DNA from: Candidatus Kryptoniota bacterium
GTDB taxonomy: Bacteria > Bacteroidota > Ignavibacteria > Kryptoniales > JAKASW01
Reading direction: 5' to 3'
DNA length: 64,000 bases
Assembly (NCBI GenBank): GCA_036567965.1
Contig: DATCTN010000026.1
Location: 62,001 to 126,000 of the forward strand
Of the stretch, positions 1 through 64,000 are shown in pieces. The translations under genes and the position numbers were made by a program. Numbering within the stretch: position 1 is the stretch's first letter; every line of letters starts with the position of its first letter. Under the pieces are notes generated by a model, which made no database searches, was not told the origin of the DNA, and saw only the letters and a program-made list of their open reading frames with translations.

Positions 1-1991
1 GACCAAGTTATTCCGGAGGACTTTTCATTTCTACAGATGGAGGCCAGTCGTGGACTCAGTCTATCAATCGTGGAGTACTTGGAATCAATTCTGTTGCCAT
101 AGGTGACACCAACCTGTTTGCTACGGACTTAAACAACCAGGGAATATTCGTATCTACCAACCGCGGTGAAAGCTGGTCGTCCCAGCTTGGTGGAAGTTCG
201 ATCGCTGTAATGGGGACGTCCATTTTCGTGGGAGCGTTTTATAATTCGATCGGGTTCTTCTCGAGGGATAACGGCAAAACCTGGACAGAAACCATGACCC
301 CTGGAGATATCTTCTCCGTTTTAGTCAACAACGATACAATATTTGCAGCAACAGATCACGGCATATTTGCATCGGCTGACTCAGGCTTCACTTGGGCAAA
401 TATTGGGTCGGGACTGAACAGCGCTTGGTTCTACAGTTTGACAATTTCGAACGGATTTTTGTACGCCGGATCAGCTGCAGGCCAAGTATGGCAACGACCG
501 CTTTCCGGAATTTTGATCAACGTTCTCCGCGCGCCCACATTGCTGAGTCCGAAGAATGACTCTACCGTCAATTGCGACTCTGTAGAATGTGTTTGGGCAT
601 CCGTCCCGGGAGCGGCGAGCTACAGGCTTCAAGTAGCACTCAACCCTGACTTTACAAACCTCCTATGCGATGTGTACCCAATTGCCAATACAATATTCAA
701 TTTCAGGAACATTGCCCGCGGTGAAGAATATTACTGGAGGGTTAGCGCCGCCGATTCATCAGCTATGAGCAATTGGTCGTTTGTGTGGGAGTTTCATGGT
801 GCGGTGGACACCAACCGGCGGAGTGTAAAGTGGTCACAGACGGACTTTTCAGCTTCGCGCGTGCAAGCGCTAACGGTACTAGACAGCGCGATTCTTGTCG
901 GAACAAGTTCGAGCGGAGTATTCCGTTCTAGTGATAACGGACTAACATGGATGCCATTGGATTCTGGCCTGACATGTACAAATATTTCTTCGTTAGCAAC
1001 GAACGGTGAAGATCTTTATGCGGGGACTTATTCTGATAGCGGAGGTGTGTTCAGATGGGTAAGAGAATCTGGAAAATGGTCCCTCACCACTCTTGCTTCT
1101 CGGCAGATCTATACGATTGCTGCCTCTGGGACCTACACACTGGCCGGCGGGCCATCCGGGTCAGATTATACGGGAGGGTTGTTCCTCTCGACTAATCAGG
1201 GTTCGTCTTGGACCCAATCTATTAACAGAGGATCATCAGGGATCAGCTCTCTTGTCATCTCAGGAAATGATGTGTACGCGACAGACTTGAATGACCAGGG
1301 GATATTCGTTTCAACGGACCACGGGTCCACTTGGAATTCCCAATACGGAGGAAGCTGTATCGCTGTCATGGGGAACAGCATATTTGTGGGAGCTTTCTAT
1401 CGGGACGGTGGCTATCGTTCGACTGACAACGGGGCGACATGGTCGTACATCGGGAATAGTCCTCTCCCTGAAACTAGTACGCTTTTCCCCATAGGAAGTA
1501 GTTTGATAGCGGCTGGCGAGCACGGTGGTGTCTTCACAAGCTATGATGCAGGACTGACGTGGACGGAAGTAGACAGCGGATTGACGGAAGCTGTCACATC
1601 TTTCACAATGAACAGAGGGTATCTGTTTGCAGGTACAGCAAACGGTCATGTTTGGAAAGGGATCCTCTCGGACATACCTACAATTACACGCAGTGGAGCC
1701 CAGCAGGTCCCCTTGAGCTATCAACTCAGGCAGAATTACCCCAACCCATTCAACCCTTCGACAACCGTCAGCTTCGACTTGTGGCAGACTTCGAGAGTTA
1801 AGCTTGAGATATTCAACTTGCTCGGACAGCAAGTGAGGATTATGGACCTCGGACTTATGGGTGCTGGAAGTTATGCGGACACCGTTGATATGTCGCATTA
1901 CGCAAGCGGAGTTTATTTCTATCGAATTGAAGCGGTGGGAGTGGACGGGCAGCAGTTCATCGCAACTAAGAAGATGGTCCTAATGAAATAA
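1..1991 (+). CDS. Secreted Asp-box (BNR) repeat protein with T9SS sorting domain, 5'-truncated by window edge
   Basis: The reading frame is open from base 3 to the stop at 1991, so the gene begins before the window. An internal ATG at 210 is not the start, because the codons before it encode the same kind of repeat. The protein has beta-propeller-type repeats with Asp-box motifs (STDGGQSW, STNRGESW, SSDNGLTW, STNQGSSW, STDHGSTW), then a fibronectin-III-like segment (bases about 530-790, containing YRLQVALNPDF), then a second propeller block. It ends in a T9SS type A sorting domain ([11 protein letters not shown], then a beta-sandwich ending KKMVLMK). Such proteins are exported by Sec, crossed over the outer membrane by T9SS and released or surface-anchored. 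The repeat units are an internal duplication (separate entry). The ligand or substrate cannot be told; Asp boxes occur in sialidases, GH74 enzymes and non-catalytic propellers alike. Confidence 0.85.
   Translation, partial: PSYSGGLFISTDGGQSWTQSINRGVLGINSVAIGDTNLFATDLNNQGIFVSTNRGESWSSQLGGSSIAVMGTSIFVGAFYNSIGFFSRDNGKTWTETMTPGDIFSVLVNNDTIFAATDHGIFASADSGFTWANIGSGLNSAWFYSLTISNGFLYAGSAAGQVWQRPLSGILINVLRAPTLLSPKNDSTVNCDSVECVWASVPGAASYRLQVALNPDFTNLLCDVYPIANTIFNFRNIARGEEYYWRVSAADSSAMSNWSFVWEFHGAVDTNRRSVKWSQTDFSASRVQALTVLDSAILVGTSSSGVFRSSDNGLTWMPLDSGLTCTNISSLATNGEDLYAGTYSDSGGVFRWVRESGKWSLTTLASRQIYTIAASGTYTLAGGPSGSDYTGGLFLSTNQGSSWTQSINRGSSGISSLVISGNDVYATDLNDQGIFVSTDHGSTWNSQYGGSCIAVMGNSIFVGAFYRDGGYRSTDNGATWSYIGNSPLPETSTLFPIGSSLIAAGEHGGVFTSYDAGLTWTEVDSGLTEAVTSFTMNRGYLFAGTANGHVWKGILSDIPTITRSGAQQVPLSYQLRQNYPNPFNPSTTVSFDLWQTSRVKLEIFNLLGQQVRIMDLGLMGAGSYADTVDMSHYASGVYFYRIEAVGVDGQQFIATKKMVLMK
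3..1668 (+). repeat. Internal tandem duplication, 1158-bp period
   Basis: Bases about 3-510 and 1161-1668 encode clearly homologous protein in the same frame and order: GGLFISTDGG / GGLFLSTNQG, WTQSINRG in both, FVGAFY in both, and GQVWQRPLSG / GHVWKGILSD. The landmark ATGGGG at 210 recurs at 1368, giving a period of exactly 386 codons. The copies have diverged in both bases and residues, so this is an old duplication of propeller plus linker rather than an assembly artefact. Only one full period lies inside the window, so more copies may lie upstream. Confidence 0.8.
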
Positions 1992-2006
1992 TTCTTGAAG
2001 GTGGTC

Positions 2007-2034
2007 CGGCGGGCCTAGCTCCATTGGCCCGCCG
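2007..2034. terminator. GC-rich hairpin between convergent genes
   Basis: A 9-bp perfect stem (CGGCGGGCC paired with GGCCCGCCG) with a 10-base loop starts 15 bases after the stop of the T9SS gene. It lies between two convergent genes and could serve both. There is no strong T-run on the plus strand, so it is a weak or bidirectional terminator candidate. Confidence 0.45.
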
Positions 2035-2128
2035 TCTTCGCTTGGTAGAAACTTCCGAGACGGAATCTGAAGAAATGTAGACAGTCAAAATGAGGGATCG
2101 TGGGACGTTGAAATGGCCCGGGGCGATT

Positions 2129-2761
2129 TCACCTCTTGACTCCTTCAACAATCACTGCATCCAGCGTTCTCTCCCCAAGTTCTATTGCATTTATGTCGTC
2201 AATCCGGCTCTCAAACGGGCCCTTACTCTCTGCATCGAACCCTATCGAATTCAACACTTCAACTAGAGCCGAAGTGTCGTACATACATTTGTGAGGGAAC
2301 TGAAGAAAGCTCGCGAAGAAGTCTTTCAGGCGGTTGTTTCTGGTCTCGTAAAGAACGCCAAGGCTCTCGACAAGGTCATCGGCCCGCATCTTGCCGGTTC
2401 TATATTTCTCAACCAAAACTTTCAGATCCGGAACTACGATTCGAATAACTCCTCCTGTTCGCAATACCCTGTGACACTCCGTCAGCAATCTTAAGCCGTC
2501 CTTCTTCGAGAAGTGTTCGACTATGTGCGACGCGTAAACGACATCCGCCTCCCCGTCTCCCCAGGGAAAACGTTTCTGCAGATCCCTGACCAGGACGCCA
2601 TCCCAATTCCATGGATTGCCATGTGGATCAAGATCGAACAGTTTCAATTTCCTGTTAATGAGGTTGTATAGTGGTACCCTTGATAAACGGGCGCCCATGG
2701 AATAATCCACGTTGACCCATCCTGCTGGCTTAACAGACCCGCAGCCGATATTAATCTTCAT
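2129..2761 (-). CDS. Class I SAM-dependent methyltransferase
   Basis: The 210-residue protein opens with a motif I glycine-rich SAM site (INIGCGSVKPAGWVNVD), followed by ADVVYASHIVEHF and LRTGGVIRIVVPDL, the usual motifs II-III of Methyltransf_11-type enzymes. In many bacteria this short form, with DxSHxxEH and LRPGG-like blocks, sits with surface-polysaccharide genes and methylates a small molecule or sugar. The substrate is not identifiable here. The start ATG at 2761 has an AAAGGA Shine-Dalgarno sequence. It is a single gene on the minus strand, convergent with the upstream T9SS gene and divergent from the MgtC-type gene. Confidence 0.75.
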   Translation of the reverse strand: MKINIGCGSVKPAGWVNVDYSMGARLSRVPLYNLINRKLKLFDLDPHGNPWNWDGVLVRDLQKRFPWGDGEADVVYASHIVEHFSKKDGLRLLTECHRVLRTGGVIRIVVPDLKVLVEKYRTGKMRADDLVESLGVLYETRNNRLKDFFASFLQFPHKCMYDTSALVEVLNSIGFDAESKGPFESRIDDINAIELGERTLDAVIVEGVKR

Positions 2762-3042
2762 CTCGTCATCCTTTTGCTGATAGCAAATATAGGGAATCTG
2801 CCCCTACTTCCTCAAGAAAAAGATCACGAGATAAAACGTTCCCTAACGAGGCAAGTCATCAGTCGACCTTTCAACGTTGTTGAAACATTTGAGTTATTCG
2901 GCAATGTTGGTTATCACCAATCCGGAAGTCAACGAACCGCCGGAGCTACCGCGTAGGCGGCTGAGCCGGGTGTGGCTTCCCGAAGTTCCTTACCTGCTTC
3001 AAAGTTTGATATTCTCACGAAGTGATTTTATAATATACCGGT

Positions 3043-3513
3043 ATGCTTACTACAACACAGATGCTGGTACGCCTCGGCGTCGCAGTATTCCTTGGTCTCC
3101 TGGTCGGGCTTGAAAGGGAATCCATCGGGAAGGAGGCAGGCGTAAGGACGGATATGCTGGTCTCCGCGGGCGCTGCTCTATTCTCCATTGCCGGACTCTC
3201 ACTCCCTTACATAATCTCGGTAGGAAATCTTTCCGACGTCATTGCAAGGAACAGCGGGTTCCTGACGGTGATTGCTAATATCGTGGTCGGCATCGGCTTC
3301 CTCGGCGCTGGCATTATCGTGAAACAGGGAGTCCACGTCAGAAGTGTCACGACCGCAGCCACAGTTTGGTATGTGGCGGCAGTCGGCGTACTCTGCGGCA
3401 TCGGCTTGATGGAGCTTGCCGCAATCGCAACGGGTGGAATGATCGTTCTCCTTCTCATCCTGAGAGGACTCAACATACCACTCCTCTTCGACAGGGAAGA
3501 TCGTAAAGAATAG
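3043..3513 (+). CDS. MgtC/SapB family inner-membrane protein
   Basis: The 156-residue protein consists of the N-terminal MgtC domain only. It has about four hydrophobic helices and the hallmark LGLLVGLERE followed by GVRTDMLVSAGAALF, then GIGFLGAGIIVKQGVHVRSVTTAATVW. MgtC proteins are inner-membrane factors linked to growth at low magnesium and to modulation of ATP synthase or phosphate metabolism; some homologues have unknown roles. There is no obvious Shine-Dalgarno sequence before the ATG. A perfect 10-bp palindrome, ATACCGGTAT, overlaps the start codon (3035-3044). Confidence 0.85.
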   Translation: MLTTTQMLVRLGVAVFLGLLVGLERESIGKEAGVRTDMLVSAGAALFSIAGLSLPYIISVGNLSDVIARNSGFLTVIANIVVGIGFLGAGIIVKQGVHVRSVTTAATVWYVAAVGVLCGIGLMELAAIATGGMIVLLLILRGLNIPLLFDREDRKE

Positions 3514-3526
3514 GTAAGGGTTGCTG

Positions 3527-3543
3527 CCGTTCTCGAGGAACGG
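3527..3543 (+). terminator. Short hairpin after MgtC gene
   Basis: The stem CCGTTC/GAACGG has a 5-base loop and lies 14 bases after the stop. No T-run follows, so support is weak. Confidence 0.25.
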
Positions 3544-3744
3544 GCTATTGGGGACTGTGCTCTAACTACTTTGCTGCAGTGAGTGCATTTATCACTTTCT
3601 ATTTCAATCCTCGTTTGATCGAACAGAACTGATTCAAGTCTTTACTTGTTAAGCCTGATGACGACCTCTAACAGGTCTGCCTCAGTTGTGCCGGTCTCTG
3701 CCACAGACGTTTTTTGTGAATTCAAAGAGCATTGGAGTGATTCA

Positions 3745-6531
3745 ATGAGAAGTTTCTTTATAATGATGACCGCGCTTGTGACGTCCGCATATGCGCAGGT
3801 TGGCGACGCAGTAAAGCTAAAGAATCCCATCGGCTGGGAATTACATTCCGGTGCAGTCTCGACCGCGAGGTTCTACAAGTCCAACAGTTTGAGCAATCAA
3901 AAAACAATTCAATCATCCCCATGGCAGGCGATCGGCCCGGCCCCGATGCAGAGCGGATTCTATTCTTATGTTTCAGGGAGAGTCAGCTCACTGGCCGTCG
4001 ACCCTACAGATTCGACCGTTGTGTATTGCGCTGCTGCCGGCGGAGGTCTCTGGAAAACAAGCGACGGCGGAGCGTCATGGACACCTCTCACCGACGATTT
4101 CCCCGAGCTCTCATCAGGCTCGGTCGCGATTGATCCCTTACACACGAATATTGTCTACTACGCAACAGGCGAACTCAATTTCAATCTTGACGGGTATCCT
4201 GGCGCAGGAATGTATAAGTCGACGGATGGCGGCAGCTCTTGGACCCAGATGACGATTCCCGCCGGCGGCGGACTCTATTACGCAAGCAAGGTTGAAGTCG
4301 CTCCTTCAAACGACTCGATTGTCTACGTTGCGGGATATTACGACGTATACAAGTCGACGAACTTCGGTCAAAGCTGGACCGAACTTCACCTTACGAACGG
4401 CGCCGTCGACGACATCGTGATCGATCCTGCGGACGCAAGAAAGGTTTATGCTTCCTACGGCGACCTGTTTGCAGGCGACAGTGCAAATTACGGAATCTAT
4501 AAATCCACAGACGGAGGTTCATCCTGGTCTCGCCTGTCGAGCGGACTTCCTCCGTCGTCGCAGGTAAGCAGGATCTCACTTGCAATTGCAAGGAACAATG
4601 ATCAGGTGTTGTATGCGGCCATCAACGGGAACAAGCCCGGGAGCACCACGACCGACACGAACAGGGTTTACAAATCAACGAACGGTGGAGCTAGCTGGTC
4701 GTTGCTATCATCTGTGACTGCAACTTCAGACTTCGGTGGTGGACAGGGATGGTACAACAATGTCATCTCGGTAGACCCGACAAATTCTAACATTGTCTAC
4801 CTCGGTGGGATCGATTTCTGGAAATCGACAAACGGCGGAAGCAGCTGGACAAATCTCACCGACGCGTATGGAAGCTACACCGGTGCCAACATTCACCCCG
4901 ATCAGCACGCGATCTCATTTTCGGGCGGCAGCGGATCGTTCTTCTACATCGGAAACGACGGGGGTATATGGAAAACCTCTGACGGCGGGAGTACATTCAC
5001 TAACTGCAACACGAACCTGCAGACGATTCAGTATTACGCGATCGACGCCGACCAGAACAATTCGCCTATTACAGTCGGCGGAACTCAGGATAACGGTACG
5101 GAAGAAGACTCGCTCCCATCGCTCGTGTGGAGTGAGATTAACGGCGGAGACGGCGGATACGTCCTCATCGACCCGAAGAACTCGAACAATATTTTTGCTG
5201 AATACGTTTTCGGAGCGCTCGTCAAGTCGACCGACGGCGGATCGACTTTCAATTCCATTACATCCGGCATAAACGAGTCCGGATACTGGACCACTCCCTA
5301 TGTTATGGATCCGAATAACGACGCCCATCTATTCACGGGCACCTCGAAAATTTACAAAACTACGAATGGCGGCTCGCACTGGAGTTCTGTAGGCGGAATT
5401 TTGGTTTCGGCGTCCACATTGATTACGACGATGTCTATATCTCCGGCGAACGACAGCATTATCTACGCAGGCCTCAGCGGTTACAGGGGCGCGAGCGGGA
5501 CAGCGTACCTTTTTGTCTCGACGAATGGTGGAAGCAGCTGGACCAACGTAACGAGCAAGCTTCCCACAAGCTGCGACTTTTGCCGGGTCACTGCCGACCC
5601 GACCCACTCTGGCTCTGCATATCTTGCCGTGCTCTCGGGTTCGGCGCATGTCCTGAAAACAACTGATCGCGGCCAGACATGGACAGCTATCTCTTCGACT
5701 CTCACAGGATTTGACGATGTCCCGACAAAAATAATCTGTGTGGATTCACTCACGGGTTACATATACGGCGGCACTTATTCCGGAGTATATCTTTCAACGG
5801 ACGATGGCACATCATGGTCGAAGTTCACATCCGGGCTGCCCGACGCGGTAGTTGATGACATTGCGATTCAGTATTCTTCTCACAATTTGCGTGTCGGGAC
5901 GCATGGAAGAGGGACGTGGCAGCTCGCGCTGAGCGATGTCTCTCTCCCGGCACAACTCCTAAACTATACTGGGAAGACAGCTGGAAACGGGATCGCTCTT
6001 TCGTGGACCACCGCGTCGGAACAAAACAATTCCGGATTTGTCATCATGAGGAAGAGCAGAACTGATTTGAGCTATGTGACTATTGCCAATTATCTGACCG
6101 ATCAGTCACTACGAGGCGAGGGAACAAGTCCGTCCGGAAGGAGCTACGAGTTCACGGATGACAACGTGCTGCCCGGCAACTATTACGATTACCAGATCAC
6201 AGAAGTAGGTGGTGGCGGGCTCACAAGGACTTACGGACCGATAGAAGTTTTCACGACTCCTGCGCCGAAAGATTTCGTCCTTCATCAAAATTATCCGAAT
6301 CCCTTCAATCCATCCACGGACATTTCTTACGAGGTGCCACACGGGAGCCGAGTGTCCTTAACCTTATACAACACGCTCGGCGAAAAGATTGCAGATCTGG
6401 TCAACACATATCAGTCAGCGGGAAGATATGACGTGCAATTTAACGGCGGCAATCTCGCCAGCGGAATCTACTTCTGCCGGATCGTGGCTGGCGGCTATGC
6501 TCGCACAATCAAACTGGTCCTGCTGAAGTAG
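3745..6531 (+). CDS. Secreted Asp-box beta-propeller (sortilin/Vps10-like) protein with T9SS sorting domain
   Basis: The frame opens at a TTG at 3646, but the ATG at 3745 is preferred: it has GGAG 7 bases upstream and begins a clean signal peptide (MRSFFIMMTALVTSAYAQ). The mature part carries about twelve Asp boxes ([36 protein letters not shown] and others) with repeated PTDSTVVYCAA-like strands, as in VPS10/sortilin-type and GH74-like propellers. A beta-sandwich segment follows (about residues 735-830), then a C-terminal sorting domain ([12 protein letters not shown], ending KLVLLK). The protein is expected outside the cell or on its surface. The canonical GH74 catalytic surroundings are not seen, so a binding or adhesion role is as likely as catalysis. 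Confidence 0.85.
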   Translation: MRSFFIMMTALVTSAYAQVGDAVKLKNPIGWELHSGAVSTARFYKSNSLSNQKTIQSSPWQAIGPAPMQSGFYSYVSGRVSSLAVDPTDSTVVYCAAAGGGLWKTSDGGASWTPLTDDFPELSSGSVAIDPLHTNIVYYATGELNFNLDGYPGAGMYKSTDGGSSWTQMTIPAGGGLYYASKVEVAPSNDSIVYVAGYYDVYKSTNFGQSWTELHLTNGAVDDIVIDPADARKVYASYGDLFAGDSANYGIYKSTDGGSSWSRLSSGLPPSSQVSRISLAIARNNDQVLYAAINGNKPGSTTTDTNRVYKSTNGGASWSLLSSVTATSDFGGGQGWYNNVISVDPTNSNIVYLGGIDFWKSTNGGSSWTNLTDAYGSYTGANIHPDQHAISFSGGSGSFFYIGNDGGIWKTSDGGSTFTNCNTNLQTIQYYAIDADQNNSPITVGGTQDNGTEEDSLPSLVWSEINGGDGGYVLIDPKNSNNIFAEYVFGALVKSTDGGSTFNSITSGINESGYWTTPYVMDPNNDAHLFTGTSKIYKTTNGGSHWSSVGGILVSASTLITTMSISPANDSIIYAGLSGYRGASGTAYLFVSTNGGSSWTNVTSKLPTSCDFCRVTADPTHSGSAYLAVLSGSAHVLKTTDRGQTWTAISSTLTGFDDVPTKIICVDSLTGYIYGGTYSGVYLSTDDGTSWSKFTSGLPDAVVDDIAIQYSSHNLRVGTHGRGTWQLALSDVSLPAQLLNYTGKTAGNGIALSWTTASEQNNSGFVIMRKSRTDLSYVTIANYLTDQSLRGEGTSPSGRSYEFTDDNVLPGNYYDYQITEVGGGGLTRTYGPIEVFTTPAPKDFVLHQNYPNPFNPSTDISYEVPHGSRVSLTLYNTLGEKIADLVNTYQSAGRYDVQFNGGNLASGIYFCRIVAGGYARTIKLVLLK

Positions 6532-6602
6532 GCGAACTGTGTTCTCCGATTTCGGCTGGAAGTGTTTGTGCAAAGGTCCGGCTGCTTACAACTGTTCGGT
6601 CA

Positions 6603-8063
6603 TCATATTTTGAATTTCAGCGCGCTGAATGCCAGGGAAACGGCTTTCGCTTTCGTGGGATAAATAAGTGGCTCCATGTCCCCAAACCCCAGATCGAAAT
6701 CCCAGTATCTTGTACTTATCCCGGTTCCCGCGGACCATCTCATGCCATGGTCACCTCCGAACCTCACGCCCGTTCTGATTGGAATCGTGTAAAAAGGTCT
6801 CCACTCCGCCCCGACACCGTACTCTGGACTCGTGGAGTTTCCGAAGTTGTTGTTGAGTCCTCGCCTGAATTCTAAAGCCACTATGATCTGTCCGGGAACG
6901 CCGTGAAGAATTTCATCCGGATGTACAGCGATAGATATGCCGACTTTTGTCGGAAGAGAAGTGGTGAAATGTGACGATGGGGAGCTAGTTCCTTTGATTA
7001 CCGTTCTCAGGACATTTTGGATTGAGTCCACGACTTCGGATACATCAATATCCTGGGGCGTTGGACTTGAATAGCCGGAATAGACTATCGTAGTGTCGGC
7101 GGAAGTTGCTAAGTCGTTGCGGGACCAGTAGATCTTGCCAAGATCGGTAACACTTATCCCGAGAGTGAAAAATCGAAAGAGCCTTGCGGACATGCCGAAA
7201 TCTGCCCCGATTCCCATGCCTGCCGGGTGAAAAGGATCAAAGGCTTTCAGATCTTTCCCGCTTTCATTATCCGGGTTCTCACTAAAAATTGCGCTTGCTA
7301 TGCCCGATTGCTGCGACGTGAAGTTGACCTTCAATTCGCAGTCGTAGGTTTCGGGGTCGGTATAAATAGAGCTGTTCCGCGATACCACAGTCGCGTAACC
7401 GTAACCCGCGACATACTTCGGCGCCACGCCTATAACAATGTCGCTGATTTGAGATCTGGAAATCTTGGTGAGATCAGGAATTCGAAGCGCAAGATCCACT
7501 GATGACTCAGTGTACCACCAAATGGATCCGGCTAACTTGTTCCAGTTAAAGGTTGAGCCGGGTGAATTCCCGTTCAAAGGAAAGAGGACGGTGCTCGGGA
7601 GTTCAAGTTTCGATCCGGCGATTTCGTCAATTGCCACCCCCACTCCAAAATTCCCGCTGCTCCATGATAATCCGATTACTCGTGCATTCACTCCGCCAAG
7701 GAAATTACCGACGCTGTCGGGGAATGCCGCGAGGATCGACGCCTTGTCTGAAGCGGTAAGCACCTTTCCGTTTTCATCTCCCCGGTTGTTGTATTGTCCA
7801 GTTCCTGTGAAGTACTTGTTATAGAAATCAATATCAACCACATCATTGCCGGCGTACAGACTCACGGGAAGGAATTCGATCACCAGGATTCCTTTCGGAC
7901 CACTCAAGAGGTTTGCAGGATTTGTGCCGATCGCATCGACATCGCTCGACATGGCAATCGAATTATTGCCCATCGAAACGAGACGTGCCGGGAGGAGCTC
8001 CTGTGCGTTCAATATGGATAGTGCGGTAATGACTCCCGCAAGGACAAGAAAAAGTCGAGTCAA
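6603..8063 (-). CDS. Outer-membrane beta-barrel protein, DUF5723-like
   Basis: The 486-residue protein has a signal peptide (TRLFLVLAGVITALSILNAQ) and then GNNSIAMSSDVDAIGTNPANL. This resembles the N-terminus of FadL/PorV-like and DUF5723 outer-membrane proteins, in which a short segment precedes a barrel of alternating strands. The C-terminus ends in strand-like FSALKFKI. It starts at TTG: the only upstream in-frame codons are three sense codons after the TGA stop of the preceding lipoprotein gene, and no ATG precedes the signal peptide. The gap to that gene is 9 bases, so the two are co-transcribed and probably translationally coupled. Family assignment is by resemblance only; function is unknown. 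Confidence 0.6.
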   Translation of the reverse strand: MTRLFLVLAGVITALSILNAQELLPARLVSMGNNSIAMSSDVDAIGTNPANLLSGPKGILVIEFLPVSLYAGNDVVDIDFYNKYFTGTGQYNNRGDENGKVLTASDKASILAAFPDSVGNFLGGVNARVIGLSWSSGNFGVGVAIDEIAGSKLELPSTVLFPLNGNSPGSTFNWNKLAGSIWWYTESSVDLALRIPDLTKISRSQISDIVIGVAPKYVAGYGYATVVSRNSSIYTDPETYDCELKVNFTSQQSGIASAIFSENPDNESGKDLKAFDPFHPAGMGIGADFGMSARLFRFFTLGISVTDLGKIYWSRNDLATSADTTIVYSGYSSPTPQDIDVSEVVDSIQNVLRTVIKGTSSPSSHFTTSLPTKVGISIAVHPDEILHGVPGQIIVALEFRRGLNNNFGNSTSPEYGVGAEWRPFYTIPIRTGVRFGGDHGMRWSAGTGISTRYWDFDLGFGDMEPLIYPTKAKAVSLAFSALKFKI

Positions 8064-8072
8064 TACGGTTGC

Positions 8073-10175
8073 TCAGTCATTTGAGCTCGCGCGAAGCTTG
8101 AACTCGCCCTTCATCTTAAGAGCGACATAACTCGTCCGCTGGAACTGGACCGTCTGCTCCCCCTCCGGTGTCGAAGCCGTGACGAGGAACTCTAGACACG
8201 CATGCTCCAGCATTTTGGCTTCGGGGGCGGTAACGCTGACGACAAGTGCACTGAATACAGGCAGCGCGACTGTTCCATCATCGTTGAACCTGGTGGGTGA
8301 GGCGACGCTAAACTGCCCGGTATCCGGGAGAACGAAGAGGACTTTATGTGTAAGTGTGTCGAGCGCCATCACAGAAAACCTGACGCCGATTGGAAGCGCG
8401 TTTGTAATCTCGAAAGTTATCCTGCCGCTGTCGACATCATCGAGACCCTTTTTCGTTTCAGCGGACAGCTGGAGGTTTCCGGAAACCAGAGTATAGTTGA
8501 AGTCTTTCAATCCGACATCGAGCGGGCACATTATTAGGGCGGTTCCGCCGAATGCATCATTTTTTGAAATCGTGCCAGCCTCATTTGTGGGGTTGAGCAT
8601 TGCCGTACGGTCGATTATGAATCTGTCGGGAAACGACCCGGTGTTGCTGATGAAACGATTGAGCATATCGGCGAAGCATTTCCCAAGTACCACATCGTTT
8701 CCCTGCGACCCGGGGTAAAGAGTCTGTGTGACAACTGCGGAATCGGCTTCATGGATGCCGCGGTTACTGCTTCTCGCGGTGACTCTCAATGTGAGCGCAG
8801 CGGGGAGGCTGCCGGTAAGATTCAGCTTGAATGTCAGCCTTGTTGAATCGCTCAATCGATCGTCAGGATTCAGATCGCCTTTCAGTCCAGGGAGACTCAC
8901 GACTTCAGTGTCCGATGTCAGGTGGACCGGATTCGGCATTCGAATGACTCCCGTTGCAGAAATGAAACTGACACTCGACATTGTGAAGTTACCACTTATC
9001 TTGTCCGAGGATGAGACGAGAACGAATTCTCCGCCCGAGCCGGGCAGTGTGACAGTCATCGCGTATGATATTGAATCGGCCGGTTGACTCCCAAGATCCA
9101 TCGTCCAGTTGGAAAGACTAAATGAGTCTGAGCTTTTACTTTTGGCATCAGGAGTCTGGAGATCTCCCACGCTCGCGAGGTCCCGGTCAACCTCGAAGGG
9201 GTTTCCATGGTCGTCCCTCATGCCGTTCACTATGATCTTCACGTCGCATGGCATGTTAAAAAAGTTTCTCATGTTCGCTGCGATTGTGCCGGACGCGATG
9301 CTCGCCCTTTGTATCTTCTGTGAGCCGGGGAAGGCAATTTTCCCGCTGATAACAACAGGGGGCTGAGGATCTACGACGGCCTCGGCGGATGTCGCCTTGA
9401 TGTTTTTCAGAGACATCGTGACAAGAACCACCGTATCCGATTTTACAAGTACGGACTTAGTACCTCCGGGAGAGCTTAAAACCATGCACACCTTCGGGTT
9501 CGCCGGCAGCATGATATCTTCGAGCTTCTGTGTACTCGTGTATGATTCGCCCGGATCCAGCTTCTTGTCGGGGAGCTGAACTGTGAACAGCGTTTCCCCA
9601 GCCGAATCCTCGAATACGATTCCCTCGGGGAAATCCAATTGCTCGCAGTATTCGCTGACGATACTGGCAGTCAAGTCGGCAGAACTGATTTCAGCCCATT
9701 TGAAATTGGCAGCATTTGCGGATGCGGCGAATGTAAATGTCCTGGGAGGAATCGGCATTGGTGTTACGCTGTGTCCTACGACCGATTTGCTTCCGGTCAA
9801 CTGGTCGAGCATCGTTACAAAAGTGAACGGCGACGGAGACCGGATGGAGAAAGTACCCAGGGAGTCGACGACACTTACGGATGGGAAAGCCTTTAACTTC
9901 AAACTATTGCCCACCTTGACTGTGGAAAGGCTCAGGTTCTCACAAGTGGATAGTGCACCCGATGACCAGATAGTAGTCAAAGAGGTTGTGTCGCCCTTCG
10001 TGGTGACGACAGAATCTTTCCCCACGATCTGTGCCAGTGTAAACGTACCGTTGAAAATGGGAATGCTTAGCTGTGCGTCCCACGTTGGCATTACAAATTT
10101 TTGCGGTAGATCGCGGGAACACCCTGACGCGAGAAGGACTGGCAGAGTTAACGCCAGGAATAGCATAGGTTTCAT
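8073..10175 (-). CDS. Large lipoprotein of unknown function
   Basis: Translation probably starts at the ATG at 10175 (GAGG just upstream), not the TTG at 10196. The product is about 700 residues with a lipoprotein signal (MKPMLFLALTLPVLLASGC, lipobox LASGC). The rest is rich in beta-strand and Ser/Thr, with repeated LPGSGGEFVL- and VVSVTAPEAK-like stretches and no catalytic motif that I recognise. The downstream partner is an outer-membrane barrel 9 bases away, in the same frame. A surface or periplasmic lipoprotein working with that barrel is a reasonable inference. No family name can be given. Confidence 0.65.
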   Translation of the reverse strand: MKPMLFLALTLPVLLASGCSRDLPQKFVMPTWDAQLSIPIFNGTFTLAQIVGKDSVVTTKGDTTSLTTIWSSGALSTCENLSLSTVKVGNSLKLKAFPSVSVVDSLGTFSIRSPSPFTFVTMLDQLTGSKSVVGHSVTPMPIPPRTFTFAASANAANFKWAEISSADLTASIVSEYCEQLDFPEGIVFEDSAGETLFTVQLPDKKLDPGESYTSTQKLEDIMLPANPKVCMVLSSPGGTKSVLVKSDTVVLVTMSLKNIKATSAEAVVDPQPPVVISGKIAFPGSQKIQRASIASGTIAANMRNFFNMPCDVKIIVNGMRDDHGNPFEVDRDLASVGDLQTPDAKSKSSDSFSLSNWTMDLGSQPADSISYAMTVTLPGSGGEFVLVSSSDKISGNFTMSSVSFISATGVIRMPNPVHLTSDTEVVSLPGLKGDLNPDDRLSDSTRLTFKLNLTGSLPAALTLRVTARSSNRGIHEADSAVVTQTLYPGSQGNDVVLGKCFADMLNRFISNTGSFPDRFIIDRTAMLNPTNEAGTISKNDAFGGTALIMCPLDVGLKDFNYTLVSGNLQLSAETKKGLDDVDSGRITFEITNALPIGVRFSVMALDTLTHKVLFVLPDTGQFSVASPTRFNDDGTVALPVFSALVVSVTAPEAKMLEHACLEFLVTASTPEGEQTVQFQRTSYVALKMKGEFKLRASSND

Positions 10176-10391
10176 TTTGTGATTCCTCGACGTCAATAGA
10201 AATGAACTTATGCGATGCTTATCTATTCAGGCGAGATCGCGATTCGCCTTCCCCCTTCGCCTCATCCGTATATGTCTATCAAACAAATCTCTTCTGAGGT
10301 AACGGGCGAAAGGGCGGATTCACTCACGCACCGTGGTACCTCCTCAGTTTCAAAATCAGATTTTCAAATCGAACTTTCTCCGAACTGAGAA

Positions 10392-11330
10392 CTAGTTGCC
10401 TGATTGAGCCCCGTAAAGCGCAGCGGCACCGTATTCCTTCCCGTTGAAGAAGTAGCCCGCCGGGTCGACATGAACGCCGTTCTTCCTCACTTCGTAATGC
10501 AGATGCGGCCCGGTGGATAATCCGGAGTCGCCGCTCAATGCAATGACCTGTCCGCGGACGATCTTTTGTCCTGCCTTGACAAGTGCCTTTGAAAGATGAC
10601 CGTAAAGAGTCGTGTAGCCGTAGCCATGAGATATTTCAACGACATTCCCGTACCCTCCTCTTCGCCCCACGTAGGAGATCACGCCGTCTCCTGTCGAGTG
10701 TACCGGTGTACCATAACCGACTACGATATCTATTCCCTCATGCATCAGCCGCATATGGAGGATCGGATGGAATCGAATGCCGAATCCGTCCGTCATGGTG
10801 CCGAAACGTATTGGGTCAATCGCCGGGAGGTGGAGGAACATGTCCTGGTTCTTCTTGTACTTCGACAAAATCTCCGAGTAACTCTCCTGTTGCAGTCTCG
10901 CTTCACGATCGAGTGCGTCCAATGCGCTCGAGGCTGTCGAGATCATCTTGTTCGCATCCGGCGACATCCCGTAATCCTTGTTGATCTCCGTTCCACCGAT
11001 TCCGACTTTGCGAACATCGGAAGAAATATTCTGCATGCCCACGGATGTCCGAAGTTCCCTGTCGCTCCGCCCGAGGTCCAGCATTGTGTTTTGAAGCGCG
11101 ATGAGTTTGTGATCGAGAGTCGAGAGCTTAACCTTAAGCGCGCTGTTTTCCATGGCCATGTTGTCGGCTCGAAGACTCTTCACATTCAGGAGATCAAACC
11201 CAAAATATTCTGACGTCATTGTGGCTATCGACGAGATGATGACTATCGATCCAGCTGATAACAGGATCCTTCGCAGGCTTAGAGAAGTAAATCTCAGACT
11301 CGATTGTGAATAGTAGTAAAGTTTGAACAT
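10392..11330 (-). CDS. M23 family zinc metallopeptidase (membrane-anchored murein hydrolase)
   Basis: The 312-residue protein has an N-terminal basic stretch and a single transmembrane helix (about residues 25-45), a coiled-coil-like segment (about 55-150), and a C-terminal LytM/peptidase M23 domain. Both zinc-binding motifs are present: HEGIDI (HxxxD) and GPHLHYEV (HxH). GYGNVVEISHGYGYTTLYGHL and the GQVIALSGDSG strand are typical of the fold. These enzymes cut peptide cross-links in peptidoglycan or act as scaffolds during growth and division. With both metal motifs complete, it should be active. The start ATG has AAGGA upstream. Confidence 0.9.
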   Translation of the reverse strand: MFKLYYYSQSSLRFTSLSLRRILLSAGSIVIISSIATMTSEYFGFDLLNVKSLRADNMAMENSALKVKLSTLDHKLIALQNTMLDLGRSDRELRTSVGMQNISSDVRKVGIGGTEINKDYGMSPDANKMISTASSALDALDREARLQQESYSEILSKYKKNQDMFLHLPAIDPIRFGTMTDGFGIRFHPILHMRLMHEGIDIVVGYGTPVHSTGDGVISYVGRRGGYGNVVEISHGYGYTTLYGHLSKALVKAGQKIVRGQVIALSGDSGLSTGPHLHYEVRKNGVHVDPAGYFFNGKEYGAAALYGAQSGN

Positions 11331-11633
11331 TTATCCTTCAATTCGCTATGCGACAACCACCATGCCGCAAAGACTAAGGAGTCGGGTTCTAAAGCATGCT
11401 CGACTGCACGTCAATCTATATGATTCCTGGAGGGCTTGGGAGTCCGGTGCTTAATCCACCGGCTAAGCAAGTAATTATTACAATCGTATGGAAAAAATTG
11501 CTGGTACTTTAAATGGATGGTATCCGAGTGAGCGACCAGCTGATACCGCCCTGCCAGGTAATCAGCAGGTGAAGATGTTTAACAGATAAAATGCGGATGA
11601 TGTTTGCGGTGGAAGCGGTATGTGCTCTTCATT
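11331..11633. other. Intergenic region, 303 bp, no gene seen
   Basis: This stretch lies between two minus-strand genes. It should hold the M23 promoter and the end of the TPR gene transcript. A small inverted repeat (CCGGTG/CACCGG, 11444-11462) is the only structure noted; no T-run adjoins it. I found no convincing ORF or RNA gene. Confidence 0.5.
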
Positions 11634-12065
11634 TTAATTTGCGGGTTTCCCGGAGAGCCGGTCATTAACATAATTCAAAAGCTGAATAGCAGGCTGGAAG
11701 TCGGGTCGGCTCTCAAGTATTTCCATGAGTCGTGATTTCGCCTTAAAATATTCACCAACTCTAACGTACGCATAACTGATTGCGAGACCATTTTGAATTT
11801 TTTCGGAAGGACTCTGCGGAAAGCTGTCAGTCAGAAGGTAGTACGTCAGTGCTTTGTCCGCGTCGCCTCTCCGCATCATTACGTCCCCGAGCGTTCTATA
11901 CGCCTGGATCGATGGGTTTATTCGCAACGAGCGCAGGAGAATATCAACCATGTTGTCGATTCGATTTTCCTGAAGATAAAGTCGTGCGAGATACAGATAT
12001 AAGGATACGTCCGGTGGATCCTGGCTCAGCAGCGCCCTGTACTCACCTTCGACCTCTCTCCAGTC
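11634..12065 (-). pseudogene. 3' part of interrupted SGNH-hydrolase/TPR gene (TPR tail)
   Basis: This is the continuation, in the identical frame, of the SGNH/TPR gene that stops at the TGA at 12066-12068. Read straight on, it begins DWREVEGEYRALLSQDP and contains about three TPR units (LYLARLYLQENR, AYRTLGDVMMRRGDADKALTYYLL, ISYAYVRVGEYFKAKSRLMEIL). A separate start is possible at the ATG at 11951, giving 105 residues, but no good Shine-Dalgarno sequence was seen and it would begin inside a TPR helix. Either this is a disabled gene, or the TGA is a sequencing error or a read-through site. Confidence 0.7.
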
Positions 12066-13652
12066 TCAGCGCCGCTGGTAGAAATTTATCGCACGGAGGT
12101 GTGCGTTTCCCCAGTCGAGATTGCCGTCCACAACTTGTTGGGCTATCTCGCCGATCGTGTCGGACGGCGAGATGGAATCACCGCGAGGTGCCTGGTTTTT
12201 GAACGGCCATCCGGAAGTCAGGACGTCTGTCGATTGTTTCGCGATCTGCTCGTCTAGTTCCGTTATGCTCCGACTTCCCCAAAGTTCCGCGTCCTCGATG
12301 GTGTCGTTCTTCGTCCACTCCGCTTTTGTGGCGAGGAGACCGTTCGCCTTCATCACTTCCGAGTAGCATTTCGCGATTAGGAAATCTCCACGGGAATTCG
12401 GATGGAGGTGTTCTGTTATTAGATTGTGCCCGATGAGGGAATCCGGCGACTCAGTCATGAAAAATTTTTCCATATCCGCAACAAAGCAATCGCGGCCGTC
12501 AGCCATCGTTCTTATCAGATCGTTGAACTTGCTATCGGTTCTGAATCGCAGCTCGTCATCGTCACGCGCTAGAATGTATTCTGCGAGTGCGTTTGATTTC
12601 TTCCCCGCTTCATCGTAGCATCGGGCCAATCTGTAGTGTGCCCCGGCATGACTTGAGTCAATTGAGATCGCATTCTGAAATTCAATTATCGCCGAATCAA
12701 TTTTGCCGGGATTTTCAAACTCGTGTCCTCTCTTCATTGCATTCTCTAAGATCGAATCCTGCATCTTGTTGCCGGAGTAGCTCGAGATGAACGGAGGCTG
12801 GTCTCTGAGGTCCGAAACCTGAGTGCCTAGTATAAGGGGAATTCCGCTTGATCGGCAGTACTCTCTTAGAGCGATTAGGTTTTCGCGAAAGATGGAACAT
12901 GTTTTGTTATATAATTCGCTCCCGGGCTGCACGTATGCGCCCCGCGAGAGCCGCTCCATCTCCGTACCGCGCGAGAGTGTGTCATTTGTTCGTCCCCAAA
13001 GTCTTGCGATTCCATTAAGCCCGTCGCGCATGAGTTGGAATGTTCGGCAGTGAATCATTCGCAGGTACAGAAGCGTGAAGAATCTCGACGAACCGACTGT
13101 CTGGTTGGACGCAGCGCCGAGCGCGCCGTAAAATTCATTGTGACCGTCGTAATCAATTATCAAATCGGGTTGGTAACGTGCGAGCTCCGTGCCGATATCA
13201 AGAGCCGTATAGCTGCTTGTCGCCGTCATGCCGAGATTGATTATCTCAACTTCCTTCTGCGGGAAGATCGCTTTTAGTCTGTCGCGCAGATATGTTGAGA
13301 ATGCTCCGTTGTAGTAATAAGGGTAGCCGACCGTGGTGGATCCGCCCAGACAGAAGATTCGGTAAACGCCCGCGGGTTTTGGCATAGCGAAATAAGTGGG
13401 GGAGGTGGACGGGTGAAATGCCGATTTGCCAAAGTAACGGTACTTGACGTCCGGATTCTCCCTGTAGAAAGTCCGCCTTCCGATTTCAACTCGACTGAAG
13501 AGGGAAACATCCTCGCCATAGTTGAACAGCCTCAACCCAATCTCGAGACACACAATAAAAATAACCGGAATCGAAAATGTCACAGCGATGAAGATATATC
13601 GCTTGATTGGAGTCAGCTTTGACGTCTCCACAAATCGTTCTTCGGTCGTCAT
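12066..13652 (-). CDS. Membrane-anchored SGNH/GDSL-type hydrolase with TPR repeats, cut short by an in-frame TGA
   Basis: The start is taken at the ATG at 13652 (MTTEERFVETSK); an ATG at 13685 is an alternative, and the frame stays open to 13940. The protein has one membrane helix near the N-terminus (YIFIAVTFSIPVIFIVCLEI), then SGNH blocks: block I FCLGGSTTVGYP (Ser near residue 105), block III DYDGHNEFYG, and block V EHLHPNSRGD containing the His. TPR-like helices follow (HAGAHYRLARCYDEAGKKSNALAEY). Members of this family are membrane-bound esterase- or acyltransferase-like enzymes, often acting on glycans. The frame ends at a TGA after NFYQRR. The next codons, in frame, continue the TPR array for 143 residues, so the full gene probably spans 11634-13652. 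A Gly codon GGA changed to TGA would fit, since RGDW is the usual TPR sequence at that point. Confidence 0.7.
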   Translation of the reverse strand: MTTEERFVETSKLTPIKRYIFIAVTFSIPVIFIVCLEIGLRLFNYGEDVSLFSRVEIGRRTFYRENPDVKYRYFGKSAFHPSTSPTYFAMPKPAGVYRIFCLGGSTTVGYPYYYNGAFSTYLRDRLKAIFPQKEVEIINLGMTATSSYTALDIGTELARYQPDLIIDYDGHNEFYGALGAASNQTVGSSRFFTLLYLRMIHCRTFQLMRDGLNGIARLWGRTNDTLSRGTEMERLSRGAYVQPGSELYNKTCSIFRENLIALREYCRSSGIPLILGTQVSDLRDQPPFISSYSGNKMQDSILENAMKRGHEFENPGKIDSAIIEFQNAISIDSSHAGAHYRLARCYDEAGKKSNALAEYILARDDDELRFRTDSKFNDLIRTMADGRDCFVADMEKFFMTESPDSLIGHNLITEHLHPNSRGDFLIAKCYSEVMKANGLLATKAEWTKNDTIEDAELWGSRSITELDEQIAKQSTDVLTSGWPFKNQAPRGDSISPSDTIGEIAQQVVDGNLDWGNAHLRAINFYQRR

Positions 13653-14025
13653 GCCGGAAAATATACGCTGAAAAGGTGAAAACATTATGGTGAGTCGGCA
13701 CTTTACAATTTTCACGATAAGACTCGGGTCTGCATGTCTCCCGAAATGAACTACCACGTGAACAGGACATTTATTCTCGGGTAGAATAAACCTCGATTGA
13801 CAAAAGGAAAGTCCTTGAAGAAAATTCCGGGTTGGACTAATATGATTTTCGTCCGATATTGCGAAGCTAGCGTGAATGGTGTTGTGCAATTGAAGGCTGT
13901 CGGGATGCAGAGTAGATGGTAGCTGGAGTTCGGTATGCAAATTTCAAGGAACAAAAGAGCGCGACAAGTGGATGACTTCTCTGCGTTCAATTTCCATTTG
14001 AGATTTGAATAGGAGTGAATCGCAT
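13653..14025. other. Divergent intergenic region upstream of GH9 and SGNH genes
   Basis: About 370 bp lie between divergent starts. On the plus strand TTGACA (13797-13802) is followed after 17 bases by GAAAAT, a poor -10, so this is a weak promoter candidate for the GH9 gene. The minus-strand SGNH frame stays open through most of the region, without a start of better quality. Nothing else was recognised. Confidence 0.35.
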
Positions 14026-16029
14026 ATGAAAATGTTACGACGTTTAATGGTAATCGGAGCATTTGTAGTTCTTCAATGGAATGCGGTTTGGTCGCAAACC
14101 GTTATGATCAATCAGGTCGGGTATCTTCCCGATCAACAAAAGAAATTTTACGCGATAGCCGGCGCAGACAGTTTCTCTGTTACTGACGTCAATACCGGTG
14201 CAGTTGCGTATAGAGGCACGCTGCAAACACCTTCGGGAAAGGATCCATCGACGGGGTTTTACATTTATGCAGGGGATTTCTCGCCGTTGACTACTGAAGG
14301 AACATACAAGATATACACGGATGCTCCGGACAGTTCTTACCAGTTCAGCATCTCGCGAAGCGTCTTCGAAAGTGTGTACAAAGCTTCGTTGAAAGGTTAT
14401 TATTTTCAAAGGTGTGGTACTTCTCTCCTCTCGCAGAACGCGGGAGTGTATGCGCGGAGCACGTGTCACGTAAACGACGGCACTTATCACTCAACTACCG
14501 GTTTGACCGGAACGAAGGTGACTACAGGTGGGTGGCATGATGCAGGAGATTACGGCAAGTATGTCGTGAATGCCGGCATTTCTGTCGGAACACTCCTGCT
14601 CGCCTACGAAATGTTCCCGGACAAGTTCAAGTACGATGATTTGAACATTCCTGAAAGCGGTAACTCAGTTCCTGACATCCTTGACGAATCGAAATATGAA
14701 CTCGACTGGCTGCTTGAGATGCAGGACACCACGGACGGTGGAGTCTATTTCAAGGTGACCACCGAGAACTTCGACGGATTTGAGATGCCGAGCTCGGATC
14801 TGTCGACAAGATACATTTACCAAAAATCCACTACTGCGACGGGAGACTTTGCAGCTGTGATGGCGCTGGCAGCAAGACTCTTTCAGCAATTCGATACGGC
14901 ATATGCTTCAAGATGCCTGAACGCTTCTCGCCTCGCATGGCAGCACCTCGAGGCAAAACCGACTATCGTGCCCACCGGCGGGTTCCATAATCCATCCGGT
15001 ACAGGAACAGGGGAGTACGGCGATGGCAGCGATTCCGATGAACGGTTGTGGGCATCGGCGGAATTGTTCGTTACAACGGGCGACACTCTGTACCATAATT
15101 ACTTCAAAAGCCACTACAACTCGTCGGGTATTTTCGCGTCGACCATGGGTTGGGCGGATGTGCGTTCCATGGGTCAGCTCGAGTACCTTATCGGCGGCCA
15201 ATCGAAAGCCGACACGTCCGTACAATCGCAGCTGAAGGTTTCACTCCTCGCTTATTGCAGCGCGCTGAGTTATACGGCGGAGTACGACGGACTGAACGTA
15301 ACACTTACGCCTTCCCAATATTATTGGGGGAGCAACGGTCAGGTGTTGAACAATGCGGTCCTGCTAATTGCGGGTTACGTATTTTCAGGAGATACTACAT
15401 ATTACAACACTGCTCTGGAACAGCTCAATTACATACTCGGATGCAATGCCAGGCTCCAGACGTACGTGACCGGAATCGGCAGCAAGTCCCCACTGCACAT
15501 TCACCATCGTCCCTCTGCCGCTGACGGCATCGCGGCGCCAGTTCCCGGTTTGATGTCGGGAGGACCTGATGAAGGACTCGACGACGCGGTTCTCAAAGCA
15601 GACTACACTAGCACGACACCTCCTGCGCGATGTTATGTAGATGATCAGAACAGTTATGCGTCGAACGAGATCGCGATTAACTGGAATGCGCCGCTCGTGT
15701 TCGTGTCGGGTTATTTGAATGAGGCGCCTGCCACGCCTGTTGCTCAAGCCGTCCGCTCAATTCCGCTGAAATACAATTTGTCCCAGAATTATCCGAACCC
15801 TTTTAATCCATCTACCGTGATCGGGTACGATCTTCCGACCGGCGGGAAAGTATCCTTGAAGGTATATGACATTCTCGGGAGGGAAGTAGCTACACTCGTT
15901 TCGGGTGCAAGGGCTGCCGGGCACTATGACGTGACATTTGACGGAAGCCGACTGCCAAGTGGAGTGTACTTCTTCAGACTTTCTGCAGGACAATTCGGCT
16001 GCGCAAGAAAGATGGTGTTGCTTAAATAG
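14026..16029 (+). CDS. Glycoside hydrolase family 9 endoglucanase, T9SS-secreted
   Basis: The ATG at 14026 has AGGAG 10 bases upstream and starts a signal peptide (MKMLRRLMVIGAFVVLQWNAVWSQ). Next is a CelD-type N-terminal Ig-like domain (VMINQVGYLPDQQKKFYAI), then the (alpha/alpha)6 GH9 catalytic domain. The GGWHDAGDYGKY motif carries the base Asp pair (D172, D175). HHRPSA (near 493) and the acid Glu in NEIAINWNAP (E548) are in place, so the enzyme should be an active inverting beta-1,4-glucanase on cellulose or related glucans. The C-terminal T9SS sorting domain ([11 protein letters not shown], ending KMVLLK) indicates export to the outside. The neighbouring TonB receptor, GH13 and GH74 genes fit plant-polysaccharide use. 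Confidence 0.93.
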   Translation: MKMLRRLMVIGAFVVLQWNAVWSQTVMINQVGYLPDQQKKFYAIAGADSFSVTDVNTGAVAYRGTLQTPSGKDPSTGFYIYAGDFSPLTTEGTYKIYTDAPDSSYQFSISRSVFESVYKASLKGYYFQRCGTSLLSQNAGVYARSTCHVNDGTYHSTTGLTGTKVTTGGWHDAGDYGKYVVNAGISVGTLLLAYEMFPDKFKYDDLNIPESGNSVPDILDESKYELDWLLEMQDTTDGGVYFKVTTENFDGFEMPSSDLSTRYIYQKSTTATGDFAAVMALAARLFQQFDTAYASRCLNASRLAWQHLEAKPTIVPTGGFHNPSGTGTGEYGDGSDSDERLWASAELFVTTGDTLYHNYFKSHYNSSGIFASTMGWADVRSMGQLEYLIGGQSKADTSVQSQLKVSLLAYCSALSYTAEYDGLNVTLTPSQYYWGSNGQVLNNAVLLIAGYVFSGDTTYYNTALEQLNYILGCNARLQTYVTGIGSKSPLHIHHRPSAADGIAAPVPGLMSGGPDEGLDDAVLKADYTSTTPPARCYVDDQNSYASNEIAINWNAPLVFVSGYLNEAPATPVAQAVRSIPLKYNLSQNYPNPFNPSTVIGYDLPTGGKVSLKVYDILGREVATLVSGARAAGHYDVTFDGSRLPSGVYFFRLSAGQFGCARKMVLLK

Positions 16030-16040
16030 TTTCGACCGGG

Positions 16041-16073
16041 AGGTGACCGCCACTTATCAAGTGGCGGTCACCT
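16041..16073 (+). terminator. Perfect 15-bp hairpin after GH9 gene
   Basis: AGGTGACCGCCACTT pairs perfectly with AAGTGGCGGTCACCT around a 3-base loop, starting 12 bases after the GH9 stop. Only a short TTTC follows, so termination may be partly factor-dependent. A diverged copy of the right arm (AAGTGGGCGGTTACATTT) appears just downstream, at 16098-16115. Confidence 0.65.
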
Positions 16074-16373
16074 TTCAACCCAATCTTGACATTAGTCAAG
16101 TGGGCGGTTACATTTAAACAGTGCGTTAGCGCTAACATGTCAGGAGGCGCAAATATAACAAAGGCGTGTATTGATTCTTGATTTACTGAGCTCAATAAAA
16201 TTCGGTTCAGATAATCAGTCCTTCGGAGTCAGGGGGTCCGTCAATTTTGTCTCCAATTGTCAGGGGGCCAGAGACAAGGACGGATCAGCGCGCGGCAGAA
16301 CATATGCATAAGGCCGTGTCTTTCGTGCTTCCGCATTTCCTCATTGGCCTCGGATAAAAATTAGGAGAAGTCA
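16074..16373 (+). other. Leader region of the TonB-dependent receptor gene
   Basis: The 300-bp non-coding stretch contains TTGACA (16086-16091), the palindrome described separately (16125-16136), and AT-rich sequence. AGGAG at 16363-16367 precedes the receptor ATG by 6 bases. No ORF of note was seen. Confidence 0.5.
16125..16136. promoter_or_regulatory. Palindrome GTTAGCGCTAAC, putative LacI-family operator
   Basis: This is a perfect 12-bp palindrome with a central CG, the usual form of LacI-family sugar-repressor operators. It lies 238 bases before the TonB receptor start and about 34 bases downstream of a TTGACA hexamer (16086-16091), near where transcription would begin. A related palindrome, TTACCGGTAA, occurs before the UxuB-type gene (54230-54239). 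Assignment is by pattern only; no LacI gene is in the window. Confidence 0.45.
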
Positions 16374-19313
16374 ATGTTGTCAATTAGCCACCGATTTGTG
16401 AGAATGGTCGCCGTTGCTTTCTTAGCTTTCTTTCTCGGGTCTTCGGCTTATGTCATGGGCGCCAGTTCAGGTACTATCAAGGGCAGGATTTTTGATAAGG
16501 ACTCGAAAGACGTGCTCCCCGGAGCTACGGTCCTTGTGAAAGGTACGAGCCTTGGCGCCGCGACTGATGTCAATGGTAATTACGTTATTCATAACGTCCC
16601 AACTGGCAACCAGACGCTTGCGGTCTCGTACATCGGGTATAATCCGATTACGATCGACGTCGCCGTTTCCGAGACCGAAGATACTCACCAGGATATTTAC
16701 CTTGAACCGCGGGCGATCACCGGAAAGACGGTTGTGGTCACTGCTCAGGCGCAGGGCCAGATGCAGGCCATAAACCAGCAGCTGTCTTCGAATACTATTG
16801 TGAACGTGGTGTCGGAGGCTAAGATCCAGGAACTTCCCGACTTCAACGCAGCGGAAGCGATAGGCAGGCTTCCCGGTATTTCAACGCTCAGAAGTTCAGG
16901 CGAAGCAACTCAAGTTGTCATAAGAGGAATCGCTCCGCAATACAACCTGGTTTCCATCGACAATATCACTCTTGCATCCACGCAAAAGTATAACCGAGCC
17001 GTAGACCTGACAATGATATCTCCGTACATGCTGGAGTCGATCGACGTTTACAAGGCGATAACGCCAGACATGGAGGCGAACGCAATCGGCGGCATAGTAA
17101 ACATGCAGCTCAGGGAGGCACCCTCTGGATTGCATTCCGACCTCATGTGGCAGTCAGGTTATACCCAGAAGACAAGTAAGTACAACAACTATAAGGCCGT
17201 CGGAGCAGTGAGTGATCGCTTCTTTGATGACAACTTTGGCGTATACCTTCTACTCAATGCGGAGAAGTATGATCGAAGCGCGGACAACATGAGCGCGGGG
17301 TACCGCGTTACAAGCACAAATTTTACCCCAGGTGTCAGTTCTCCTGTTCAAGTGACGGGCATGGGGCTGAACAGGCACTTCGAAACAAGAGGCCGCTATG
17401 GAGCCAATTTCATTATCGATTATAAACTGCCGAACGGTACGATCCAGTCAATTAATATGGTCAGCCGACTTAATTCAAAATACACCGACTACCAGACTAA
17501 CTACGACTATATAGGCCTCGGTATGAATTGGAATGTACAGAACGGAAACGCCAATACCGACATGGCTGTAAACGCGCTCCAGGGAAAGTATGACTTCGGG
17601 TTCATGTCGATGGATTTAAGCGCGGCGAATTCTTATTCGCGAAACAATAACCCGTTCGTACCAAACTTCACATTTTCGGAGCCGGCTGGACCTGGTAGCG
17701 GAATTCGCGGACCAATACCGCTGAACACTCCGCCTGAAGATCTGTACCAGCTCGCACAGTTCGATACCACAAAGGGCGATCTCAGTCAGCTTGGATACAA
17801 TTCGTACGATTTCAAGGAAAACGATCAGGTGTATTCGGGCAATTTCAAGATTCCGTTGACCTTCGGGTCGTCGGTGTCAGGCTGGTTGAAGGTAGGCGGA
17901 AAATACAAATACAACTATCGTATCAATAATGAGAATGCGCCGTACGCCCAATTAAGGTACCAGGGGAATGACCTCGTGCCGCATTTGAGACAGCAATTCC
18001 CTCAGCTTCCGTACGACCAGAACCAGCAAGGGTTCTTCATGTATGGTTTTACAAATTACGACAATTCTCTTGTCACAAATTTCCTGAGTGACAAGTTCGG
18101 AGATATGCTCTGGGTGCCTGGAACGGGCCTCCTGGATGAGATGACTACTTATGTAAGGAACAATTATTCCAACGCTATCAACTGGCACGACGGCGACTAT
18201 GAAGACAAGATCAATGATTACACCAATTATGAAAGGTACTACGCAGGGTACGGAATGGCAGAGTTGGATATGTGGCAGGCATTGTCGATAGTGGGCGGTG
18301 CGCGATATGAAGCCGACAAAATGCAATTCACTGCTTACCATGTCAAACAGCTCCAACACTCAGCCGACGTGATTGCGGTGCCTGTTACTGCGTATCCGAA
18401 GAACTTCTATTGGCTGCCGATGGTCCAGGCAAAATTCAATGTCACTGAATCAATCGACATGAGGTACGCTTTTACGAAAACTCTCGCCCGTCCGGATTTC
18501 ACCGAGCTTTCACCCTACTTGAATATGGATCTGAACAGTGACTATCCGAGCATGGGCAATCCTGGCCTCAGGCCCGCAACATCTTTGAACCACGACCTCA
18601 TGATCACTCTCCACAGTGGTGAGTTAGGACTGTTGTCTGTCGGAGCATTCTATAAAACAATTTCCGATTTCTCATACGGAATCCAATACCCACTGTATCC
18701 CTATTCAACCGCGCCCGGTTACGACACGCTCGCCCAAGTTCCGGGCGCTGCACAGGGGACTCCCGTCACGACCTTCTACAACAACCCCTATAAGGCGTTT
18801 ATCAAAGGCGTCGAGGCGGATTTCGAAACGAGATTGTGGTACTTGCCTGATCCGTTCAGCGGGATCGTGTTGTCCGTGAATTACACTCACCTGCAATCAA
18901 ATACTTTCTATCCGCTCCCACTCATAAAGAATCGAAGGGTGGGAAAGATCCTGCAACAGATAATCGTCGATTCGTCCCGCGCAGGCCGTTTGATAGATCA
19001 GCCGGATGATATTCTGAATGCGGCGATCGGCTACGATTACAAAGGCTTTTCGGGAAGATTATCATTCCTATTTCAGGGAGCTATGGTAAATGGAATCGGT
19101 ACGGTACCCGAACAGGACAGTTACACGAATAACTATTTCAGGATGGACGCCTCAGTCAGACAAAAGCTCCCGTTGGAAGGGTTGCAGATTTATCTCGATG
19201 TTAACAACATAAACTCGAGAGCCGACATTTCGACACAGCAGACAACAGGAGGATTTACATCCGAACAGTACTACGGGCTCACGGCGGATGTCGGAATCCG
19301 ATATACCTTGTGA
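16374..19313 (+). CDS. TonB-dependent receptor with carboxypeptidase-regulatory-like N-terminal domain
   Basis: The 979-residue outer-membrane transporter has a signal peptide (about residues 1-29). A CarboxypepD_reg-like beta-sandwich follows (about 34-115: GTIKGRIFDKDSKDVLPGATVLVKGT). The plug contains LPDFNAAEAIGRLPGIS and VVIRGIAPQYNLVSIDNI (about 125-245), and the rest is a long barrel with TLARPDFTELSPY. The plug pattern is that of the subfamily of CirA-like, Xanthomonas/Caulobacter-type receptors (TIGR01782-like), often used for oligosaccharide uptake driven by TonB/ExbBD. No SusD-type lipoprotein follows, so this is not a classic SusCD pair. The position between GH9, GH13 and GH74 genes suggests glucan or xyloglucan oligosaccharides, but the substrate is inference. 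AGGAG lies 6 bases before the ATG. Confidence 0.9.
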   Translation: MLSISHRFVRMVAVAFLAFFLGSSAYVMGASSGTIKGRIFDKDSKDVLPGATVLVKGTSLGAATDVNGNYVIHNVPTGNQTLAVSYIGYNPITIDVAVSETEDTHQDIYLEPRAITGKTVVVTAQAQGQMQAINQQLSSNTIVNVVSEAKIQELPDFNAAEAIGRLPGISTLRSSGEATQVVIRGIAPQYNLVSIDNITLASTQKYNRAVDLTMISPYMLESIDVYKAITPDMEANAIGGIVNMQLREAPSGLHSDLMWQSGYTQKTSKYNNYKAVGAVSDRFFDDNFGVYLLLNAEKYDRSADNMSAGYRVTSTNFTPGVSSPVQVTGMGLNRHFETRGRYGANFIIDYKLPNGTIQSINMVSRLNSKYTDYQTNYDYIGLGMNWNVQNGNANTDMAVNALQGKYDFGFMSMDLSAANSYSRNNNPFVPNFTFSEPAGPGSGIRGPIPLNTPPEDLYQLAQFDTTKGDLSQLGYNSYDFKENDQVYSGNFKIPLTFGSSVSGWLKVGGKYKYNYRINNENAPYAQLRYQGNDLVPHLRQQFPQLPYDQNQQGFFMYGFTNYDNSLVTNFLSDKFGDMLWVPGTGLLDEMTTYVRNNYSNAINWHDGDYEDKINDYTNYERYYAGYGMAELDMWQALSIVGGARYEADKMQFTAYHVKQLQHSADVIAVPVTAYPKNFYWLPMVQAKFNVTESIDMRYAFTKTLARPDFTELSPYLNMDLNSDYPSMGNPGLRPATSLNHDLMITLHSGELGLLSVGAFYKTISDFSYGIQYPLYPYSTAPGYDTLAQVPGAAQGTPVTTFYNNPYKAFIKGVEADFETRLWYLPDPFSGIVLSVNYTHLQSNTFYPLPLIKNRRVGKILQQIIVDSSRAGRLIDQPDDILNAAIGYDYKGFSGRLSFLFQGAMVNGIGTVPEQDSYTNNYFRMDASVRQKLPLEGLQIYLDVNNINSRADISTQQTTGGFTSEQYYGLTADVGIRYTL

Positions 19314-19384
19314 TATCCAAATTGAACCTATCGGGCGATTTCTATTATCAGATGAATTAAGAATCAACCAGAAGGAGAATCAAA

Positions 19385-21124
19385 ATGAAAAGATCATTGC
19401 TTACAATTCTTTTCATGCTTGTGACGGTTCCGGCTGCACTATACGCCGCGGCGCCGGACACCGTTTGGGTTCCTAATGATTACAACCAGGGAACCATCAA
19501 CGACGTAATCAATGCTGTTCAAAACGACACGCTGAGCAACGGCGTTCCGAAGGATACCACTGCCGTTTTCATGTTGTACAGGGGGGGATATTATGTCTTG
19601 AATGGAACTCTTACTCTCAAACGTGGAACGCATTACGCAATTGAAGGAGAACCTGCGCCTTCAAGCGGGCTCGATTCCGGAATGGCTATCATAATTCCAG
19701 GTCTGGTCAGCGGAGGATATTATAATTACATTATCGACTGCTTCGGTGACCTTTCAGCAAAGAACGTGTGGTTCATTTACGGATACACGTCCAGTGGAAC
19801 TCAGGATTGGATGACATTGCAATTCGAACAGAACGACAATGCTCAGGCCGTCGGCGATTTCGACAATTGCATTTTTGATTACGTTCGAGCGATGGCGGTA
19901 ACTTCCAATCGTTCCGGATTCGTGGGAAAGTTCAACAGGACTACTTTCAGAAACTGCATAGATCCCTCACAATGGTGGGCAGGAAGAATGTTTGCGACCG
20001 TCTCGCAGACGATTACCACAGACTCAATCGGAGCGGAGAATTGCACTTTTGAAAATATGGGTTTCGCGTTCCAGACAGATTACATCCCGCCAGTGCGCAC
20101 CTGGTTCAACCACAACACTTTCCTTAACATTGTCAAGTTTCCTTTCAAGTTCTACTACATGACGCATCTCGTGTGCACTAACAACGTATTCGTGAATTGC
20201 CACTTCTCCGGAGAACGGTACAATGACAGGATAGAACAGGATCCTGACAACCTCCTTTACGGCGCAGTGCTCGATGTCGATACGATGGACACTCGGGACG
20301 GACTCGCCGGAACACTTTACAACGGGGTGCCGGAAAACCAGCGGGTTGTGATCTTCTACAACAACAGCAATTACACCGACCCGGCCTTCCAAACATTTTA
20401 CACAACATACGATGATACCGTATCCGCTTTGCGCGGTCAGATACTCGCCGAGCCGATGATGAATGCCCGGACTCTGGACATGTTTACCTGGCACCCATTT
20501 ATGAAGATGGCGAATGTGTACGATGCTACGGATCCCAGCTTCGTTACTCCGGCGACCAACATGGATAGCATCATGGCATTTCTGTTCCAGAAGTACGTAC
20601 CATCGGCACAGGGTGGAGGTGGAAACATTATGTGGGGCTACCAGACCGATTCCACACTCCTGGGAATCTGGCCGACGCACGAGAACCTGGCCTACACAAA
20701 TTCCACGCTGCTGACCGCGGGCATGGGCGGTTTCCCACTCGGTGATCTCTTTCACTGGTTCCCGACTCAGTACACTTCATGGGCAGCGCAACAGTCGGCA
20801 GAAGACTCTCATATCTATCAAATTGCCACTGGCGTGAAGACACTCCCGGGAAGTGCTCCAGCAAAATTTGCACTTGACCAGAACTATCCGAATCCGTTCA
20901 ACCCGTCGACAATAATCAACTACACTGTGCCTCAGAGGGAAACTGTCACGTTGAAGGTGTTCAACGTACTCGGTCAGGAAGTCGCGACTGTATTCAACGG
21001 CATACAGAATCCCGGAAATTACCAGGCGACCTTCAATGGAAGTAAGTTCGCCAGCGGTGTCTACTTCTATCGCCTGCAGGCGGGATCAACATCTCTTACA
21101 AAGAAAATGATTCTGACAAAATGA
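19385..21124 (+). CDS. T9SS-secreted right-handed beta-helix-like protein of unknown function
   Basis: The 579-residue protein has a signal peptide (MKRSLLTILFMLVTVPAALYAA). Its body has repeated short strands of the type CIFDYVRAMAVTSNRSG, CTFENMGFAFQTD, NHNTFLNIVKFPFKF and CTNNVFVNCHFSG, suggesting a right-handed parallel beta-helix as in pectate lyases. I see no lyase or hydrolase catalytic signature that I can name. It ends in a T9SS sorting domain ([12 protein letters not shown], ending KKMILTK). The gene follows the TonB receptor by 71 bases with a strong AAGGAG and is followed by a clear terminator, so the two probably form one transcript. A surface glycan-binding role in place of SusD is an untested idea. 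Confidence 0.75.
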   Translation: MKRSLLTILFMLVTVPAALYAAAPDTVWVPNDYNQGTINDVINAVQNDTLSNGVPKDTTAVFMLYRGGYYVLNGTLTLKRGTHYAIEGEPAPSSGLDSGMAIIIPGLVSGGYYNYIIDCFGDLSAKNVWFIYGYTSSGTQDWMTLQFEQNDNAQAVGDFDNCIFDYVRAMAVTSNRSGFVGKFNRTTFRNCIDPSQWWAGRMFATVSQTITTDSIGAENCTFENMGFAFQTDYIPPVRTWFNHNTFLNIVKFPFKFYYMTHLVCTNNVFVNCHFSGERYNDRIEQDPDNLLYGAVLDVDTMDTRDGLAGTLYNGVPENQRVVIFYNNSNYTDPAFQTFYTTYDDTVSALRGQILAEPMMNARTLDMFTWHPFMKMANVYDATDPSFVTPATNMDSIMAFLFQKYVPSAQGGGGNIMWGYQTDSTLLGIWPTHENLAYTNSTLLTAGMGGFPLGDLFHWFPTQYTSWAAQQSAEDSHIYQIATGVKTLPGSAPAKFALDQNYPNPFNPSTIINYTVPQRETVTLKVFNVLGQEVATVFNGIQNPGNYQATFNGSKFASGVYFYRLQAGSTSLTKKMILTK

Positions 21125-21184
21125 CGATAGCTTACTCAGGACCGGGTATGAGTGTGTAGAAATTTGTCGCGATCCCGGAACTTG

Positions 21185-21219
21185 GGCTGGGAGATGAAGC
21201 ATCTCTCAGCCTTTTTTTT
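21185..21219 (+). terminator. Rho-independent terminator
   Basis: GGCTGGGAGATG pairs with CATCTCTCAGCC (12 bp, one G-U pair) around a 3-base loop and is followed directly by eight T. It ends the TonB receptor/T9SS transcript. Confidence 0.9.
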
Positions 21220-21411
21220 GACGGGTGCAGCCTGAAGCCGTTGCAAAAGGACTGCCTCATGCGAATCGGGTACAATTCGCGAAATAGATCTGAGTTGGCC
21301 AATACTAACGAGATTCTCTTCCGTCGCAGACGGAGCACGTTGAACATATAACACCTTGGGCTCTGACGGACTGATTGTTGGAGCCTTTCTTTCTATGGAC
21401 GGTAATGAACA

Positions 21412-23040
21412 ATGAAAAAATCATTCTTCCTGGTATTCTGCATTTTGATACTGTGCTCCATTGCGGGAGCTCGTATCGTTGTCACCGGTAGGGTGACGGA
21501 CTCCGATGGAAAGCCGTTGCTCCGAGCAGATGTTACACTCACCAAACCTCCTGACCTTATCCCGTTTGCGAGCATTGAAACCGCAAAGGACGGCACGTTT
21601 CAAATTGATATCGACTCATCTGGCATATGGATACTCCGGGCCTCCGGTGTACTTCACAATAATGTCCAGGTTGCGCTGTATATCAAAGATCAAAAGAGTG
21701 TAGACTTGAGAATCGGACTGGGTGCATATCCATATCTTAGCGACTTCGGCCAGGCAAGGGTGATCGGCGACTTCAATAATTGGTCGATACTGTCGGCTGT
21801 TCCAATGAGGCCGCAACCCGACGGGACGTATCAAGCGGTAGTGGCGTCGAAATCAGATTCAGTTGCATATCGCCTGAGAAATGTCCGCAAAGGGGAAAAT
21901 GTTGAGGGGACTCTTGCCCGCAAATATGACTGCACTCCTGCCGGCGTATACAGTTCAGTGACAGCCACACGCGACGGGAAGGCAACGATAGTCTTTGACC
22001 CCGGAATGCTCCCGCGCTCTTCGACACCTTCATGGATCAAGTCATCGGACGAATTTGTGTCGAAGTTCGCGCAGAATTACCTCGAACTGCTAAGGACGCG
22101 TGAGAACTACGTTTCCACTTTCAGTGGCTACATGATTTCGCGCGGGAAACAAAAAGAACTTAAGTTTGACTGGTCCGATATCTTTGCATCTCTGGAGAAA
22201 AGAATTCACGAGGAAGAGAATCCATCTCTAAGAGAGGAACTCTGCTTGGAATTTATTGACTTTGCGCTGATAAGCAACAAGTTCGACGACTCGTTATATG
22301 CGGCCGCGTTGCATGAAATCTCACCAGCTTCCAGGGTATGGGTTCTCATTCCGCACGATCTCTTCTCGACGCTCGTCCACAGCGGCTTGAGCGCGGACGA
22401 GCAATCCAGGTATGTGGAGCAGATTCTCGCATCAAATCCCGAGATTCGAGTGAAGTCATCTCTTGCCTTAGATGAATTCATGGCTCGCCGGCTTGGTGGA
22501 GAAGCGAAGCGAGCTGCAAGTTTCTATGATCTCATGATGAAGAATTATGCCGGCACTCCCGAGCAAGTGAGGGTGCACGAGGCATTTCCCCATGAATATG
22601 ACATGATGGTAGGAAAGCAGCTTCCGGAATTTTTGCTGAGATCCATGGATGATACCTCTAAGATTGCGAACAATAAAATGCTGTCCGGCAAGTATTTCCT
22701 TATGGATTTTTGGTCCGCAGCCTCTCCGGTATGTGTGGGGGAAAGGAAGTATCTCGAGACAATCTACCGGAATTACAAGGAAAGGAATTTTCAGATTTTG
22801 AGTATGTCGCTGGATAGTTCGCGTCAGGAAGTTATGAGGTTTCGCCGCGGCAAGTGGAAAATGCCATGGTTCAATGCTTATGTCGGGAATAGCATGCAAA
22901 ACATAATCTTGAAGACTTTTCAGGTCATCGTAATACCGAAGTTGATCCTGGTTGATCCGAAAGGGACGATCATCGCTATAAGTGACGATCCCAAGGCTAA
23001 TGGTTTGGACTCGTTGCTCAGCCGCCTCCTGGTGAAGTAG
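21412..23040 (+). CDS. Secreted carboxypeptidase-regulatory-like/thioredoxin-fold protein with altered active site
   Basis: The 542-residue protein has a signal peptide (MKKSFFLVFCILILCSIAGA). A carboxypeptidase-regulatory-like beta-sandwich follows (VTGRVTDSDGKPLLRADVTL, about 24-105), then a short E-set-like stretch with GDFNNW (about 120-165), resembling AMPK/CBM48-type glycan-binding folds. An alpha-helical middle precedes a TlpA/AhpC-type thioredoxin domain (about 405-542). In that domain the expected CxxC is SPVC (Ser438, Cys441), so normal disulfide exchange is not possible; the cis-Pro region (VIPKLILVDPKG) is kept. Related Bacteroidota proteins belong to the TlpA-like family, of mostly unknown function. 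It is a single gene with a terminator upstream and the GH13 gene 144 bases downstream. Confidence 0.7.
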   Translation: MKKSFFLVFCILILCSIAGARIVVTGRVTDSDGKPLLRADVTLTKPPDLIPFASIETAKDGTFQIDIDSSGIWILRASGVLHNNVQVALYIKDQKSVDLRIGLGAYPYLSDFGQARVIGDFNNWSILSAVPMRPQPDGTYQAVVASKSDSVAYRLRNVRKGENVEGTLARKYDCTPAGVYSSVTATRDGKATIVFDPGMLPRSSTPSWIKSSDEFVSKFAQNYLELLRTRENYVSTFSGYMISRGKQKELKFDWSDIFASLEKRIHEEENPSLREELCLEFIDFALISNKFDDSLYAAALHEISPASRVWVLIPHDLFSTLVHSGLSADEQSRYVEQILASNPEIRVKSSLALDEFMARRLGGEAKRAASFYDLMMKNYAGTPEQVRVHEAFPHEYDMMVGKQLPEFLLRSMDDTSKIANNKMLSGKYFLMDFWSAASPVCVGERKYLETIYRNYKERNFQILSMSLDSSRQEVMRFRRGKWKMPWFNAYVGNSMQNIILKTFQVIVIPKLILVDPKGTIIAISDDPKANGLDSLLSRLLVK

Positions 23041-23184
23041 GTCTTGCGAACTGAATCGGTGATCCGATCCCAAAGATCTTGGCACGAATGAAAGGCTGCA
23101 CCGATTCCCTTCATCGGGGTCTCGCCAGCCAGAAATTCGGTTCGCCATTCGATGACTCCGATCAAGCTATAAGGAGAATCAAGA

Positions 23185-25029
23185 ATGAAGAGTGATTTAA
23201 GCAGACGTTCATTCATCTCACGCGTGGCTGCAGCCGCTGCCGGACTTGGACTACTCAAATCTAATTCTGAAGCAGGTAAGATTCGGAGCCTTTTCGGTCC
23301 CGGTGAAAGAGCCGAACCACTTTCCACGGTTGACCGAAAGGAATTTGTGAACGGAGAAATTACAGGGAAGTGCGCTGTCCCCCCTAATTGTCCTGAATGG
23401 GCGCACAACGCGGTATTTTACCAGATCTATCCGCAAAGTTTCTACGATTCAAACGGAGACGGCATTGGTGATCTCAACGGAATTATCGACAAGCTCGATT
23501 ACGTAAAAAGTCTCGGCGTAGACGCAATCTGGATCAATCCGTTCTTCGACTCGCCTTTCGGCGACGGAGGTTACGACATTTCTGATTATTACAAAGTCGC
23601 ACCACGGTACGGAACGAACGACGATGCGAAAAGATTATTTGAAGAAGCACACAAGCGCGGGCTGAGAATCCTTTTTGATTTTGTGGCAAGCTATACATCT
23701 ATAGAGCATCCGTGGTTCAAAGCGTCCGCGCAGCAGGAGAAGAATGAGTACTCGAACTGGTATATCTGGACAGACAATGTCTGGTTGAATCCGCCGAAGG
23801 AGTACCAGGGATCATTCATAAAGGGGTACGGCAGGAGGAACGGACAATATTTGCTCAATTTCTATTACTCCGAGCCGGCGCTTAATTACGGTTTCGCCTC
23901 GCCCGATGCGGAACAGAAGTGGGAGCTGCCTATAGATCACCCGGACGTTCTCGCGGTGAGAGAGGAGATGAAAAGAGTCTTCCGCTACTGGATGGAAATG
24001 GGTGCAGACGGTTTTCGAGCTGACATGGCAGGCGCGCTCGTCAAGACCGCGAACGTCGAGGGCAACGAACAATTCTTCAAGACTCATGAAGATGGCACGA
24101 AAAACTTCTGGCGTGAAGTCAGAGAAATCCTAAACAAGGATTTTCCCGACGCGTTTATCGTCTCCGAATGGTCATATCCGGCCGCGGCGCTCGATGGATG
24201 TTTTCACGCCGATTTCTTTCATTGGTTCCAGGGATATAACGATCTATTTCAGAAAGAAGACTGGAGAATTCTCAACGGCTACTCGGAAGGCCACAGTTAC
24301 TTCGACAATGAAGGGAAAGGCGATATCGCATTCTTCCTGAATAGATTCATGGAGCAGTATGACCGCACTAAGGGTAAAGGATACATTTCTCTTCCGCTCG
24401 GGAACCACGACAACGCGCGTCTCGGTAATCGCCGGACCGACGATGACCTGGAGATAATATATGCTTTCGGATTGACGATGCCGGGTGTAACATTTATCTA
24501 TTATGGGAACGAGATCGGCATGCGTCAAATGCCGGAGGACTGGCCACAGGTCGAGGGCGCATACCGTCCGCGAAACGGAGCGAGGACTCCAATGCAGTGG
24601 TCGACCGGAAAGAATCTCGGCTTCTCCACCGCATCCGCAGAAAAGCTCTACTTGCCCGTGGATCCCGCGAATGATGCTCCGACTGTTGAAGACTCGGAAA
24701 AGAATCGCGACTCTCTTCTACAGAGGACGCGCAAACTTATTACGTTGAAACATTCCGAACCGGCACTCTCCGCTTACGCGGAGTTCGTTCCGCTTTTCGC
24801 GAAGGAAAACACTTATCCTTTCATATACGCCCGATCAAAAGACAAAGACGTAATAATTGTAATCTTGAATCCGTCTGCGAGCGAATCGGCTGCCGATTTT
24901 GAATTGAACGTAACATACTCCACCATGAGCTTGTTCGCTGGAAAGGAAGTCAGGATAACAAAAGTCGACCGCAAGCACTCAGTAATCGTGCCCGGACGAA
25001 CTTACGCGATCTACAAACTGAATGTTTAA
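23185..25029 (+). CDS. Tat-exported GH13 alpha-amylase-family enzyme
   Basis: The 614-residue protein starts with a twin-arginine signal (LSRRSFISRVAAAAAGLGLL), so it is exported folded. The GH13 barrel has FYQIYPQSFYDSNGDGIGDL, with N, D and G spacing as in oligo-1,6-glucosidase and trehalose-synthase-like members. Catalytic residues are present: nucleophile D280 (GFRADM), acid/base E328 (VSEWS) and D409 (NHDNAR). Region I is unusual: D165 is kept (DFVASYT), but the normal Asn-His that follows is Ser169-Tyr170. That His usually contacts the -1 sugar, so specificity or activity may differ. It should act on alpha-glucans or alpha-glucosides in the periplasm. AAGGAG precedes the ATG. Confidence 0.85.
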   Translation: MKSDLSRRSFISRVAAAAAGLGLLKSNSEAGKIRSLFGPGERAEPLSTVDRKEFVNGEITGKCAVPPNCPEWAHNAVFYQIYPQSFYDSNGDGIGDLNGIIDKLDYVKSLGVDAIWINPFFDSPFGDGGYDISDYYKVAPRYGTNDDAKRLFEEAHKRGLRILFDFVASYTSIEHPWFKASAQQEKNEYSNWYIWTDNVWLNPPKEYQGSFIKGYGRRNGQYLLNFYYSEPALNYGFASPDAEQKWELPIDHPDVLAVREEMKRVFRYWMEMGADGFRADMAGALVKTANVEGNEQFFKTHEDGTKNFWREVREILNKDFPDAFIVSEWSYPAAALDGCFHADFFHWFQGYNDLFQKEDWRILNGYSEGHSYFDNEGKGDIAFFLNRFMEQYDRTKGKGYISLPLGNHDNARLGNRRTDDDLEIIYAFGLTMPGVTFIYYGNEIGMRQMPEDWPQVEGAYRPRNGARTPMQWSTGKNLGFSTASAEKLYLPVDPANDAPTVEDSEKNRDSLLQRTRKLITLKHSEPALSAYAEFVPLFAKENTYPFIYARSKDKDVIIVILNPSASESAADFELNVTYSTMSLFAGKEVRITKVDRKHSVIVPGRTYAIYKLNV

Positions 25030-25166
25030 AGGGGAATCAGGTCTGTCGTGAACACGACATACGCCGATGCTCCCGAGATTTCGTTACGACGATTACTCCG
25101 TTCAAATTCGGACTGGGAAACAATCGTCGTTTTCCAATTTTGAAAAGTAATGACGGACATGATCAT

Positions 25167-25172
25167 TATAAT
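25167..25172 (+). promoter_or_regulatory. Possible -10 element for the GH74 gene
   Basis: There is a perfect TATAAT 35 bases before the GH74 start. TTGAAA lies 21 bases upstream of it, too far for a normal -35, so only the -10 is supported. Confidence 0.35.
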
Positions 25173-25207
25173 TACATTGAAAGTAAACCGGAGGCTTAGT
25201 ACAGTAT

Positions 25208-27982
25208 ATGAAGATGTCAATGCTTCGTTTTAGATACCTCGCTCATAATCAGTTGATAGCAATTCTCTTATTCGCATGCGTGATAAATGCAGCCTTCGCT
25301 TCGACTCCTTACAAGTGGAAGAGTGTAATCGCGGGCGGGGGAGGATTTGTGCCGGGTATAATCTATCACCCCACCGCCAGAGGACTGGCGTACGCGAGGA
25401 CCGATATAGGCGGCGCGTACAGATGGGACAACTCAACCAGTCAGTGGATTCCGTTGACAGACATGATGACGCGGAATAATTCTGACTACATGGGGATTCT
25501 CTCGATCGCGGTCGATCGGAGCGACACAAACCGTGTTTACATGGAGTGCGGGAAGTACACCCAATCCTGGGCCGGAACAGGCGCGGTTCTGTCTTCGACG
25601 GACCAGGGAAACTCGTGGTCCATCAATCCGATACCGGTCAAGATAGGTGGAAACGAGGACGGCCGCGGCGCCGGGGAGCGATTGCAGGTTGACCCCAACG
25701 CCGACTCAATTCTATTTATGGGAACGACAAAGGATGGTCTTTGGAAATCTACCGACTTCGCAGCTACTTGGACGAAAGATACTGCATTCGGCGCGGCAAA
25801 TGTCGACTTCGTTTTGTTTGATCCGACAAGTTCGACACCGGGAGACGCGACGCAGCGGCTCTTCGTAGGTGTCGTCAACACAGGAGGTCAAAGTCTCTAT
25901 CGCAGCGACGATGGCGGTGGGTCATTTACTCTTGTGGCGGGACAACCGTCAGGCGTCATGGCAATAAGGGCGGACATCGCCGACTCAATGCTGTACGTTA
26001 CATTCGCGAACTACCAGGGACCGAATAGCGCAACGTCAGGCTCCGTTTGGAAATACAATGTCAACAGCGGTGCATGGACAAACATATCTCCGTCCTCCGG
26101 CTCATATGGATTCAGCGGGATATCGGTCTATCAGCGAAATCCGAATTACATAATAGTCAGTACTCTCGACAGGTGGTCGCCGATGGATGAAGTTTACTTG
26201 TCGACTAACGGAGGTGCGAGCTGGTCGGGCCGTCTCGTCGGTATGAACCTCGACCACAGTTTTGCACCATACACCTCGACGGTCAACCCACATTGGCTCG
26301 CAGCGCTCGTAATGGATCCTTTCGATTCCAGCAAGGGAATGTTCGGGACCGGTTTCGGCATCTGGGCTTGCGACAATTTGTTCGCGTCGACTCCAACCTG
26401 GTTTTTCAAGGATAAGAATCTTGAAGAAACGGTCCCGATGCAGATTATCAGCCCAACATTTACTAACCTGATGTCCGCGATGGGAGATTACGATGGGTTC
26501 CGCCACGATAATCTCGATGCGTCGCCTGCTCAAGGAAGATACAATCCTCCCAAAGGGACGACTCTCTCAATCGCCAGTGCAGGACTTGTGCCCTCCAAAG
26601 TTGTGAAGGCTTACAACTCTTCCCCTTACGGCGCGTACTCGACCGACGGCGGTTCAAGCTGGCACGATTTCACAGGCAGCCGCGGCTCACCTGCTTATCC
26701 GACGGGCGCGAACGGGGGAGGGACTTGGTCGATAGCTATTTCATCCGACGGCAATACGATCGTGTGGGGACCGAGCGGCGTCTCGTCGCTTTATTACTCG
26801 ACAAATTTCGGAAAGAGTTGGTCGAAGAGCCTCAACATTTCCAGTGCTCCACCTCCGGTGGCCGACAGGATGAATCCCGAGAAGTTCTATGCGTTCGACT
26901 ATTCTCTCGGTAAGATTTCCGTGTCAATCAACGGAGCCGAGACTTTTTTCCAGGGTGCTACAGGACTCCCCACCACATCGTCGATGGAAGATGATCACCT
27001 AAGCGCTGTGCCGGGGCGGGAAGGAGACGTGTGGATTTGCTGCGGCGACAACGGCCTCTTCCACTCCACGAATTCTGGTACGTCGGTGACACAGATTACA
27101 AGCGTGACCGCTGCTTATAAGGTCGGCTTCGGAAAGCCATTAGTTGCAGGAGAGTATCCGGCAATTTATATCAACGGGGTGGTCGGCGGCGTACTCGGCA
27201 TCTACCGGTCCGATGACTCAAGTGCAACATGGGTGAGGATTAACGACGATGAACATCAGTTCGGTTGGGTCCATCAGGTAACCGGCGACATGCGTGTGTA
27301 CGGCCGGTGTTACGTGTCTGCCGAAGGACGCGGCATCCAGTACGGCGAGCCGGTCGGCAGCGACACGACGGATAACCCCTCGAGTTTCAGAATCATGAAC
27401 ACTCCGACAGACAGCTTGAAGCATTTTTATCAAAACATTTCTGTCTCGCTTTCGAAGGCCACCGATCCTGAAAGCAACCCGTTGACGTATATACTTCATT
27501 TTTTTGGCCCGGGTGTGGACACCACCTGCGTGTCCCCTGATACCGCTGTCGTCTTCTCGGTGGGAAATATTCTTCCATCAAGCGCGTATGTGATCACCGG
27601 ATTCGTGACAAATGGATTCGACACCACGGCGACATCGAACAGCGCTCTCCTTTACAGTTCCTCTTTGATTACTGGCGTCGTCGGAAATGCGTCCGGACTA
27701 CCGTTGTCATTCGGTCTTTACCAGAATTATCCGAATCCGTTCAACCCATCGACCACAATAAAATTCGATATAAGCCGTCCGTCGTCGGTGCTGATCCAGG
27801 TATATAACGTGATTGGAGAACGGGTATTCCAGATGAGTTACCGGAACCTGAACGCGGGTAGCTATGAGAAGGATCTCAACCTCGATTCGTACGCGAGCGG
27901 CGTCTACTTCTGCAGGCTGGAGGCAATAGACAAGCTCGGCGACATTTTCACTTTTATGAAGAAGATGCTATTGCTGAAATAG
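25208..27982 (+). CDS. GH74 xyloglucanase, T9SS-secreted
   Basis: The 924-residue enzyme has a signal peptide (to about residue 32), then the GH74 opening [39 protein letters not shown], which includes the catalytic base Asp (D66). The second catalytic Asp is in the conserved [11 protein letters not shown] block (near 427). Two seven-bladed propellers with Asp boxes ([25 protein letters not shown]) form the cleft that holds xyloglucan. GH74 enzymes cut the beta-1,4-glucan backbone of xyloglucan with inversion. A fibronectin-like linker and a T9SS sorting domain ([11 protein letters not shown], ending KKMLLLK) follow, giving secretion. GGAGG lies 13 bases upstream of the ATG. The next gene starts 24 bases downstream. 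Confidence 0.93.
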
Positions 27983-28006
27983 GATGTCAATAATGAGGAG
28001 TATCGG

Positions 28007-30151
28007 TTGACCGTGCCAAGCGGCTCTCGTTTTCTCAAACATGAGCTCGACGTGATTGGATCAGTTTTTCGATATGCGACGATCTTGATCTCGCTCTTCG
28101 GGACCGGCGGTGCATCGGCCCAATGGGTCCAGTCCGGCAGCTCTTCCTTCGGTTCGGTGACGGCATTCGCTTTCGTCGGCACTAATATCTTTGCGGGGAC
28201 CGACAATGGGGGAATCTTCGTTTCAGGCGACGGCGGCGCGAGCTGGAAGCCGGAGAACACTGCATTCGGAAACGCGGCAGTAACTTCAATAGTCTATTGG
28301 CAAACGCAACTCTTTGCCGCGACTTTCGGAGGAGGAATATTTTTTTCCTCGGATGACGGGGCGTCGTGGGAATCGTCTGAGTTCTCCCACCCATACGTTC
28401 AGTGCCTTGCAGTTAGCGGGACCAACATCTTCGTCGGCACGTGGAGCAGCGGTGCCTATGTGTCGACTGACACCGGCCGCACATGGGCAGCCATAAACAA
28501 GGGATTGCCAGTTTACAACGGTGGAGGGTTGCCGACAGTAAACGCGTTCGCAGTCGACGGGTCGTCCATCTACACCGGCACAGACGGCGGCGTTTATGTA
28601 TCAACCAATAACGGCGCGAACTGGGACAGCGCCAACACTCACATGACAAACGTGTTCGTCACTTCATTAGCGGCAAACGGAACGAATCTTTACGCCGGTA
28701 CCTTTCACGGAATCTATCTCTCCTCTGACAACGGAGGCAACTGGACAATATTGAGTAACGGCGCTCCCGATACCGTAATTGAGTCTATTGCGGTGGGATC
28801 GTCGGGCGTAATCGCGGCTACCGACGACGGATTATGTCTCTCGACCGACAACGGTTCGAGCTGGTCGACGTTGCGGCTCGGTCTGGCCAATCCTTTTTTT
28901 GGTTGTGTCGCCGCGAACGGGAGTGAAGCCATCGCCGGTGCGGGAGACGCCGGCACATTCTTCTCCACCAGCGGTGGGCTAACATGGGTTGCATTGAGTT
29001 CAGCGCTGCCTGCTTCAGAAGTGATGACCCTTGCGGTTGATGGCTCCCAACTGCTCGCTGGAACCGACGCTGGCATATTCGTTTCGTCCGATAGCGGAGC
29101 TTCATGGTCACCGTCCAACGTGAATCTGCCCGCCACTACTGTCGATGCATTCGCCGTGAACGCAGGCGACATCCTGGCTGGTACCGCCGGAAATGGCGTG
29201 TTTCTCTCTACTGACAACGGGTCAACATGGAACGCGGCGGACACCGGACTCACAAGTCCAAACATCTCGTCATTGGCGTTACTCCCGTCGTCCGGCGGGA
29301 CCATTCTTGCAGGCACTCCAGCAGGTGTTTTTCTAACAACGAATAACGGAGCAACGTGGACGGCTTCCGACAGCGGTCTCCCTTCAAGCAGAGCAATCAT
29401 TGGCATCTGGGCGGCGGGAGGGAAGACGTTTGCTTCAATCGCGACCGGACTATTTGTATCCACGGACAGCGGTGCCATTTGGAACAGTTACTGGACAAAC
29501 CCTGGCGTGACGGATTTTGATGAGGCGAACTCAAACGTCTTCGTCGTCTCAAATTCCGCAATCTTTGAAACTACAGATGGCGGAACGGACTGGATTCAAT
29601 CGGACAGCGGGTTCACAAGTAACAATATTGTCACTTTCGCTTCCCTCAATCATGGTCTTTTTGCCGGCACTAACGACGGTAACGTATTCGTCTCGACTGA
29701 CGTGGGCGTGAGCTGGCAGCATCTTGGGACCGGGCTTCCGGTTTCCAGCGTCATCTCAATCGCACCGTTCGGAAATTACCTTTTCGCCGGCACAAGCGGG
29801 AACGGCGTATGGAAATTGAATATTCCTGATTCAATAACTCCCGTCAGAGCAAGCCCGCCGCCAGTTGCCAAACAGTTTTATCTCGAACAGAATTATCCGA
29901 ATCCATTCAATCCGGCCACTACTATTGGGTACGCTGTTCCTCGCGCCGGCCACGTGCTGCTTCAGGTGTTTGATGTCCAAGGACGAAATGTCGAGACGCT
30001 TGTAGACAGGAACCAGGACGCGGGGCCATATATCGTGACATTTTACGGGACCAGATTTGCCTCAGGCATCTATTTCTACAGAATCACTCTGAAGGTCACC
30101 GCGACGGGTGAACTAATCTCCGCAGTTAAGAAGATGTTAGTTCTGAAATGA
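28007..30151 (+). CDS. Secreted 13-Asp-box beta-propeller protein with T9SS sorting domain
   Basis: The start is a TTG at 28007, with GAGGAG 6 bases upstream; a GTG at 28013 is an alternative. A signal peptide follows (RYATILISLFGTGGASAQ). The body is an almost pure array of about 13 Asp-box repeats at about 43-residue spacing (SGDGGASW, SSDDGASW, STDTGRTW, STNNGANW, SSDNGGNW and so on), each with an AGT-x-x-GIFVSTDNG-type strand. This is enough for two seven-bladed propellers. The C-terminus is a T9SS sorting domain ([12 protein letters not shown], ending KKMLVLK). It lies 24 bases after the GH74 gene and probably shares its transcript. The GH74 catalytic blocks are absent, so a xyloglucan-binding partner is more likely than a second hydrolase. 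Confidence 0.85.
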   Translation: MTVPSGSRFLKHELDVIGSVFRYATILISLFGTGGASAQWVQSGSSSFGSVTAFAFVGTNIFAGTDNGGIFVSGDGGASWKPENTAFGNAAVTSIVYWQTQLFAATFGGGIFFSSDDGASWESSEFSHPYVQCLAVSGTNIFVGTWSSGAYVSTDTGRTWAAINKGLPVYNGGGLPTVNAFAVDGSSIYTGTDGGVYVSTNNGANWDSANTHMTNVFVTSLAANGTNLYAGTFHGIYLSSDNGGNWTILSNGAPDTVIESIAVGSSGVIAATDDGLCLSTDNGSSWSTLRLGLANPFFGCVAANGSEAIAGAGDAGTFFSTSGGLTWVALSSALPASEVMTLAVDGSQLLAGTDAGIFVSSDSGASWSPSNVNLPATTVDAFAVNAGDILAGTAGNGVFLSTDNGSTWNAADTGLTSPNISSLALLPSSGGTILAGTPAGVFLTTNNGATWTASDSGLPSSRAIIGIWAAGGKTFASIATGLFVSTDSGAIWNSYWTNPGVTDFDEANSNVFVVSNSAIFETTDGGTDWIQSDSGFTSNNIVTFASLNHGLFAGTNDGNVFVSTDVGVSWQHLGTGLPVSSVISIAPFGNYLFAGTSGNGVWKLNIPDSITPVRASPPPVAKQFYLEQNYPNPFNPATTIGYAVPRAGHVLLQVFDVQGRNVETLVDRNQDAGPYIVTFYGTRFASGIYFYRITLKVTATGELISAVKKMLVLK

Positions 30152-30383
30152 TCCCTGATGTGAGTTGATTGTTGAATTGGCTGACACGACTCTTCTCGCG
30201 TGGATTTGATGAGCCAGAAAATGGGGACCGAGTATTTTCGTGTTGCTAAATTTGCTTTATGCGCCTTTGGTATTATATCATCTTTCTTTTTCCTTCCGGA
30301 CACGATTCTAATTTCCCGAATCAAGTCTTATCTTAGTTCTCATCGAGCTTTTCCTATTCCATCAAAAGCCTGAAAGGAGTTCC

Positions 30384-31985
30384 ATGATGAAAACCCTTTT
30401 TACGTGCATGTTTGTTCTCGCTGTAACGAACCCGACCTCGTTCGGTCAATCAGTTAGTTATGATTCCGCATCTGTCGCGAAGTTGATAGCGGCGGAGCAG
30501 GACAGTTCCCGCGTAATGGAGATATTGAGTTACATATCAGACGTCTATGGCCCGCGACTCACGTGGTCTCCTGCGTTCAAAAACGCCGCGGAGTGGGCAA
30601 TGGATGAGATGCGAGCGTTCGGACTTTCAAATGTCCATCTTGAAAGCTGGACGCCGGTGGGCAAAGGTTGGGAGCTGAAAGGTTATTCCGCAAACGTGGT
30701 CGACAAGCAAGTGTTTCCTCTTATTTCATATCCGAAGGCGTGGTCACCGGGAGTCGATGAGACTGGCGACATCGTATACCTCAATGTCTCAAACCTCGAT
30801 GAGCTTCAGAGCTTCAAGGGAAAACTGAAAGGGAAGTTTGTCATGATTGACAAGCCCAGGGAACTGAGTCCGCGTTTCCAGCCGCTTGCAACGAGGATAC
30901 CCGACTCAACCTTGCTTAAGCTGGCCAACGCTGCGCCCGAGACAAGGAGATTTCGATTCGAGATGTCTCCTGAGATGCGTGCCAGGATAAAACTGAATTC
31001 TGAAGAGCTGCAAATGTGCAAGGATGAGGGAGCAGCGGCTGTACTCACAGAAGCGGCCGGCGATGATGGAAATGTATTCGTCCAGCAGGCATCGGTCCCT
31101 GTCGATCCCGATGTGCCCTACGACCAACGGCCGAATGTTTGGACCCCGGATGGTCCGAAGATCGTTCCCCAGATTGCCGTTGGGGCTGAACACTACAACC
31201 GCCTCGTGAGAATGATCCAGAAAGGTGAACATCCACAACTAGAAATGAATCTGCAAGTTGAATTCACAAAGGCTGATTCGGGATACGATATTGTCGGTGA
31301 AATTCCAGGATCAGATTTGAAGGACCAGGTTGTGATGATCGGTGCTCACTTCGATTGCTGGCAGGGCGCTACGGGTGCGACGGATAATGGTACGGGCTCG
31401 GCAGTGTGCCTCGAAGCAATGAGAACCATTAATGCAATCGGGCTTCACCCGCGAAGGACAATTAGAATCGCGTTGTGGGGAGGTGAGGAGGAAGGCTTGT
31501 TCGGTTCACACGCTTACGTTGAGCATCATTTCGGGACAAGAGGAGGCACCTGGTTCGCGCCTGAAGGACCGGCAGTAATGAAACCCGAATCGGAAAAGTT
31601 CCAGGTGTACTTCAACGATGATAACGGAGCGGGAAAATTCAGAGGAATTTATCTCCAGGGAAATGAGGCCGCGAGAACGATTTTCAGGAATTGGCTTGAG
31701 CCGTTTCAGTCAATGGGTGCCTCTACCATTTCGCTGAACAATACCGGCGGCACCGATCACCTCTCGTTCGATGCAGTCGGACTTCCCGGGTTCCAATTCA
31801 TCCAGGATCCTATCGACTACGGAACGATCACGCATCATTCAATAATGGACCTGTACGACAGGGCGCCGGCAGATGATCTCAAGCAATCGGCGACCATGAT
31901 GGCTGCTTTTGCATATGATGCCTCCATGATGGACGGCCAATTCCCGAGGAAATCCATCGATGCCTCGCAGTCCGGTAGAAGATAG
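30384..31985 (+). CDS. M28 family zinc aminopeptidase, exported
   Basis: The 533-residue protein has a signal peptide (MMKTLFTCMFVLAVTNPTSFG). A protease-associated-like insertion lies at about residues 110-240, and the M28 catalytic domain follows. Zinc ligands and catalytic residues are recognisable: GAHFDCWQGATGATDNGTG (His and Asp), WGGEEEGLFGS (catalytic Glu and Glu ligand), GGTDHLSFD (Asp) and ITHHSIMD (His). These enzymes remove N-terminal residues from peptides in the periplasm or outside the cell. AAGGAG precedes two consecutive ATGs (30384, 30387). It is a single gene with a strong terminator after it. Confidence 0.9.
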   Translation: MMKTLFTCMFVLAVTNPTSFGQSVSYDSASVAKLIAAEQDSSRVMEILSYISDVYGPRLTWSPAFKNAAEWAMDEMRAFGLSNVHLESWTPVGKGWELKGYSANVVDKQVFPLISYPKAWSPGVDETGDIVYLNVSNLDELQSFKGKLKGKFVMIDKPRELSPRFQPLATRIPDSTLLKLANAAPETRRFRFEMSPEMRARIKLNSEELQMCKDEGAAAVLTEAAGDDGNVFVQQASVPVDPDVPYDQRPNVWTPDGPKIVPQIAVGAEHYNRLVRMIQKGEHPQLEMNLQVEFTKADSGYDIVGEIPGSDLKDQVVMIGAHFDCWQGATGATDNGTGSAVCLEAMRTINAIGLHPRRTIRIALWGGEEEGLFGSHAYVEHHFGTRGGTWFAPEGPAVMKPESEKFQVYFNDDNGAGKFRGIYLQGNEAARTIFRNWLEPFQSMGASTISLNNTGGTDHLSFDAVGLPGFQFIQDPIDYGTITHHSIMDLYDRAPADDLKQSATMMAAFAYDASMMDGQFPRKSIDASQSGRR

Positions 31986-32013
31986 GGAACACATCCGATA
32001 ATTTAGGGGAACG

Positions 32014-32040
32014 GGGCAGGCATCGCCTGCCCTTTCTTCT
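32014..32040 (+). terminator. Rho-independent terminator after M28 gene
   Basis: GGGCAGGC pairs perfectly with GCCTGCCC around a 3-base loop, followed by TTTCTTCT. Confidence 0.8.
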
Positions 32041-32217
32041 AAGCAGCTCACCCGATTGGCGTGGGCAGGACCTGCATGCAACCATTTGACGCCTCACCAA
32101 GAAACCACTTGAAAAGCTAACGCGCGAAGTGTAATCTCTTCTGTCAAACGTGGCGGCCCAGCCGAAACTTATTCGGGTTGCTCATAAAATTTTCCCAACT
32201 TGCTTTCAGGAAACGCG

Positions 32218-33087
32218 ATGAAAGGAATCATTCTAGCAGGCGGCAGCGGCACGAGACTCTATCCTATCAGCAAAGTGATAAGCAAACAACTCCTCCCGGT
32301 CTATGACAAGCCGATGGTGTACTACCCTCTGTCAACACTCATGCTTGCAGGGATCAGGGATGTTCTTATTATTTCTACTCCTACCGATCTTTCGAGGTTT
32401 GAGGAGTTGCTCGGAAACGGGTCGAGATTCGGGATGAAATTTTCTTACTCGGAGCAGCCGCGGCCGGAGGGACTTGCCCAGGCGTTTATCATCGGCGAAA
32501 AGTTCATCGGTAAGGATAATGTCTGCCTCATACTCGGCGACAACATCTTTCACGGCCACGGACTCACAGGGCTTCTGAATCAGGCCGTAAGGTATGTCGA
32601 ATCGAAAAAGAAGGGCGTCATCTTCGGATATTATGTCAATGATCCAGAGCGTTACGGAGTCGTTGAACTTAACTCGAAGAAAGAGGTCGTATCCATCGAG
32701 GAGAAACCGAAATCTCCGAAAAGCAATTACGCCGTTGTCGGGTTATACTTCTATCCCAACTCCGTCGTGGATGTTGCCAGGCGTGTTAAGCCGTCGGCTC
32801 GCGGCGAACTGGAAATCACCAGCGTCAACCAGGAATTCCTTCAGAAGAAAAAGTTGAGGGTGGAGCTAATGGGACGCGGAATGGCTTGGCTGGATACCGG
32901 TACTCATGAAAGCATGATGGAGGCTTCACTTTTCATCCAGACGATCGAGAAGCGCCAGGGACTCAAGATCGCTTGCGTCGAAGAAATAGCCTTTCTTCAA
33001 AAGTGGATCTCGAGGACACAGCTGGAAGCCGCAGCTTCTGAGATGAATAATGATTATGGAAACTACCTAAGAACAGTTCTTGGATGA
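32218..33087 (+). CDS. rmlA: Glucose-1-phosphate thymidylyltransferase
   Basis: The ATG at 32218 (with CAGGAA upstream) is preferred to the TTG at 32200. The 289-residue protein is full length for RmlA. It has the nucleotidyltransferase signature [17 protein letters not shown], then [22 protein letters not shown] (metal-binding Asp), [25 protein letters not shown] and [10 protein letters not shown]. It makes dTDP-glucose from dTTP and glucose 1-phosphate, the first step to dTDP-rhamnose and related sugars. No rmlB, C or D is next to it; ugd and UDP-xylose synthase follow, so this is a nucleotide-sugar neighbourhood rather than an intact rhamnose operon. Confidence 0.93.
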
Positions 33088-33393
33088 GCCGCTGAAAGAA
33101 TACGCGCCTCCGTCTCCTCTTTTCTTCTCCGTTAACGCTGACTTCATTCTTGAGGACGGATCCGATCTCCATGAATGTGTCTGATCGTCAAGGCCAACAG
33201 TCGTTCCGAAAATATTGTCACGAATTCCGTTTGTGCCCCGGCTGGAGCGTGGAATTTATTTGTCGTGCGTTGTATCTTTTAAAATCTTGATCCATAACCT
33301 CATCACAAACACTGCCGCTTCCGCAAATCCAGCCGCAAGCATCGCGGGGCGCGTGATCATTTCTCAAGATAAACTGCCAGGAATAATCTTAAG
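33088..33393. other. Intergenic region, 306 bp
   Basis: No convincing ORF, RNA gene or terminator was found. It separates rmlA from ugd and probably holds the ugd promoter. The short frame at 33215-33397 lacks any protein-like features. Confidence 0.4.
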
Positions 33394-34695
33394 ATGAAAA
33401 TCTCAGTTATTGGAACCGGATACGTCGGACTCGTAACGGGCACCTGTCTTGCCGAAACCGGGAATCAGGTGGTCTGCATGGATGTCGACTCGCGCAAGGT
33501 CGCGTGGCTGAAAAAAGGTAAATCACCCATTTACGAACCGAATCTCGATTCACTTCTCATTAAGAACATCGATGCGAAGAGACTTCTATTTTCAACCTCG
33601 CTTCGGGAAGCGGTGGAAGAAGCGGAGATCATATTCCTCTGTCTGCCGACGCCGCCGGGAGCTGATGGAGGCGCCGATCTCTCTCAAGTGCTTCAGGTGG
33701 CAGGCGATATCGCGAAGAGTACAAGCGGCCCTAAAATTATCGTCACTAAAAGCACGGTGCCCGTTGGCACGGGCGATAGGCTCCGCGACCTTTTCAAGAA
33801 ACATGGTAAGAATGATTTTATCGTGGCATCCAATCCGGAGTTCCTTAAGGAAGGGAATGCCATTCAGGACTTCATGTTCCCTGACAGGGTCGTAATAGGG
33901 GTTGAGGATCAGGCAGCGGAAAGAGTCCTGCGCGACGTTTACGAACCATTTGTCCGAACAGGCGCGCCTGTTCTCGTCATGGAGATTAGAAGCGCGGAGA
34001 TGGTCAAGTACGCGGCGAACGCGTTTCTGGCGACGCGCATCTCCTTCATGAATGAAATTTCGAGGCTCTGTGAAAAACTGGGCGCCGACATCGACAAGAT
34101 CAGGACAGCAATGGGCTATGATGCCAGGATAGGTCCGAAGTTTCTCTTCCCCGGAATTGGATGGGGCGGGAGCTGCTTCCCGAAAGACGTGAGAGCGCTC
34201 ATAAAGATGGGTGAAGAAACATCCGTCGGAACTCCTATCGTATCAGCCGTCAACGCCGTCAATGAAGAACAGAAGCGGGTCATTCCGCAGAAAATCAAGA
34301 AACATTTCGGTGAGAATCTGAAGGGGAAGAAGTTTGCCGTCTGGGGCCTTTCCTTTAAACCGAAAACGGATGACATGCGCGAAGCTCCGTCGGTAGTCCT
34401 GATAGAAAGTCTCCTCAAGAGTGGCGCTGAGATTTCCGCCTTTGATCCTGTCGCCGTTCAAAATGCGAAGGCGATATTCGGGAAGAAGATTACTTATGCA
34501 AAGGATCAATATTCCGCATTGAAAGGCGCAGACGCTCTGGTCCTCGTTACTGAATGGCAGGAATTCAGAGAGCCTGACTTTGCCAGGATGAAGGCCCTTA
34601 TGAAAGAGAGCGTACTGTTCGACGGCAGGAATATTTATAACGCCGACAGGACGAGAGCGCGCGGTTTCACATATTACGGGATCGGCAGGAAATAA
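33394..34695 (+). CDS. ugd: UDP-glucose 6-dehydrogenase
   Basis: The 433-residue protein starts with an NAD-binding Rossmann motif ([20 protein letters not shown]). It carries the catalytic Cys in GGSCFPKD (C261), plus [28 protein letters not shown] and [13 protein letters not shown], all typical of the UDP-glucose/GDP-mannose dehydrogenase family. It oxidises UDP-glucose to UDP-glucuronate with two NAD+. The next gene, 28 bases downstream, encodes an enzyme that would decarboxylate this product, so the pair makes UDP-xylose for surface polysaccharide. Confidence 0.95.
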
Positions 34696-34723
34696 TGCCG
34701 GAAGAAACGACAGAGGAACACAA

Positions 34724-35668
34724 ATGTCCAGGGTATTGATCACAGGCGGAGCTGGTTTCATCGGATCACACTTGTGTGACAGGTTTCTCGCTGAAGGCGA
34801 CGATGTGGTATGCATGGACAACTTTCTCACTGGGAGCCCCGACAATATCGCGCATTTGATAGGCAACCCGCAATTCAGATTCATCCAGTACAACGTCACT
34901 GATTTTATTTACGTTGATGGACCCATAGATGCTGTCCTTCATTTCGCAAGTCCTGCCTCGCCGATCGATTATCTCAAACTCCCGATCCAAACGTTGAAAG
35001 TCGGTTCGCTCGGAACTCACAAGGCACTCGGGTTCGCAAAGGCAAAGGGCGCCCGTTTCCTCCTCGCGTCCACGAGCGAAGTTTACGGCGATCCGCTCAT
35101 GCATCCTCAGAGAGAGGAGTACTGGGGAAATGTAAATCCTATCGGCGTGCGCGGCGTTTACGACGAAGCGAAGAGATTCTCCGAAGCGATGACAATGGCT
35201 TACCACAGGTACCACGGACTGGATACCAGGATCGTCAGGATATTCAACACGTTCGGCCCGCGTATGCGGCTCGATGACGGACGTGTCCTTCCTGCGTTCG
35301 TCAAGCAGGCTCTCCTTGGCGAAGATCTCACAGCCTTCGGCGACGGCACCCAGACACGCAGCTTCTGCTATGTCGATGATCTTGTCGAAGGAATTGTTCG
35401 TCTTCTTCGTTCCGCCCATAATGAGCCGATCAATATCGGCAATCCCGACGAGATCACGATTCTCCAGTTCGCGAAAGAGATAATCGAGCTCACAGGGAGC
35501 AAGAGTAAAATAGTTTTCAAGCCGCTCCCCGAAGATGATCCGAAAGTAAGACAGCCGGATATCTCCAAAGCTAAGGGACTCCTCGGTTGGGAGCCGGGAA
35601 TACCGAGGAAGGAGGGCCTTAGGAGAACCATCGGCTACTTCAAAGAGAAACTCCGTCTTACTTCCTAA
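34724..35668 (+). CDS. UDP-glucuronate decarboxylase (UDP-xylose synthase)
   Basis: This is a 314-residue extended SDR. The NAD motif is [11 protein letters not shown], and the catalytic Tyr-Lys is in YDEAKR, the form typical of UXS enzymes. [22 protein letters not shown] and [16 protein letters not shown] are the UXS-specific blocks (YxxxP near DYLKLP, and an Arg for the carboxylate). It decarboxylates UDP-glucuronate through a 4-keto intermediate to UDP-xylose. AGAGGA precedes the ATG. It is almost certainly co-transcribed with ugd. Confidence 0.92.
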
Positions 35669-36049
35669 GAGAGTGTCGTAATTCATTCTTGAATCTGCGG
35701 GCTGTTTAATTCGACGAGTGTCTCCGCACGGTCACCTCGAATGTCAGTTCAAGTCATACGCCTTCATGATCGGCCCCGCTGCTCCACGAATGAACCGGGT
35801 CGCCACCGGTGTTTGAATGTTTTCATTGCGCTCTCGCGGATTCACCTGATTTCTTCAACACCCCTCGACGTCTTTAGCTACTAATGGCCGGAGCACAAGA
35901 TTTGGCTCGTTCGCCTAATTTATTTCAATATTTGACGTGAAAATCTAAATTAATTAACCGCCGAAATAAATTCTGTTGGATGTTGATTGCTTCGCGGTGG
36001 GGGCGGAAGTATAAGTATAGTGTAGAATTTCGTGTGGAGAACTTTTGAA
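35669..36049. other. Intergenic region before gltB, 381 bp
   Basis: No gene was recognised. The last 120 bases are AT-rich and should contain the gltB promoter, but no -35/-10 pair with normal spacing stands out. A GTG at 36032 could extend gltB by six codons. Confidence 0.4.
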
Positions 36050-39000
36050 ATGAAAGAAAGTGAAAGCGGATCGTTGGTAATGCAACACGGTAAAGACTTC
36101 GTGAGAAATCAGGGAATGTACGACCCGGCGTTTGAACACGACGCCTGCGGGATGGGATTTGTCGCGGACATCAAAGGAAGAAAGTCCCGGTCGATCATCG
36201 ACAAGGGTCTCGACATCTTGAAGAATCTCGAGCACCGTGGCGCTGTCGGAGCTGATCCGGAAACCGGCGACGGCTCCGGTGTCTTGATCCAGATGCCGGA
36301 CGAATTCATTCGAAAAGCGGCTGGCGAAAAGAAAATCAAACTCCCGGCCGAAGGAAAGTACGGCGTCGGGATGATGTTCCTGCCGCAGGACCCGATAAGG
36401 CGAAAGGCTGTCGAAAATATTGTCGAGAAAATCGTCATCGATGAGAACCAAAAATTTCTGGGCTGGAGAGATGTGCCTGTCGATCCTTCCGTTCCCGGAA
36501 GAGGGGCGCGCGCAACGCAACCGTTTATCAGGCAATGTTTCATATCAGCCAACAAGTCGATAGAGAGTCAGGATGAATTTGAAAGAAAACTCTACACGAT
36601 CCGTAGAATCATTGATCACAGAGTTCGCGCGGAATTGGACTGCGACAGAAGCGAGTACTATGTTCCTTCGTTCTCAAGCAAGATCCTGATATATAAAGGT
36701 ATGCTCCTTGCTCCACAGCTGGTCGCATACTATAAAGACCTGTCGGATAAAGACATGAAGTCCGCGATGGTAATGCTCCATCTCAGATTTTCTACGAACA
36801 CATTTCCAACCTGGGATCTTGCGCATCCGTTCCGAGTTATCGCTCATAACGGCGAGATCAACACGCTCCGCGGCAACAAGAACTGGATGGCTGCGAGACA
36901 GGCGGTCATGGAGTCGCCATATTTCGGGAAAGATCTCAGGAGGATGCTCCCGATCATAATGGAAGGTCAAAGCGACTCCGCCACGTTCGACTCCGTTCTG
37001 GAACTTCTCATCATGAGCGGGCGAAGCCTTCCTCACGCGATGATGATGATGATTCCTGAAGCATGGTCAAAAAATGATTTGATGGACCCGGACAGGAAGG
37101 CATTTTACGAATACCACGCAACGATGATGGAGCCGTGGGACGGACCTGCGGCTGTCGTCTTCACGGACGGCAATATCATTGGCGCTACTCTCGACCGGAA
37201 CGGTCTGAGACCCTCCAGATATGTGGTGACGAAAGACGGGCTGGTCGTTCTCACGTCGGAGGCCGGCACTTTCAGCGTCGATGCGGACAATGTGGCGAAG
37301 AAGGGAAAACTCCAGCCTGGAAGGATGTTTATTCTTGACCTCAAGCAGGGAAGGATAATCGAAGACGAAGAAGTAAAGCGTGAGATCGTAACGAAGAAAC
37401 CGTACCGGAAGTGGGTCAACGACAACATGATCAAGTTGTCTCACCTTCCGACCCCCGCCAACATTTATAATGCTGATTTCGGAACGCTGCACATGCGTCA
37501 GAGAATATTCGGATACACGAAGGAAGATATTTTCGACGTGATGCTCCCGATGGCGTCAAAAGGCGAAGAAGCCGTCGGCTCAATGGGATCGGATGCGGCT
37601 CTTTCCGTGCTCTCGGAACGCCCGCAAATGCTTTTCAGATATTTCAAACAGCTGTTCGCCCAGGTTACGAACCCTCCGATAGACGCGATCAGAGAAGAGC
37701 TCGTGATGGAACTGACTACATACGTCGGTCCGGAACAGAATCTTCTTTCCGAGACTCCTCTACACGCACACAGGCTCGAGCTCGAGCACCCGCTTCTTTC
37801 GAATTCGCAGATGGAAAAAATAAGAAACATCGCGAAGGGACATTTCAAATCGATTACGATCCCGCTTCTGTTCAATCCCGGCGTCCGTCACAACATGCGC
37901 GAGAGAATGGACCAGATATGTGCGGAAGCAGTTGATGCTGTGAAGGACGGGATATCTTTGATAATCCTCTCCGACAAAGGAGTTGACAGGAATTGTGCGG
38001 CAATACCGAGCCTCCTCGCAACTGCAAGCGTTCATCACTCGCTGCTGCGAGCCGGATTGAGAACAAGGACGGGCATCATCGTTGAGAGCGGAGAGCCTCG
38101 CGAGGTACACCACTTCGCCCTCTTGTGCGGTTATGGTGCGAATGCAATCAACCCTTATGTCGCTTACGAGACTCTTGCGTACCTCACGGAAAAAGGGTTT
38201 CTCCCGGACGTCAAGGACTACAAAGCCGCCAAGAATTATTTCGTAAAGGCCGTAAGCAAAGGACTCTTTAAGATTTTCAGCAAGATGGGGATAAGCACGC
38301 TGCAGTCGTATTGTGGTGCCCAGATCTTTGAAGCTGTAGGCCTCGACAGTGAAATAGTCGAAAATTATTTCACGGGCACCGCGACCCGCATCGAGGGGCT
38401 AAGTCTCGAGATGCTGGAACAGGAGACGATAAAGAGGCACGTGCATGCTCTCGACCCGCAGATCGATCAAAGCACTCTCGATGTGGGAGGACTTTACCAT
38501 TACAGGCGCGACGGCGAAAACCATCTTTGGAACCCGCTCACGATCTCGAAGCTGCAACTGAGCACGAGACGCGGCGATTACAAGACATTTAAGGAATATA
38601 CCGACTTCATAAACAATCAGGACAAACGCCGGGTCACATTGAGAAGTCTTTTTGAAATTGACGCCAGCGGTACTAATGTCCCGATAGAAGAAGTCGAACC
38701 CGCTTCAGAAATTGTCAAGAGATTTGCTACCGGAGCAATGAGCTTCGGCTCTATCTCGCGCGAAGCGCACACGTCGCTCGCCATGGCAATGAACCGGATC
38801 GGTGGGAAGTCGAATACAGGTGAAGGGGGCGAAGAGACCGATCGGTTCAAACGGCTTCCGAACGGCGACAGCATGCGGTCGGCGATCAAGCAAGTGGCAT
38901 CCGCCAGATTCGGAGTCACTGCCGAGTATCTGGTGAATGCCGACGAGCTTCAAATCAAAATGGCTCAGGGCGCGAAACCGGGTGAAGGGGGTCAACTCCC

Positions 39001-40648
39001 CGGCCACAAGGTGGACAAAATAATCGCGAAGGTCAGGCACAGCATTGCCGGTGTGACTCTGATCAGTCCGCCTCCGCACCATGATATCTACTCAATCGAA
39101 GACCTGAAGCAGCTGATATTCGATTTGAAAAATGTCAACCCTTATGCGCGCATCAGCGTGAAACTTGTCTCCGAAGTCGGTGTCGGTACGATAGCAGCAG
39201 GTGTCGCAAAAGCACACGCAGATCATATACTTATCTCCGGTCACGACGGAGGAACGGGAGCGAGCCCGATCTCTTCGATCCAGTACGCGGGTTCGCCGTG
39301 GGAGCTCGGATTGAGCGAGGCCCATCAGACACTTGTTCTCAATGGGCTTCGAGATCGCGTGTATCTTGCAGCTGATGGTCAGATGAAGACAGGTCGCGAT
39401 GTAGTGATCGCTGCACTTCTCGGCGCGGAAGAATTCGGATTCGCAACCGCACCGCTTGTCACGCAAGGCTGCATAATGATGAGGAAGTGTCATCTCAATA
39501 CGTGTCCGGTCGGAGTCGCGACCCAGGATCCCGACCTGAGGAAGAAATTCTCAGGCAAGCCGGAATATGTGGTCAACTTCATGTTCTATATCGCCGAGGA
39601 AGTCAGAGAACTCATGGCTTCACTGGGGTTCAGGAAGTTTAATGATATGGTAGGACAAACCGACAAGATTCTTCCGATCAGGCTGAACGATCACTGGAAG
39701 GCGCGCGGACTGGATTTGTCTAAACCTCTTTACAAGCCGAAACCGATTTATGAGACGGGACTCTTCAGATCTCGCGGTCAGGACCATGGGCTCGAAAATC
39801 AACTGGACCATGAGCTGATAAAACTCTCAGAACCGGCTCTGAATGACGGGACTCAAGTGACAATCCAAAAGCGAATCAGAAATATCAACCGGACAGTCGG
39901 TGCCATGTTGTCCGGAGAAATTGCCAAGCGATACGGTGACGAAGGCTTGCCGGACGGGACCATAAAGATCCAGCTCCGGGGTACCGCCGGACAGAGCTTC
40001 GGCGCATTCCTGTCGAGAGGTGTCGAGCTGAATCTTACGGGCGAATCGAACGATTACACGGGTAAGGGACTTTCTGGCGGAAGATTGATCGTGAAAGTGC
40101 CGCCGGAAGTTACGTTTGATCCCGCCGAAAACATTATTATAGGCAATACTTGTCTCTATGGCGCAACGAGCGGTGAAGCGTACATAAATGGCGTGTCCGG
40201 AGAAAGATTCGCAGTACGAAACTCCGGCGCTTACGCGGTGATCGAAGGTGTCGGTGATCATGGTTGCGAATATATGACCGGCGGCAGAGTCGCGGTCCTC
40301 GGAAAGATCGGACGGAATTTCGCGGCCGGAATGTCCGGGGGCATCGCATACATCTGGGATCCGGATAAAGTCGCGGAGAAGTATATCAATCATGCTATGG
40401 TGGCTGTCGAGTACCTGATTTACGAGGATGACATTGCCGAAATTTACACCATGGTACAGAAGCATCACGAATATACCGAATCAAAAAGGTCCGAATATAT
40501 TTTGACAAACTGGAGCACTGAGAAAGACAACTTCTGGAAGATCGTTCCGGAAGAATACCGGAAAGCTCTTGCGAGACAGGAGGAAGAGAGGAAGATCGTC
40601 ACTGTCGTGGAACATGGTCCGGCAGAGAAGGAGGTTGTGAATGGGTAA
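36050..40648 (+). CDS. gltB: Glutamate synthase (GOGAT), large alpha subunit
   Basis: The ATG at 36050 has GGAG 10 bases upstream. The product is about 1532 residues, the usual GltB length. Domains: an N-terminal class II glutamine amidotransferase with catalytic Cys in [11 protein letters not shown] (C33 before processing), a central linking domain, an FMN-binding barrel ([49 protein letters not shown]), a 3Fe-4S site with C1141, C1147 and C1152 in [15 protein letters not shown], and a C-terminal GXGXG beta-helix (GGRLIVKVP to GGIAYIWD). With GltD it makes two glutamates from glutamine and 2-oxoglutarate. It overlaps gltD by 8 bases, which suggests translational coupling. Confidence 0.97.
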
Positions 40649-42128
40649 GCCCACGGGATTCAAAGAGTACAAGCGCATCCTGCCGGAACACGAAGCTGTT
40701 GAAACGCGTGTAAAGCATTTCAAGGAATTCGAGAGCAGATTTCACCGCGAGGACGCAAAGATCCAGGCGGCGCGGTGCATGGACTGCGGAATTCCGTTTT
40801 GTCACGGTGATACCGGGTGCCCGGTACAAAACTATATTCCAGAATGGAACGACCTGGTCTATATGGGCCAATGGCGGGAAGCGCTCGAGAATTTGTTATC
40901 GACAAACAATTTTCCCGAATTTACAGGTCGACTCTGTCCCGCGCCTTGCGAGACAGCATGCACACTCGGGATAAACGAAGAACCTGTCACCATCAAATCT
41001 ATTGAACGCACAATAATCGACAAAGGTTGGGAAGAAGGCTGGGTCAAGCCCAGGATGCCATATGTCCTCTCCGGCAAGCGCGTGGCGGTGATCGGCTCAG
41101 GCCCGTCTGGTCTTGCGGCGGCTCAGCAGTTATGCCGCGCAGGGCATTTCGTGACGGTGTTCGAGAAGAACGACCGGATCGGAGGTCTCCTTCGTTATGG
41201 CATTCCTGATTTCAAGTTGGACAAACACGTGATCGACAGACGCGTCGAACAAATGACGGTCGAAGGCGTGGAGTTCAGGACGAAAGTAAATGTCGGCGTG
41301 GATATTTCGGTGGAGGAAATCTCGGAAAAATATGATGCAATAGTTCTTGCAGGTGGATCAGAGACGCCCCGGGACATTCCGATTCCCGGAAGGGAGCTGA
41401 TCGGAATCCACTTTGCGATGGATTTTTTACCGATGCAAAACCGCGTTAATGCAGGCGATGTCGTACAGAACCAGATCGTAGCCACGGGCAAGGACGTCGT
41501 CGTCATTGGAGGCGGCGACACAGGCTCGGATTGCGTCGGAACTGCGAACCGCCAGGGCGCGAAATCCGTCACTCAGATTGAAGTCCTGCCGATGCCGGCA
41601 GATCAGCGTCCCGACAGCACACCGTGGCCTTATTGGCCTTTGATACTCAGGACCTCCTCAAGTCACGAAGAGGGAGTTGCGAGGAAGTGGAGCATCAATA
41701 CCAAGTCATTCTCCGGAAATGATAAAGGTGAAGTCTCATCGCTTCAGTGCAACCAGGTAAAATTTGAAAACGGCAAGTTGATCGATATACCGGGTACCGA
41801 ATTCGAGTTAAAGGCGGATCTCGTCTTAATCGCAGCCGGTTTTGTTCACCCCGTCCATGAAGGACTTTTGAACCAGATGAAGGATGCGGGTCTCGAACTC
41901 GATCAGCGCGGAAATGTGAAAGCGGCATTTGGAGACGGCGAGAACGCACATGCGACAACGATGGAAAAAGTCTTCGCGTGTGGCGATATGAGGCGCGGGC
42001 AATCGTTGGTTGTGTGGGCGATCGCGGAAGGGAGAAAGTGCGCCGCCGCTGTACACAGCTTCCTGTCGTCAGAGGAGTCGCGGCTATCATCCGGTGAAAT
42101 TCGATCGGTCGAAGGAAGCGCCGCGTAA
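40641..42128 (+). CDS. gltD: Glutamate synthase small beta subunit
   Basis: The 495-residue protein starts inside the end of gltB, with AAGGAGG placed in the gltB coding sequence. N-terminal Cys clusters for 4Fe-4S centres are present ([19 protein letters not shown] and [10 protein letters not shown]). The FAD-binding [13 protein letters not shown] and NADPH-binding [13 protein letters not shown] follow, with the C-terminal [21 protein letters not shown]. It takes electrons from NADPH and passes them to GltB. Gene order and length are standard. Confidence 0.97.
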
Positions 42129-42132
42129 ACGG

Positions 42133-42149
42133 GGACCCGCTCGGGGTCC
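42133..42149 (+). terminator. Short hairpin after gltD
   Basis: A GGACCC/GGGTCC stem with a 5-base loop starts 4 bases after the gltD stop. It lacks a T-run, so it is only a candidate. Confidence 0.35.
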
Positions 42150-42516
42150 ATCACGCTCAGGAATTGATTTGATGGCGGGACGATTTCGTTAGAACCAACG
42201 CTGGGTTGAAGTTAAACCTGTCTCGATTTAGGAATCCAGCGAACACGAACGCCGAGGCAATGAATTCCACGACTTTTTATCCCTGATGTGAGCGAATCGA
42301 TCGGAAGGCTGTCTCCCGTCTGCTCCGCTTGACAAATCCATTTGTACGGGCTAATATTTACATGTGCCCGATAGGAGAGCCGGGACATTGATTGCGAACA
42401 GCCAGGGGTGGAGAAGGACCTCCAGACTTTTCATTATCCGAATAAGATTGATCCGCGATTAGTCGCCGGCAAACGGATTGGGCGTAACCTTGGAAAACTA
42501 ATCGAAGGAGGTAATC
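42150..42516 (+). other. Intergenic region and long leader before the C1 peptidase gene
   Basis: The 367-bp gap contains a good promoter (42329-42357) and then about 150 bases of predicted untranslated leader, ending in a strong AAGGAGG. Short frames in the leader (for example GTG at 42408, overlapping the peptidase start) have no protein-like sequence. No riboswitch class was recognised. Confidence 0.4.
42329..42357 (+). promoter_or_regulatory. Sigma-70-type promoter
   Basis: TTGACA and TAATAT are separated by exactly 17 bases. This is the cleanest -35/-10 pair seen between genes in the window. It would drive the C1 peptidase gene. The spacer holds a small inverted repeat, CAAA/TTTG. Confidence 0.55.
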
Positions 42517-43311
42517 ATGCCGCTGAACATTTCGCGCTACGGGTGGCAGCCGGACCTTCCGGATCGCCGCGATCTCGTGTATGCTGCTCCACCCTCAATC
42601 GTAAGAAAACTCCCGCCTAAAGTCGATCTCCGGATGCAGTGCCCTTCAGTCTATAATCAGGGAGAGCTCGGAAGCTGCACTGCGAACGCCATCGGAGCGG
42701 CGTTCGAGTTCGAATTGAAGAAGCAGAATGTGAATCTCGACTTCATGCCTTCGCGCCTTTTCATCTACTACAACGAGCGCGTGATGGAACATAGCGTAAA
42801 CTCGGACAGCGGTGCCCAAATCCGGGATGGAGTAAAGAGCGTCAATAAGCTCGGCGTCTGCCCGGAAAAAGAATGGCCCTACGATCCGAATGCTCTTACC
42901 ATGAAGCCCAATGATGCCTGCTTTGCGGACGCTCTGAAGCACCAGGTCCTTTCATATCACCGCGTCACAAGGACCCTCAGTCAAATGAAGGGTTGTCTTG
43001 CCGACGGCTATCCGTTTGTTCTGGGATTTACGGTGTACGCATCGTTTGAATCCGAAGCTGTTGCAAAGACGGGAAAACTCAACATGCCAGGCAAGAGGGA
43101 ACAGGTGGTCGGCGGCCATGCTGTCATGGCGGCGGGCTATGATGACAAAGCAAAGCGCTTTATCATTCGGAACAGCTGGGGGAGCACATGGGGCATCGCC
43201 GGATATTTCACGATGCCATATGATTATCTGATGGAGCCGAATCTCTCGGACGACTTCTGGACAATCAGACTGGTAGAACTTAATCCGGCACTTAAGAAAG
43301 CAAAAAAGTAA
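42517..43311 (+). CDS. Papain-like (C1) cysteine peptidase without signal peptide
   Basis: The 264-residue protein carries the full papain catalytic set: Gln and Cys in NQGELGSCTANA (C54), His in GGHAVMAAGY (H201) and Asn in IIRNSWGSTWG (N219). The N-terminus (MPLNISRYGWQPDLPDRRD) has no signal peptide and no long inhibitory pro-region. It matches the short bacterial subgroup in which a YGWxPDxPDxRD segment precedes the catalytic domain. It therefore appears to act in the cytoplasm or to leave by a non-Sec route. It starts with a strong AAGGAGG and ends before a large hairpin, so it is monocistronic. The substrate is unknown. Confidence 0.88.
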   Translation: MPLNISRYGWQPDLPDRRDLVYAAPPSIVRKLPPKVDLRMQCPSVYNQGELGSCTANAIGAAFEFELKKQNVNLDFMPSRLFIYYNERVMEHSVNSDSGAQIRDGVKSVNKLGVCPEKEWPYDPNALTMKPNDACFADALKHQVLSYHRVTRTLSQMKGCLADGYPFVLGFTVYASFESEAVAKTGKLNMPGKREQVVGGHAVMAAGYDDKAKRFIIRNSWGSTWGIAGYFTMPYDYLMEPNLSDDFWTIRLVELNPALKKAKK

Positions 43312-43320
43312 ATTGAAAGG

Positions 43321-43362
43321 TCGACGCTCCGCGAATGAACGCACATCTTCGCCGAGCGTCGA
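43321..43362 (+). terminator. Long stem-loop after C1 peptidase gene
   Basis: TCGACGCTC pairs perfectly with GAGCGTCGA. After one C-C mismatch the inner arms GCGAA/TTCGC extend the stem to 14 pairs with a 12-base loop. TGCTGTCTTTT follows. Confidence 0.6.
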
Positions 43363-43481
43363 TGCTGTCTTTTACACTCGGGGGGAACAAAGTCACCCGT
43401 TATCCTTCTCTTCTGGATTCAAACATCACAACTCTTTATCTTTGATGCAGTTTTTCCAATCATAAATCCAAGGAGTTGATC

Positions 43482-45773
43482 ATGAAAATCGATATGCCCT
43501 TGAAATCATTCTCCAGATTATCAGCTGCTATTGCAATGGTAATGCTCTTCTCTTCATTATCGTTGCTGGCGCAGGAGAAGGAGGTCTACAAATCCGTTGC
43601 CGACGCCCTGCGCTCCGGGAGGATGCTTGCCGGAAAATCGGGCCCCCAGAGTCTCAACTGGATAAATGGAGGGGACGAGTATTCTTATATCGCCGTCAAT
43701 AATGAGACGAAGAAGAATGAGATCAGGACTTTCGACCCTGCAACCGGGAAAGACGAATTGGTCTTTGACGGCGAGGGAGTGACATTTCCCGACACGTCCA
43801 TGCCATTCAATTATTCTTCGTTCCAATGGGCCCGCGATTCTAAGCATATTCTCTTTCAAACACATTTCAGAAGAATTTATCGGCGATCGGGAATATCGGA
43901 TTACTATATCTACTCGCTCGACACGAAGAGCTTGAGAGTCGCGGCGAAGGACGCACGCACGGCGGAATTGTCCCCCAGCGGCGAGAGGGTCGGGATCGAA
44001 CGCGAAGGCAACATGTTCGTTTATGATTTCGATTCGAAAAAGGAGACCCAACTTACAAATGATGCTACGGGCGACACGGGCATCTTTAACGGGCACTACG
44101 ATTGGGTTTATGAAGAGGAGTTCGGTCAGCCACAAGCCTGGAACTGGTCGCCTGACAGCAAGTACATCGCCTTCTGGCAATTCAATGAGAGAAAGGTGCC
44201 AATCTTCCGAATGACGAATTTCGAAAGCAATCATCCTGAGTACGTAAAGATCCCTATACCACAGCCGGGTGATCCGAATCCTGCAGTGAGGATAGGAGTG
44301 GTCGACGTTGAGTCGGGCAAGACTGTCTGGCTCGACCCCGGCCTCGGAGACGATTTTTACATTCCACGAATATATTGGACCAGCGACCCGGACGTGCTCG
44401 CCATGCTTACACTTAACCGCGAGCAAAACGATCTCACTCTCTTTTTCTTCAACGTGAGGACCGGTGAGCGGACCAAGATCATGGAAGAGAAGAACGACAC
44501 CTGGGTTGCGATTTTCAATTTCTATACTGCCGTCGATGACATGATGTATTTCCCCGAAGGAACAAAAGAGTTTTTCTGGGTCTCGGACCGAAGCGGGTTC
44601 TACCAGATTTACAGATACGCCTACAGCGGCAAACTGATCAACCGGGTGACGGAAGGCGACTGGGATGTCATAAAGGTCGTAGGCATTGATCCGAAGAACA
44701 AAACTATTTACTACACATCGGCGGAGGCTTCTCCACTTGAAGAAGAATTGTACTCCATCAGGTTCGACGGTTCACACGAGACCCGCCTTACTGATGTGTC
44801 GGGCTATCACCAGATTAATATGTCGCCTAACACCAGCTACTATCTCAATACATACAGCAATTTTTCCACGCCGCGGCAAGTCGAGCTATGCTCATCGGAC
44901 GGCAAAACGATCAAGACACTTGAGGACAATAAAGATGTCAGCCAGTATATTCAGACTCATGCCTACTCACCGAAGGTTCTGAGCAGCTTCGTTACCTCCG
45001 ACGGTGTTAGACTGGATTACTCGATTGTCAAGCCGATGGACTTCGATTCCACTAAGAAGTATCCCGTCGTTATGGGCATCTATGGCGGCCCCGAATCGCA
45101 ATCCGTGTACAACTCATTTGAAGGTTCATCGTGGACGGAATTTCTGGCGCAACATGGCTACATCGTTGTGGACGTCAACAATCGGGGTAATGCCAGTTAC
45201 GGAAGCAAGTTCCTTAAGGTCGTGTACAAACAGCTCGGCATCTACGAGAGTCATGATTTTGTCGAGATGGCTAAATACCTGAAGACTCTACCTTATGTTA
45301 ATGGAGATGAAATGGCAATAATGGGCACAAGCTACGGCGGGTACAGCACGACATTCACGATGCTGTCTCATCCGGGTGTGTTCAAGGTCGGGATTGCCAA
45401 CTCTCCAGTTACCGATTGGCATTTGTACGACGACATTTATACTGAGAGATACATGAGTCTCCCCGACGAAAACAAGGACGGGTACACGAAGACGTCGGAT
45501 ATGACTTACGCCGACAGTTTACGCGGACATCTTCTCATTGTCCATTCGATGAGCGACGACAATGTTCATCCTGTAAATACGATGCAACTCCTGACCGCAC
45601 TCACTAACGCGGGTAAGGACGTCGACTTAAGAATCTTCCCGCCCGGAGCTCATGGAGCGGCATATAATTTTCAAAGTTTCATTCTCGAGTTCCAGGTTTA
45701 TTACCAGTATCTTGAACGCTATCTAAAGGGAAGCAATGATCTGCCCAATCTGAACGCGGAGGCGAACAAGTAA
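43482..45773 (+). CDS. Exported dipeptidyl peptidase IV family serine peptidase (S9B)
   Basis: The ATG at 43482 has AGGAG 6 bases upstream, and a signal peptide follows (to LLAQ). The 763-residue protein has an eight-bladed propeller with the N-terminus-binding DWVYEEEF motif and WNWSPDSKYIAFWQFNE, then an alpha/beta hydrolase domain. The catalytic triad is Ser617 (GTSYGGY), Asp692 (SMSDDNVH) and His724 (GAHGAA). Such enzymes release dipeptides with Pro or Ala in second position from peptides in the periplasm. With the M28 and C1 peptidases nearby, protein use is likely. It is a single gene. Confidence 0.93.
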   Translation: MKIDMPLKSFSRLSAAIAMVMLFSSLSLLAQEKEVYKSVADALRSGRMLAGKSGPQSLNWINGGDEYSYIAVNNETKKNEIRTFDPATGKDELVFDGEGVTFPDTSMPFNYSSFQWARDSKHILFQTHFRRIYRRSGISDYYIYSLDTKSLRVAAKDARTAELSPSGERVGIEREGNMFVYDFDSKKETQLTNDATGDTGIFNGHYDWVYEEEFGQPQAWNWSPDSKYIAFWQFNERKVPIFRMTNFESNHPEYVKIPIPQPGDPNPAVRIGVVDVESGKTVWLDPGLGDDFYIPRIYWTSDPDVLAMLTLNREQNDLTLFFFNVRTGERTKIMEEKNDTWVAIFNFYTAVDDMMYFPEGTKEFFWVSDRSGFYQIYRYAYSGKLINRVTEGDWDVIKVVGIDPKNKTIYYTSAEASPLEEELYSIRFDGSHETRLTDVSGYHQINMSPNTSYYLNTYSNFSTPRQVELCSSDGKTIKTLEDNKDVSQYIQTHAYSPKVLSSFVTSDGVRLDYSIVKPMDFDSTKKYPVVMGIYGGPESQSVYNSFEGSSWTEFLAQHGYIVVDVNNRGNASYGSKFLKVVYKQLGIYESHDFVEMAKYLKTLPYVNGDEMAIMGTSYGGYSTTFTMLSHPGVFKVGIANSPVTDWHLYDDIYTERYMSLPDENKDGYTKTSDMTYADSLRGHLLIVHSMSDDNVHPVNTMQLLTALTNAGKDVDLRIFPPGAHGAAYNFQSFILEFQVYYQYLERYLKGSNDLPNLNAEANK

Positions 45774-46097
45774 GGGAATAATCTTGCGACTGCTCGCTGC
45801 GACTCACTTTCAAAGACGGTAGTAGATTCCAAATACAAATCAGAGTGAGTCGCGGTGAACCTGGAGTTCCCCCCGCACCTGTGCGGAGTCACTCAACTAT
45901 AGAGTCGATGTTCGGGTGCTTTTGATTTTGCCGATAGCCGTGCTTGTTCGCGTCCCCCTTTTTTGACGGTACACTTGAACGACAAAATCCCGTAGTTCCA
46001 ATAAACCGCTTGTCTGTTTCAAATTGCGGTCTTTTTCCTTCCCACCAACCTTTTTCAGACGTCCGGAGTCGAAAGATATGAAGAGGCAAGAAAGCAA
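45774..46097. other. Intergenic region before the ECF sigma gene, 324 bp
   Basis: It contains two inverted repeats close together (45799-45853, and CCGCAC-CT-GTGCGG at 45873-45886), then an unstructured stretch up to the sigma-factor start. No ORF or RNA gene was recognised. Confidence 0.45.
45799..45853. repeat. Inverted repeat GCGACTCACT / AGTGAGTCGC
   Basis: Perfect 10-base arms are separated by 35 bases, 25 bases after the S9 peptidase stop. A partial third copy (GAGTCACTC) follows at about 45887-45895. It may be a terminator stem with a long loop or paired protein-binding sites upstream of the sigma-factor operon. Confidence 0.55.
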
Positions 46098-46700
46098 ATG
46101 GCAGAGGAAAATTTGCAGGAGCTGACAACCGATAACGAGCTCGTGTCGAGAGCACAGAGAGGCGACATGAACGCGTTCGAAAATCTAGTTGAAAAATACA
46201 ACCGCCACGTCCTGTCGCTGGCGTTTTCGTACGCGAGGAACTCGGATGATGCAAAGGATATCTACCAGGAGACACTGATCCGCGCGTTCAGGGCGATTGG
46301 TAAGTTCGAGTTCAGGAGTGAATTCTCAACATGGCTTTACAGGATCGCGACGAACGTCTGCCTCAGTTTCAAATCGAGTCAGAATCGTGACGCGGAAGTA
46401 TTCAAGAGGGACATCATGAAAGGCGATGACGACGCGGACGGCAGATCGATCATATCCGAGTCAGCAGGGCCGGACTCCGTCGAAGGAGAATACATGCGCA
46501 TGGAACTTGCGAAACATATTGAGCGTGCGCTTTCAGTACTGTCACCGATGCAGAGGCTGGTCTTCACGATGAAACATTACGAGGGATATAAATTGAAAGA
46601 GATTGCGTCAATCTCAAATTGCACCATCGGTACAATCAAGAAGCATTTGTACATGGCCGTGCGGCGGTTACAGGAAGAACTTGTCGAGGTTTTTGAGTAG
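46098..46700 (+). CDS. ECF-type RNA polymerase sigma factor
   Basis: The 200-residue protein has sigma region 2 (about 25-95: AFENLVEKYNRHVLSLAFSYARNSDDAKDIYQETLIRAFRAI, FSTWLYRIATNVCLS) and region 4 (about 140-195: LSPMQRLVFTMKHYEGYKLKEIASISNCTIGTIKKHLYMAVRRLQEEL). Regions 1 and 3 are absent, as in RpoE-like ECF factors. It is followed after 6 bases by an anti-sigma factor gene, and then by the envelope proteins it probably controls. Confidence 0.93.
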   Translation: MAEENLQELTTDNELVSRAQRGDMNAFENLVEKYNRHVLSLAFSYARNSDDAKDIYQETLIRAFRAIGKFEFRSEFSTWLYRIATNVCLSFKSSQNRDAEVFKRDIMKGDDDADGRSIISESAGPDSVEGEYMRMELAKHIERALSVLSPMQRLVFTMKHYEGYKLKEIASISNCTIGTIKKHLYMAVRRLQEELVEVFE

Positions 46701-46706
46701 GAGAAT

Positions 46707-47702
46707 ATGAACATGAGACACAGGAAATATGAAAGCCTTATCGTACTGAGGCACTACAAAGAGATTTCTCCAGTTGAGGACAGGAAACTTGATAATCATC
46801 TTTCGTCCTGTTCGCGGTGCAGAGAATTCCGCGATGAACTGGCGCGCATCATGCCTGTCGGGTCACCTTCCTCGCAGGGAGTAGTCGAAAGTACGCTTGA
46901 AGAAGCGAGAAAGAGTTTCCGCCGCGTTTTGCGCGACGAAAATCCGCATACAATCCGCGTCACAAGACTAAGTTGGCGCGGCTCTGAGACGCGGCGGTTT
47001 CAGGTGCCCGCTTACGCACTTGCTGTGGTATCGGTGGTTATGCTTGCAGTGGGAGCTCTTACAAGTTATGTCCTCGTCAACCGGAAGCCGGCTGCCACGA
47101 TCGGGGGCGCGGGATTTCTCTCTGAACTTTCTACTCAAAACCAGGACAGCGTGGCCATAAACGACGTCAAGTTTATTTCGACGGATCAGAAAACGGGTGA
47201 AGTGAGATTCTCATTCAATTTCATGAAGCGTTACGAAATGAAAGGCTCCCTCGAAGATCGCAACATTCAAAAGGTGCTTGCGTATGCGCTTGTAAATTCC
47301 GACAACCCTGGAACGCGTCTTCGAACGATCGGTATGCTCGATGCTTCGCCCAGTGCCAGGCCGGACGCTCAGATCAAGGAAGCACTCCTCCGCGCTGTCC
47401 TGTCGGACGACAATGTCGGGGTGAGACGTCAGGCATTGGTCGCGCTTCAAAAACTTCCGTTCGACAACGATGTCAGAGATGCCGTCCTCTCGGTGTTGAA
47501 GAATGACAACAATCCGGGACTGCGTGTTGCGGCAATCAATTTGATTTCCGAAAAGGAGTTCACTTCGGGTACGTCGTCCGCTAAGGCCGCAAGAGTCGAT
47601 CCGAAAGTGCTGGATATCTTAAAGGAAAAATCATCTTCAGACCAAAATAAATATGTCAGACTAAAAGCAGCAGATATGCTGAAGGAAATCACGGAGCTCT
47701 AA
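46707..47702 (+). CDS. Zinc-finger anti-sigma factor with HEAT-like repeats
   Basis: The 331-residue protein has an N-terminal ZAS motif (H31, C35, C38 in HLSSCSRC), which would bind the ECF factor. One transmembrane helix follows (about 101-125: VPAYALAVVSVVMLAVGALTSYVLV), then a periplasmic part with HEAT-like repeats at about 195-330 (NPGTRLRTIGML, NVGVRRQALVALQKLPF, NPGLRVAAINLI, NKYVRLKAADML). The HEAT-like sensor half is unusual beside plain ZAS proteins and may read a protein partner in the periplasm. It overlaps nothing but is coupled tightly: 6 bases after the sigma gene and 1 base before the next gene. Confidence 0.85.
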   Translation: MNMRHRKYESLIVLRHYKEISPVEDRKLDNHLSSCSRCREFRDELARIMPVGSPSSQGVVESTLEEARKSFRRVLRDENPHTIRVTRLSWRGSETRRFQVPAYALAVVSVVMLAVGALTSYVLVNRKPAATIGGAGFLSELSTQNQDSVAINDVKFISTDQKTGEVRFSFNFMKRYEMKGSLEDRNIQKVLAYALVNSDNPGTRLRTIGMLDASPSARPDAQIKEALLRAVLSDDNVGVRRQALVALQKLPFDNDVRDAVLSVLKNDNNPGLRVAAINLISEKEFTSGTSSAKAARVDPKVLDILKEKSSSDQNKYVRLKAADMLKEITEL

Positions 47703-47703
47703 A

Positions 47704-48843
47704 ATGAAAAAGACTTATGTAGTATCCGCATTGTTGGCTTTACTGTTTGCGACCGTTGCTGCAGTCAAGGCCGACTCAAATTCGGATTTGCAGAAAACAT
47801 TCAACGTGTCTAACGGTGGTAAACTCGTCGTCTCGGTCGGAAGCGGCGACATCAGGATCAGGGTGTGGGACAAGACTCAAGTGCAGATGACTGTGAGTAA
47901 TATCGGCGACGATGCGGACCGCGTCGAATCTGATCAGGAAGGCAATACGGTGACAGTCAGATACCGTTCTCATAGCGGATGGTGGTCCTCGAATCGCGAT
48001 TTGAGGTTTGAATTCTTTGTACCGCAAAGCTTCAATGTTGATCTAACCACATCAGGAGGCGACGTAGAAATCAGCGGCACGCTCGCGGGAAACGCGGAAA
48101 TGTCCACTTCCGGGGGCGATCTCAAAATAGATGAGGTCGATGGTACGCTTCAGGGAAGGACATCCGGCGGAGACGTGGTCGTGCGCAACGTTCAGAAGGA
48201 CGCCACCCTCACCACTTCCGGCGGCGATATCCAGGTAGATCGCGCCGGCAGTAAGCTGGAAATTACTACATCCGGTGGTGAGATAACTGTGGGAACTGTC
48301 GGAAAGGATCTCGATGCCTCCACGGCAGGCGGAGACATATCGATACAGAAAGTCGGAGGAGAACTGCGTGCCTCCACTGCAAGCGGCGATATCTCTGTCG
48401 GGAAAGTCGGCGGAAGCATTTCCGTCAACACGTCAGGTGGCGATATCACTCTTAGCTCCGGGAACGGCAGGATTTCCGCGAATACCTCCGGCGGAGATGT
48501 GACTATATCGGATGTCGTCGGATCAGTCGATGTAAATTCCTCCGGCGGCACGATTAAAGTCGGGTTCACGCCTAAGGGAGACGAATCCAGCCGGATCGAA
48601 TCAAGTGGCGGCGATGTATACCTCTACATTCCGTCCGACGCAAAAGTCACAGTGCACGCCCAGGTATATGGCGGAGACGAGGAATCCATCGTTTCAGATT
48701 TTCCTGTCACTCTGCACAAGAGATCGAGTGGATTTGGAAATCAAAATGCGGAAGTCACGCTGAACGGCGGCGGCCCGGAGATCTATTTGCAGACCTCATC
48801 GGGAAGCATCTACATCCAGAAACTCAGTTCATTTTCACGCTAA
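47704..48843 (+). CDS. DUF4097-type beta-solenoid protein with TSGGD repeats, exported
   Basis: The 379-residue protein has a signal peptide (MKKTYVVSALLALLFATVAAVKA), then GKLVVSVGSGDIRIRVWDKTQV, the usual DUF4097 opening. The middle is a strictly periodic array of TSGGD turns (separate entry) predicted to coil into a beta-solenoid. The C-terminal strands (SSGGDVYLYIPSDAKVTVHAQVYGG, SSGSIYIQKL) cap it. The start lies 1 base after the anti-sigma stop. It is likely periplasmic or on the outer membrane and a probable output of the sigma factor. Biochemical function is unknown for the family. Confidence 0.85.
   Translation: MKKTYVVSALLALLFATVAAVKADSNSDLQKTFNVSNGGKLVVSVGSGDIRIRVWDKTQVQMTVSNIGDDADRVESDQEGNTVTVRYRSHSGWWSSNRDLRFEFFVPQSFNVDLTTSGGDVEISGTLAGNAEMSTSGGDLKIDEVDGTLQGRTSGGDVVVRNVQKDATLTTSGGDIQVDRAGSKLEITTSGGEITVGTVGKDLDASTAGGDISIQKVGGELRASTASGDISVGKVGGSISVNTSGGDITLSSGNGRISANTSGGDVTISDVVGSVDVNSSGGTIKVGFTPKGDESSRIESSGGDVYLYIPSDAKVTVHAQVYGGDEESIVSDFPVTLHKRSSGFGNQNAEVTLNGGGPEIYLQTSSGSIYIQKLSSFSR
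48049..48567 (+). repeat. 54-bp coding repeat (18-residue TSGGD turns), nine turns
   Basis: The consensus TSGGD-x-x-V starts a turn nine times before a partial tenth (SSGGTIKVGF). The first turn is 19 residues and the next eight are exactly 18 each. The bases have diverged freely while the length has not changed, which indicates selection on turn length rather than recent slippage. Confidence 0.85.
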
Positions 48844-48862
48844 AAAAGGAAGGAGAGTCGCG

Positions 48863-49660
48863 ATGAAAGCTCTACTCGCAGGAATTACTATGACTTTTTT
48901 GTCGGTGTGCACTGCTTACACTATGACCGGCGGCAACGGGCTGAAGGAAGAATTCCACAAGTCATACCCGCTTGCTTCGAAGGGAACGATCAGTCTCCAG
49001 AACGTGAATGGTGATGTCGAAATAAAAGTTTGGGACAAGAATGAAGTGAAGGTGGATGCCGTCAAGTATGCTGACGATCAGGAAGATATGGATCAACTAA
49101 AGATAGAGGTCGACGCCACTCAGAACTCGGTCGATATCGACACCCAATATCCTGATGAGGACCATTCTCATGGCCATCACGGGAGTGTAAGTGTTGATTA
49201 TATCCTGACCGTTCCTAAGGACGCTGAACTGGATGAAATCAAAACCGTGAACGGATCCGTCGAGATCTCGGGCTCGGAAGGATCGGTCAGGGCGTCGAGC
49301 GTAAACGGTTCGGTGGAGGCTTCCGGTCTGAAAGCGTCGTGCGAGCTTAAGTCGGTGAACGGAAAGGTAAGTGCCGAGTTTGTTTCTCTTCCGTCCGATG
49401 CTCGTGCGAGACTCGGCTCGGTAAACGGCACGGTGACCATTAAGATTCCGGCGGACGCGAACGCCAGTGTTAAGGCAAGCACCCAGTCCGGACATGTCAG
49501 TAACGATTTCGGCCTGACATCATATGAGAAGCATCATGACGACTGGGGGGTCAGGATCGGTGATTCGATCAAAGGCGATATTGGAAAAGGCGGAGCCGAC
49601 GTCGACTTGAACAGCGTGAACGGCAGCGTAAGAATCCTGAAAAACGAAGGAAGCAACTAA
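48863..49660 (+). CDS. Second DUF4097-type beta-solenoid protein, with His-rich loop
   Basis: The 265-residue protein has a signal peptide (MKALLAGITMTFLSVCTAYT) and the same opening as its neighbour (GTISLQNVNGDVEIKVWDKNEVKV), showing common descent. Here the repeated turn is SVNGxVxxx (TVNGSVEIS, SVNGSVEAS, SVNGKVSAE, SVNGTVTIK, SVNGSVRIL). A loop rich in acidic residues and His (DEDHSHGHHGS, about residues 96-106) could bind metal ions. It starts 19 bases after the first DUF4097 gene and ends 1 base before the DUF5916 gene. Confidence 0.82.
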   Translation: MKALLAGITMTFLSVCTAYTMTGGNGLKEEFHKSYPLASKGTISLQNVNGDVEIKVWDKNEVKVDAVKYADDQEDMDQLKIEVDATQNSVDIDTQYPDEDHSHGHHGSVSVDYILTVPKDAELDEIKTVNGSVEISGSEGSVRASSVNGSVEASGLKASCELKSVNGKVSAEFVSLPSDARARLGSVNGTVTIKIPADANASVKASTQSGHVSNDFGLTSYEKHHDDWGVRIGDSIKGDIGKGGADVDLNSVNGSVRILKNEGSN

Positions 49661-49661
49661 T

Positions 49662-52319
49662 TTGAAAGCCCGCCGGTCCGTGTACTGTACCATGATGTTT
49701 GTGCTGCTGTTGGCAGGCTCGACACCCGGAGCCGACGGAAAGTCGCCGCTGCGGGTCCATGCCGTCAGGACGACTTCTGTCATACGTATCGACGGAATCT
49801 TATCTGAGACGGTCTGGAAGGGACCGGGGTTTACAGACTTTACCGAACGTGATCCGAATGAAGGGACAAAACCGAGCCAGCGCACCGAAGTGTGGGTGGC
49901 GTATGACGACGAGAATATTTATGTGGCGGCCAGGATGTTCGACACTTCGCCCGATTCGATTGTTGCAAGACTCGGAAGACGCGACATGGACCTGTCTGCC
50001 GACAAGTTCATGGTCGGTTTTGATCCCTACAACGACGGGAGGTCCGGCTTCTATTTCGGAGTCAACGCCGCCGGAACTATTTATGACGGCACGCTTTACA
50101 ATGACGACTGGAACGACAACAGCTGGGACGGCGTGTGGGAATCCAAAACCAGGATCGATTCCCTCGGCTGGATAGTTGAAATGAGGATCCCCTTCTCACA
50201 GCTGCGATTCCATAAGTCGGATTCGCTTGTTTGGGGAATAGACTTCGAACGATTTATCGGTAGAAATAACGAAGACGATTATGCGGTCTATACCCCGAAA
50301 AATTCCAGCGGGTTTGTATCCAGGTTCGCGAAACTCGACGGGATCCACGACGTCGATGCCAGACGCCCGATAGAAATTCTTCCCTATTTCACGACGAAAG
50401 CTGAGTATCTCAATCCCGGCGAAGGGAATCCGTTCAACGATGGCTCAAGATATACGCCGGGATTTGGAGGCGACTTCAAACTTGGAATCGGAAACAACCT
50501 GACTCTCGATGCTACTGTCAATCCCGACTTCGGACAGGTCGAGGTCGATCCTGCGGTGGTTAATCTCAGCGATGTGGAAACATATTACCAGGAAAAGCGG
50601 CCGTTCTTCATCGAGGGCGCGGAGATATTCACCAACTTCGGGTATGGCGGCGCGAACAACAACTGGAGCTTTAACTTCTCCAATCCTAATTTCTTCTACA
50701 GCAGACGAATAGGACGTACACCTCAGGGAAGCGTTCCTTCTTCCGCACTTTTCGTGGACGAACCTGCAGGTACGCAGATAATCACTGCCGCGAAGATGAC
50801 TGGAAAGATCGGTGAAGGATGGACACTCGGCGCCATTAGCGCGGTGACTGCAAGCGAAACCGCAAGAGTCGACACCTCCGGCACCATATTCAATGTGCCC
50901 ATTGAGCCGCTCACTTACTACGGAGTCGCAAGGCTCCGAAAGGAACTCAACGACGGTCGGCAGGGAATCGGTTTCATCACAACTTTGTCCGAAAGTGACT
51001 TCCAATCCTCCTCTCTTCGCGATCAGCTCAACTCCAGCTCGCTTGCTTTCGCTGTGGATGGATGGACTTTTCTTGATCAGGACAAGGTGTGGGTTGTGAA
51101 CGGCTGGACCGGGTTCAGCCACGTTCGCGGCGACTCTGCGAGAATGGTTGCTCTCCAGGAGGATCCTATCCATTACTTCCAACGGCCCGACGCAGGCTAC
51201 GTTCATATGGACAGCTCGGCAAGGTCGCTTACAGGATATGCAGGACGGTTCGCCCTTAATAAGCAGAAGGGTGACTTCTACGTCAATGCTGCTTTCGGAT
51301 TTATCAATCCTGCCTTCGATGTCAACGATCTCGGATTCATGTGGCGGGACGATATGTTGAACGGACACATCGTTCTGGGCTATCAGTGGTCCCAACCCGG
51401 AGAGTTCACCCGAAACGCCAATGTCTACTTTGCGACCTACAGGACATATGACTTCGGCGGCAAACCGACCTGGATCGGATATTTCGTCCAGACGAATGTG
51501 ACTTTTCTGAATTATTATTCGGCTTATGGATACTTCGCCTTTAATCCACAAACTTATAATGACTTCGAAACTCGCGGCGGACCGCGAATGCTTAATCTCC
51601 CAGGTTGGGAAACTGATTGGCAACTGCAAAGTGACAATCGGAAGGAAGTGATGGCCTCCTTTGAGGTTCATTCGCTCAAATATCAAACGGGAGACCGGGA
51701 CCTGTACCTGGTTCCCGGAATCACATGGAAACCGGGAAGCAATCTTTCGATCGCGTTCATGCCGAGTTATGATTTATCGACCTCAGGTGCGCAATGGGTC
51801 GGAAATTTTACCGATCCGTATGCCACCTCGACCTATGGGACTAGATACGTTTTCGGAACAATGGACCAGAGTACTTTCTCGGCTACCATTCGAGTTGATT
51901 GGGCCTTCACACCTCAACTTACACTTCAGATGTATCTCCAGCCACTTATGTCGGCCGGAAAGTATACCGGTCTCAGGGAGCTCTCGCGCCCGGCATCTTA
52001 TGACTTCAACACGTACGGCAAGAACGGTTCTATACTGTCTTTTGAAGATGGAACTTACACAGTAGACCCTGACGGTAACGGTCCAGCTCAACCATTCTCG
52101 TTCTCCGATCCTAATTTCAATTTCAAATCGCTCCGCGGAGACGCTGTCCTACGATGGGAATTCCTCCCTGGTTCAACAATGTACTTCGTCTGGACGCAGA
52201 ACCGAGTCAACACGGATTATCCCGGCAATCTTGCGTTCTACCGGGATTTCAAAAGTCTCCTGACCACACGCGGCGATAACGTTTTCATGATCAAGATTAG
52301 TTATTGGTTCAATCCCTGA
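49662..52319 (+). CDS. DUF5916 outer-membrane protein with CBM9-like N-terminal domain
   Basis: The protein is 885 residues, starting at TTG 49662 with AAGGAAG upstream, followed by a signal peptide (to TPGADG). An N-terminal CBM9-like domain (about 35-235: IRIDGILSETVWKG, VAYDDENIYVAARMFD, VEMRIPFSQLRF) is typical of DUF5916 proteins. A long barrel-like domain follows (LTLDATVNPDFGQVEVDPAVVNLSDVETYYQEKRPFFIEGAEIF is the family hallmark), ending MIKISYWFNP with a terminal aromatic strand. It probably sits in the outer membrane. It is the last gene of the sigma-factor operon, with a terminator 43 bases on. Function is unknown; surface carbohydrate or stress roles have been guessed for the family. 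Confidence 0.85.
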   Translation: MKARRSVYCTMMFVLLLAGSTPGADGKSPLRVHAVRTTSVIRIDGILSETVWKGPGFTDFTERDPNEGTKPSQRTEVWVAYDDENIYVAARMFDTSPDSIVARLGRRDMDLSADKFMVGFDPYNDGRSGFYFGVNAAGTIYDGTLYNDDWNDNSWDGVWESKTRIDSLGWIVEMRIPFSQLRFHKSDSLVWGIDFERFIGRNNEDDYAVYTPKNSSGFVSRFAKLDGIHDVDARRPIEILPYFTTKAEYLNPGEGNPFNDGSRYTPGFGGDFKLGIGNNLTLDATVNPDFGQVEVDPAVVNLSDVETYYQEKRPFFIEGAEIFTNFGYGGANNNWSFNFSNPNFFYSRRIGRTPQGSVPSSALFVDEPAGTQIITAAKMTGKIGEGWTLGAISAVTASETARVDTSGTIFNVPIEPLTYYGVARLRKELNDGRQGIGFITTLSESDFQSSSLRDQLNSSSLAFAVDGWTFLDQDKVWVVNGWTGFSHVRGDSARMVALQEDPIHYFQRPDAGYVHMDSSARSLTGYAGRFALNKQKGDFYVNAAFGFINPAFDVNDLGFMWRDDMLNGHIVLGYQWSQPGEFTRNANVYFATYRTYDFGGKPTWIGYFVQTNVTFLNYYSAYGYFAFNPQTYNDFETRGGPRMLNLPGWETDWQLQSDNRKEVMASFEVHSLKYQTGDRDLYLVPGITWKPGSNLSIAFMPSYDLSTSGAQWVGNFTDPYATSTYGTRYVFGTMDQSTFSATIRVDWAFTPQLTLQMYLQPLMSAGKYTGLRELSRPASYDFNTYGKNGSILSFEDGTYTVDPDGNGPAQPFSFSDPNFNFKSLRGDAVLRWEFLPGSTMYFVWTQNRVNTDYPGNLAFYRDFKSLLTTRGDNVFMIKISYWFNP

Positions 52320-52361
52320 GAGCTTCGTTTCAAATCGGATAGCACGCTAAAGAAATGTAAT

Positions 52362-52394
52362 GCGGAGGAGCCAGCACCTCCGCTTTGCATTTTA
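52362..52394 (+). terminator. Terminator of the sigma-factor/DUF4097/DUF5916 operon
   Basis: A perfect GCGGAGG/CCTCCGC stem with an 8-base loop is followed by TTTGCATTTT. It lies 43 bases after the DUF5916 stop. Confidence 0.7.
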
Positions 52395-52587
52395 CGCTGA
52401 GCTCTGCGGTCCGCCAGCCGTAAAGTTACTTCCAACATAATTTTATTCTCTCTACTCGATTCTCTTTAATCCCATCGAGCGTCTGTTTATATTTATTCAA
52501 TACTGCAACCGAATTGTGAATCCCATTTCTGAATTTAAGGATGATTTGATCGACCGACGAAACACGGATCGCTAAGATGGAGGAAGA

Positions 52588-54153
52588 ATGGATGTCGGAA
52601 TTTTGAACCGCAAGATTGTTGAAGACAAGAAAGGAGGTCAACTCCTTCTGGATTTGAGCAACGATTTTAAGATCAGGATATATCGCGATTCCTTAAATGA
52701 ATCGGACGGTTGCACGTTCCTTATCGGACGCGAAGGATTTGTGAAATCGCTCTATCTCATTTCTGTGGGCGAAGTGAGTCCTCTGTTCAGGAAATTCGAG
52801 GGAGAAATTGTAGAGTCTTCCGGCAGCGGAGACAAGCTGAGGATCATGAGGTGTGGAATGACTCATTCCAACGCGCTCAGACTTCAGGAGCTCTTTCCGT
52901 TTACACGCGCGACAGCTGTCGGACTGACAAACTCTTTCGGCTTTGGCGACAGGCTGGGTCTCGCGAACGCCGGACATCTCCGTGCGCTGAAAGGATACAG
53001 GTTTAAACCTATCCTGGCACAGCAGTCGATCAGAGAATTGACCAGAACAAATCGAACTCCAGAAGATGTGATGGACGCTGCCGTGTGGGCCGTCTTCCAG
53101 GAAGGATACAAAGATGGGTTCGGTGCTGATGCAGACCATCTTAAGCGGACTGATGACATCGACAGGTTGATCAAGGCAGGATTCCGTACATTCACCTTCG
53201 ATCCAAGCGACTTCGTAGTGAATGGAGTCGAAGAGCTGAGTCTGGACGAAGTGAAAAGGAAAGTAGCGCTGCTTCCGTGGAAGGACTTGCAGGATAACGT
53301 CCAGGTGCTTCTGTCGCGTTACGAGAAAAAAACTTTCAAGATCTCTGACGGTTTTTCGATTGCGCCTGCCGGCGAAGAAATTTTTCGGGCTGCACTGAAA
53401 TATTGCGCCGCACTCGTTCATATCAGGAATTTGTATTCCCATCTGAAGAAGAATTACTCGGATATCAAATACGAAGTCGAAGTCTCGATTGACGAAACCG
53501 ACACGATCACATCGCCATTCGAGCATTTCTTTATCGTGACGGAATTGAAGCGGCTCGGAGTCATTTTTGTTAGCCTTGCCCCTCGCTTTATCGGTGACTT
53601 TGAGAAAGGAATCGATTATAAGGGGGATCTCGGGCTGTTCAGAAGGGAATATGAAAAGCACGCAAACATCTCTGTCCATTTTGGGGACTACAAGATTAGT
53701 CTGCACTCCGGGAGTGATAAGCTAAGTGCGTATAAAGAGATAGGGAAGCTGAACGTCGGCCTCATCCATATAAAAACTGCCGGCACCAGCTACCTCGAGG
53801 CGCTCAAAGTCGTCGCGAACAAAAACTATTCACTCTTCAGAGAAATCCTCGACTTTTCCGTCGGATTGTACGCTGACGAGAAGAAAAGCTACCACGTTTC
53901 GGCAGATGTCAAAAAACTGAAGCGCGGCAAAGAGTATCGAGATGACGAGCTGGCAGGACTTTTCAACTCGAACGATGTCAGGCAAATACTTCACGTCACT
54001 TACGGCAGGGTGCTTACGGAGAAAAATAAAGAAGGGAATTTCCTTTTCAGAGATCGGATCTACAAATGCCTGATCGAAAACGAAGAATTGCATTATCGAA
54101 TTCTTTTCGATCATTTCAGGAAACATCTGGAGCCGTTCAGGAACCTGGCCTGA
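52588..54153 (+). CDS. uxaE: Tagaturonate epimerase-like protein (UxaE family)
   Basis: The 521-residue protein resembles UxaE, the tagaturonate-fructuronate epimerase first described in Thermotoga. GFGADADHLK and HSGSDKLSAYKEIG are metal- and substrate-site-like blocks of that family, and the length agrees. It would convert D-tagaturonate (from galacturonate) to D-fructuronate in the cytoplasm. The downstream SDR of UxuB type would use the product, which supports the call. The ATG has GGAGG 4 bases upstream. It starts the hexuronate cluster; a 124-bp gap with an inverted repeat separates it from the next gene. Confidence 0.75.
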   Translation: MDVGILNRKIVEDKKGGQLLLDLSNDFKIRIYRDSLNESDGCTFLIGREGFVKSLYLISVGEVSPLFRKFEGEIVESSGSGDKLRIMRCGMTHSNALRLQELFPFTRATAVGLTNSFGFGDRLGLANAGHLRALKGYRFKPILAQQSIRELTRTNRTPEDVMDAAVWAVFQEGYKDGFGADADHLKRTDDIDRLIKAGFRTFTFDPSDFVVNGVEELSLDEVKRKVALLPWKDLQDNVQVLLSRYEKKTFKISDGFSIAPAGEEIFRAALKYCAALVHIRNLYSHLKKNYSDIKYEVEVSIDETDTITSPFEHFFIVTELKRLGVIFVSLAPRFIGDFEKGIDYKGDLGLFRREYEKHANISVHFGDYKISLHSGSDKLSAYKEIGKLNVGLIHIKTAGTSYLEALKVVANKNYSLFREILDFSVGLYADEKKSYHVSADVKKLKRGKEYRDDELAGLFNSNDVRQILHVTYGRVLTEKNKEGNFLFRDRIYKCLIENEELHYRILFDHFRKHLEPFRNLA

Positions 54154-54193
54154 ACCCTGATTAGAAATGAACGCCCTCCGTTTTTCTCGTATC

Positions 54194-54255
54194 GAAATTT
54201 CCGGTTTTCTTATTATTTTATTCTTAAAGTTACCGGTAAACCTTTCGGAAATTTC
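54194..54255. promoter_or_regulatory. Nested inverted repeats before the uxuB-type gene, putative operator
   Basis: Outer arms GAAATTTCCG (54194-54203) and CGGAAATTTC (54246-54255) are perfect 10-base complements. Between them lies a second perfect palindrome, TTACCGGTAA (54230-54239), with a central CG as in LacI-family operators. The sequence between is AT-rich. It lies 23-84 bases before the SDR start. It may be an internal promoter/operator, or the outer arms may form an mRNA stem. Confidence 0.5.
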
Positions 54256-54277
54256 TTTGAATCTATAGGACTGAGAA

Positions 54278-55129
54278 ATGAACAATTATTCATTTGAACA
54301 TTTGAGAGGAAGGTCGTGCGCGATAACCGGCGGCGCAGGCGTGATCGGTACTTCCATAGTGAAGTGTCTGGCGTCCGTCGGCGTGAAAGTAGCCGTGCTG
54401 GATCTCGTGAAAGATCTCGCGGACAAAACGGCGAAGACCCTCGTGGATGAAACGGGAACGGAAGCGATTGGCGTCGAGGCAAATGTTCTCGACAAGGATT
54501 CTCTTGTCCGTGCTAAAGAACTTATCGGCAAGAAATTCGGAAAACTGGACATCCTTGTAAACTGCGCCGGCGGCAACTCGCCTCAGGCGACTACGCTGGC
54601 GGAATTTGTTGACAAGGATAATCTTGATAAACTTCAAGACACTTTTTACGGTTTAAGTATAGAAGGCTTCAGAAAAGTCTTCGACCTAAATTTTATCGGG
54701 ACATTACTTCCGACAATGGTTTTGACAAAGGATATGGTTGAGAAAGGCGGCGGTACCGTCTTAAATGTGTCATCGATGAATTCGTTCCGACCGTTAACGA
54801 AGATCCCGGCATACTCAGCAGCTAAAGCATCTATCAATAATTTCACGGAATGGCTCGCCGTTCACCTGGCGAAAGTTAATATTCGAGTGAACGCGATCGC
54901 CCCGGGGTTTTTCCTTACAAATCAGAATAGATTCCTCTTGACTGACGAGAAGACGGGAAAACTGACGGCACGAGGAAACAAGATCCTCGCCGCGACACCC
55001 ATGGGAAAGTTCGGGGAGCCTGAAGACCTTCAAGGCGCGGTACTCTATCTCGTGTCCGACCTTTCAAAATTCGTGACCGGTGTCGTCATCCCTATAGACG
55101 GCGGGTTTAACGTGTACTCCGGAGTCTAG
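54278..55129 (+). CDS. uxuB: SDR-family D-mannonate oxidoreductase-like enzyme (UxuB type)
   Basis: The 283-residue short-chain dehydrogenase has the NAD(P) motif TGGAGVIGTSI, NCAGGNSP, Ser in NVSSMNSF, the YSAAK catalytic Tyr-Lys, and PIDGGF near the end. The insertion YGLSIEGFRKVFDLNFIGT and the tail NVYSGV match the SDR type of fructuronate reductase (UxuB/YjmF in Bacillus) rather than the long-chain E. coli UxuB. It would reduce fructuronate to D-mannonate. It lies between uxaE and a LarA-family gene, which starts 4 bases after its stop. Specificity is inferred from sequence pattern and context. Confidence 0.72.
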   Translation: MNNYSFEHLRGRSCAITGGAGVIGTSIVKCLASVGVKVAVLDLVKDLADKTAKTLVDETGTEAIGVEANVLDKDSLVRAKELIGKKFGKLDILVNCAGGNSPQATTLAEFVDKDNLDKLQDTFYGLSIEGFRKVFDLNFIGTLLPTMVLTKDMVEKGGGTVLNVSSMNSFRPLTKIPAYSAAKASINNFTEWLAVHLAKVNIRVNAIAPGFFLTNQNRFLLTDEKTGKLTARGNKILAATPMGKFGEPEDLQGAVLYLVSDLSKFVTGVVIPIDGGFNVYSGV

Positions 55130-55133
55130 CTGA

Positions 55134-56405
55134 ATGATCTACTACAGCAGGGGATCGGTCGACGACAAGATTTCTGGTGAAGAATTACGGTCGGGGCTTC
55201 ATGACGCCTTTGAAAAGATCGGCAAGCGAAACAAGGTAGTCGCCGTTCCGCCCGACATCACGAGGTTTCATTCACAGTCAGGAATCATTACAGAAATCGC
55301 TTGGGAATATTATAAATCCAATCTGACCGATATTCTCCCGGCAATCGGTACTCATTCACCAATGACTGAGAAAGAAATCGAGACGATGTTCGGCAAAACG
55401 CCGAAGAGTCTTTTCAGGATTCACGACTGGAGAAAAGGTTTTTCAACTTTGGGCGAGGTCCCGTGCGAATTTGTCCAGCAAGTCTCAGGTGGTGCAGTTG
55501 ACTATTCCATTCCCATCCAGGTCGATAAGCTTCTGGTAGAAGGGAAATTCGATCTTATACTTTCAATCGGTCAGGTGGTGCCTCATGAAGTTATCGGGAT
55601 GGCGGGTCACAATAAAAATATTTTCATAGGTACCGGCGGATCTGAAGCGATAAACAAGAGCCACTTCCTGGGCGCGGCATTCGGGATGGAAAGGATGATG
55701 GGTCGCGCGGATACTCCCGTAAAACGCGTCCTCAATTACGGCTCCGATCATTTCGCGGATGGACTTCCGATCATATATATCCTTACGGTGGTTGGGAGAG
55801 ACACCGACGGTTCACTCGCGATAAGAGGGCTGTACATAGGTGACGATGTAGAGTGTTTCAACCTTGCCGCATCGTTGTCGCTTAAAGTGAATTTCACTAT
55901 GCTGGAACAGCCGCTGAAGAAAGCTGTCGTGTACCTCGATCCGTCTGAATTCAAAACGACATGGCTTGGGAATAAATCGGTTTACCGTACCAGGATGGCG
56001 CTCGCGGACGGTGGAGAGCTGATTGTTCTTGCCCCCGGGCTGAAACGATTCGGCGAGGATTCGGGTATTGACGCGCTCATTAGAAAGTACGGCTACGTAG
56101 GCACTCCGAAGGTGCTCGAGCTTGTGAAGAAGAATCGTGACTTGCAGGAGAGCCTCAGCGCAGCTGCTCACCTCATCCACGGATCCTCCGAAGGGAGATT
56201 TTCAATTACGTATTGTCCCGGAGATATTTCCAGAACTGAAATGGAAGGTGTGGGTTTCAGGTATGCCGACCTCGGAAAGATGTTAAAGAAATATGACCCT
56301 TCCACGATGAAGGACGGCTTCAATACACTTCCCGGCGGCGACGAAATATATTACATCTCCAATCCCGCACTCGGTCTATGGGCATACAGGGGCCGCTTCT
56401 CTTGA
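55134..56405 (+). CDS. LarA-family (nickel-pincer) racemase/epimerase homologue
   Basis: The 423-residue protein belongs to the lactate-racemase-like LarA/DUF2088 family. The residues known from Lactobacillus LarA can be placed: GTH with H74 (catalytic His), PHEVIG with H151 (second catalytic His), GHNKNI with K161 (covalent cofactor link) and INKSH with H177 (nickel ligand). The spacing 151-161-177 equals the 174-184-200 spacing in LarA. The family includes enzymes for lactate, malate and D-gluconate. No larB, C or E cofactor genes are in the window. It sits 4 bases after the mannonate oxidoreductase-like gene and 29 bases before gnd, so an aldonate C2-epimerase is a good candidate activity (inference). 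Confidence 0.8.
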   Translation: MIYYSRGSVDDKISGEELRSGLHDAFEKIGKRNKVVAVPPDITRFHSQSGIITEIAWEYYKSNLTDILPAIGTHSPMTEKEIETMFGKTPKSLFRIHDWRKGFSTLGEVPCEFVQQVSGGAVDYSIPIQVDKLLVEGKFDLILSIGQVVPHEVIGMAGHNKNIFIGTGGSEAINKSHFLGAAFGMERMMGRADTPVKRVLNYGSDHFADGLPIIYILTVVGRDTDGSLAIRGLYIGDDVECFNLAASLSLKVNFTMLEQPLKKAVVYLDPSEFKTTWLGNKSVYRTRMALADGGELIVLAPGLKRFGEDSGIDALIRKYGYVGTPKVLELVKKNRDLQESLSAAAHLIHGSSEGRFSITYCPGDISRTEMEGVGFRYADLGKMLKKYDPSTMKDGFNTLPGGDEIYYISNPALGLWAYRGRFS

Positions 56406-56434
56406 AATCTAGTTGAATCGAACCAGGAGTTAAA

Positions 56435-57844
56435 ATGGATAAAATGAACTTCGGACTCATCGGTGTTGGCGTGATGGGTCAAAATCTCGCTCTGAATATC
56501 GAAAGAAACGGATTTTCAGTCGCGGTATACGACCGCGCTCTCGATAAAGTCAATGAGTTCACAAAAGGAAAAGCGTCCGGCAAAAGGATCATCGGCGCAA
56601 CCAGTATAGAATCATTTTTGCAGCAGCTTGAGCGTCCCCGGCGAATCGTCCTCCTCGTAAACGCGGGCAAGCCGGTGGATGATGTAATCGATGGGTTACG
56701 ACCGCAGTTGGGCAAAGGCGACATCATTATAGACGGCGGTAACTCATTCTTTCTGGACACGGAACGCCGCGCGGCGGATTTAGAGAAGCACGGAATATTT
56801 TTCGTCGGTTCGGGAGTGTCGGGCGGCGAGGAAGGCGCGCTGAAAGGACCGAGTCTCATGCCCGGCGGTGCAAAGGAAGCATACGACATAATTTCTCCGG
56901 TGCTCACGAAGATCGCTGCACACGTCAACGGTGAACCATGCTGCACTTACATCGGTCCGCGAGGCGCCGGCCACTACGTGAAGATGGTCCACAATGGAAT
57001 CGAATACGCCATCATGCAGCTCATTTGCGAGACTTACGATATACTCAAGACCGGTTACGGACTCCCGGCTCCTGAAATCGCGAAGATATTCGATAAGTGG
57101 AACCAAACCGAATTGAATTCATATCTATTCGAGATTACGAGTAAAGTTCTAAACAAGATCGATGATGTCACCCATAAACCCCTTGTCGATTTCATTTTGG
57201 ATACTGCCGAGCAGAAAGGAACCGGGAAATGGACTTCTCAGAATGCTTTTGATCTCGGCACTCCGATCCCGACCATCAATGCCGCCGTTGAGTCACGAAT
57301 GCTCTCGAGTTTCAAAGACCAAAGAGTGAAGGCCTCGCGCATACTCCGCGGACCGGACGCGCACCCTGCTGAAAAGGAAGAGTCGATGATAAATGAAGTA
57401 CGCGACGCTCTTCACGCTTCCATAATTGCCAGCTATTCGCAGGGGATGGCATTGATGCAGGCCGCGTCGGCGGAATACAAGTATGATTTGAAGGTCGACC
57501 AGATCGCCGCGATCTGGAGAGGCGGGTGCATAATCCGTGCGAAGATTCTTGAGGAAATCAGGCAGGCTTATCGCAGGAACCCGTCACTCCAAAACATGAT
57601 GACGGACGACTACTTCAGCGGAACTCTAAACAAACTCCAGGCGCCGTGGAGGCGCACCGTTCAGATCGCGAGCGGAGCTGGAATACCGGTGCTTGCGATG
57701 AGTGCGTCACTGTCGTACTACGATGCTTACAGGCGCGAAAGGCTTCCAGCGAACCTCCTTCAGGGCCAGCGCGATTTCTTCGGCGCCCACACGTACAGGA
57801 GAATCGACAAAGAGGGAATTTTCCACACGAAGTGGGAAGAGTGA
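56435..57844 (+). CDS. gnd: 6-phosphogluconate dehydrogenase, decarboxylating
   Basis: The 469-residue full-length enzyme has the NADP-binding motif GLIGVGVMGQNLALNI, substrate site GGNSFFLDTERR, catalytic Lys region HYVKMVHNGIEYAIMQL, and GTGKWTSQNAFDLGTPIPTI plus the GGCIIRAKIL block. It oxidises 6-phosphogluconate to ribulose 5-phosphate and CO2, giving NADPH. It is unusual to find gnd inside a uronate operon without zwf or pgl. Here it lies directly after the LarA homologue and abuts the next gene (no gap), so it is clearly co-expressed with uronate enzymes. Confidence 0.95.
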   Translation: MDKMNFGLIGVGVMGQNLALNIERNGFSVAVYDRALDKVNEFTKGKASGKRIIGATSIESFLQQLERPRRIVLLVNAGKPVDDVIDGLRPQLGKGDIIIDGGNSFFLDTERRAADLEKHGIFFVGSGVSGGEEGALKGPSLMPGGAKEAYDIISPVLTKIAAHVNGEPCCTYIGPRGAGHYVKMVHNGIEYAIMQLICETYDILKTGYGLPAPEIAKIFDKWNQTELNSYLFEITSKVLNKIDDVTHKPLVDFILDTAEQKGTGKWTSQNAFDLGTPIPTINAAVESRMLSSFKDQRVKASRILRGPDAHPAEKEESMINEVRDALHASIIASYSQGMALMQAASAEYKYDLKVDQIAAIWRGGCIIRAKILEEIRQAYRRNPSLQNMMTDDYFSGTLNKLQAPWRRTVQIASGAGIPVLAMSASLSYYDAYRRERLPANLLQGQRDFFGAHTYRRIDKEGIFHTKWEE

Positions 57845-58993
57845 ATGAAGTTTATAGTCGATCGTAATATTCCTCTCGTTCAACAGGCTTTCGAAGGACT
57901 GGGGGATGTGACCGCCCTCGAGACCGGAGATTTTACCAAAGACACCGTTCGTGATGCCGATGTCCTGGTAGTCAGGTCCGAGACAAAAGTCAACGCAGCT
58001 CTTCTCGACGGATCCTGCGTCAAGTTCGTCGGCACAGCAACGATCGGTACCGATCACATCGATCTCGATTACCTCCAATCAAGAGGGATCGGATTCGCCA
58101 GCGCGCCGGGCTCGAACTCGAACTCGGTGAAGGAATATGTCGCCGCAGCACTCCTTCACCTTGCGGCACGGGAGAAATACAATCTCAAGGGGAGGACCAT
58201 CGGAGTCGTGGGAGTTGGAAATGTAGGGAGCAAGGTGGTAAAGGCAGCGGAAGCGCTCGGACTCCATGTGGTTCAAAACGATCCTCCGCTCGCGGAGCGG
58301 ACTGGCGACAAACATTTCGTCGGTCTTGATGATGCGCTGAAGTGCGATATCGTCACTCTTCATGTGCCGCTCACGAAGGAGGGATCGCACCCGACTTTTC
58401 ATCTGATCGGAAGTGAACAGTTTGCCAAGATGAAAAAGGATTCGGTCTTCATCAACACTTCGCGCGGGGCTGTGGTAGACACAACAGCTCTCAAGAAGGC
58501 GATCCGTGACGGAAATGTGTCGGGTTCCGTGATCGATGTTTGGGAACATGAACCTCTAATCGATTGCGAATTGCTCTATATGGTCTCGCTTTCCACGCCG
58601 CACATCGCCGGTTATTCCACGGAAGGAAAAGTGAACGCCGTGACTGCTGTCAGGAAAGCAGTGTGTGAACATTTTAAGATTAAGTCTGAATGGGACCCGC
58701 ACGATCTGATCGGACCGCCGCCCGTTCCTGATGTGAAGGTGTCGCCCGATGAGGCTCAGCCGGAAGAAATCCTTGATCTGGTTGTATCGGAAGTTTACGA
58801 CATAACATACGACAACACTCATCTCCAACAGCTAGTCGGCATGCCCGAAAAGGATCGCGCCGGATATTTCAGGAAATTGCGAAGTGGCTACCGGGTACGC
58901 CGCGAGTTCTCGAACACTACGGTCCATCTTCCCCGCGAGCATGCAGGCCTTTCGCGTGTTCTTTCGTCTCTCGGTTTCAAACTAAACGTATAA
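57845..58993 (+). CDS. pdxB: Erythronate-4-phosphate dehydrogenase-like D-2-hydroxyacid dehydrogenase (PdxB type)
   Basis: The 382-residue protein has the PdxB architecture. An N-terminal substrate lid precedes the NAD motif GVVGVGNVGSKVVKAAEALG. Catalytic Arg (NTSRGAVVD), Glu (DVWEHEP) and His (TPHIAGYSTEGK) are present, and a C-terminal dimerisation domain (about 285-382) separates PdxB from other D-2-hydroxyacid dehydrogenases. PdxB oxidises 4-phosphoerythronate in vitamin B6 synthesis. Its place between gnd and a KDG kinase suggests it may instead, or also, act on a sugar acid from uronate breakdown. The start follows the gnd stop directly. No other B6 gene is present. Confidence 0.8.
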   Translation: MKFIVDRNIPLVQQAFEGLGDVTALETGDFTKDTVRDADVLVVRSETKVNAALLDGSCVKFVGTATIGTDHIDLDYLQSRGIGFASAPGSNSNSVKEYVAAALLHLAAREKYNLKGRTIGVVGVGNVGSKVVKAAEALGLHVVQNDPPLAERTGDKHFVGLDDALKCDIVTLHVPLTKEGSHPTFHLIGSEQFAKMKKDSVFINTSRGAVVDTTALKKAIRDGNVSGSVIDVWEHEPLIDCELLYMVSLSTPHIAGYSTEGKVNAVTAVRKAVCEHFKIKSEWDPHDLIGPPPVPDVKVSPDEAQPEEILDLVVSEVYDITYDNTHLQQLVGMPEKDRAGYFRKLRSGYRVRREFSNTTVHLPREHAGLSRVLSSLGFKLNV

Positions 58994-59011
58994 ATTCAAA
59001 AGGAGCAAGCA

Positions 59012-60094
59012 ATGAGCAGCGGGTTGAATATTCGGAAAGAAGGTGCGCTCGATCTTGTGTCACTAGGGGCTTTGGTGCACCGCCTCGATCCGGGAATCAT
59101 ACCTTTCAGGAAAGCGACAGAATGTCAAATACATGTAAGCGGCGGCGAGTACAATGTCGCAGCGAATCTCTCGGATTGTTTCCGAATGAACACCGGTATC
59201 GCGACCGCGCTCGTGGAATATCCAATCGGTGAGCTCATCGCGGAACGTGTGAAGGCAATGGGAGTGAAGCCGTTCTACAAATATTTCAAACATAACGGTG
59301 TGAACGGACCGAACCATGCGACTGTCTACAGCGACCGCGGACAAGGAGTGAGAGCGCCTGTTGTATTTTACAATCGTGCAAACGAGGCGGGCGCGCTTCT
59401 GAAGCCGGGCGACTTCGACTGGGAGAAGATTTTTTCGGGCGGGGTGAGATGGTTCCATAGCGGCGGGATATTTGCCGCGCTCTCGCCGACGACCGGTGAA
59501 TTGATCGTTGAGGGAATGAAAGCCGCGAAAAAAGCCGGCGCGGTCGTGAGCTTCGATCTCAACTTCCGCGAAAAGTTGTGGAATATCTGGGGCGGTCAGC
59601 AGAAAGCGGTGGAGATTGTCGCGCGCATCGTACAGAATGTGGATGTCCTCGTCGGGAACGAAGAAGATTTGCAAAAAGGTCTGGGTGTTCCGGGACCTGA
59701 AGTGGCGTCGAAATCGAAGCTCGACCCGACCGCCTTCTTCGGTATGATCGATAAAGTCGTCGCCAAGCATCCGAATGTGAAAGTCGTCGCTACGACTCTT
59801 CGCGAAGTGCACTCCACGAATCGCCACGGCTGGGGCGCAGTCGCCTGGGTCGACGGTAAAACTTATTCATCTCCCACGTGCGATCTGGACGTATTCGATC
59901 GCGTCGGCGGTGGTGACGGCTTCGCGAGCGGGTTCTTCTACGGGCTCCTGACCGGTGAATCGCCCGAAGAATCAGTCAAACTCGGCTGGGCGCACGGCGC
60001 GCTCCTGACTACTTTTCCGGGCGATACCACCATGGCGACACTCGAGCAAGTCCGGTCATTCGCCAAGGGCGGATCTGCTCGCATCCAGAGATGA
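59012..60094 (+). CDS. kdgK: PfkB-family sugar kinase, 2-dehydro-3-deoxygluconokinase-like
   Basis: The 360-residue protein has the PfkB signatures VSGGEYNVAANLS (substrate site) and DVFDRVGGGDGFASGF, with catalytic Asp in GGGD where GAGD is more common. The VRWFHSGGIFAALS and SFDLNFREKLW blocks match KDG kinases. It would phosphorylate KDG to KDPG for KdgA. AAGGAG precedes the ATG, and the gene is 18 bases after pdxB. A paralogue starts at 63018, so one of the two may have another sugar-acid substrate. Confidence 0.82.
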   Translation: MSSGLNIRKEGALDLVSLGALVHRLDPGIIPFRKATECQIHVSGGEYNVAANLSDCFRMNTGIATALVEYPIGELIAERVKAMGVKPFYKYFKHNGVNGPNHATVYSDRGQGVRAPVVFYNRANEAGALLKPGDFDWEKIFSGGVRWFHSGGIFAALSPTTGELIVEGMKAAKKAGAVVSFDLNFREKLWNIWGGQQKAVEIVARIVQNVDVLVGNEEDLQKGLGVPGPEVASKSKLDPTAFFGMIDKVVAKHPNVKVVATTLREVHSTNRHGWGAVAWVDGKTYSSPTCDLDVFDRVGGGDGFASGFFYGLLTGESPEESVKLGWAHGALLTTFPGDTTMATLEQVRSFAKGGSARIQR

Positions 60095-60204
60095 AGACGC
60101 GGCGTTCCAGAACGGAAGCACTTCTGAAAATTGAAATTTAGACGGCGTACAATCCGATTGATCGTACGGGCCGAGCGTGCATCTGACGAATTAAGGAGGT
60201 CGAG

Positions 60205-60546
60205 TTGAAACCTGAATCGTCTCACTCTTTTGTGGAATCGGCTGGAATCAGCTGGAAAAATGCGGGCGAGGGGATGAAAAGAAAAATCCTGAGCTACGAT
60301 TCCCAGATTATGATGGTACACGTTGAATTCATCAAGGGCGCCGTCGGCACAATTCACACTCACCCGCACAGGCAAATCACATTCGTCGAGTCGGGAAAGT
60401 TTGAAGTGCGAGTCGGTGACCAGAAACGGGTGCTGTCAAAGGGCGACAGTTTTATAGTCGCGCCGGACGTCCCACACGGTGTCATCGCGCTCGAAGCAGG
60501 CGAGCTCGTGGATGTATTCACACCGGCAAGATACGATTTTCTTTAA
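60205..60546 (+). CDS. kdgF: KdgF-type cupin, unsaturated uronate ring-opening enzyme
   Basis: The start is a TTG at 60205 with a strong AAGGAGG 5 bases upstream. The 113-residue single cupin has the metal site HTHPHRQ (H51, H53 and nearby residues) and PHGV (H91). The sequence MKRKILSYDSQIMMVHVEFIKGA and the end VFTPARYDFL are characteristic of KdgF. KdgF speeds the conversion of 4,5-unsaturated monouronates, from pectate or alginate lyase products, to 5-keto-4-deoxyuronate. This is the substrate of KduI, encoded next. Confidence 0.9.
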   Translation: MKPESSHSFVESAGISWKNAGEGMKRKILSYDSQIMMVHVEFIKGAVGTIHTHPHRQITFVESGKFEVRVGDQKRVLSKGDSFIVAPDVPHGVIALEAGELVDVFTPARYDFL

Positions 60547-60651
60547 TTGCGGCCGCGGATCTATTGAAATATACGGCGAGGCGTTTATCCATCGCCTCAC
60601 GAACGTCGTCAGTCCAGCGCAAACCCGCAATTCAGACAAGGAGGCTGTGAA

Positions 60652-61485
60652 ATGGAACTAAGGTATTCACCAGGCAACGTCGCTTACAGGACGATGACCA
60701 CAAGCGAGTTGAGGAGTGCCTTCCTCGCGGACAATCTCTTCACCGCTGGAAAAATAAACATGATCTATTTCGACATGGATCGAGCGATAGTCGGAGGCGC
60801 CCTGCCTACGAAAAAGTCGCTTTCAATTGAAAGCAGCAAGAAGGAAATGGCGGCAGATTATTTCACAGAACGAAGAGAGATCGGGATATTTAACGTGGGC
60901 GGCAGCGGAAAGATAAAGACTGACGGCAACATCCTCAGTGTGAGGCATAAGGACGCTGCCTATATCGGAAAGGGCACGAAGGAAATCGTTCTCTCAAGTG
61001 ACAGTGGTTCCAACCCCGCGATCTTTTATTTCGTGAGTTATCCCGCGCACGCCGCGTACCCGACCACACTTATGAAGTTCGGAGAAGTGTACTCTGCAAA
61101 ACTCGGGACTGCAAACGAGGCGAATGTCCGGACATTGAACAGGTACATTCACACGAAAGGCGTTAAGAGCTCTCAGCTCGTCATGGGACTCACCGAGCTG
61201 GAGCCGGGAAGTGTGTGGAACACGATGCCACCACACACTCACCAGAGAAGGACCGAGATATATTTCTATTTCAATCTCAAAGAGAATTCCGCCGTGTTTC
61301 ACATGATGGGCGAGCCGTCGGAAACGAGGCACATCGTTGTGCGAAATAATCAGGCCGTGGTCTCACCAAGCTGGTCAATACACACTGGTGTGGCAACTCA
61401 GAATTATTCATTCATCTGGGCAATGGGAGGAGAGAACCAGGAATTCGAAGACATGGATGGCGTCGACATGGCGTCAATGAAATAA
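60652..61485 (+). CDS. kduI: 5-dehydro-4-deoxy-D-glucuronate isomerase
   Basis: The 277-residue KduI cupin is full length. The zinc ligands are clear: H195, H197, E202 (PPHTHQRRTEIYFYF) and H244 (SWSIHTG), nearly the same numbering as in E. coli. It isomerises 5-keto-4-deoxyuronate to 3-deoxy-D-glycero-2,5-hexodiulosonate. AAGGAGG lies upstream. kduD follows after 38 bases. Confidence 0.97.
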   Translation: MELRYSPGNVAYRTMTTSELRSAFLADNLFTAGKINMIYFDMDRAIVGGALPTKKSLSIESSKKEMAADYFTERREIGIFNVGGSGKIKTDGNILSVRHKDAAYIGKGTKEIVLSSDSGSNPAIFYFVSYPAHAAYPTTLMKFGEVYSAKLGTANEANVRTLNRYIHTKGVKSSQLVMGLTELEPGSVWNTMPPHTHQRRTEIYFYFNLKENSAVFHMMGEPSETRHIVVRNNQAVVSPSWSIHTGVATQNYSFIWAMGGENQEFEDMDGVDMASMK

Positions 61486-61523
61486 TGTGCGAATGAATTC
61501 CAGGAAAATCAGGGAGCGGATTT

Positions 61524-62285
61524 ATGATACTCGATAAGTTCAGATTGGATAACAAAGTCGCGATCGTCACCGGATCGAACCAGGGAATCGGGATGGCGTA
61601 CGCGATCGCACTCGCCGAAGCCGGCGCCGACATCGTAAGCGTTTCAAACCAGAAAGATTTTGCCGCGGTTGAAAAGGAAATCAAGAGCCGCGGCCGTAAA
61701 TTCAAATCGTACGTCTCAGATTTCTCGAAGCGAAAATCTCTTTACAGCTTCGTTAAGAAAGTGAAGTCGGATTTTCCCACGATCGACATCCTGGTGAATA
61801 ATGCCGGGACGATTATGAGAAAACCGATTTCGGAACATCCCGACGACTACTGGGACAGGGTCATCGAAGTAAATCTCTCCGCACAGTTCATACTGACAAG
61901 GGAGATCGGTAAAGAAATGGCAAAAAGGGGAAGTGGAAAGATCGTTTTCATCGCGTCTCTCCTGGCGTTCCAGGGAGGAATCCTCGTGCCCGGATACTCT
62001 GCCTCGAAGGGGGGAGTGAGGCAACTGACCATGGCATTCTCGAATGAATGGGCGTCGAAGGGAGTTAATGTCAATGCGATCGCGCCGGGATATATCGCGA
62101 CGGACAACACCGCGGCGCTTCGTGCCGATCCGGAAAGGAACAAGGCGATTCAGGACAGGATCCCGCAGGGAAGATGGGGAACGCCGGAAGACTTGATGGG
62201 AACTGTCGTGTTTCTCTGTTCTGATGCTTCGAACTACCTGAACGGAAGTGTCGTGACAGTTGACGGCGGCTGGATGGGGAGATGA
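61524..62285 (+). CDS. kduD: 2-dehydro-3-deoxy-D-gluconate 5-dehydrogenase
   Basis: This is a 253-residue classical SDR with TGSNQGIGMAYA (cofactor), NNAGTIMRKP, catalytic Ser region FIASLLAFQGG and YSASK, and a KduD-like tail (SDASNYLNGSVVTVDGGWMGR). It reduces the KduI product to KDG. The order kdgF-kduI-kduD is the expected unsaturated-uronate route. Confidence 0.93.
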   Translation: MILDKFRLDNKVAIVTGSNQGIGMAYAIALAEAGADIVSVSNQKDFAAVEKEIKSRGRKFKSYVSDFSKRKSLYSFVKKVKSDFPTIDILVNNAGTIMRKPISEHPDDYWDRVIEVNLSAQFILTREIGKEMAKRGSGKIVFIASLLAFQGGILVPGYSASKGGVRQLTMAFSNEWASKGVNVNAIAPGYIATDNTAALRADPERNKAIQDRIPQGRWGTPEDLMGTVVFLCSDASNYLNGSVVTVDGGWMGR

Positions 62286-62316
62286 ATTTTTCTATAAGTG
62301 AAATCAGAGGAAGATA

Positions 62317-62976
62317 ATGTCTCGAGCTGACGTAGTTCGGAGGATAATTGAGAACGGTGCGGTGGCGGTTATAAGAATGAGTGACCCTGCGAAACTTATC
62401 AAAGTGGCGGAGGCAATCCACAAGGGCGGCATAAACGGGATCGAGATTACGATGACTGTCCCGGGCGCGATCAAAATAATCGAACAGGCAAGCAAGACGA
62501 TTGGTCGAGAGATGAACATTGGCGTTGGCTCGGTACTTGATCCTCAAACCGCTCAGGACGCGATAAACGCGGGGGCGAATTATGTCGTGAGTCCGATATT
62601 CAAAAAGGAGATCGTGGAGATCGCTCACAAGAACGATGTTCCCGCATTGCCGGGCGCATTCTCGCCAACAGAAATACAAACCGCCTTTGAAGCTGGTGCG
62701 GATATCGTGAAGGTTTTTCCTGCGGACGTTGTCGGAATGGCATTCTTCAAAGGAATTCTTGCGCCGATGCCCCACTTGAAGTTGATGCCGACCGGCGGAG
62801 TGACTTTGAAGAACGCGGGCGAATGGCTGAAAGCGGGCGCGTGCGCGGTCGGAGTCGGCTCGGCACTCCTCGACAAGAAAGCGATCGACGGGGAAGACTA
62901 TGGACAACTCACCGAAAATGCTAGGACGCTCATGAGCAGTATCGCTCAGTTCAGGTCGTCCGTGAAGAAATCATGA
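62317..62976 (+). CDS. kdgA: KDPG aldolase (2-dehydro-3-deoxyphosphogluconate aldolase)
   Basis: The 219-residue class I aldolase has its Schiff-base Lys at K132 (DIVKVFPA), Glu43 (GIEITM), the phosphate-binding GVGSVLDP and the PTGGVTLKNAGEWLKAGACAVGVGSAL loop. It splits KDPG to pyruvate and glyceraldehyde 3-phosphate, the end of the route started by kdgF. The typical PGxxTPTE motif is PGAFSPTE here. AGAGGA precedes the ATG. Confidence 0.95.
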   Translation: MSRADVVRRIIENGAVAVIRMSDPAKLIKVAEAIHKGGINGIEITMTVPGAIKIIEQASKTIGREMNIGVGSVLDPQTAQDAINAGANYVVSPIFKKEIVEIAHKNDVPALPGAFSPTEIQTAFEAGADIVKVFPADVVGMAFFKGILAPMPHLKLMPTGGVTLKNAGEWLKAGACAVGVGSALLDKKAIDGEDYGQLTENARTLMSSIAQFRSSVKKS

Positions 62977-63017
62977 TTATTTCTAATTTGATTTACAGAA
63001 CGCGACGGAGAAAATAA

Positions 63018-64000
63018 ATGGGATTGAAAATCAAATCCGCTTCAGACTGCGAGTTCGACTTGATGTCACTCGGAGAATGCATGATCAGGCTGAGTCCACC
63101 GGGACATCAGCGGATCGAATTGACAGCAGTGTTCGAAGCTTATGCTGGCGGCGGCGAGTATAATGTCGCTTACGCGCTGTCGAGGTACGGATTGAAGACC
63201 GGCTGGGTATCGCGACTCGTGAACAATCCGCTCGGGAATTTCATACGCAATCACGCACGCGCAAGCGGAATGGACATCAGCGAAGTAATCTGGGTGCCGT
63301 ATGATGGTTCGGGGAGACAGGACAGGATCGGACTAAACTTCACTGAAGTTGGCATCGGTGTCCGCGCGAGCGTGACGATGTACGATCGCGGCAATACTGC
63401 CGTCGCTCACATGAAGCCGGGCGAAGTCGACTGGAAGCGAATATTCTCCAAACGGAAAGTACGCTGGTTCCATACGGGCGGAATATTTCCCGCGCTCAGC
63501 GACAGTTGTGCTGAAGTCGCGCTTGAGGCGATGAAAGCCGCCCACGAATCGGGTGCAGTTGTCAGTTACGATTTGAATTTCAGGAGCAACCTCTGGTCGA
63601 GCGCCCGAGCCATCGAAGTGACGAAGAAGCTGATCAAGTTCATAGATGTCCTGATCGGGAATGAAGAGGATTTTCAGAAGGTGCTCGGATTCAAAGTCGA
63701 AGGCACAGACGAGAATCTGAAGAAGCTTCCCGTCGAAGGATATAAGGCGATGGTGAAGAACGTCGTCGCGGATTATCCTCACATACAGCTTGTGGGCACG
63801 ACGCTGCGTGAAGTGGTGAGCGGCCTCGCGAACAATTGGTCCGCTATAATGTACTACGACGGAAATTTCTACGAGTCGCGGCGGTACGAGCATCTTGAGA
63901 TCGAGGACCGTGTCGGCGGCGGGGACGGGTTCTGCAGCGGTCTTGTATACGGCTTTCTGACAGGACTTACTCCGCAGGAGTGCGTGGAAATGGGCGCGGC
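63018..64000 (+). CDS. Second PfkB-family kinase (KDG kinase-like), 3'-truncated by window edge
   Basis: An open frame runs from the ATG at 63018 (GGAG upstream) past the window end, 327 codons seen. It has the same plan as the kinase at 59012: LGECMIRLSPPGHQRI, AYAGGGEYNVAYALSRYG, VRWFHTGGIFPALS, SYDLNFRSNLW and DRVGGGDGFCSGLVYGFL, with the catalytic Asp in GGGD. Similarity is spread over the whole length, so the two arose by duplication. It follows kdgA by 41 bases. It is probably a KDG kinase; which of the two serves KDG, and whether the other uses a different sugar acid, cannot be told. Confidence 0.85.
   Translation, partial: MGLKIKSASDCEFDLMSLGECMIRLSPPGHQRIELTAVFEAYAGGGEYNVAYALSRYGLKTGWVSRLVNNPLGNFIRNHARASGMDISEVIWVPYDGSGRQDRIGLNFTEVGIGVRASVTMYDRGNTAVAHMKPGEVDWKRIFSKRKVRWFHTGGIFPALSDSCAEVALEAMKAAHESGAVVSYDLNFRSNLWSSARAIEVTKKLIKFIDVLIGNEEDFQKVLGFKVEGTDENLKKLPVEGYKAMVKNVVADYPHIQLVGTTLREVVSGLANNWSAIMYYDGNFYESRRYEHLEIEDRVGGGDGFCSGLVYGFLTGLTPQECVEMGA

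Follow-up and report, generated by a model that had tools for sequence, protein, structure and literature searches.

Regulation of uronate catabolism by LacI-family proteins is known from Bacteroides, where UxaR, UxuR and KdgR are LacI-family uronate regulators with predicted regulons (PMC3878776, PMC4052901). The binding sites of this family are mostly even palindromes with a central CG, and more than 75% of them lie upstream of the start codon at a distance of 30-140 bp (PMC4052901). A search of the literature found no description of such a uronate/pectin regulator, with its site and targets, for the uncultured-rich group that includes the Candidatus Kryptoniota bacterium considered here. 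We analysed a gap between two uronate genes in a 64,000-nucleotide stretch of this genome (the window), and propose, at a probability of about 0.6, that a LacI-family uronate/pectin regulator has a single, incomplete operator here, with the 10-bp palindrome TTACCGGTAA as its core.

The gap extends over 124 bp (54154-54277), from the stop codon of uxaE to the ATG of uxuB, and its features are collected in Table 1 together with related sites elsewhere in the genome. On the 3' side of uxuB are genes for a LarA-type putative hexonate epimerase, a 6-phosphogluconate dehydrogenase and a PdxB-like dehydrogenase, and after them those for a KDG-kinase-like sugar kinase, kduI, kduD and a KDPG aldolase; it is because of these genes that we place the gap in a setting of uronate/pectin breakdown. 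The uxuB gene itself has up to 80% identity to genes of other Ignavibacteria/Bacteroidota genomes, its best relative in 12 genomes of its own genus reaching 43%, and may either have been acquired by transfer or have been lost from the genus relatives. In another part of the window, directly 3' of an ORF stop at 16029, a 15-bp perfect inverted repeat (AGGTGACCGCCACTT, 16041-16073) is likely to be a terminator.

Table 1. Features of the uxaE-uxuB gap and its flanking genes (window coordinates), and tandem copies of the site at other loci of the same genome
Feature	Position	Strand	Remark
uxaE, tagaturonate epimerase, upstream gene	52588..54153	+	Pfam UxaE PF16257, E 5e-164
Weak promoter-like pair, TCGAAA - 16 nt - TATTTT	54192..54219	+	8/12 matches, chance P = 0.17
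Left arm of outer inverted repeat, GAAATTTCCG	54194..54203	+	
Operator-like site, TAAAGTTACCGGTAAA, left element and core intact, right element missing	54225..54240	+	16 nt identical to L089 site
TTACCGGTAA, 10-bp palindrome with central CG, probable LacI-family operator core	54230..54239	no strand	
Right arm of outer inverted repeat, CGGAAATTTC	54246..54255	+	
uxuB-type D-mannonate oxidoreductase (SDR family), downstream gene	54278..55129	+	NCBIfam NF006132, 378.7 bits vs cut-off 281
Tandem copy	C31:280614 (to 280644)		precedes C31:280989, first gene of pectin-locus operon
Tandem copy	C31:294797/294809 (294797-294827)		precedes pectinesterase gene
Tandem copy	C6:152330 (to 152360)		precedes TonB-receptor operon

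The first-pass annotation, which covered only 62 bp of the gap, had described two perfect symmetries, one inside the other, and both are present. The arms of the outer repeat pair at every position (100% complementarity) across a spacer of 42 nt. Although one symmetry encloses the other, they do not share a centre: that of the repeat is at about 54224.5 and that of the palindrome at 54234.5. Each outer arm consists of GAAATTTC, itself an 8-bp self-palindrome, plus two bases, and as its double occurrence gives a direct as well as an inverted repeat, the 'perfect' outer repeat is less remarkable. A first-order model derived from the window predicts 3.6 perfect inverted repeats (10 bp or longer, gap up to 60) per 64 kb, where 8 were seen, and 0.05 per 64 kb with a 10-bp palindrome enclosed as well; in 124 bp of local composition, an inverted repeat of this kind has a probability of 0.02 and a nested pair one of 0.001. 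The nested pair is thus locally uncommon, yet the outer repeat is near chance level and a few nested pairs are expected across the 4.1-Mb genome.

It had further been suggested that the outer repeat and the inner palindrome form a composite operator, bound together at an internal promoter. The local rarity of the nested pair and a TATTTT suitably spaced upstream of the site are in keeping with this, but nothing like the outer arms accompanies the other copies of the site, whether in this genome or in relatives, and the promoter match is not significant, so that we regard a composite operator as highly improbable. The full outer repeat occurs once in the 4.1-Mb genome and, given this single copy, its absence from relatives and its near-chance frequency, we do not count it as part of an operator; it is best regarded as incidental. 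The gap was also considered as a member of a repeat family and rejected as such, the genome holding no second copy of it. An RNA function for the outer repeat, as an intercistronic hairpin stabilising or partly terminating the uxaE message, also appears improbable: a 71-nt stretch does fold at -16.4 kcal/mol (z = -3.26 against shuffles), but this stretch was picked for its repeat and the whole gap reaches only z = -1.44, no U-tract follows the repeat, and a terminator scan does not list it.

What stands of the proposed operator is the inner palindrome, which matches a site found before a LacI-family regulator and its targets. All 10 of its positions are symmetric, and its even length and central CG are those of LacI-family operators, although the symmetry stops short of the 16-22 nt usual for them; the core lies 39-48 nt upstream of the uxuB ATG. 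A more distant genome, L089, has a lacI-uxaE-uxuB operon headed by a site with the same 16 consecutive bases as TAAAGTTACCGGTAAA. The left element and core of the site, AAGTWAYCGNTNAA, are present in the window as AAGTTACCGGTAAA, which ranks first in 236 kb. A PWM built from eight sites of relatives, none from this genome, has its best match in the 64-kb window at 54225 (11.7 bits). With a PWM built from 17 sites outside this genome, the window site ranks first in 236 kb of the genome over the 14-nt core and seventh over the full 22 nt, after sites in other loci; the 22-nt match has P = 0.004 in 124-mers of local composition, and such P values are somewhat optimistic because the consensus was broadened with the window site already known.

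The right element, AAGTWA, is missing from the window copy, which has ACCTT there instead (AAACCTT), and the full-length pattern fits the window site only at three mismatches, a level at which it has 70 matches in the genome against 99 for a reversed-pattern control. Taken alone, TTACCGGTAA occurs at five sites in the genome (control, 1), three of which have no flanking sequence in common with the window site. The generalised motif TTASCGSTAA, put forward at first, proved to be the wrong consensus: the relatives show WAAGTWAYCGNTNAAGTWA, and near matches to the generalised form in the window number 3 against 3.7 expected. A 9-mer of the gap, TAAAGTTAC, is also found 5' of uxaE (52421-52429), there lacking the CGGTAA that follows it in the gap.

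Five LacI-family genes are present in this genome, and one of them (C31:293497-294555) lies directly after uxaC in a pectin locus that also holds pectinesterase-like and acetylesterase-like genes, named by eye from their sequence. This regulator has a match in 10 of the 13 family genomes, its own included, the other nine being orthologs in relatives with 64-67% identity; in several relatives the gene and uxaE share a contig, about 20-25 kb apart. The conserved site WAAGTWAYCG-NT-NAAGTWA precedes the regulator gene next to uxaC in nine genomes of the genus. When the spacers of the nine orthologs were aligned with that of the own copy, the relatives had one conserved block, ATAGTAACCGGTCAAGTTAC or AAAGTTATCGGGAAAGTAA, with the rest diverged, and in the own-genome spacer this block is lost. 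The recognition helix NVSKVT[VI]SKAL and the hinge ARNLS are identical in this genome, the genus, L038 and L089, the whole proteins of the latter two having 55% and 50% identity, respectively, to the own regulator. The PWM from the eight sites of relatives also picks up the site in other lineages: L089 has TTGACA-N17-TAAAAT, then AATAGTAACCGATAAAGTTACCGGTAAAGG, then lacI-uxaE-uxuB, the order in L038 is uxuB-LarA-site-lacI, and in L042 and L044 the site is about 200 nt upstream of uxuB. It is the match to this site, conserved in front of the gene for a LacI-family uronate regulator and in front of its targets, that makes the inner palindrome a probable operator. Sites within the kduI coding sequence of L160, L168 and L171 were set aside as coding, and among long near-perfect palindromes upstream of uronate genes none was common to them.

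Tandem copies of the site, spaced by 12 bp and each following a TTGACA box, are found at three loci of the same genome (Table 1). The 13-nt pattern AGTWAYCGNTNAA is matched exactly at 10 places in the 4.1-Mb genome, against 5 for a control: four in uronate/pectin gaps (the uxaE-uxuB gap included), one upstream of a TonB receptor, four within coding sequence and one without a long ORF over it. In the locus L217 (C6:146611-152360), operator-like sites occur 5' of a TonB-receptor gene and, within coding sequence, at the beginning of the gene that follows it (C6:148934); this locus is a possible further member of the regulon. The stronger copies are direct repeats with a 12-bp period (AAGTWAYCGNTN), seen at the three own-genome loci, at L089:1337-1370 and at L038:2299-2333, an arrangement unlike the long, even palindrome that LacI-family operators usually have. 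A tentative suggestion, to which we give rather little weight, is that the LacI-type uronate regulator of this lineage reads the 12-bp-period direct repeat and not one long palindrome, so that overlapping sites could be filled stepwise; the single unit in the window would then be a weak, low-occupancy member of this graded set.

Conservation, on which the first-pass annotation had proposed to judge the symmetries, gives a divided result. The inner palindrome matches the site of relatives, but this site is absent upstream of uxuB in L037, L040 and L041, three of the nearest orthologs (76-80% identity), of which L037 and L040 keep the uxaE-uxuB gene order. Within the genus, the low identity of the best uxuB allowed no position-by-position footprint of the gap, and the sequence 3' of uxaE differs in all genus relatives. 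There is accordingly a lesser, though appreciable, chance that the palindrome is a coincidence or a decayed remnant, operator-like but of no present function, with uxuB read through from uxaE. The absence from the three orthologs fits this reading, as do the missing half of the site, the lack of a consensus promoter and the occurrence of TTACCGGTAA in coding sequence elsewhere (C6:148936); against this, the core ranks at the top in 236 kb and does so between genes of the same pathway to which the regulator's other sites belong, and a match this good in 124 bp has a P of about 0.004 or less.

The internal promoter fared less well than the operator. The TCGAAA/TATTTT pair is the best sigma-70 match on the + strand and sits where regulated promoters lie relative to the site, but the match is not significant and a promoter scan does not list it. 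A TTGACA box stands upstream of nearly all of the other sites used for comparison; as the window copy has neither this box nor the right AAGTWA element, an internal promoter is unproven. If the regulator binds the single incomplete operator, and represses rather than activates, both of which we infer, it would in the absence of inducer occupy a position about 40 bp before uxuB and reduce transcription from this gene onwards, by acting on a weak local promoter or by stopping transcription that runs on from uxaE. Its release would then come from a uronate-derived inducer.

For the use of uronate and pectin in this uncultured-rich group, the analysis offers a candidate regulator together with a consensus site and several putative target operons; specialists might in particular pursue the tandem 12-bp spacing of the stronger sites. 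Since LacI-family uronate regulation is known from Bacteroides (PMC3878776, PMC4052901), the system would add one more case to a well-known type of gene switch. The pathway logic is also like that of E. coli, where UxuR and ExuR regulate hexuronate genes, but these are described in PMC9369180 as GntR-family proteins, unlike the LacI-family one here. With UxaR, UxuR and KdgR of Bacteroides the present system shares a LacI-family regulator beside uronate genes (uxaC here; uxaE-uxuB in L089), a probable regulon of uronate catabolism and pectin genes, and a CG-centred operator core. The sites here are often 12-bp-spaced direct repeats and not long even palindromes, and the likeness to the Bacteroides regulators is drawn at the level of the family.
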